Of a stretch of 26,381 nucleotides of DNA, positions 1 through 26,381 are shown piece after piece. The translations under genes were made by a program, and so were the position numbers. Location: IMG/VR virus record IMGVR_UViG_3300046834_000012, positions 1 to 26,381 of that record; one strand, given 5' to 3'. Within the stretch, counting starts at the first letter, position 1. Each line of letters begins with the position of its first letter. The stretch is from a virus. The notes beneath the pieces were generated by a model. The model had not been told where the DNA came from and made no database searches. It was given only the letters and a program-made list of their open reading frames with translations.

Positions 1-579
1 CAAGTTGAGTTTCGTCTTGCGGCTGCTTATGCCAAAGAAGAAGAACTTCTTGAGATTTTCAATTCCGGTGCCGACATCTTTACTGAGATGGCTACCCGGC
101 TTTGCAGACCTAGACATCAAATTAAAACGTTCGTCTACTCTACTCTATACGGTGCTGGTAAGGCAAAGGTTGCGTTAGTTCTTGGGATGCCTCGTTCTGA
201 ATCGGACGAGTTGTACGATGAATATCACGGTACTTGGCCTGGTTTTAAGAGGATTAGTGAAAAAGCCACTCAACTCGCAACAAATGACGGGTACATCGAT
301 TATTGGACTGGACGTCGTCGGCACTTACACAGAAGTGATGCCCACAAGGCATTCAACGCCGTTATTCAGGGAGGCGCCTTTGAGATTGTTAAGCGACGGA
401 TGCTGGCTCTCAAAGACGAGCCCATCGTATTACAAGTTCATGATTCCATCACTTGCGAAGCAGACTCCTCCTACGATGTAGATAGGATTAAGAAGACAAT
501 GGAGGCTGTTCCTGAAAGTAAGTCTTTTGGAGTTAAGTTCGAAGTTGATCTTGTGATTGAAGGAGCGCAGTTAAATTGA
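1..579 (+). CDS. DNA polymerase I family (family A), C-terminal part, 5' end outside window
   Basis: This is the C-terminal 192 residues of a family A DNA polymerase, which would copy the phage genome. The frame is open from base 1. The visible part begins just inside motif A (QVEFRLAAAYAKEEEL, matching the SQIELR region). Motif B follows at residues 38-51 as R38, K42, Y46 and YG50-51. Motif C is QVHDSI at 145-150, with the catalytic Asp148. The palm helix NAVIQGGAFEIVKRRM also fits. Tyr46 sits where E. coli Pol I has Phe762, as in T7 polymerase. No exonuclease domain can be judged because the 5' end is missing. Its stop overlaps the next gene's TTG start (TTGA), so it heads a coupled chain of small genes. 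Confidence 0.93.
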   Translation, partial: QVEFRLAAAYAKEEELLEIFNSGADIFTEMATRLCRPRHQIKTFVYSTLYGAGKAKVALVLGMPRSESDELYDEYHGTWPGFKRISEKATQLATNDGYIDYWTGRRRHLHRSDAHKAFNAVIQGGAFEIVKRRMLALKDEPIVLQVHDSITCEADSSYDVDRIKKTMEAVPESKSFGVKFEVDLVIEGAQLN

Positions 580-743
580 AAATTTCTGAGGAGTTAATGG
601 CTAAAATGGTTGAAGCTTTTGGAAAGGCATGGGAACAAGCAGATAACCGTAGCAAGGTAGAAGGTCCTTTACCTGCGGGGTCTAGAAGAGAAGCTGGACT
701 CCAAGCTGCTTTTGAAGTCTACGAAAGGGAACAGTTAAATTGA
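576..743 (+). CDS. Small hypothetical protein, 55 aa, TTG start
   Basis: A 55-residue charged protein beginning KISEELMAKMVEAFGKAWEQ and ending in LQAAFEVYEREQLN. It looks helical and has no membrane segment or metal ligands. The start is the TTG at 576, which shares bases with the polymerase stop; AAGGAG about 10 bases upstream is a fair ribosome binding site. An internal ATG (597) is also possible but lies further from that site. The stop (741-743) overlaps the TTG of the next gene. I do not recognise the family; support comes from the open frame and the exact coupling on both sides. Confidence 0.7.
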   Translation: MKISEELMAKMVEAFGKAWEQADNRSKVEGPLPAGSRREAGLQAAFEVYEREQLN

Positions 744-979
744 GCTATCTGATCTGGTCTAATCAAAAAGGTTTATGGTGGAGAGCTAATCAGTCTGGCT
801 ATACCGGCTATATTGAAGAAGCGGGACAGTACAGTCAAAAAGAAGCTCAAGAAATCATTGATAAGAGTACATGCAACGGACTATTAGTAAATACCAGAAC
901 TGATTCTGTTACAGGTGAAGCGTACACTAGCTATGACGAAGTAATGGTTGCTGTACTTGAAGAAAGTAGAGTAAGTTGA
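740..979 (+). CDS. Small conserved actinophage-type protein (WWR...GYTGYIEEAG), 79 aa
   Basis: A 79-residue soluble protein with the N-terminal pattern YLIWSNQKGLWWRANQSGYT followed by GYIEEAGQYSQKEAQEI. From memory this resembles a short family common in actinobacteriophage early regions: Trp-rich start, GYT, EEAGRYS, then a Cys and LV. Its biochemical role is unknown. The start is a TTG overlapping the upstream stop, with an AAAGGGAA ribosome binding site. The downstream gene starts at its stop in the same way. Confidence 0.8.
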   Translation: MSYLIWSNQKGLWWRANQSGYTGYIEEAGQYSQKEAQEIIDKSTCNGLLVNTRTDSVTGEAYTSYDEVMVAVLEESRVS

Positions 980-1242
980 GTTTTGATCCTGATGACTTTA
1001 CGAAGTTCGTAGATACACAGGCCGAACTAATTATTGAAGCTAATCGACAGACCGTCGAAAACGCTATGGCCTACCACACAGAACACTGTAACGACACCAG
1101 TGAGGTACACAATAAAGACACGTGTCAAGACACATTCATGAGGCTATTTATTCGTACGTTACAACAACGCACTGAACGTATTATGCAGAAAATAGAAATG
1201 GAAGCTGTTATAGAAAAACAGATAAAGGAGCGTCTGAATTGA
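976..1242 (+). CDS. Hypothetical helical protein, 88 aa
   Basis: An 88-residue protein, mostly predicted helical and rich in Glu, Gln and Thr, ending in a charged helix (RIMQKIEMEAVIEKQIKERLN region). Two cysteines and three histidines occur around residues 34-50 but do not form an obvious zinc site. It starts at TTG 976 inside the previous stop and ends in a TTGA overlap with the Cys-rich gene that follows. A shorter open frame on the opposite strand here is judged a shadow. Family not recognised. Confidence 0.7.
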   Translation: MSFDPDDFTKFVDTQAELIIEANRQTVENAMAYHTEHCNDTSEVHNKDTCQDTFMRLFIRTLQQRTERIMQKIEMEAVIEKQIKERLN

Positions 1243-1334
1243 TCTGTACACCTTGCAAAGAAAAGAAGCATAAAGACTGCAAGGGAGGAACATGGTGCGA
1301 TTGTGCTCACAGAACCGGGAAAACGACTAACTGA
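1239..1334 (+). CDS. Mini zinc-finger-like protein (CxxC...WCDCxH), 31 aa
   Basis: A 31-residue protein beginning MICTPCKEKKHKDCKGG and continuing TWCDCAHRTGKTTN. Cys3, Cys6, His11, Cys14, Cys20, Cys22 and His24 are enough ligands for one or two zinc ions, so a treble-clef-like or knuckle fold is plausible. Very short proteins with the pattern CxxC-x4-H-x2-C-x-GG-x-WCDCxH are, from memory, frequent in actinophages, and this is one reason for the host inference. The TTG start is at 1239 with AAAGGAG 8 bases upstream. Its 3' end overlaps the resolvase gene by 32 bases in another frame. Confidence 0.8.
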   Translation: MICTPCKEKKHKDCKGGTWCDCAHRTGKTTN

Positions 1335-1818
1335 AGATGATCTTGCTCAAGTCAAAGCGCTTGTAAATAACTGGGTCAATCCCGTCAAATACCTAGCGAT
1401 CGATCCTGGAAAAGCTAACGGTGTTTGTGGCTATGACGTTCATTTTGATCTCATGTTTATGATGTCTATTCAATCCATTGATATGAATCTATTTCTTCAT
1501 CAGTTTAAAATGGTTGATAAATGCGTATGTGAAGGATACAAGCTCTATCCTAACAAAATCAGATCACAGATTTATTCTGATTTAGAAACTCCTCGTGTTA
1601 TTGGTAGGATTGAAAACTGGGCTGAGATTAAAAAAGTCGAGTTGATCATGCAACCCGCCACAGTAAAGAAGACAGGTTACCTGTGGATTGGTAAAAAGCC
1701 TCTTCCAAAGAGTGATCCTAAAAACCACCAGTTAGATGCTCATGTACACTTTATGTTCTGGGCTGTAAAAGGTGGTCACATTTCAGCGACAGAGTTACTA
1801 AAGAGGACAATGAATTGA
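1303..1818 (+). CDS. RuvC-like Holliday junction resolvase
   Basis: A 171-residue RNase H-fold nuclease, likely resolving branched DNA during replication or before packaging. It has the RuvC-like order of acidic residues: Asp34 in YLAIDPGKANGVCGYD, Glu77 in KCVCEGYKLY, a further acid around Glu104 (RIENW) and Asp145 in HQLDAHVHF, where DAxxH is typical of the last motif. Length fits phage RuvC-like resolvases. The GTG at 1303 is the most plausible start and lies inside the preceding mini-protein gene. The only GGAGG is about 14 bases upstream, so initiation probably depends on upstream translation. It ends with a TTGA overlap into the next gene. Confidence 0.82.
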   Translation: MLTEPGKRLTEDDLAQVKALVNNWVNPVKYLAIDPGKANGVCGYDVHFDLMFMMSIQSIDMNLFLHQFKMVDKCVCEGYKLYPNKIRSQIYSDLETPRVIGRIENWAEIKKVELIMQPATVKKTGYLWIGKKPLPKSDPKNHQLDAHVHFMFWAVKGGHISATELLKRTMN

Positions 1819-1988
1819 CTGAGCCTCTTGCTCCTAAATATGTTAATCTTAAGTCAGGTAACGAGGCGGTTGTGATCTATGCATATGACGATGTAGTACG
1901 AGTAAAGTACTTGAGAAATGAGATACAGGCAAGTTACCGCAAAGAGTACTTTGAAAAGGCTTTCAATCCTGTAACGGAGGATAAGTGA
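1815..1988 (+). CDS. Small hypothetical protein, 57 aa
   Basis: A 57-residue protein beginning MTEPLAPKYVNLKSGNEA, with the middle VVIYAYDDVVRVKY and a basic/acidic C terminus (YRKEYFEKAFNPVTEDK). The pattern looks like a small beta-strand domain of the kind seen in short phage regulators, but I cannot name it. The start is TTG 1815, overlapping the resolvase stop, with AGAGGA 7 bases upstream. It ends in GTGA, overlapping the next gene's GTG. Confidence 0.7.
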   Translation: MTEPLAPKYVNLKSGNEAVVIYAYDDVVRVKYLRNEIQASYRKEYFEKAFNPVTEDK

Positions 1989-2278
1989 ATCCGCACGAAA
2001 TCCGAGAAATCTACTCAACACGACACCAACTCACTATTAATCTTCTATCCTTCTTTTCAGACTCCCACCTTCATCCTGTTCTAGTTGAGATTGTTGAACC
2101 AATTAGAGAATTAGCTTTCAGCAGAGTTGACGCTTCAATTGACGGCCCTGAGCTGGGTGTGGCGCTAAGGAGTCTATTGGATGCTAAGGATCATTTTGTA
2201 AGGCACTATCTGGTAACTCACAACTTCAAACTTCCACCGGTTCTTGTCTCTTCCGAAAAGAGTAGTAATGCAAATTAA
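1985..2278 (+). CDS. Hypothetical helical protein, 97 aa
   Basis: A 97-residue helical protein (MNPHEIREIYSTRHQLTINL...), with LVEIVEPIRELAFSRVDASI and an ALRSLLDAKDHFVRHYL helix. No cysteines or membrane segments. The arrangement recalls small helical phage proteins that count or bind nucleotides, but that is only an impression. The GTG start is embedded in the upstream stop with GGAGG a few bases away. The last 11 bases overlap the following gene's ATG at 2268. Confidence 0.65.
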   Translation: MNPHEIREIYSTRHQLTINLLSFFSDSHLHPVLVEIVEPIRELAFSRVDASIDGPELGVALRSLLDAKDHFVRHYLVTHNFKLPPVLVSSEKSSNAN

Positions 2279-2507
2279 GATTACTAAGGAATACTTTCAC
2301 AAAGTAGAGCCTGAATTTTATGATTCTGAAATTCTCTCAGGTGAAGGTACCTTAGAAGAGCAAGTTCTTGAGTTTGAGTTAGAGTATGCAAAGAAGCACG
2401 ATCTATATACTACTACATTTAAGAGGGGAGAAACTAAGGTTGAAGCTATTCCTAAGCCTCCCGTTCCTCTTATTGGAGACGAAGACACTCCCTGCGACCA
2501 TGAGTAA
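2268..2507 (+). CDS. Acidic hypothetical protein, 79 aa, last gene before the terminator
   Basis: An acidic 79-residue protein beginning MQIKITKEYFHKVEPEFYD and ending in a Pro- and Asp-rich tail (KPPVPLIGDEDTPCDHE). The ATG at 2268 is preferred over a TTG eight codons upstream because the AAAAGAG ribosome binding site fits it and the shorter form gives a clean overlap with the preceding gene. It is the final + strand gene before the bidirectional terminator. Function unknown. Confidence 0.65.
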   Translation: MQIKITKEYFHKVEPEFYDSEILSGEGTLEEQVLEFELEYAKKHDLYTTTFKRGETKVEAIPKPPVPLIGDEDTPCDHE

Positions 2508-2523
2508 TTCAATATAGACACGA

Positions 2524-2563
2524 AAAAGCCCCTTAGACCGAGGAAGTGGTCTAAGGGGCTTTT
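2524..2563. terminator. Bidirectional intrinsic terminator between convergent operons
   Basis: A perfect 16-bp inverted repeat: left arm 2524-2539 (AAAAGCCCCTTAGACC), 8-base loop, right arm 2548-2563. The GC core is flanked by A and T runs on both sides, so it can stop transcription from either strand. It lies between the + strand replication operon and the end of the - strand late operon, where such an element is expected. Confidence 0.93.
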
Positions 2564-2842
2564 CTATTTGCAGTTATAACCTTCCTGTATTTTAACAAAC
2601 TCCTCAGCCGCTATTCGTTGTGTCTCGGAAGGCGCAGGATTTAACTTAGCTGCATTTACTGATAGTGTAACTATGCCGCAGAGGAGCTTATTGCTCTTTC
2701 TATCAATATAATTAGCATATTGAAACGATGCCAAATTAGCAACTGCCAAACCTAAGAAAGCAGCAACTATAGCATTTATGAATTTACGTGGAACCATTAT
2801 GTATGTTGGCTTATCTCTTTTCTCCTTATCACTCATATTCAT
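2564..2842 (-). CDS. Single-pass membrane protein of the lysis region, 92 aa
   Basis: A 92-residue protein with one membrane segment (FINAIVAAFLGLAVANLASF, about residues 21-40), a short basic cytoplasmic N terminus and a C-terminal domain with CGIVTLSVNAAKLNPAPSET followed by a Cys near the end (GYNCK). The Leu-Cys-Gly segment, the Pro/Thr region, the RIAAEE helix and the terminal Cys resemble a membrane protein family that, from memory, sits by the endolysin in many actinophages. It may act as a holin partner or an envelope-spanning factor. The ATG overlaps the stop of the alternative frame upstream (ATGA). It is the last gene of the late operon. Confidence 0.8.
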   Translation of the reverse strand: MNMSDKEKRDKPTYIMVPRKFINAIVAAFLGLAVANLASFQYANYIDRKSNKLLCGIVTLSVNAAKLNPAPSETQRIAAEEFVKIQEGYNCK

Positions 2843-3101
2843 CCTCTAAGGAATTCGTAGATGCACTGTCCGAGTCCGACTCCAAAAGCTGCTGCCGAGA
2901 AGATGATGATTGTAATACTATGGGTGAATTCTTTATAAGTAACAGTAGTTCCGCGATACCGGGAACTCCGGTCATTGTTGAAAAGATCAACAGAAGTAAC
3001 CAATTTGTCTGACCTGTATACTGTTGATAACCAATTCCTGCTAAACCAGCTATCAATAGTATCCATCTTTTTAGCTTCGTGTCGTCCTTTTCTGTGCTCA
3101 C
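2829..3101 (-). CDS. Holin-like membrane protein, two membrane segments, 90 aa
   Basis: A 90-residue protein with a charged N terminus (MSTEKDDTKLKR), a first hydrophobic segment (WILLIAGLAGIGYQQYTGQT) and a second (WLLLLIFSTMTGVPGIAELL). It then has a polar, Ser-rich acidic tail. The YQQYTGQ...FSTMTGVPG pattern resembles small membrane proteins found next to actinophage lysins, so a holin role is likely. The GTG start at 3101 has GAGG 6 bases upstream. It follows the peptidase gene and overlaps the start of the 92-aa membrane gene. A second open frame through its 3' half also encodes a membrane-like helix (see the separate entry). Confidence 0.75.
   Translation of the reverse strand: MSTEKDDTKLKRWILLIAGLAGIGYQQYTGQTNWLLLLIFSTMTGVPGIAELLLLIKNSPIVLQSSSSRQQLLESDSDSASTNSLEDEYE
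2839..3003 (-). CDS. Possible out-of-frame overlapping gene with membrane helix
   Basis: In a second frame inside the holin-like gene, the sequence THSITIIIFSAAAFGVGLGQ followed by CIYEFLRG reads as a glycine-rich membrane helix with a basic end. Its stop forms an exact ATGA overlap with the downstream 92-aa membrane gene, the junction type used throughout this operon. The frame stays open back to 3105. The TTG at 3003 is only one possible start and has no good ribosome binding site, so a frameshift from the holin-like frame is an alternative. It may also be chance. Confidence 0.3.
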   Translation of the reverse strand: MVTSVDLFNNDRSSRYRGTTVTYKEFTHSITIIIFSAAAFGVGLGQCIYEFLRG

Positions 3102-3127
3102 GCAAGGCCTCAGACTCCCGTCAAAAA

Positions 3128-3817
3128 TTATTTAAGAAAAGAGACATGGACATGGTCCGTGTGAGGATTGGATCCGTTATAGCGTTTCCATCCCCTACCA
3201 GGATGCCAAATATACCTATTCCAAATGACATATTTGACATTCCACCGTTTGGCATTCTGAACGATATCATTAGCTAAAGAACTACCCTTTGATTTGTTAC
3301 TTGTCATGTAGTCAAGGGCACGACCCTTAGGGTGATCTGATCCGGGAACAGAACCCGGACCTAATCCTCCAATACTACTAATACCGTATTTAGAACCAAA
3401 GTAATCAGCAGCTTTTGCAGTATTAGCACTTACACCTTTTAGACCGTACTTTCTACTTTTACCTGTGCCATCGTAAGTAAATCGAGGATCAATTCCACCC
3501 ATTGAATTGTTAATTGCAGCCTGGTTAGCGTCGTACTGTCTTTGTAGTTCAGACTGCTGTCTATTCGCTGTTTCTTGGCTAGTAACATTCGTAGCTAATC
3601 TTGAAATATCCCGAAAAGTTCCAAGAGCCTTATAATAAGAACTTGGATCAAAAGGTTCTCTTTCAAACTGAAAACCTATAGGATTCCGCTTAAGACGTTC
3701 TGTTTTAGGCTGATATCTTTTATCAATTAAATCTTTAACCCATGATGGCTGTTGAAGATTAGGCTGTTGTGGAGCCGCCACAGTAGTCATCTGTTTTAGT
3801 TGCTCCATAAGGTCCAT
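3128..3817 (-). CDS. Zinc D,D-peptidase-like lysin (ARB_07466-like C-terminal domain)
   Basis: A 229-residue protein. Residues 1-127 are polar and Gln/Asn-rich with no recognised domain. Residues 128-229 resemble the ARB_07466-type, LAS-like peptidase domain: His162 and Asp169 in GSDHPKGRALDYM, the NAKRWNVKYVIWNRYIWHP strand region, and NPHTDHVHVSF with His222 and His224. The expected zinc ligands are His162, Asp169 and a His in DHVH. The family cleaves peptidoglycan stem peptides. It sits between the internal virion genes and membrane genes, so it could be the endolysin or a virion-carried hydrolase. The virion-like N terminus and lack of a wall-binding domain leave both open. ATG follows the upstream TAA (TAATG) with GAGGTG upstream. 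Confidence 0.8.
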   Translation of the reverse strand: MDLMEQLKQMTTVAAPQQPNLQQPSWVKDLIDKRYQPKTERLKRNPIGFQFEREPFDPSSYYKALGTFRDISRLATNVTSQETANRQQSELQRQYDANQAAINNSMGGIDPRFTYDGTGKSRKYGLKGVSANTAKAADYFGSKYGISSIGGLGPGSVPGSDHPKGRALDYMTSNKSKGSSLANDIVQNAKRWNVKYVIWNRYIWHPGRGWKRYNGSNPHTDHVHVSFLK

Positions 3818-6800
3818 TATCGATAATCACCTCTATTCTTTTTTGCCATCTCCGTAAGTAGTTGACGAATCTCTGTCTGTGATTGAGCCTGGTAGGGACC
3901 AGTACCCGTAATACCCGCTGATGTAAGCCAGTTAAGTAACTGTTCAGGATTATAAGGTTCGTTATCCCTGGTGAGTCCTGTGACTCTAGCTCCAATTCCA
4001 ACAGCGGGAATCTGTTGAGCAAGATAGCCAGGAGTTCCACCCTCCATACTTTCTAAGGGAATTCCAAGAGAAGACTGCCCTTGTAATAACTCTAGGGGAA
4101 TTCTTAATCCAGGAGTTAACGAACTCATCGCAGTTTTACCAGGAGAACCAATTTGAGCTATCTGATCAATAAAAGGATTAGTAGGATTAACGATAGTATA
4201 TCCAGGAGCTTCTCCCCGCCAGGTTTCATCTCTACCTAATCCTGAGCCTGGTTGAAGTACGGGACCAATTCCCTTTTCTTTAATCCAATCAGGGAACATT
4301 TGATCCATAGGGAACGGATCTCCTGGTCCTTCTGATTCAATTCCAGTAATAGATTGCATATTAGCCATAGCTTTAGGGAATGCCATTGTAATGTGCGGCC
4401 GCATAATTGCCCCCTCGACAACTAGCGGAGTCGCTTTACGCATCCAAGAGTAGAAGGGAATTAATCGTCGCATGACGTTTTGTTCGAACCCCGTGAGATC
4501 CATTCCGTCAGGGTGAGACTTCTTAACTCTACGCCCCGCTTGTTCGATTGCAGTCTTGAGAGGTGCATTTGATTTACTGAGGACATCAACAAAATGAGCG
4601 AGTCTAACCCAGTGGTCTCTAAGTTCTGATGTGCGTGTGGCGACGTCATGAAGTCTGCCTCCAAAGGGTTGAATCTTTCCACCAAAAGTTCCCATTGCTG
4701 GATTTTGATTACCGACTAAATCTTCAATATCTACACCACGAATAAATAAACCTTGAGATTCGGCAGCCTGATAAATCTGTTCAGAAGTAAGCTTATCTCC
4801 ACGCCGTGTAGTTACGACCACATTGCCTGGCCGGGCTCTAAGAGCAGAATCACGAAGCTTAGGATCCATAATATTAAAGACCGATTCGAGGTCCTTGTAT
4901 CGTGTGGGATAAGCATGTAAAACCCTAGTTGCGATAGCATAAGGCTTAGGAGATACAACTCCGTCAAGAGCAGCAAGATAAATGTCACCATTTAGATTCC
5001 TAATGTGGTGGCTAGGTGAGTAAATCGTAACACCTGTTTTCCACATTCTTTGAATCTTATCAAAGTATTCAAGTGCTTTATGCGGAGTTTTGAATACATC
5101 TCGATCCAATTGTCGTTGCAGATTGTTTAATTGATCTGCGATTTGCTGAGGGAAATACGTTCCCTTAAGTCTTTCTACGTTCTGAGCCTGATGCTGAAAT
5201 TCTGCACCCTTTACAGGCATTCCCCATCGAATGGCTGCATCGTCCCACATACTGTTTTTACGAGTGACCATCTGCATTGCACGAGTTAATTGATATAACG
5301 CCTCAGCAGGCTCTTTAACATCCCACTCTTTCCATGAGTGCATCCAATTTCCGTCAGTGTAATCGAAGGCTCTTCCAATGTCGTCACTACCTTTTTTCTC
5401 GACAAACTGAAGAACCTTCGGAAGTTCATCATTTAACTCCTTAAGAACAGTTCCACTACGTAAAACCACAGCTTCTGAATTAGAAGTGATTCCATGAGTA
5501 CCCATTAACTTTTCAACTAAGTACTTAAACTGATCTGCTAATTGCTGTTCTTGTGGTGAACTAGCTGCACGTTTTCCTTGTGAGACTGCAAATGCAGCTT
5601 GTCTCTGTGAAGGTTTTGTTGCCCTCACTAAGGGAGTCATAGTTTCAGCAAAAGCACCCGCCACATTCCTAGCGGTATCAATGTATTCTCTTGAGAAAGG
5701 TTTAAGATCCTTAGCTCCCCACCAAGTAGCAAACTTAGTCATGATACCTTCCACGACTTTAGTTTGATTTAATTGGCGTCCCAAAATTTTAGGATTGGCT
5801 CCGAGTGAATCGTACATCGCTTTCGAGATTTTATGCAGTGTCTCAGGATTAACAATGCCGGTACTAGACTGACGCACAAGATTACGTGCTTCTTGTTCAA
5901 TCCCTGTGTAAAGTTTATCGCGCACTGGACTGAAGAGGTCGTCAATGAAAGCTTTTGCTGTTTTGGCTTCTCTAGTTGAGGCTCCGGCTTTTTCGGCAAG
6001 TTTCATCAACTCTCTTGAAATCTGAGAACCGATCATCACAGTTTGACTAGGAGGTAATTCCTTTGCCACTTCTGCAATTTTAGCGCCGGCACTGATAACG
6101 GGATCAAGAACTTCACTAGCTACCTGTGGCGTAGTAAAAGACTTTAAATCTTCAACTTGCTGAGAAGGTCGAGCCTTCCTAAAATCATCTACTAATTTTG
6201 ATGAAAGAGATCGGGGACCACCAGATAGATTAGCAATATCACTAAGCCTGACAGAAAGTCCTTCAGCGTCCGTAAGGTGCCTTCCCGATTTGAGAACTTC
6301 CTCTTCTGCGATTCTAAGCATTTGGAGCACATGAAACTGTCTCCTGTCTTTACGAACCTTACTTGCAGCATGAAGGATACTGTTATATAGGTTAGTCTGT
6401 CCAACGTGATTGATATTTTTCAATCTATTTCTACCCAAGAACTTCTGTGCTGCCTTTTGAGCTGTTTCAATCCATCGAGGACCAATTGTTAATTCAGGGA
6501 ACGGAGGAGGAGTAACTCTAGCTTCACTCAGAATGTCAGCAGGCTTGACACCTGCTTGAATCTTTTCAGCTTCTTTTCTAAGCAAATTTTTAACAATAGG
6601 ACTCTTAGCAGACGTAATTCTTTCATTAATAACTTTAAGAGCTAACATCGGATCTGCTTTTTCTGGCAATTTACTAATTAAGTTGGGAAGCTCCGACCTC
6701 CCAGCCCGGCTACGGGTCAACGCCTCAGTCAGCCCCTCCAAGGGGTCCCGGATTGCCTGCTCAGGAGCTGCTGTGAGGGCCAATGGGGGCTGACCCGACC

Positions 6801-7608
6801 TTCCTATGGGTCCGATGTCCTGGGCAGCCTCAGGGGCTCTCAACGGGCCACTTTTACTTAAATTAGTGAGGTTTGAAACCTCTTTATTTAGACCAGGTCC
6901 TGCGGCAAAAGTTCTAGGAGGAGTTCCCTTTAGAGGTGCAGGTAAACCTTGTACGGGTACTTCTTCTGCAAGGTCAACGGCTTGTTTACTAGCTTGTCGA
7001 GAAATTTGTTCAGTGAGACTCTGGGCAGCTTCTCCAGTTCCCTTTTCAATAGCGCCGAGAGCCTCAGTGCTAGTTCTTGCTCCCTTTCCGACTTTAGATG
7101 CAAGACCTAAACCTCCTACATAAGTTAAAGGATCAGCAACAACATCAAGACCAAAACCAGCAGCGGCTTTCGCTACACCGGGCAGTTCTTTTCCAGAGAT
7201 GTCTTCACCTAATGAAAGGATATCTTTTCCTGTAGTTTTCTCTTTACCGGATACGCCAGCCCAAATATCCTTAAAAATTTCAGGTTGTGTAATAGGAGCA
7301 AACATCTTGGCACTTTCAAGAAAACCTTCTTCAACAGTCTTACCTCTAGTTCTTTCAAGATTTCCTTTAATCGCATTCATAGCGCCATACAAAGGACGAG
7401 ACATAATGTCAAGAACTCTATTAACAACACTAGGACCACGAGGATCTGCTTGATTTAGTTGATTAGTAGACTCATACGGCTTCTGTAATCCTGCACCTGA
7501 GAGAATTGCTTGGGATAGTCCGCTCACCTGTTGAAAATTCGGCTGCCTACGTGTTGCTTGTGTGCGGACTATCTCAGCAAGAAGCTCATTTAAATTTGGA
7601 TTAGCCAT
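3817..7608 (-). CDS. Large internal virion / DNA-ejection-type protein, 1263 aa
   Basis: The largest gene of the window. It begins MANPNLNELLAEIVRTQATR and has long helical stretches, a hydrophobic GFGLDVVADPLTYVGGLGLA segment near residue 155, a Pro/Ala-rich middle, and a region near residue 1050 with FYSWMRKATPLVVEGAIMRP. Its size and position after the tail genes and before the lysin suggest an internal or ejected virion protein that helps deliver DNA. I see no lysozyme, transglycosylase or tape-measure repeat. Bases about 6690-6850 (residues about 253-306) are strikingly GC-rich compared with the rest. Overlaps the upstream gene by 8 bases. Function is inferred from context. Confidence 0.72.
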   Translation of the reverse strand: MANPNLNELLAEIVRTQATRRQPNFQQVSGLSQAILSGAGLQKPYESTNQLNQADPRGPSVVNRVLDIMSRPLYGAMNAIKGNLERTRGKTVEEGFLESAKMFAPITQPEIFKDIWAGVSGKEKTTGKDILSLGEDISGKELPGVAKAAAGFGLDVVADPLTYVGGLGLASKVGKGARTSTEALGAIEKGTGEAAQSLTEQISRQASKQAVDLAEEVPVQGLPAPLKGTPPRTFAAGPGLNKEVSNLTNLSKSGPLRAPEAAQDIGPIGRSGQPPLALTAAPEQAIRDPLEGLTEALTRSRAGRSELPNLISKLPEKADPMLALKVINERITSAKSPIVKNLLRKEAEKIQAGVKPADILSEARVTPPPFPELTIGPRWIETAQKAAQKFLGRNRLKNINHVGQTNLYNSILHAASKVRKDRRQFHVLQMLRIAEEEVLKSGRHLTDAEGLSVRLSDIANLSGGPRSLSSKLVDDFRKARPSQQVEDLKSFTTPQVASEVLDPVISAGAKIAEVAKELPPSQTVMIGSQISRELMKLAEKAGASTREAKTAKAFIDDLFSPVRDKLYTGIEQEARNLVRQSSTGIVNPETLHKISKAMYDSLGANPKILGRQLNQTKVVEGIMTKFATWWGAKDLKPFSREYIDTARNVAGAFAETMTPLVRATKPSQRQAAFAVSQGKRAASSPQEQQLADQFKYLVEKLMGTHGITSNSEAVVLRSGTVLKELNDELPKVLQFVEKKGSDDIGRAFDYTDGNWMHSWKEWDVKEPAEALYQLTRAMQMVTRKNSMWDDAAIRWGMPVKGAEFQHQAQNVERLKGTYFPQQIADQLNNLQRQLDRDVFKTPHKALEYFDKIQRMWKTGVTIYSPSHHIRNLNGDIYLAALDGVVSPKPYAIATRVLHAYPTRYKDLESVFNIMDPKLRDSALRARPGNVVVTTRRGDKLTSEQIYQAAESQGLFIRGVDIEDLVGNQNPAMGTFGGKIQPFGGRLHDVATRTSELRDHWVRLAHFVDVLSKSNAPLKTAIEQAGRRVKKSHPDGMDLTGFEQNVMRRLIPFYSWMRKATPLVVEGAIMRPHITMAFPKAMANMQSITGIESEGPGDPFPMDQMFPDWIKEKGIGPVLQPGSGLGRDETWRGEAPGYTIVNPTNPFIDQIAQIGSPGKTAMSSLTPGLRIPLELLQGQSSLGIPLESMEGGTPGYLAQQIPAVGIGARVTGLTRDNEPYNPEQLLNWLTSAGITGTGPYQAQSQTEIRQLLTEMAKKNRGDYR

Positions 7609-8860
7609 TACCGAAGTTTAGCTGTAGATACATTAAAAGAGCCTGGTGAGTCTGAGGATCAATCTGTCCGCGCTTCAACATTTCGTCTGCTTGAGCCATG
7701 TACCATTCAGGAGTTGTTTCGACGAAGCTACCTGGCACGGGATTACGCTTGTCTTCAACTTTACCGTATACAGCTTCTGGACTTCTTTGTAATTGAGTAA
7801 AAGCACCCGCCACAGATTGCTGCATATTTGGAGGTAGCTGGCCCATAAAAGAATCAGGAGTTAATGGCTGCTGTTTCTGATTCATCTGTCCTTGCAACAT
7901 CTGCCAAAGCATTTCTTGCCTTCTTGCTGTTTCACTTTGTGCAGATTGCTGTGCCTGACCTAACTGAGTATTAGCCTGGTTCAACTGATCTGCATATGCA
8001 GATTGAATGCCTGAAGTTCTTTCAGCTTCAACCTGGCCCAAGTAGTCTTGCAGCTGAGAAAGCATATCTGTAGAGATTTCGTTACCAGTCATAGTTGCAT
8101 TGGGAGAACCCTCACGATAATACGTAGAGTCCATCTGTCCCATGTCCATATAACGCTGTTCTTGTCCTGCTTGATTTTCAGCTGCTGCGACTAAGGCGTC
8201 TTCAACAGGAGCTTGCTGTTCTTCTAATACATCAGGAAGTGCAGCTTCAATACCTAGACTCTTAAAGAGCTCACCTTGCTCATCAGAGACACGAGCATAA
8301 TCACCCTTGATATTACTTCTCAAAGAACCATAAAGAGATTCAATTTCTTGCTTAGCTGCATCTGCCTGTGCAATCTGTTCAGGAGCAAGACGTTCATAAT
8401 CATTGGACAAGGCACGATACATATCCTTGACTTGCCCTGTGGCGCGTCCTGTTCTTGCTTCGGCAGATTTAGCTCTTTGATCATAAATTGGATCAATAGC
8501 TTTTCGAACTTGATTCATTAAATCTTCTTTATCAACGCCCGTAGGCATGTTAACAGGTGATTGAAGTTGTTCTAGTAATTGCTGATATAAATCCATTAAA
8601 GGATCAGATTGTTCTACTTGCTGCCCACGTCCAGATAAATCAACAGCTTGCCTAGCAGCATCACTAATTGCAGCACCAATATTAGGAAAAGAACCGCCAG
8701 AGGCAGAACGATTTCCCATTCCTCCATGACCTAAACGTAAAGGTCCAGAAGACTGATTCTGTGCTGCATTTCCAAATTGTCGACCAATATACTGCACACG
8801 AGGACTCTGTACTAATCGAGCTAAGAGTGCTCCAATATCATCGCCGCCAAATAATCCCAT
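7601..8860 (-). CDS. Gln-rich coiled-coil virion protein, 419 aa (probable internal virion protein)
   Basis: A 419-residue protein beginning MGLFGGDDIGALLARLVQSP, with a Gly/Ser/Asn-rich segment and then long heptad-like Gln- and Glu-rich helices (for example QAQQSAQSETARRQEMLWQM). The C terminus is ordinary and helical (QIDPQTHQALLMYLQLNFGN). No catalytic motif is visible. Such Gln-rich coiled-coil proteins next to a giant ejection-type protein are typical of podovirus internal core proteins. ATG start 8860 lies two bases after the upstream stop. The assignment rests on composition and neighbours. Confidence 0.62.
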   Translation of the reverse strand: MGLFGGDDIGALLARLVQSPRVQYIGRQFGNAAQNQSSGPLRLGHGGMGNRSASGGSFPNIGAAISDAARQAVDLSGRGQQVEQSDPLMDLYQQLLEQLQSPVNMPTGVDKEDLMNQVRKAIDPIYDQRAKSAEARTGRATGQVKDMYRALSNDYERLAPEQIAQADAAKQEIESLYGSLRSNIKGDYARVSDEQGELFKSLGIEAALPDVLEEQQAPVEDALVAAAENQAGQEQRYMDMGQMDSTYYREGSPNATMTGNEISTDMLSQLQDYLGQVEAERTSGIQSAYADQLNQANTQLGQAQQSAQSETARRQEMLWQMLQGQMNQKQQPLTPDSFMGQLPPNMQQSVAGAFTQLQRSPEAVYGKVEDKRNPVPGSFVETTPEWYMAQADEMLKRGQIDPQTHQALLMYLQLNFGNG

Positions 8861-8862
8861 AA

Positions 8863-9492
8863 TTAACCACCAATATTAAACTTTTGAGCCCTACGAAGAA
8901 GTGCTTCCTGCTTTGCAGCTTCAAGAGCTAAATCGTTTTCACGCTGATAGTTCTTACCTTGCCCCAGTAAGTCAGCTAATAATGCAGCCTGCTGCTGTTG
9001 TAATGCAGTCATCTGCTCACCGAACTTCTGCTGAAACTTTCCCTGCTCTTCACCGTAAAGACCAGACTGAATCAGACCACGAGAAGCAAATTCATTCTTT
9101 AAATCGTCTAACTGTGTGACTCGATCCCGCTCCATCGATCCACGGGTCTGATTAAACTGAGTAGTAGCTTCTCCTCTACGACGACCTAAGTCACTAAAGA
9201 AATCAGCTAAACTACGTTTTCCACCACGAACAGCTTGCTGATAAGAAGAATCAGTACCTAAATAAGAATTAATCGACGGAGGCTTCGGAGGTGCTTTATA
9301 TCCTCCACCACCGCCTCCACCTCCAGAAGAGGAATAACCTCCACCTCCAGAAGAACGAGAAGAACCTCCTCCAGAAGAGGAATGATAAGTAGGTCGTCGA
9401 GCTGCCCTAGTCTGTTGAGCATTTGCTCTCTTAACGGGCTTCTTAGCTGGCTTTACTCCTGCATATGAAGCACCAGCGCCAAGATCTAGCAT
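8863..9492 (-). CDS. Virion-associated protein with Gly/Ser hinge, 209 aa
   Basis: A 209-residue protein. A basic Ala/Lys N terminus leads to a low-complexity Ser/Gly linker (residues about 38-66, with runs of GGGG), then a Gln-rich helical domain containing SINSYLGTDSSYQQAVRGGK and NEFASRGLIQSGLYGEEQGK. The ASRGLxxSG pattern occurs in small phage virion proteins next to internal core proteins. The likely role is structural, within the tail or core. Its ATG overlaps the upstream stop by one base (TAATG). Confidence 0.6.
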   Translation of the reverse strand: MLDLGAGASYAGVKPAKKPVKRANAQQTRAARRPTYHSSSGGGSSRSSGGGGYSSSGGGGGGGGYKAPPKPPSINSYLGTDSSYQQAVRGGKRSLADFFSDLGRRRGEATTQFNQTRGSMERDRVTQLDDLKNEFASRGLIQSGLYGEEQGKFQQKFGEQMTALQQQQAALLADLLGQGKNYQRENDLALEAAKQEALLRRAQKFNIGG

Positions 9493-9668
9493 TAACTAAT
9501 CACTCCCTTATCCAGTAAATCCTGAACAACGGCAACCATTAACTTCTTATTATTTGCGGGAACTTCTTCCCACGGCTTTGCACTAGCTTCTCGTGTTTCG
9601 TAACTAAACTGAGGAGCCTGTCGCTCATATGATTCATGAAACGCCTTTGCAATCTCTTCTGCATCCAT
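9492..9668 (-). CDS. Small conserved phage protein with YETREAS motif, 58 aa
   Basis: A 58-residue protein. The first 20 residues are MDAEEIAKAFHESYERQAPQ, followed by FSYETREASAKPWEEVP and a helix NNKKLMVAVVQDLLDKGVIS. The pattern HE-x-YE-R-x-AP-x5-YETREAS-x4-W-x2-VP-x2-N-x3-M belongs to a widespread short phage and actinobacterial family of unknown biochemical role. It is joined to both neighbours by one-base TAATG overlaps, which fixes both ends. Confidence 0.85.
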   Translation of the reverse strand: MDAEEIAKAFHESYERQAPQFSYETREASAKPWEEVPANNKKLMVAVVQDLLDKGVIS

Positions 9669-9883
9669 TAAGGAATCTCTCTCTGATAGTCGGCACTCAT
9701 AAAGTTACGATTCTTCATTGCCTTAAGTCGACGCTCCATTGCTTCACGTCGTGCAGCGTACTTTAAATCTCTAGTTCTATAACCAGTCGGATCTACAGGA
9801 CCAATGTTCGGCGCGCTTCTTCCACCACCGTAAACTTTATCCCCGGCAGCATAGGGATTGAACTGTCCTCCTGTATACATCAA
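9668..9883 (-). CDS. Small basic protein of the tail region, 71 aa
   Basis: A 71-residue protein beginning MMYTGGQFNPYAAGDKVYGG, with a Gly/Pro-rich first half (SAPNIGPVDPTGY) and a basic helical second half (RREAMERRLKAMKNRNFMS). It lies directly after the propeller-like tail protein. The layout is typical of tiny virion proteins that fill positions between tail components, but the family is not identified. It ends in a TAATG overlap with the YETREAS gene. Confidence 0.6.
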   Translation of the reverse strand: MMYTGGQFNPYAAGDKVYGGGRSAPNIGPVDPTGYRTRDLKYAARREAMERRLKAMKNRNFMSADYQREIP

Positions 9884-9895
9884 TTAGGTGCCTCC

Positions 9896-11476
9896 TTACG
9901 AAATCTTAGCAGAAACTAGCTGCTTAATTCCTACAACAGCTACAAATTGGAAAAGTTTAGTTGGTTGGCTAGGACTGCCGTCAGTCTGCATTCTAATCGA
10001 GAAGTTAGCTTTCCTGAATCTCATAGCTTTACCGATTTTAATTACTTTATTGGTACTGGCAATGTCATCGCCTACGGTTACTTCAGTATAAGGAACAGCA
10101 CCAATAATAGGAGTTCCCCATAGCCCTAAATCAGCCCATGTTTCAGTTGTCAGAGAATCCCAGGTAATAGAGCTGATAAGAGTAATAGGCGTAACAGACC
10201 CCATAAAGTCTTCACCTGTAATAACATCTGCACCCCACCAAAACAATCTCTTATATCTAATGGGATCTGCCATATCATAATCTTTAGTAGTTGCAATACA
10301 ATACATTTTATGAGGAGAACCTGTACCTTCTACAGAACCACTAGCTCTACCATCAATAATCTTAATTACTTTATAGCCGCCTGAGCTAACATCAAAAGAA
10401 TAACCTGTATAGTAACTGTCAAGACCAGAGCCAGCCAAATCGCGGGCGCGTACGAGAGGACCGAATATATGCCACTCAATAGTCGATGTATCATCAGTTT
10501 TCATCCACTCCCCCCACGTACGAGTGCGTAACTGAAAAGAGTAAGTTCTATTATAATAACGTACAATAAGACGTTCACCTAAGGTGCTTAAGTGCTGATT
10601 CTCATAACGCACTGTCGTATTTGTAGGAAGTTGATTATCAAATACTAAAGGAACCTTAAGATTAAGCAATGTAAAGTTGAAATTGTTAATTTCGTATACT
10701 TTATTACGATGCAAGGCGTAAACAGTATTCTCATACTGTACTACACCAAAACTCCCACCAGAACCAACAACGGGATTAATCTCGCGAAGAATAGCATCTA
10801 CAGGATCCAAATCGTAAGCTAAGACATGTGTACTTTCACCCTTGAAAAGAAGGATGTTGTCCTGGTAAATTACAACGTTATTAAGGGTATCTCCATCACC
10901 TGGCTGCACATCAATAAAACTAGTACCAGGCCAAGTTGTAAAATCAGCAGCTGCTGAGAAGGTTAAACGTGAAGCATTAACAGTAGCAGATTCTCCAGGA
11001 CAAAGATAAAGTCTATTTTTATGAACTGTACACTTTTCAGCTCGGGGCATTGCTGCTACCGCTACTGCACCACCACCAGGTGTCCAAGAAATCCCACCAT
11101 TAGCACTTGTAGGTGTGGCAGGCATCCAAACTGTATTATTGTACACTTCCATAGTTTTGCATTCACGAGCAAGTCCTCCAGGACTTAGTGCCGTCCACGA
11201 ACTACCTGCATTACTACTAACAAAAGTAGCACCAGCCCTGGTAGCAAATAAATAAAGAGTGCCGCTAAAGACCACAGAACCAAAGATAAGAAGACGTTCA
11301 TTCGAGGCTCCCTGAAAAGTAACCTGAATCGCTGGTCTGCTAACTAAAGCCCCATCAATATCAAGTTCAAAGTTAAGACAATCAGTAAGTTCGTTATCCC
11401 CAACAACAACAGGATCAGAACCAATATTCAGGCCCCCACTAAAAGGCCCAAGACGTAAAACTTCAGGTCCAGCCAT
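9896..11476 (-). CDS. Tail nozzle/hub-like protein, probable beta-propeller, 526 aa
   Basis: A 526-residue beta-rich protein. Its N terminus carries the motif GPFSGGLNIGSDPVVVGDNE followed by LTDCLNFELDIDGALVSRP. This GGLN...D-x-E-L-x-D-x-x-N-x-x-x-x-x-x-G-x-L-x-x-R pattern marks tail proteins that follow adaptors in many short- and long-tailed phages. Repeated strands with Trp and Tyr suggest a propeller (for example SSNAGSSWTAL, DDTSTIEWHIF). It directly follows the gp4-like adaptor gene, matching the order adaptor then nozzle in podoviruses. No peptidase or glycosidase motif is seen. Confidence 0.7.
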   Translation of the reverse strand: MAGPEVLRLGPFSGGLNIGSDPVVVGDNELTDCLNFELDIDGALVSRPAIQVTFQGASNERLLIFGSVVFSGTLYLFATRAGATFVSSNAGSSWTALSPGGLARECKTMEVYNNTVWMPATPTSANGGISWTPGGGAVAVAAMPRAEKCTVHKNRLYLCPGESATVNASRLTFSAAADFTTWPGTSFIDVQPGDGDTLNNVVIYQDNILLFKGESTHVLAYDLDPVDAILREINPVVGSGGSFGVVQYENTVYALHRNKVYEINNFNFTLLNLKVPLVFDNQLPTNTTVRYENQHLSTLGERLIVRYYNRTYSFQLRTRTWGEWMKTDDTSTIEWHIFGPLVRARDLAGSGLDSYYTGYSFDVSSGGYKVIKIIDGRASGSVEGTGSPHKMYCIATTKDYDMADPIRYKRLFWWGADVITGEDFMGSVTPITLISSITWDSLTTETWADLGLWGTPIIGAVPYTEVTVGDDIASTNKVIKIGKAMRFRKANFSIRMQTDGSPSQPTKLFQFVAVVGIKQLVSAKIS

Positions 11477-11484
11477 AACTCCCC

Positions 11485-12138
11485 CTATTGATCGTACCCT
11501 AATACTGTAATTGTGGGGTAAGTCTCAACAGGATCCTTAGTTTCTTTATTAACAAGCATAGATACATCTTGCTGAAAGTTGTTCATATACATCAGAGCAG
11601 GTTCATGATCCTCATCTAAAAGACTAGCCTGCCACATACAGTACTTAAAGATTGTATTATGATAAATCAAAGGTAAAGGAATAGCATCCGCAGGAGCCGC
11701 CACATCCGCCGGCTTTTGGTTATAGAGTACTTTTAGACCTGCTGTGGCTGACCTATCTGGAACAGGGAAAAGAATTGCCTTATTCTCATACATTGTGAAG
11801 TAGATAGGATTAGACTGATTGTAGGCTGAACCATCCCAGCCATCAATTGAATTATCAAACTCTTGCATATTCTTGTACTTCAAGGCGCTAAAACTTAACA
11901 TATCCGTATACTTATAACGCAGAGAACGAAGAATTAACAGGTCAGCAGGCATAACGTAAGACCCTTGTGCAGCTACCAAATTAACAAAATCTGTCTTCTG
12001 CAAAGCTGCATCGTTACGCTTGACAATCTCAATTTGACTGTCATTAATCCATCGAATAATATCGTCATCTGTTACCTGTACAGCAGCGTCGTCACCGAAA
12101 ACTCGGCGTACTCTCATAATTATATCTGAGACTATCAT
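11485..12138 (-). CDS. Head-to-tail adaptor protein (gp4-like)
   Basis: A 217-residue protein beginning MIVSDIIMRVRRVFGDDAAV, then DDDIIRWINDSQIEIVKRND. The DI-x-x-RVR-x-x-x-x-D-x11-D-x-x-I-x-R-WIN-x-x-Q-x-E-I signature matches phage adaptor proteins (P22 gp4-like, DUF6682-type) that join the portal to the tail. A later beta-rich region includes PIYFTMYENKAILFPVPDRS, also usual for the family. ATG overlaps the preceding stop (ATGA). It lies between the capsid genes and the nozzle gene, as expected. Confidence 0.78.
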   Translation of the reverse strand: MIVSDIIMRVRRVFGDDAAVQVTDDDIIRWINDSQIEIVKRNDAALQKTDFVNLVAAQGSYVMPADLLILRSLRYKYTDMLSFSALKYKNMQEFDNSIDGWDGSAYNQSNPIYFTMYENKAILFPVPDRSATAGLKVLYNQKPADVAAPADAIPLPLIYHNTIFKYCMWQASLLDEDHEPALMYMNNFQQDVSMLVNKETKDPVETYPTITVLGYDQ

Positions 12139-12575
12139 GTTATGTGTTTCTGTACGGGTCCTAAATCTCTAAACTCTTCATCTCTAACTCTACCCTCATG
12201 GTGCCAACGGCTCTTCGTATTTCTACCAATAAACATCGCAAAGTCTTTTTGAGCTTCAAGTTCATCTAGATGCTTTCTCATTTGCAAAGCTTTCTGGGCT
12301 GCATTTCTAGCATCTAGATTAGCTACTACATTATTTTTATCCTGATCCATGCTCCACACACGGGCAAGAATATCTTGAGGACTAGAGAGCGAGTCAGCAT
12401 AAAGTACTACTTTATTTCTTTGTGTATCTACTACTCTAAAAATTTTAGACTTATCAACTAAATTGCCCCATTCAAACATAGGAACCATTTCAAGAGCCAA
12501 ATTATGGTCATAATCTGATAGGACCTCAGCCAAATTCTGAAATTCAGCTGAGATCCATTCATCAATTTGATCCAT
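12135..12575 (-). CDS. Hypothetical virion-region protein, 146 aa
   Basis: A 146-residue protein with an acidic N terminus (MDQIDEWISAEFQNLAEVLS), a segment KIFRVVDTQRNKVVLYADSL and a charged helix ending in RWHHEGRVRDEEFRDLGPV. It sits directly before the adaptor, where head-completion or assembly-chaperone proteins are often found, but I do not recognise it. TAATG joins it to the upstream gene and ATGA to the adaptor. Confidence 0.6.
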   Translation of the reverse strand: MDQIDEWISAEFQNLAEVLSDYDHNLALEMVPMFEWGNLVDKSKIFRVVDTQRNKVVLYADSLSSPQDILARVWSMDQDKNNVVANLDARNAAQKALQMRKHLDELEAQKDFAMFIGRNTKSRWHHEGRVRDEEFRDLGPVQKHIT

Positions 12576-13075
12576 TACTTCTTGTTGTCGGACTTGCCAT
12601 CGTCATCGACGTCAGAATCTTCGATGCCAGAGTCATCATCATCTTCAACAGGCTTAACAAACTTATCATTGTTGGGATCATCGCCAGCGAAATCGTATTC
12701 GTGCGTAACTACGTGAGTAACTCGTGCAGACTCAGTAGTGGCCTGAGCAATTCCACGATTCTGTAAATCTAAAGCAATGTCAGGGTGAAGATGTGTGCCC
12801 GAAGGAACCTGCTTAACAATAGAGTCAGAATAAACCTGAATCTTAGGGTTTGCAATGTCTTCCTTAGTAACAGAAGCACTAGGGCCATAACGAGCCGCAG
12901 TCTCTTCCGGAGTTTCTGCTGCAAGCTGTGCAGGAGTTCGATTAGGAACAGTACTAACTACAGCCTCTGAGAGCATAGGATCCTTGTCATGCTTGTTCTC
13001 GTAATTTTCGTCGACATTTTTATTAGTCAGATCTCGCAAAGTAGGTGAAGCCTTCTTAGCGGGCGTATTTGTCAT
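12575..13075 (-). CDS. Acidic, disordered hypothetical protein, 166 aa
   Basis: A 166-residue protein with a basic N terminus, a Thr/Ala/Glu-rich middle and a C-terminal acidic tail of Asp and Ser (EDDDDSGIEDSDVDDDGKSD). A central part, YSDSIVKQVPSGTHLHPDIA, looks folded. It follows an intrinsic terminator and has its own AAAGG ribosome binding site 6 bases before the ATG. The acidic tail could bind basic partners during head assembly, but that is speculation. Confidence 0.6.
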   Translation of the reverse strand: MTNTPAKKASPTLRDLTNKNVDENYENKHDKDPMLSEAVVSTVPNRTPAQLAAETPEETAARYGPSASVTKEDIANPKIQVYSDSIVKQVPSGTHLHPDIALDLQNRGIAQATTESARVTHVVTHEYDFAGDDPNNDKFVKPVEDDDDSGIEDSDVDDDGKSDNKK

Positions 13076-13092
13076 CTTAAACCTTTCGTAGG

Positions 13093-13132
13093 ATAAAAAG
13101 AGGGGCCGTAGTTTCGGAGTAAAACTACGGCC
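13093..13132 (-). terminator. Intrinsic terminator after the capsid-accessory genes
   Basis: An 11-bp perfect stem: + strand GGCCGTAGTTT at 13104-13114 pairs with AAACTACGGCC at 13122-13132 across a 7-base loop. On the - strand it is followed by CCTCTTTTT, the T run of an intrinsic terminator. It lies between the 76-aa Cys-rich gene and the 166-aa gene and would reduce transcription after the capsid block. Confidence 0.88.
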
Positions 13133-13140
13133 ATCTCAAA

Positions 13141-13371
13141 TTACTTACAGGGTTCTTCGCAAGAACACCCGTCAACAGGACTCCATGAATAACATGTGGA
13201 CGTAACACCCAGCTTATGCTCACAAGGATAATTACAGGCATCTTTACCACATCTAGAACCACAGCGTTCAGGATCATGCCAGTACCTGACAGATTCCTTA
13301 CATGTATCGCATCTTAAAAAGGGATTAGCAAAACCAATCTGCGTGTGTACTCTCACGTGTGTAACTGTCAT
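13141..13371 (-). CDS. Cysteine-rich zinc-binding-type protein, 76 aa
   Basis: A 76-residue protein with ten cysteines: C21 and C24 (RCDTCKESVRYWHDPE), C37, C41, C46, C50 (NYPCEHKLG), C60, C69, C71 and C75. His32 and His52 are further possible ligands. This is enough for two zinc sites. It is coupled by ATGA to the preceding small capsid-region gene and is followed at once by a terminator. A Cys-rich protein in the capsid block might be a small virion or assembly protein, but the function is not known. Confidence 0.72.
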   Translation of the reverse strand: MTVTHVRVHTQIGFANPFLRCDTCKESVRYWHDPERCGSRCGKDACNYPCEHKLGVTSTCYSWSPVDGCSCEEPCK

Positions 13372-13703
13372 TGATTTAATTTCTGAGCATAAATTGCAGC
13401 TGAGGCAGTTTCAGCAGCACCTGTGGCGACTGCTAATTGAATAATAATATCATCTGTGTCAAGAAGAACATCAATAATAACCGGACCAAAGGCAACTGTC
13501 TGTGCAGCAGTTTGTGGAATCCTAGCCATAATCAAAGCAGCACCAACAATTAACTTACAACCATCTTCAAGTGTATGCCTAACGACACCTGAAATAGTGT
13601 AACGACCCTTACCAGGGTCCTGAATTTGACAAATAGTAGTATTTACAAGTGTGTTAATAGGTAAAACACCAGAGCCGACCCTATTAGTTTCTGCTCTTGC
13701 CAT
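13368..13703 (-). CDS. Probable capsid accessory or decoration protein, 111 aa
   Basis: A 111-residue beta-rich protein with few charges (VLPINTLVNTTICQIQDPGK, GRYTISGVVRHTLEDGCKLI). It begins a few bases after the major capsid stop. Small beta-rich proteins immediately after the capsid gene are usually decoration or stabilising proteins. I see no specific family motif, so this is a positional inference. Confidence 0.55.
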   Translation of the reverse strand: MARAETNRVGSGVLPINTLVNTTICQIQDPGKGRYTISGVVRHTLEDGCKLIVGAALIMARIPQTAAQTVAFGPVIIDVLLDTDDIIIQLAVATGAAETASAAIYAQKLNQ

Positions 13704-13707
13704 CTTA

Positions 13708-14946
13708 TTAGCTTTCGGTAATACCAGTAATCATACCGTGGGTGTTTCGACGGTGAGTACCAAGCTGCCAGTACTTATAAAGCCGAGCACGATAAGCATC
13801 ATATTCTCCAGAAGAATCCTGAAGACGCTGCCACATATTTCCATCACGGTTCATCCAAGACCAGTCACCAGCCTGATAAATCTTAAGTTCCTTCTCATTC
13901 ATCCAATAAAGACGACCCGCCTGGCAGTCATAATCAGAAATAAGAGGAATCTCACCATTATCAGTAGTAAATGCAAGTCCAGAAAAGCCACCAGTGAACT
14001 TAGTAGTATTTACATAACGTCGCTGTTGCTCAAGAAGGTTAGCGTAAGAACGCCGAACACCAAGAGAACAGAAGCCAACAGTAGTACTTCCACCCCGAGT
14101 ACGAATTGCATCAATCATATTAAGCATACGACCTTCGGAAATAGCTCCGGCAGTCGTATCCATGTTTCCAGTCCACGTACCATGCGTAATATTGTAAAGT
14201 GCACCTGTACCATTACCAAGAGCTGTGGCGGTAGCTGCTAATCCTGCAATAATGTGTTCAAAACCAACAGGCTCTTTCTGGTGAGAACCAGTACGAACTA
14301 AGAAATCACCAACAGCAACAGCAGTAACAGCAGATCCAAGAGTAACTGTTCCTGTTGAGGCTACAATATCAGTAATTTCAATATTAGCATTGTTCAAAAC
14401 AGGAGTAACTACAGTGCTAGTTGCATCATAAACATCTACAAACATACCAATTTCAAGATACTGTAAAGCACCAGCCGCAGTATTAACAAAAGTAGTCGCA
14501 GTACCCGAAGCCGCCACAGCAAGAACACCCTGAGATGTTCCATAGACCTGACGGTTAGTCTCTTTCTTAAGACCCTCTCGAATACCTTCCATTTCCTGGT
14601 CGAGGAGTCCTGCAAAAGCCTGAGTATCGGAGTCTGCTAACTCAAAAGACTGTCCAGAAAGCTGAATGGCTCCATAGTTATAAGAAAGCCTTACCTGTGC
14701 ATCCCGGTAATCCTGAGTCTTCGGGTTAGGAAGAGCTTCCATTTCATTTCGAGCACCAATACCATGGTTTCGCTTAACGCGAACTCCAAATCGAACATAC
14801 TTACCACCAACGGAGTCATTCTTCACTCCCTCAGAGGTACGCTCGATTCGAGAAATAGTAATAACTTCAGATTGAAGCTGATCCCGAACCTTAGGCTCGT
14901 AAATCTCCTTCAGAATATTAGCAGCGGTAGTAAGTGTGGTAGTAAT
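13708..14946 (-). CDS. Major capsid protein, apparent ATT start
   Basis: About 412 residues, the shell subunit. The N terminus in frame reads TTTLTTAANILKEIYEPKV then RDQLQSEVITISRIER, and continues GGKYVRFGVRVKRNHGIGAR. This is a typical start for this family (AANILKE-x-Y...L...I-x-R-I-E-x-x...GGK-x-V). No ATG, GTG or TTG lies between the in-frame stop at 14976 and the GTG at 14826, which would remove the first 40 residues including this conserved part. ATT at 14946 has GGAGG 9 bases upstream and gives an N terminus of expected length; GTC at 14952 is too close to the ribosome site. A beta-rich insertion (about residues 150-220) precedes FEHIIAGLAAT. The scaffold gene lies upstream. Confidence 0.85.
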   Translation of the reverse strand: MTTTLTTAANILKEIYEPKVRDQLQSEVITISRIERTSEGVKNDSVGGKYVRFGVRVKRNHGIGARNEMEALPNPKTQDYRDAQVRLSYNYGAIQLSGQSFELADSDTQAFAGLLDQEMEGIREGLKKETNRQVYGTSQGVLAVAASGTATTFVNTAAGALQYLEIGMFVDVYDATSTVVTPVLNNANIEITDIVASTGTVTLGSAVTAVAVGDFLVRTGSHQKEPVGFEHIIAGLAATATALGNGTGALYNITHGTWTGNMDTTAGAISEGRMLNMIDAIRTRGGSTTVGFCSLGVRRSYANLLEQQRRYVNTTKFTGGFSGLAFTTDNGEIPLISDYDCQAGRLYWMNEKELKIYQAGDWSWMNRDGNMWQRLQDSSGEYDAYRARLYKYWQLGTHRRNTHGMITGITES

Positions 14947-14972
14947 AGCGACTGCCCTCCAACATAGACTAA

Positions 14973-15005
14973 ATTATAAAATAATAGAATTTTAAAATAA
15001 TTCAA
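14973..15005 (-). promoter_or_regulatory. Possible promoter for the major capsid gene
   Basis: On the - strand a perfect TATAAT lies at 14978-14973, 26 bases before the proposed ATT start. A TTGAAT at 15005-15000 could be a -35 element, but the spacer is 21 bases, longer than usual. The 66-base gap between scaffold and capsid genes is AT-rich, whereas most genes in this operon overlap. The -10 is convincing by sequence; promoter activity is inferred. Confidence 0.33.
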
Positions 15006-15035
15006 CTACGTTGAGGATTTAAGCCCTCAGTACTA

Positions 15036-15785
15036 CTAATTATCGCGTTGCTGGTTCGCGTGGTCTAACATCTGGGCAACTAAATTCTTAGTACCCTTGT
15101 TGTCTAACTTAGTAGGATCAACTGCACGTGAGGGAATGCTCCCACTAGCTCCCATAATCATAGGAGCCGGACGGGTCTTACGGATACTACTAACAAAATT
15201 AGAATGCTCCTGGTAAGCCTCTTCAGGCGAATTACCATTCTGCATCATACGCATAAGAATCTGTTGTTCAGCAATATCATCAATGTCACCGTACTTTTTC
15301 TTAAGACCATTCATATCAGCTTCAAGCTGAGCATCCATTGCAGCAGCTTCCTGCTCTTTAACAGAACCATTACGCTGTGCAATCATAATCTGAGACATCG
15401 TCTCAACTTGCTGCCTCAGCGTTGCCAGCTCTGGATTATCCTGCGAAGGAGGCGTTCTTTCTAGCTTATCTACAACTTTTTCAGCTTGTGCAGGTGTAAT
15501 ACCTAAAGATTTACCAATAGCTTCATAAACCTGCTGAGGATTATTCTCAATAACAGATTGAATCTGAAGTGCAGTATTAACGTGATCAGGAGTAATTCCC
15601 GACTTCTGGAAATCATCCCAAGGCTTATAAGCCTCTAGCTGGCTCTGGTACTGAGAAACTCGCTCCTTTAGCTTAGGAGCTAACTCTCCACGAACCTCTT
15701 CAGGAAAAGCGCCTACAATATCGTTCCACTCCGGACCTAAACCTTCCACCAAAGGAAGATCACCGGGGGGATTTGGCTGACCCAT
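15036..15785 (-). CDS. Capsid scaffolding protein
   Basis: A 249-residue acidic, helical protein directly upstream of the capsid gene, the usual scaffold position. It begins MGQPNPPGDLPLVEGLGPEW and has ELAPKLKERVSQYQSQLEAY, a long Gln/Glu-rich helix (LATLRQQVETMSQIMIAQRN) and a basic C-terminal part (HANQQRDN end, preceded by RKTRPAPM). The acidic N-terminal part, coiled centre and basic end match podovirus scaffolds. ATG 15785 has GAAGG 6 bases upstream and overlaps the preceding gene by 26 bases. Confidence 0.82.
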   Translation of the reverse strand: MGQPNPPGDLPLVEGLGPEWNDIVGAFPEEVRGELAPKLKERVSQYQSQLEAYKPWDDFQKSGITPDHVNTALQIQSVIENNPQQVYEAIGKSLGITPAQAEKVVDKLERTPPSQDNPELATLRQQVETMSQIMIAQRNGSVKEQEAAAMDAQLEADMNGLKKKYGDIDDIAEQQILMRMMQNGNSPEEAYQEHSNFVSSIRKTRPAPMIMGASGSIPSRAVDPTKLDNKGTKNLVAQMLDHANQQRDN

Positions 15786-15975
15786 AACCGACCTTCATTC
15801 TTTTCAACCTACGACGAATAGCTAACTTCTTACTATCTTCTTCTTCAACATTAACACGGCTTCTAAAAGCAGAAGGAGTCTCACTACTTCCAATAGTAGA
15901 GCCACTTAGTCTTGAAGTAGGAGTACTCCCTGTACGTTTATAATAGTCTGAGTAACCAGTTGCAGCGCCGGCCAT
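15760..15975 (-). CDS. Small basic protein, 71 aa
   Basis: A 71-residue Ser/Arg-rich protein (MAGAATGYSDYYKRTGSTPT) with a basic helical end (KKLAIRRRLKRMKVGYG). Its charge pattern resembles the small basic protein in the tail region (9668-9883), though no clear sequence match is seen. It overlaps the scaffold gene by 26 bases and shares its first base with the upstream stop. Function unknown. Confidence 0.55.
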   Translation of the reverse strand: MAGAATGYSDYYKRTGSTPTSRLSGSTIGSSETPSAFRSRVNVEEEDSKKLAIRRRLKRMKVGYGSAKSPR

Positions 15976-16457
15976 TAGATACTGCCGGGGTCATCACTGG
16001 TACGCAGTTGATAATCTTTATCATTTTCAGTCATAGTCTGTACACGAGCCGCTGTAAAACCTAAAGCAACAAGTCGACGATCCTTATTTCCAGTACTAGA
16101 GATATCTTCACTCTGTACTAAGCGTGCAGTATCTGTAGAAACAGGAGCAACTGTGGCGGCAGGAGTGAAAGTAACAGTCCTAGAAGCGGCATCAACAACA
16201 TTCGTAATACGGAAAACTGTTTCCTGCTTTAGAACGCCAGCAGCAGTAAAAAGCTTAAATTCATCACCAATACGCACTGAGTTAACATTAGTTGTAGGAA
16301 CTGCTAAAACGCCTACCATAGTAGTTGTAGTACCTGTGGCGTTACAAGTAAACATTACAGGACCTGTTACAACACGAGATTCAAATTCTTCTTTATATAA
16401 ACGTCGCTTATCAACATATCCAGGAGCTGCTGATGTACCTAGCTGATGTGTTGGCAT
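15975..16457 (-). CDS. Beta-rich head-region protein, 160 aa, related to capsid insertion domain
   Basis: A 160-residue protein between portal and scaffold. Residues about 62-115 (SVRIGDEFKLFTAAGVLKQE, then FRITNVVDAASRTVTFTPAA) resemble the insertion of the capsid protein (LEIGMFVDVYDATSTVVTP ... IEITDIVASTGTVTLGSAVT): an IG start, an I-T-x-V/I-V strand, a TVT strand and a final D-x-A/L-V-R/Q end. It may be a head decoration or fiber base protein. ATG 16457 immediately follows the portal stop. The relationship is judged by eye. Confidence 0.55.
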   Translation of the reverse strand: MPTHQLGTSAAPGYVDKRRLYKEEFESRVVTGPVMFTCNATGTTTTMVGVLAVPTTNVNSVRIGDEFKLFTAAGVLKQETVFRITNVVDAASRTVTFTPAATVAPVSTDTARLVQSEDISSTGNKDRRLVALGFTAARVQTMTENDKDYQLRTSDDPGSI

Positions 16458-18560
16458 CTACATTATCCTTTCTGGCTGATCTTCGCTCATGTCGGGCATT
16501 TGTTCAGGTCCGGGAGTACCTTCCTGTCCTTGCTCTGCTTCCATCTGTGCCATCATATCTTCTTCTTCAGCAGGATCAGGTGCATTAGGATCACTTGGAT
16601 CCATACCTGTAAGAGGATGAGTCATCATTCCTGATAAAGCTTCTTCATGTGCTTTAACGTGCTCTTCAAAAAGAATTTTAGTTACATCAGATGCACTTTC
16701 AAAGTTCTGACTCTTACGATACATATCATGAATTTCAATGTGAAGTTCATGACGATCATACGTATGTACGGGGATGATCAGCGGAGCTTCTAGCTTCATA
16801 CCTGCATCAGCATCTTTTTGAAGTTCTGGGTTACCTGCAAGCCACTCTTGCTGGTGTTTCTGAATGTGCTCTTCAGTAATAACGCGCATTTTAAGATTTT
16901 CACGCTGAGCTTGACGCTTATCTACCTTAATTCGGTCATAAATTCGGTTAAGACCTCCGACTTCAAGAATCTCCAAACCTTCATCAGGTTGGATGAATCC
17001 CATCTTCATAAGGTCCATGACGAATGCTTGTTTGGCTGCTCTTGAAGTAGGAAGTGCAGATCCAGATTCTACCCTGATATCAGCGTTACCGCGCAAATCC
17101 GAATTCTTGAAAGTTTGAACATCGAAAGTTCCATCAAGCCCTACAATTTTAACTGTACGAGCTTCATCCCAGTACATCTTTACAAAGACAAGAGACTGTC
17201 CTGCAACTTTTTCAATAGCTTCTTCAATTGAGGTATAATGTGTAGAGATCAAACTTTCGTCTTGCTCTTGCAGGAAGCTAATTGCAGTTGCGGCGGTAAC
17301 CCCAGGCGGTGTACTTCCGTTACTTACTTCGTGCTGACCACTTAAATCAGCAATGTCATCATACAGACGGTTAATCTCTTCTGTTACATAGCTTGGAATG
17401 TTCTGAAGAGGTAAAGGCTGTGGCGGTGTCATTCCAATTTTATAAGTAACAACGAGTCCAGGTTCCGTAGTAATCCTCTTAGGATCAACTGAACCTTCTT
17501 CAGCAACCAACTGAGGCTTACTCATTCTATTCTTAGATTCAATTAACTGACTACGTGAACGATTTAGTTCCTGCTGCAACGGAATCAAGTCTTCAATAAT
17601 AGATGCAGTATAAAACTTACCAGTAGGCATTGAGTCTAATTTAGAAAAGGGATACTGTCCGTGATCATAGGGCCAACTGTCCATACCCTGAACAATTTGT
17701 TCAGCAGCAATAGTATACATACCACCATTTGGCAACTCAGGAAGGTAACCAGGCTTAACCCAAATCTCAAGAATGACACTCTGATCTTTTTTGCTAGTAG
17801 TTCTATTGACACCCAAGACATTCAATAATGCTTCATCAACAGACTCTAAATTACGGGCAGCAGGATCGATACCAAAAGTCTGCTGAATCCAAGAGTTATC
17901 TTTAACAATTGCATGAATAATATAAGGCTGTGCTTCGATATCAGTTCGCATAACATCAGGAACAAAAAGATGAAAAGGATTTATACTTTCAATACAGATA
18001 TCACCTTGTGCATCTTCACCGTTCTCGCCCGCACCAGGATCGATTTTAGTTTTATCCCAATAAGATTTAAGAAATCCATTACCACATACAGCCTGCCAAA
18101 ATACAGCTTCTCTAAGAGTTCTATTAAAGTGAAGTTTCCGCCACAGGGAGTCCCAAATCTGTTCTCCTGCTTGGGCCGCAAATACATCAGCATCTTCGGT
18201 TGAAGAAGGAACAACGAAGGCATTAGGTTTCTGAGCGGTTAATCTAGCAATCTCTTTGCGGATAACCTTGCGAATATGATTAACAACTAGACGAACTCTA
18301 TAGTATGGCGCTCTTGGAGTGTACAAGTCGAAAGGTCCATTGACCGTGGGCTGTCTGAATTGTACATGCTGGTTTCCTGAGAAGAAGGCCAAATTAAGAT
18401 ACCATTGACGCTCCTGCCGGGTACGTTCACTTTGGCATTTATGAAACCACTGCATTCCAATTGCGACGAGGCGCTCTCTGAGTTTATCTGCATCTCTACC
18501 TTCTGCTGTAAAGATATCACCAACGCTAGTTAAAGCGTGTGGCGAATCTGGGTAAGTCAT
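16458..18560 (-). CDS. Portal protein, 700 aa
   Basis: A 700-residue protein forming the DNA entry ring. The N-terminal region has QWFHKCQSERTRQERQWYLN then LAFFSGNQ, a podovirus/P22-type portal start. The clip and crown region includes PFSKLDSMPTGKFYTASIIE followed by DLIPLQQELNRSRSQLIES, the classic portal segment. A long C-terminal helical region ends in an acidic Pro/Asp/Glu-rich tail. Length is typical of large podovirus portals. ATGA couples it to the upstream membrane protein gene, and the terminase is two genes further upstream. Confidence 0.92.
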   Translation of the reverse strand: MTYPDSPHALTSVGDIFTAEGRDADKLRERLVAIGMQWFHKCQSERTRQERQWYLNLAFFSGNQHVQFRQPTVNGPFDLYTPRAPYYRVRLVVNHIRKVIRKEIARLTAQKPNAFVVPSSTEDADVFAAQAGEQIWDSLWRKLHFNRTLREAVFWQAVCGNGFLKSYWDKTKIDPGAGENGEDAQGDICIESINPFHLFVPDVMRTDIEAQPYIIHAIVKDNSWIQQTFGIDPAARNLESVDEALLNVLGVNRTTSKKDQSVILEIWVKPGYLPELPNGGMYTIAAEQIVQGMDSWPYDHGQYPFSKLDSMPTGKFYTASIIEDLIPLQQELNRSRSQLIESKNRMSKPQLVAEEGSVDPKRITTEPGLVVTYKIGMTPPQPLPLQNIPSYVTEEINRLYDDIADLSGQHEVSNGSTPPGVTAATAISFLQEQDESLISTHYTSIEEAIEKVAGQSLVFVKMYWDEARTVKIVGLDGTFDVQTFKNSDLRGNADIRVESGSALPTSRAAKQAFVMDLMKMGFIQPDEGLEILEVGGLNRIYDRIKVDKRQAQRENLKMRVITEEHIQKHQQEWLAGNPELQKDADAGMKLEAPLIIPVHTYDRHELHIEIHDMYRKSQNFESASDVTKILFEEHVKAHEEALSGMMTHPLTGMDPSDPNAPDPAEEEDMMAQMEAEQGQEGTPGPEQMPDMSEDQPERIM

Positions 18561-18907
18561 CGGTTATCAAATTCGTCTAGACCCAGACCATAATCATTCA
18601 GAGCGTACGCTTTAACTTCTTCAGGATAAATAACAGCACCAACACCTTCAGTACTCTGAACTAGTCTAGCTTCAGATTCATCATCTCTAGGAATATATTC
18701 GTCACTTGGTTGAATCGTCGAGTAACTCTGTAATGCCGCGAAGGTTCGAGCGTCCGGAGCTTGAAGACGATTTAGTAACTCTTGGTTTTGGTGCATCAGC
18801 CACTGGTTCACTTGAATCAAGGACTGATTCTGTGGCTGCCTCGTTAGACTCCACACTAGAAGTCCTATCAGAACTAGTATAATTCCCAGTAGCAAATAAA
18901 TTAGCAT
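18557..18907 (-). CDS. Membrane-anchored protein upstream of portal, 116 aa
   Basis: A 116-residue protein with an N-terminal membrane segment (MLIYLLLGIILVLIGLLVWS), then a Gln/Asn-rich helix (QVNQWLMHQNQELLNRLQAP) and an acidic tail. The APDARTFAALQSY stretch recalls small proteins placed before portal genes in some actinophages. Its first 206 bases overlap the zinc protein gene in another frame, an unusually long overlap. The stop overlaps the portal start (ATGA), supporting translation. A weak GAAG precedes the ATG. Confidence 0.65.
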   Translation of the reverse strand: MLIYLLLGIILVLIGLLVWSLTRQPQNQSLIQVNQWLMHQNQELLNRLQAPDARTFAALQSYSTIQPSDEYIPRDDESEARLVQSTEGVGAVIYPEEVKAYALNDYGLGLDEFDNR

Positions 18908-19322
18908 AATAGGCTTCGAACTCCTTAAACAAACTTACGACAGTATCGTGGAGATTGCTCCCCTGTTCTTGCAAGCCTAACTTCTCTTTAAGTTTCTCTG
19001 TAATTTTAAAAAGTTCCAACTTTAAAGGCTCAAACAGACCAGCATTACGAGCGATGTCTTCAATACAGATTGTACAGAGAAAAAGAGTACCAAAGAAGTC
19101 AACTTCTAATCCGAAATCAACATATTTTCTTCCATCATCCTTAGATGCTCCGCAGTTAGCGCACTTACCCGGCTTAAACATAGGAACAGCATAAAATTTG
19201 TACTTACTCATCCGCAACATCTCCAGGTACTCAGGATCGTTTTCAGTAGGAAGTCTACTGTACTTATGGACAAACTTATCAACAACTTCTCTAGTCCTAA
19301 AGAGATCTTCAATAGACCCCAC
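18702..19322 (-). CDS. Zinc-ribbon-like protein with disordered tail, 206 aa
   Basis: A 206-residue protein. A helical N-terminal part (MGSIEDLFRTREVVDKFVHK) is followed by a four-Cys site, KCANCGASKD ... FLCTICIEDIA (about residues 54-84), that looks like a zinc ribbon. Helices and then a Ser-rich disordered tail follow (SSVESNEAATESVLDSSEP). The tail is encoded in the region shared with the membrane protein gene and may owe its low complexity to that overlap. It starts directly at the terminase stop. Function is unknown; a head-assembly or packaging accessory is possible. Confidence 0.68.
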   Translation of the reverse strand: MGSIEDLFRTREVVDKFVHKYSRLPTENDPEYLEMLRMSKYKFYAVPMFKPGKCANCGASKDDGRKYVDFGLEVDFFGTLFLCTICIEDIARNAGLFEPLKLELFKITEKLKEKLGLQEQGSNLHDTVVSLFKEFEAYYANLFATGNYTSSDRTSSVESNEAATESVLDSSEPVADAPKPRVTKSSSSSGRSNLRGITELLDDSTK

Positions 19323-20767
19323 TACACCTCCCCAAAAGCGCGCTCATCTGATCCATTATTCATGAATCCTGAATCAACTTCCCAGGGAAAATCTTCAGGA
19401 TTAGTAAGTGTTTTACTTAATCCTTTACTCTTTTCTAAGCCTTTTAACTCAGGAGTAAGATAAGGCATCAAATTGTAAAAGTAACCACAGGAATCAGGAC
19501 AGTGATCATTCTTCTTTTTAGGCTGTTCTCTTAAATTATTTCTATCTGCAATCTTGGGAGATGTGAAGATAGCAAAACTATAACCTCTAATTTCTTTAAT
19601 CGTGTTAGGACAATCCTCTGTAATGTGCCACTTATCATATTTGAAATATTCATTCATCTTATCATTACGGCCCGCCACATCCCGCTTACCGGACATTAAC
19701 GGAATACCGTTTTCTTGATAAATTCTTAATGCAGAAGTTCCAGTTTCAGCAGTCTTCTGCGCCATAGAAGGATCCCCTACATAAAGGTAAGGTTCCCTTC
19801 CTATTTCAGCGTTGATTTCTTTAATCTTAGCGCAGTGTTGTTTAATAAGCCACCTACGCATGTAGTGTTCTCTGAAAGTAATTACGTCACTTTGCGGAGA
19901 AACTGCATGCCATAAAATAGCTGTTGGATTGTTGAAGCCATGATCGATGGATACAAAGATAGCCCATGACTCTGGAATAGGTCCATGGGCTTTAATAACA
20001 TGTCGCTTAAGATTAAATTCTCTGAGAATTAAACCACCCTTGGGAACAAAGGTTCCCTTTTGTCTAATCTCTTTTTCATCCTCTGAAAGATCTTCTTCAA
20101 GAAGTTTCAAAGCTTTTTGGTTCAAATGTGGATTATCTGAAATGTTAACCTTGAACAGTTCAACATTCTTGTTCTCTGTTACAATGAATCTATCGAAAAT
20201 CCAATCCTGTCCCTGTACTGGTGTCATTGTCATCCACCAGCACCCGTTATAATCGATTAATCGAAGACGACTTTCGTTGAAGATTGCCTGTGGTGGCTCT
20301 TCATCAAAGTGAACAAAATGTAAAGGAACACCTGCAAAAGCTTCAGTTTCCTGCTGGTGTGTCTTTACATCAATTGTTGAGCCGTTTCTAAAATTCATTA
20401 CTGAACCACGGTTTTGCCAAGAATCTTCCCATGAACCATTAACTAGTTCACTAGGAGGAATCCATTGAGAAAGTAAAGGTTTAACAATTAGCTCAATACC
20501 AGTATCTTTATCAACAGTTACAATTCTACCTCTAACAGGTAACTCATGTGTTTTTTGATAAGGATGTCGTCCCGTAGCTCTCTGAATTCCCTCTACGACA
20601 CCAGCAGTAGATTTACCACTACGGTTACCTCCTTCAAGAATTCGACCCACCTTTTCAGACTTATGAAAAGCTTCGTGAATAGGTGAGTTAGGAATATATG
20701 AAAGTACGTTGGGTTTTCTAGCAGCAGTAGCTAATCTGCGAGAAAGTTCCCCTAAGAAGTCTTCCAT
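19322..20767 (-). CDS. terL: Terminase large subunit
   Basis: The packaging motor and nuclease, 481 residues from the ATG at 20767. ATPase: Walker A GGNRSGKS (46-53), Walker B VHFDEE (152-157), coupling motif MTMTPVQG (179-186). Nuclease: Asp275 in VSIDHGFNNPTA, Asp332 in YVGDPSM, and Asp421/Asp425 in DHCPDSCGY. This order defines TerL. The longer TTG start (20782) is rejected because the ATG forms a TAATG overlap with the microprotein stop just upstream. The gene lies between fiber-type genes and the zinc protein, with the small subunit candidate further upstream. Confidence 0.95.
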   Translation of the reverse strand: MEDFLGELSRRLATAARKPNVLSYIPNSPIHEAFHKSEKVGRILEGGNRSGKSTAGVVEGIQRATGRHPYQKTHELPVRGRIVTVDKDTGIELIVKPLLSQWIPPSELVNGSWEDSWQNRGSVMNFRNGSTIDVKTHQQETEAFAGVPLHFVHFDEEPPQAIFNESRLRLIDYNGCWWMTMTPVQGQDWIFDRFIVTENKNVELFKVNISDNPHLNQKALKLLEEDLSEDEKEIRQKGTFVPKGGLILREFNLKRHVIKAHGPIPESWAIFVSIDHGFNNPTAILWHAVSPQSDVITFREHYMRRWLIKQHCAKIKEINAEIGREPYLYVGDPSMAQKTAETGTSALRIYQENGIPLMSGKRDVAGRNDKMNEYFKYDKWHITEDCPNTIKEIRGYSFAIFTSPKIADRNNLREQPKKKNDHCPDSCGYFYNLMPYLTPELKGLEKSKGLSKTLTNPEDFPWEVDSGFMNNGSDERAFGEV

Positions 20768-20856
20768 TACAGACAAGTCCAATCGTCACAAGTCCATAAG
20801 CTATATACCCATCCAAAAAATGGCCTATAAATCCAGCCTGCATGATTATGAATCAT
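20767..20856 (-). CDS. Trp/Cys-rich microprotein upstream of terL, 29 aa
   Basis: A 29-residue open frame beginning MIHNHAGWIYRPFFGWVYSL and ending WTCDDWTCL. It has four Trp, two Cys, two His and several aromatics. The ATG overlaps the upstream stop (ATGA at 20853-20856), and its TAA overlaps the terminase ATG (TAATG at 20765-20769). Both junction types are the standard ones in this operon, so the frame is held on both sides. It may be a zinc- or membrane-associated micropeptide or only a coupling device. Too short for a family call. Confidence 0.6.
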   Translation of the reverse strand: MIHNHAGWIYRPFFGWVYSLWTCDDWTCL

Positions 20857-21122
20857 GTTCCAAAGCCTAAATCTCGAAGTGCATCGATAACTGCCTGCAT
20901 CTGTACTGCACTATAAGCGCCAGCAGCAGTAGTAGGAAAACCCGCATCTAAACCTTTACCAATTCTTTTAGAATTCTTTCCATTATGTGTATGATCTCCA
21001 GGTGAAGCTTGAGCATGTCCAATACCTAATGAATGATGTTGAGCGCCTGTTGAAGAATCAGCATCTGAATTAGTGTGAGCTTTCATTGATTCACTTGAAG
21101 TTGGAGGAACAGGTGCAGTCAT
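20853..21122 (-). CDS. Tail/fiber-type protein with HHSLG...GDHTHNG motif, 89 aa
   Basis: An 89-residue protein beginning MTAPVPPTSSESMKAHTNSD. It carries the motif QHHSLGIGHAQASPGDHTHN, then GKNSKRIG, which recurs in phage tail and fiber proteins (HHxLG...QAxPGDHTH-x-G). The C terminus (AYSAVQMQAVIDALRDLGFG) is helical and could be a trimerising end. An earlier GTG start is possible, but ATG 21122 makes a TAATG overlap with the upstream fiber gene and is preferred. Likely part of the receptor-binding apparatus. Confidence 0.7.
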   Translation of the reverse strand: MTAPVPPTSSESMKAHTNSDADSSTGAQHHSLGIGHAQASPGDHTHNGKNSKRIGKGLDAGFPTTAAGAYSAVQMQAVIDALRDLGFGT

Positions 21123-21691
21123 TACTCCTCCCGTTGGTAGCGAGCAGACCAAAACAATCCATCACCAGGAGCACCTAAACCACTCCAGGCAATAGGAATA
21201 TTATGACTTACTCCTCGTGAAGCTCCACCAGTACCCATTCTAACACTAAAAGCTAACTTATCGATACTTCTTAAAACTGCAATAACAGGTTGCCTGTTAG
21301 CATCCGCTGCAAGTTGAAATACAGTTCCATTACCTACTACAGGAGCACTCGTAAAAAGACTAGAGGGTCCTATACCTACTAGAGTGTGAGCCCTAAAAGG
21401 AAGACTAATTTCATAGATACCAGAACCTACATTAGCTGAAGTACCGAATCTAAATTCTCCCCAGGTATACACCTGATCAAAAATAGTATAGTACTGACCA
21501 ATTAAGGTACTTCCCACACCTAGCACAGGATTAGTAGTGGACGCTGTTAACGCTGGAGTATATGTTTGAATGGGATGTGTAACTAAACAAGGACCAGCAT
21601 AAGCATCGAGTGCATCACAATTTACTGCGTTCTGAGAAGGATAATTCTTTAAGAAATTTGAACCTATTGGTGTTTGAAAGTCTAAAAGCAT
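21122..21691 (-). CDS. Receptor-binding/fiber-type beta protein, paralog 3, 189 aa
   Basis: A 189-residue beta-sandwich-like protein. Its core, YTPALTASTTNPVLGVGSTL followed by IGQYYTIFDQVYTWGEFRF and GSGIYEISLP, matches two other genes in this cluster (21691-22254 and 22418-23002). The shared pattern is Y-T-x-x-x-T-x-x-x-NP-x-L/V-G-x-G-x-x-x-G-x-Y-x-x-F...V-G-S-G-x-Y-x-I-x-LP, common in actinophage minor tail or fiber proteins. It lacks the GL-x-KP N-terminal segment of its paralogs. It is joined to the upstream paralog by TAATG. Confidence 0.72.
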   Translation of the reverse strand: MLLDFQTPIGSNFLKNYPSQNAVNCDALDAYAGPCLVTHPIQTYTPALTASTTNPVLGVGSTLIGQYYTIFDQVYTWGEFRFGTSANVGSGIYEISLPFRAHTLVGIGPSSLFTSAPVVGNGTVFQLAADANRQPVIAVLRSIDKLAFSVRMGTGGASRGVSHNIPIAWSGLGAPGDGLFWSARYQREE

Positions 21692-22254
21692 TACGCCACA
21701 GCCGTGGGGTAGAGTAAGTAACCAGAAAGTCTATCATTTTGTGCGGGAACAACAGGCGTAGTTGGATCCCATGTACCACCGGCTGAAGGTCTAAAGAAAA
21801 CAAATCCAGCAGAAGGGCTATAGATAGCGGTAAACACCGAACTTGTTAAAACTGCGCTATTGTCATTAAACGTAGCTTTACCAATCGGCATTGTATGTGT
21901 AAAAGATGCAAAGGCAGGATCTACCGCCACAGGTAGGTTAATACGGTAAAGTCCTGAGCCTACAGCAAAACCAGCACCTCCTGTAAAGATTCTAAAGAAT
22001 ACAACTACCATTCTAGGAAAGAAGCGAATGTACTTTCCTTCTGTAAAACCACCAGCTCCAAGAGTTGGATTTCCTACAGTAGCTGTCCAGTTTAAAGTAT
22101 AAGTTGTAGAGTCATCTCTGAACAGAGAATCAATCTTATCCATATTAGCGCCGTTTTGTGTAGCCCAACCATCAAAAGTAGGTAAGTCTTCTCTGATAGA
22201 TTCAGCAGTATCCGGTTTAATAAGTCCTAAGTTAGAAGTTACTGTGGTTCCCAC
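21691..22254 (-). CDS. Receptor-binding/fiber-type beta protein, paralog 2, 187 aa
   Basis: A 187-residue protein. The N terminus VTSNLGLIKPDTAESIRED plus FDGWATQNGANMDKIDSLF is a typical anchor of phage tail fibers (LGL-x-KP...WG-x-x-x-N-x-N-x-x-x-ID). It is followed by the shared beta domain (YTLNWTATVGNPTLGAGGFT, then GSGLYRINLP). The start is GTG 22254, overlapping the upstream 59-aa gene by 16 bases. It probably decorates the tail tip or capsid and binds host glycans. Confidence 0.72.
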   Translation of the reverse strand: MGTTVTSNLGLIKPDTAESIREDLPTFDGWATQNGANMDKIDSLFRDDSTTYTLNWTATVGNPTLGAGGFTEGKYIRFFPRMVVVFFRIFTGGAGFAVGSGLYRINLPVAVDPAFASFTHTMPIGKATFNDNSAVLTSSVFTAIYSPSAGFVFFRPSAGGTWDPTTPVVPAQNDRLSGYLLYPTAVA

Positions 22255-22418
22255 GGCATACCCTTTTGATTAAAAGCAGTTTCAATCGTTTCTATACATG
22301 CTTTAGCTATCTTGTCCCAATAGACTTCATCATCTCTAAAATTAACAAGAGAACTATTATGTATATCAATACCAAGCAATGTTGTTTCTAGTAACTTGAT
22401 AGTCTGTTCTCTAGTCAT
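22239..22418 (-). CDS. Small hypothetical protein between fiber paralogs, 59 aa
   Basis: A 59-residue protein beginning MTREQTIKLLETTLLGIDIH and ending ETAFNQKGMPWEPQ, apparently two helices. It lies between two fiber-type paralogs, with an ATGA overlap at its start and a 16-base overlap at its end. Such placement could indicate a small chaperone or tail-associated protein. No family recognised. Confidence 0.65.
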   Translation of the reverse strand: MTREQTIKLLETTLLGIDIHNSSLVNFRDDEVYWDKIAKACIETIETAFNQKGMPWEPQ

Positions 22419-23002
22419 CAGGCCTTCTTATACCAGAAAGAACCAGTGAACTTATCGTCAGTGGCCATAGCAAAAGTTGGCCCAATCCAGATAACCGTCT
22501 TACCTGCGTAAGCTTCTGTCATCATTCTAGCGTAATCCACTCCTCCAACTCTCACAATATCCAGCGCCACAGTGCCGCTATTAGCGACAACGGAATCATC
22601 AGTGAAATAACCTTCACCAATACAACTATTAGAACCTAATGCATTATTTAGAGCGTTACCAACTGTGTGAAAACTGTTGTCAGCAAGAACTGGTAAACTA
22701 ATCCCATAACCACCAACGCCACTACCAACGCCAATACCTGGATCCAAAAAGGCAATGTTAAAACTACCGAATATAAATCCTTGGAAGTCAATGTACTCAC
22801 CTAAGATCTGTCCTGCACCAACACTAGGATTAGTGGTGGGTCCGATAAGAGTTGGGCCATAAGAGTTAAGAACGATATCTGATTTGGCTGCAACAATTAA
22901 GTTGTTATCTTCAGCAAGTTTAGGAGTTAGTGCCCAGTCTTGAGCTAATTCAGTCTCAGTGGGTTTTGCTAATCCAATGTTAGGAGTAAAAGTTAAAGCC
23001 AT
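22418..23002 (-). CDS. Receptor-binding/fiber-type beta protein, paralog 1, 194 aa
   Basis: A 194-residue protein, first of three fiber-type paralogs. The N terminus FTPNIGLAKPTETELAQDWA, then LTPKLAEDNNLI, is the anchor type also seen in paralog 2. The beta domain reads YGPTLIGPTTNPSVGAGQIL, then GEYIDFQGFIFGSFNIAFLD and GGYGISLP. The C terminus ends in KFTGSFWYKKA, like other actinophage fiber domains. It probably contributes to host recognition. Confidence 0.72.
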   Translation of the reverse strand: MALTFTPNIGLAKPTETELAQDWALTPKLAEDNNLIVAAKSDIVLNSYGPTLIGPTTNPSVGAGQILGEYIDFQGFIFGSFNIAFLDPGIGVGSGVGGYGISLPVLADNSFHTVGNALNNALGSNSCIGEGYFTDDSVVANSGTVALDIVRVGGVDYARMMTEAYAGKTVIWIGPTFAMATDDKFTGSFWYKKA

Positions 23003-23178
23003 AGCATTTCTCTATTTCTAATTTTTTCCATAACTTCTTCTAGATTCTTCTTGGTCATTGGTAACGGAGCTTTCCAGATAATCTTTTGAGAAGTAACAAT
23101 TCCCAAACCTTCTGGGGGACCCTTTTCAAGTACAAAATTATTTATTATAATCTCTGCAAATTCTCCGTCTAACTCCAT
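22993..23178 (-). CDS. Hypothetical protein, 61 aa
   Basis: A 61-residue protein beginning MELDGEFAEIIINNFVLEKG, then PPEGLGIVTSQKIIWKAPLP and a charged helix. It has an acidic N terminus and a small beta/alpha pattern. ATG 23178 is preferred; a GTG 18 bases upstream would lengthen the overlap with the preceding gene and has no better ribosome site. It sits between the terminase-side gene and the fiber paralogs. Function unknown. Confidence 0.55.
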   Translation of the reverse strand: MELDGEFAEIIINNFVLEKGPPEGLGIVTSQKIIWKAPLPMTKKNLEEVMEKIRNREMLWL

Positions 23179-23399
23179 AGCAAGTTCCCGCCACACCTAG
23201 GCCAAGGCGTGTACTTGTAATCTAAAGTGAGAATTGAATCTCTAGCTCGCTGGTCTGAAGGTTGAAGTCGTCTGCTAACTTGGAATACAAATCCGATGTC
23301 ATCAAAGAAGACTGCTGTGTCTACTACTAGGATTAAGTCCTTTTTATTCTGCACTGGCCCTTGAACTGGCACTGTGGCGGCACTTGACCTTGGAGTCAT
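23169..23399 (-). CDS. Hypothetical protein, 76 aa
   Basis: A 76-residue protein beginning MTPRSSAATVPVQGPVQNKK, followed by the strand-rich DLILVVDTAVFFDDIGFVFQ and the basic VSRRLQPSDQRARDSILT. It directly follows the small terminase-like gene through a TAATG overlap. It may be a tail or packaging accessory protein but matches nothing I know. Confidence 0.55.
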   Translation of the reverse strand: MTPRSSAATVPVQGPVQNKKDLILVVDTAVFFDDIGFVFQVSRRLQPSDQRARDSILTLDYKYTPWPRCGGNLLWS

Positions 23400-24133
23400 T
23401 ATTGAACTCCCAGCATCTTCTTGGCCTGTTCAAGTTCTAAGTCATCTTCTACAACTTCACTTGTAATCTGAGGGTGAGCTACTACTTCTAGAGTTCTATT
23501 AGCTGCTGCTAATTTCAAGTCTTGAGCAATGGCCATAATAAGATCTGGGTCTTTAATGTGGTTCTGAATAATTTCTACGAACATCCGAAGTAGTTGTTCA
23601 CTTTGTGGTGCTTCAGTGTTATTAAGTGTACCTGTAGTTTCAAGATAGAACTTGACAGCTTGCCAATCTCCAGCATTAATCTTCTTAGTTAATTCACCAA
23701 GAGCTGTAGGCTTAATGTTCTTCAGGTTTTGGGTTGCCATGTTCTCAACTAAGTTTTGAAACTGTGGGTCGTTAAGCCAAGCATAATAAGTTGCTGGACT
23801 AATACCCATCTGATCTAACTTGACTGAGTTATCTCTCGTATCTGCAAAGTTGGACATCGTAATTGCCACTGCTACCTGTGTAGGAGTAAGTTCACTTTGT
23901 GAATGCTGGCGCCAGGGAATCCCCCGCTGTTCTAAAGCTTTAATAACGCAAGGTCTCTGTAAGTGGTAGTTAATTGCAGTGTGTGCAAGTTTCAAGTAGT
24001 TAGCAATCTCTTCAACTGTAGGTACGTGATGCCTTAAATGCCACTGTAGTTCGTAGTAACTAATAATTGCTTTTTCATTTTTAGTTGGTCTATTCTGAAT
24101 TGCGTGGTACTGCTGTCTACTAATTTGGGCCAC
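23399..24133 (-). CDS. terS: Probable terminase small subunit (helix-turn-helix DNA-binding protein)
   Basis: A 244-residue protein with two DNA-binding-like regions. The first, VPTVEEIANYLKLAHTAINY near residues 37-56, is a helix-turn-helix. The second, MGISPATYYAWLNDPQFQNL, is the recognition-helix pattern of phBC6A51-type small terminases, followed by LGELTKKINAGDWQAVKFYL and E, where these proteins have GD-x-x-A-x-K-x-x-L. It likely binds the packaging site and recruits TerL, about 2.6 kb downstream in the operon. GTG start 24133 has AGGAGGT 5 bases upstream. A transcriptional regulator of the late operon is an alternative. Confidence 0.68.
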   Translation of the reverse strand: MAQISRQQYHAIQNRPTKNEKAIISYYELQWHLRHHVPTVEEIANYLKLAHTAINYHLQRPCVIKALEQRGIPWRQHSQSELTPTQVAVAITMSNFADTRDNSVKLDQMGISPATYYAWLNDPQFQNLVENMATQNLKNIKPTALGELTKKINAGDWQAVKFYLETTGTLNNTEAPQSEQLLRMFVEIIQNHIKDPDLIMAIAQDLKLAAANRTLEVVAHPQITSEVVEDDLELEQAKKMLGVQ

Positions 24134-24147
24134 TGTTCACCTCCTAT

Positions 24148-24255
24148 TTAAGTACCTGCCCCACAGTGTGCAACTCTAGGAATGATGTAACGTCGAAGCA
24201 TAGCATTTGTCCCACAGTGAGAAATTCGGGGGATCATGTACTTCTTGAGTTTCAT
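24148..24255 (-). CDS. Tandem-motif small peptide gene (two YxIPRxxHCG units), 35 aa
   Basis: A 35-residue open frame containing two units: MKLKKYMIPRISHCGTNA and MLRRYIIPRVAHCGAGT. ATG 24255 has AGGGAG 8 bases upstream; the TAA at 24150 lies a few bases before the small terminase ribosome site. The two units and the neighbouring 19-aa gene share the consensus K/R-x-Y-[MI]-I-P-[KR]-[IV]-[SA]-H-C. Its single Cys and His per unit could bind metal or be modified. I do not know a family for it. Evidence is repetition with synonymous change, correct ribosome sites and position in the operon leader. Confidence 0.72.
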   Translation of the reverse strand: MKLKKYMIPRISHCGTNAMLRRYIIPRVAHCGAGT

Positions 24256-24269
24256 TAGATAGACTCCCT

Positions 24270-24329
24270 CTAGCTAGCAGCAGTAGAGCAATGAGAAATC
24301 TTTGGAATCATGTACCTCTTAAGCCTCAT
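24270..24329 (-). CDS. Small peptide gene (one YMIPKISHC unit), 19 aa
   Basis: A 19-residue peptide, MRLKRYMIPKISHCSTAAS. The ATG at 24329 (or an in-frame ATG one codon earlier) follows AGAGGAG by about 4 bases. It is the third copy of the motif found twice in the next gene. Compared with the first unit of that gene, Leu, Ile, Pro, His, Cys and Thr codons differ only in the third base, so the amino-acid sequence rather than the DNA is conserved. Function unknown. Confidence 0.7.
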   Translation of the reverse strand: MRLKRYMIPKISHCSTAAS

Positions 24330-24390
24330 CATTCTCCTCTGTCTCTAGGGCTACTAATGCCAAGTTCTTCTCTAAAAGCTCTTTTTCCAT
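24319..24390 (-). CDS. Possible acidic leader peptide, 23 aa
   Basis: A 23-residue frame, MEKELLEKNLALVALETEEN followed by DEA, highly acidic and helical. It overlaps the start of the 19-aa peptide gene by 11 bases, which would couple the two. A GATTGAG stretch about 8 bases upstream of the ATG is a weak ribosome site. It would be the first translated frame of the late transcript. With nothing but a short frame and the overlap, confidence is limited. Confidence 0.4.
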   Translation of the reverse strand: MEKELLEKNLALVALETEENDEA

Positions 24391-24468
24391 ATGTCAGTCT
24401 CAATCCTCACTTATTCTGGGCAAACCCGCTATCTGCCCACCTTCAAGATCTCACATAGGACCCCTCCC

Positions 24469-24474
24469 TGTCAA
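24469..24474 (-). promoter_or_regulatory. Consensus -35 box upstream of the late operon
   Basis: A perfect TTGACA on the - strand about 80 bases before the first candidate late peptide start. At the usual 17-18 base spacing the -10 candidate (AGATCT or GATCTT) is poor, so an activator or a phage-specific polymerase factor could be needed, or the box is chance. Confidence 0.25.
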
Positions 24475-24684
24475 GCCCAGGCCCCTGAATCCGTCCTGAG
24501 AATCGAGGTCACAGCCTCATAGGCCAGGTAAGCCCTTTCCTAGCCCCGTAGACAACCTAGGAGCCCATTTGGGTACACGGGTCAGGGTCTAGGGCTCCCA
24601 GGGGCTTAGGGAGGCTCTGAGAGGGCAAACCTCACATATCCCCTGTTAGGTTTCCTACTTATTTTTAATTCAGCTCAACGCCAC

Positions 24685-24710
24685 ATGCTAGCGGAGCTAG
24701 CGTCTGTTTT
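24685..24710 (+). terminator. Hairpin followed by T run, possible + strand terminator
   Basis: GCTAGC at 24687-24692 and GCTAGC at 24696-24701 pair around a GGA loop; an A-T and a T-G pair extend the stem. GTCTGTTTT follows. This has the form of an intrinsic terminator for + strand transcription, although no gene upstream would need it. It could block antisense transcription or end a small RNA. Confidence 0.35.
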
Positions 24711-24980
24711 AAAATATTGAAGTAACTCATTTGGTAACCTTTATTTTTAGAAAATAAGGGATTCTTATTTGGGTTTTGGGACTCCTGAATTTAGGTGCCT
24801 TTTATAAGGTGGTTTATTGGTACCGCTCTCAAGTTCGCCTGGATTATTGGGACAACATGATAATGTAGTAATGTATGTACAATGAGATATTAGAATGTTG
24901 TAACGTTGAGACTTAGTAATATAATATCGATGGCGCATTGGTACGTTGTATTGTCTATACGTTCTTATATCCCTGTGTTG

Positions 24981-25000
24981 TATCATATGTCTGTTCCAAT
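24981..25000. repeat. Split direct repeat, copy 1
   Basis: TATCATATGT, five variable bases, then CCAAT. The same 10 + 5 pattern recurs at 25086-25105, 105 bases away. A looser CATATGT...CAAT match is found near 24388. It may be an iteron-like binding site. Confidence 0.45.
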
Positions 25001-25016
25001 AGAAGTACTATGGTGC

Positions 25017-25027
25017 ATGTCGGACAT
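25017..25027. promoter_or_regulatory. Operator-like dyad ATGTCGGACAT (O1)
   Basis: A perfect 5-bp inverted repeat around one central base. A + strand TATAAT follows at 25035-25040, so the site lies in the spacer of a possible promoter. Two close relatives flank the -10 box before the right-hand operon. Confidence 0.45.
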
Positions 25028-25085
25028 TGTGTTATATAATATAAATTAAAAGGTACATCACCTTATGTGTGTATCAAACCTCATA

Positions 25086-25105
25086 TATCATATGTGTCCT
25101 CCAAT
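25086..25105. repeat. Split direct repeat, copy 2
   Basis: Second copy of TATCATATGT-N5-CCAAT, identical at the 15 fixed positions to 24981-25000. It lies in the AT-rich part of the intergenic region. Confidence 0.45.
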
Positions 25106-25151
25106 CTTCACATAAATAAGTCAGGATTGCCATATTTCAAGCATAGTGCAT

Positions 25152-25194
25152 GAATGATGCAATGCCCCGTCAGGGGCGCTTATTGCATACATTC
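25152..25194. other. Large hairpin or cruciform
   Basis: GAATG pairs with CATTC, ATGCAAT (25157-25163) with ATTGCAT (25182-25188), and GCCCC (25164-25168) with GGGGC (25173-25177), around a GTCA loop. The right side has a 4-base bulge and one extra base. No T run follows, so it is not a typical terminator. Origin or RNA structure is possible. Confidence 0.6.
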
Positions 25195-25275
25195 GTGTGC
25201 GATACCTTATTAACGCAATGAATGAAAGCATAAGACCTAGGAACGACGGTCAAATGCTTGATATTCATGAAGTAA

Positions 25276-25361
25276 GTGCATGGGTATGCAATGGGTGTCT
25301 TGCACCATCCATGGCATGTGTGGTACTGTGCATGCATAGGCCATAGATGATGCCCATGCAC
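25276..25361. other. Long inverted repeat with nested hairpin
   Basis: GTGCATGGG (25276-25284) is the exact inverted copy of CCCATGCAC (25353-25361). Between them, ATGGGTG and CACCAT (about 25291-25308) form a smaller hairpin around TCTTG. Together with the 25152-25194 hairpin this makes a strongly structured 240-base block before the right-hand operon. Confidence 0.5.
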
Positions 25362-25387
25362 TCCATTCATGTGGGCAAAGGGGGGTA

Positions 25388-25398
25388 AAATCGGACAT
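25388..25398. promoter_or_regulatory. Operator-like dyad AAATCGGACAT (O2)
   Basis: Matches O1 at 9 of 11 positions. It covers the place where a -35 element would be for the TATAAA at 25412-25417, as expected for a repressor site. Confidence 0.4.
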
Positions 25399-25411
25399 TT
25401 GCTGCCTGGCG

Positions 25412-25417
25412 TATAAA
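25412..25417 (+). promoter_or_regulatory. Probable -10 box of the right-hand operon
   Basis: TATAAA, 40 bases before the GTG start of the first + strand gene and bracketed by O2 and O3. No consensus -35 is seen at 16-18 bases, so the promoter may be weak or regulated. Confidence 0.4.
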
Positions 25418-25425
25418 GAGGGTTG

Positions 25426-25436
25426 AAGTCCGACAT
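25426..25436. promoter_or_regulatory. Operator-like dyad AAGTCCGACAT (O3)
   Basis: Matches the reverse complement of O1 at 10 of 11 positions. It lies 8 bases after the TATAAA, near the expected transcription start, and 38 bases centre-to-centre from O2. Confidence 0.42.
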
Positions 25437-25457
25437 ATCTAAGTAAGGGTTGAAACA

Positions 25458-26063
25458 GTGAGTAATGACAGATTTCATGACGAAGTAAGACGATTGATTG
25501 AGCAAAATGGGGCAATGGGTGTTAATCAACTATCAAAGGCCTTAGATGTGCCATTAAGCACGATGCAGAAATATATGGACAAGGATCAGAATTACTTCAA
25601 AAAGAACCATGCTCGCAAATGGGAATTACCCGAAATGTCTGCTAACTCTGACATAGCCACTGTGGCGGGTAATTACACTAATGTCATTGAAAGTCAGCTT
25701 ATGAGTATGCAAGCTCTAATTGATACACTTATGGCATCTTTTAGAGCGACAGTATCTCTTATTGATGCAAATAAAGGACTTAGTCCTGTTTCAACTGGAA
25801 AACCCACATATACCGACCCAGATGTAGCTAAAATGTACGAAGATATCAAATTACTTACAGGTAGTCTTAAAAAGAAAATGTCAGATATACCCGAAGAATA
25901 CCAAGATTTACTAAGTAGTACGAATTGGGTAAGTTTAACGCTACAGATGGGGCGTACTTACGTAACAAACAATCTAAATCCTGAAATTGTGGAGCTTATC
26001 CTAGGAAATACGGACAAATTATCGGATGAGGTACTTAAGATGTTAGAAGAGTATCAAAAATGA
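25458..26063 (+). CDS. Winged-helix-like DNA-binding protein, first gene of right-hand operon
   Basis: A 201-residue protein. The N terminus, DEVRRLIEQNGAMGVNQLSK followed by ALDVPLSTMQKYMDK, reads as a winged helix: helix, MGVNQLSKAL, a recognition helix LSTMQKYM, and a wing with HARKWELP. The rest is helical and acidic with no enzyme motif. Being first behind operator-like sites, it may regulate its own operon or help replication. GTG start 25458 has AGGG about 8 bases upstream. An ATGA overlap leads to the next gene. Confidence 0.68.
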   Translation: MSNDRFHDEVRRLIEQNGAMGVNQLSKALDVPLSTMQKYMDKDQNYFKKNHARKWELPEMSANSDIATVAGNYTNVIESQLMSMQALIDTLMASFRATVSLIDANKGLSPVSTGKPTYTDPDVAKMYEDIKLLTGSLKKKMSDIPEEYQDLLSSTNWVSLTLQMGRTYVTNNLNPEIVELILGNTDKLSDEVLKMLEEYQK

Positions 26064-26381
26064 AATACGAAATTATAACAGACACAGAAGACATGCTGGT
26101 ATTAGTAGTAAATAGCAGAGTTATTGCCATAAGTCAGGAAATGTCCACGATTATAGGGTTAATTCAGGAAAATTACCAAAACTACATGAAAAGAAATAAA
26201 AAGATAACAGAAAAGGCTCTAATCTATCCTGAACTAGACGATGATATGTATAAAGAGGCTGAAAAGCCTATAAAAGAGGACAAAGTCATCGAAGGTGAGA
26301 CAATTCCAGAACAAATAGCTAATGATAACAGTTTAGGTAGGTTATTAGACAAACTAGGTCAAAAGCCCAGCGGAACAAATC
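26060..26381 (+). CDS. Hypothetical protein, 3' end outside window
   Basis: The frame opens with an ATGA overlap of the preceding stop and stays open to the end of the window (107 codons). It begins MKYEIITDTEDMLVLVVNSR and continues VIAISQEMSTIIGLIQENYQ, then becomes strongly charged (ITEKALIYPELDDDMYKEAE). A small beta-strand start followed by helix and disordered acidic region. Not recognised. Confidence 0.65.
   Translation, partial: MKYEIITDTEDMLVLVVNSRVIAISQEMSTIIGLIQENYQNYMKRNKKITEKALIYPELDDDMYKEAEKPIKEDKVIEGETIPEQIANDNSLGRLLDKLGQKPSGTN

Follow-up and report, generated by a model that had tools for sequence, protein, structure and literature searches.

Micropeptide genes in the terS leader

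The window, that is, the whole stretch of DNA analysed here, is an IMG/VR contig of 26,381 bp, whose minus strand carries the genes for the head and for packaging (TerS, TerL, a P22-like portal and the major capsid protein). Immediately 5' of terS, at 24148-24332 on the minus strand, lie two micro-ORFs that make up three related peptide units, present as placed in the initial annotation, and the genes flanking these units are phage head genes. Micro-ORF A (24270..24332, minus strand) encodes MMRLKRYMIPKISHCSTAAS and can start at the ATG at 24332 or at that at 24329, from which the product is MRLKRYMIPKISHCSTAAS. The location given earlier for this unit holds, while its start can be one Met earlier than proposed, and a 23-codon ORF, MEKELLEKNLALVALETEENDEA (24319..24390, minus strand), overlaps the start. 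The 23-codon ORF is the first one past the leader sequence AGTGAGGATTG, which is common to the relatives of this phage. Micro-ORF B (24148..24255, minus strand) encodes MKLKKYMIPRISHCGTNAMLRRYIIPRVAHCGAGT, composed of two fused units, MKLKKYMIPRISHCGTNA-MLRRYIIPRVAHCGAGT. Unit B1 (24202..24255, minus strand) is a derived member of the family described below, with Asn in place of Gly15, and unit A is likewise derived, without the Gly15 that is present in 82/84 copies. Unit B2 (24148..24201, minus strand) is a canonical member, with its own ATG but without a clear Shine-Dalgarno site, and with a stop at codon 17 in the family numbering. None of the window units contains a second Cys (HC only).

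Both micro-genes have plausible ribosome sites, earlier noted as good ones: the Shine-Dalgarno-like AGAGGAG (24334..24340, minus strand) ahead of ORF A and AGGGAG (24264..24269, minus strand) ahead of ORF B. ORF B is directly followed by the ribosome site of TerS, AGGAGGT (24139-24145, minus strand), and the next gene downstream is that of the terminase small subunit (23399..24133, minus strand; phrog_24579, 2e-9), which shows 50-65% identity to its relatives.

The unit repeats are detectable in the DNA too, with 76% identity, and a family profile built solely from copies outside the window scores units A, B1 and B2 at 18.6, 27.4 and 30.4 bits, respectively. It had been proposed that the third-base differences between the copies reflect selection on the peptide, and a count of substitutions bears this out: pS/pN is 0.90/0.16 for A-B1 (Fisher p=5e-5), 0.82/0.32 for A-B2 (p=0.006) and 0.65/0.28 for B1-B2 (p=0.04), p-values that overstate independence, since the copies are related by descent. 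Third positions hold 27 of the 52 differences among the window units. The terS leader RNA of the window shows no unusual structure (z=+0.80), and consequently the conservation lies at the peptide level. In addition, an ORF of 73 aa at 24765-24986 (minus strand) contains RYNILISHC and RQYNVPMRH, which recall the unit. This ORF was considered as a fourth, degraded copy because of a 24-nt repeat, and was rejected after 69/2000 shuffles scored equally high in the profile test.

A search with the capsid protein yielded 16 related contigs, and patterns for the TerS protein found no close relatives. Seven close relatives (L027-L033) extend as far as this locus, and each of them has an Acb2-type (anti-CBASS) ORF in the terS leader; that of L032 was confirmed as PF24729 (E=1.1e-16). 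No Acb2 motif was found in the window, where the micropeptides occupy the slot (24148-24390) instead. Acb2, the anti-CBASS sponge, shares with the micropeptide the genomic position ahead of terS and no similarity in sequence or size. G016, which is likewise related through its capsid protein, contains only one unit, the canonical MKRYMIPRIAHCGAGS, located close to tRNA genes. The Acb2 ORF in the slot of the relatives and the single unit elsewhere in G016 indicate that the micropeptide is an accessory gene in this phage lineage. The Acb2 gene in the leader of the relatives, the wide family and the bacterial pseudoknot described below all go beyond the initial annotation.

A family of about 16 residues in phages and bacteria

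Copies were first collected with a degenerate DNA pattern for Y[MI]IP[KR][IV][AS]HC and then with profile searches. The matches to the pattern are isolated ORFs of 16 residues, from bacteria as well as from other phages, and nearly every match in one phage pattern scan shows the identical extended consensus. A start codon lies two codons ahead of the aromatic residue in the phage copies and in 4/7 bacterial matches, and the pattern did not require a start. Altogether, 84 distinct DNA copies were collected from phage contigs and bacteria, and the family consensus, about 16 residues long, is M[KPR]R[FY]x[IVL]PR[VIT][AS]HCxxG[CSHKA]. The pattern scans in sum gave about 25 other phage contigs with the micropeptide, from several unrelated lineages. 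Among the bacteria, the peptide occurs in 28/297 genomes of Desulfobacterota (profile search, E<=1e-3), 40/132 of Zixibacteria (profile search, E<=1e-5), 4/299 of Bacillota and 3/149 of the phylum holding Aminicenantes, and Bacteroidota give a useful negative, with 0/247 genomes at the same threshold; these counts cover the five groups named. The likely hosts of this phage group are actinobacteria. One IMG/VR match (L046) and three genome matches (L041, L043 and L044) are without start context or family residues and were set aside, since they look like chance. The three window units are shown to be members of a family of free-standing micropeptides, which is carried by many phages and occurs in at least four bacterial phyla.

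Across the 84 distinct DNA copies, the most variable position of every codon is the third, and only third positions vary in the codons of P7, H11 and C12. It should be noted that H11 and C12, which are invariant in the member alignment as well, were fixed by the collecting pattern; the synonymous freedom was not built into it. Shine-Dalgarno sites occur ahead of 61/81 copies as compared with 10-11/81 at control offsets, that is, about six times more commonly. In many phages, the micropeptide ORF starts at the stop of the preceding gene or no more than about 20 nt away from it. Based on the third-position variation and the excess of Shine-Dalgarno sites over control positions, it is strongly supported by the codon patterns that the family is under selection as a coding sequence, with a strength far beyond that of the three window copies.

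Beyond the core, several positions vary in a regular way. Cys12 is always present and a second Cys occurs at position 13 or 16, never at both (0/11 vs 57/73, p=7e-7, a value to be read with the same reservation about common descent), and several copies without Cys13 and Cys16 have His16. The mutual exclusion of C13 and C16, together with His16 in copies that have neither, is what a putative swap of ligands looks like. The second Cys or His is absent from the window, G016 and the high-GC phage copies. Position 15 is occupied by the conserved Gly in 82/84 copies, and a Gly at position 13 is found in 15/84. Codon 17 is a stop in 15/22 low-GC phage or window units and TTA, a rare Leu codon there, in 7/8 units of high-GC (66-70%) phages (L080, L089, L090, L091 with two units, L117 and L120). 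Fused tandem units also occur in the phage contig L091, where two units are arranged like those of window ORF B. The tails are between 4 and 20 residues long and free to vary among the copies.

Searches of Pfam, NCBIfam, PHROGs, PADLOC and PDB gave no match at E<=10, with a sensitivity that is limited for such short peptides. No DNA match or significant peptide match was obtained among isolate phages and plasmids, for which tblastn is weak at 12-16 residues, and no paper containing the motif strings was found among open-licence papers. The family is apparently undescribed, since the searches turned up no known family or system into which it would fall. It is a conserved coding gene, in phages and at least four bacterial phyla, far below the length reported by gene callers, and consequently has been left unannotated so far.

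T4 Stp is a free-standing phage small protein of 26 aa. Like such proteins, the micropeptide is tiny, has its own ribosome site, is squeezed between larger genes and is missed by annotation; unlike them, it is shorter, common to phages and several bacterial phyla, linked to a pseudoknot and without any library match. As a broader class, small free-standing proteins are already known, and those of phages and bacteria have been reviewed (PMC11323111).

The pseudoknot and the gene neighbourhoods

A 32-nt element, GTC-CY-GGGCA-N-GAC-NTTAAAC-TGCCC, overlaps the end of the ORF in nearly all bacterial copies and in a few phage copies (L047, L085, L087 and L088), and is not present in the window. It can form an H-type pseudoknot, in which stem 1 is composed of GTC/GAC and stem 2 of GGGCA/TGCCC. 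In the alignment of 54 sequences, 91.4% of the cells pair, and changes on both sides were seen in 7/9 pairs, with variants of the stems such as GAGC/GCTC, GGAC/GTCC and ATC/GAT. Double changes occur in 36 cells compared with 12.5 in shuffles (0/500 as high), and the covariation signal is abolished by sliding the partner strand. The distance from the pseudoknot to the Cys12 codon is identical in 53/54 copies. In Rfam, no covariance model matched the element at gathering level, and the matches below threshold were chance ones only. The typical bacterial arrangement is that of a separate small gene, with a ribosome site, the ORF, the pseudoknot over the ORF end and often a terminator.

At about half of the bacterial loci, the first gene downstream lies on the other strand, and no recurrent downstream gene was found among them. 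The former indicates that the locus yields the peptide or its RNA as its product, rather than acting as a switch on the gene that follows. Of 100 genes neighbouring the bacterial copies, counted without a matched background set, 13 belong to the ArsR family, of which the aligned ones carry a CCxxFC tail, while Metal_resist and hemerythrin account for 4 and 3, respectively. In Zixibacteria, the conserved gene order is an ArsR-like regulator with the CCxxFC tail, a small Cys-rich ORF (at most loci) and the micropeptide with its pseudoknot, as seen at L040, L098, L101, L104, L107-L110, L113, L114 and L116.

The phage neighbourhoods are diverse. Several phage copies have terminase, connector or tRNA genes beside them and no visible metal gene nearby, and the neighbourhood in the window contains no metal or redox genes. 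For example, the micropeptide is located between head genes in L037, L038 and L086, by tRNA genes in G016 and L089, and just ahead of a large ORF that resembles, by eye, the terminase large subunit in L079, L118 and L121. In three phage contigs (L078/L092, L082 and L083), a ferritin gene (PF00210, E 1e-11 to 1e-12, Pfam) is directly downstream, and in L082 and L083 a terminator-like hairpin lies between the two genes. Attenuation of the downstream gene by this hairpin was not accepted as generally valid, as the gene downstream of bacterial copies is often on the other strand. Among the individual contigs, L089 (high GC) has 25 tRNA genes at 10030-14858, with the micropeptide inside the array, between tRNA-Arg and tRNA-Tyr. 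In addition, a small Cys-containing putative membrane ORF, of the CPYC..HW type and DUF1360-like by eye, adjoins or overlaps the micropeptide in L077, L079, L118, L121 and L122/L123.

Possible roles of the micropeptide

Then, what could such a short peptide do? The reading that we favour, with less than even confidence, is that the peptide may be a trans-acting small metal- or thiol-binding factor, because of the invariant His-Cys, the exclusive C13/C16 and the metal-handling neighbours. In this reading, His11-Cys12 would bind a soft metal ion or make up a redox pair with the help of Cys13, Cys16 or His16, and the conserved R-[FY]-x-[IV]-P-R part would serve for docking to a partner in the cell. 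In bacteria, the peptide would be expressed from operons for metal and redox stress, and the pseudoknot would control its mRNA or its translation; in phages, it would be an auxiliary gene. In the phage studied here, where the peptide is multiplied and occupies the accessory slot that precedes terS, it would be co-expressed with the packaging genes. The early suggestion of small basic His/Cys peptides, perhaps metal-binding, fits the invariant HC, the C13/C16 pattern and the metal neighbours, and fits less well the window units, which are without the second Cys. Moreover, the invariant F/Y, P and R point to a specific partner, not a mere chelator, which counts against the metal reading. Like metallothionein-like Cys-rich proteins in ArsR operons, the micropeptide has His/Cys ligands, an ArsR partner (in Zixibacteria) and a second Cys of shifting position; unlike metallothioneins, it has only 2-3 ligands, plus a highly conserved basic, aromatic and proline-containing part. 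Concrete tests can start from the pseudoknot, from the second cysteine with its shifting position and from the codon-17 pattern. Should the metal reading, or the ribosome reading considered next, be true, the micropeptide would rank with the shortest conserved functional genes known, and would connect the biology of phages with the way in which anaerobes handle metals.

A metal-binding factor is not the only reading suggested by these features. The peptide could be, though we consider it rather unlikely, a nascent-chain pause peptide, whose 16 residues act in the ribosome tunnel while the ribosome dwells at codon 17. At about the same low probability, the dwell might be caused by the stop, the rare TTA or the pseudoknot about 5 nt downstream, and the paused ribosome, perhaps metal-sensitive via His-Cys, might protect or control the mRNA. 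The codon-17 pattern and the covarying pseudoknot, with its constant spacing to the Cys12 codon, hint at pausing. However, there is no consistent downstream gene to regulate, with about half of the bacterial copies facing an opposite-strand gene, which argues against ordinary attenuation, the tails vary freely, the peptide is fused in tandem in the window and L091, and window units A and B1 have no stop, TTA or pseudoknot at codon 17. Compared with arrest leader peptides such as TnaC and SecM (e.g. PMC8429421 and PMC10951299), the micropeptide is similar in being conserved, about 16-25 residues long and provided with a defined codon where decoding may slow, and differs in having no regulated downstream gene, tandem copies and no known arrest motif. 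An undescribed peptide-RNA element of phages and anaerobic bacteria, in which the stop, the rare TTA or the pseudoknot holds synthesis at codon 17 so that the His-Cys chain, still on the ribosome, acts as a sensor of metal or redox state, is still less probable. A host-takeover or counter-defence micropeptide that binds a conserved host protein, in the manner of other tiny phage proteins, and does in this phage the job of the replaced Acb2, is similarly improbable; the Acb2-type ORF of the relatives, without a counterpart in the window, and the recurrence of the family across many unrelated phages argue for it, whereas a common bacterial chromosomal gene with its own RNA element and metal-operon partners is unexpected for a phage weapon, and PADLOC offers no match.

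RRE-bound leaders have a conserved stretch of the Y/FxxPx[IV] type. Since the micropeptide has a short Cys-bearing C-terminus behind such a stretch, it might be a RiPP precursor, with an N-terminal recognition part, a short Cys core and an enzyme encoded elsewhere. We regard this as quite improbable, as no recurrent maturation gene, lasso B and C genes included, was found among the top 25 families of the 100 bacterial neighbour genes scanned, and phage copies could not depend on one. The Y-x-x-P-x-[IV] spacing does resemble the lasso-peptide leader (YxxPx[LI]xxxG, commonly YxxPxLxxxG), but the Gly of the micropeptide lies two residues later, at 15 and not at the lasso position 13, where it is found in the minority of copies counted above. 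Consequently, a lasso-peptide precursor was rejected, and the initial annotation was right to draw no conclusion from this likeness. The least probable reading by far is that of chance or RNA-level repeats taken for coding sequence. Very short ORFs do often arise by chance and the bacterial copies carry a conserved RNA structure, but the third-position pattern over the 84 copies, the ribosome sites, the empty result for Bacteroidota and the window leader without RNA structure stand against it, and it is already refuted by the codon statistics.

A minor observation concerns the high-GC phage contig L120, where the unit at 4223-4258 (minus strand) seemingly continues, without a change of frame, into a longer ORF of hydrophobic character (MTTLQGWVICIELGIIALAFLVGL...).
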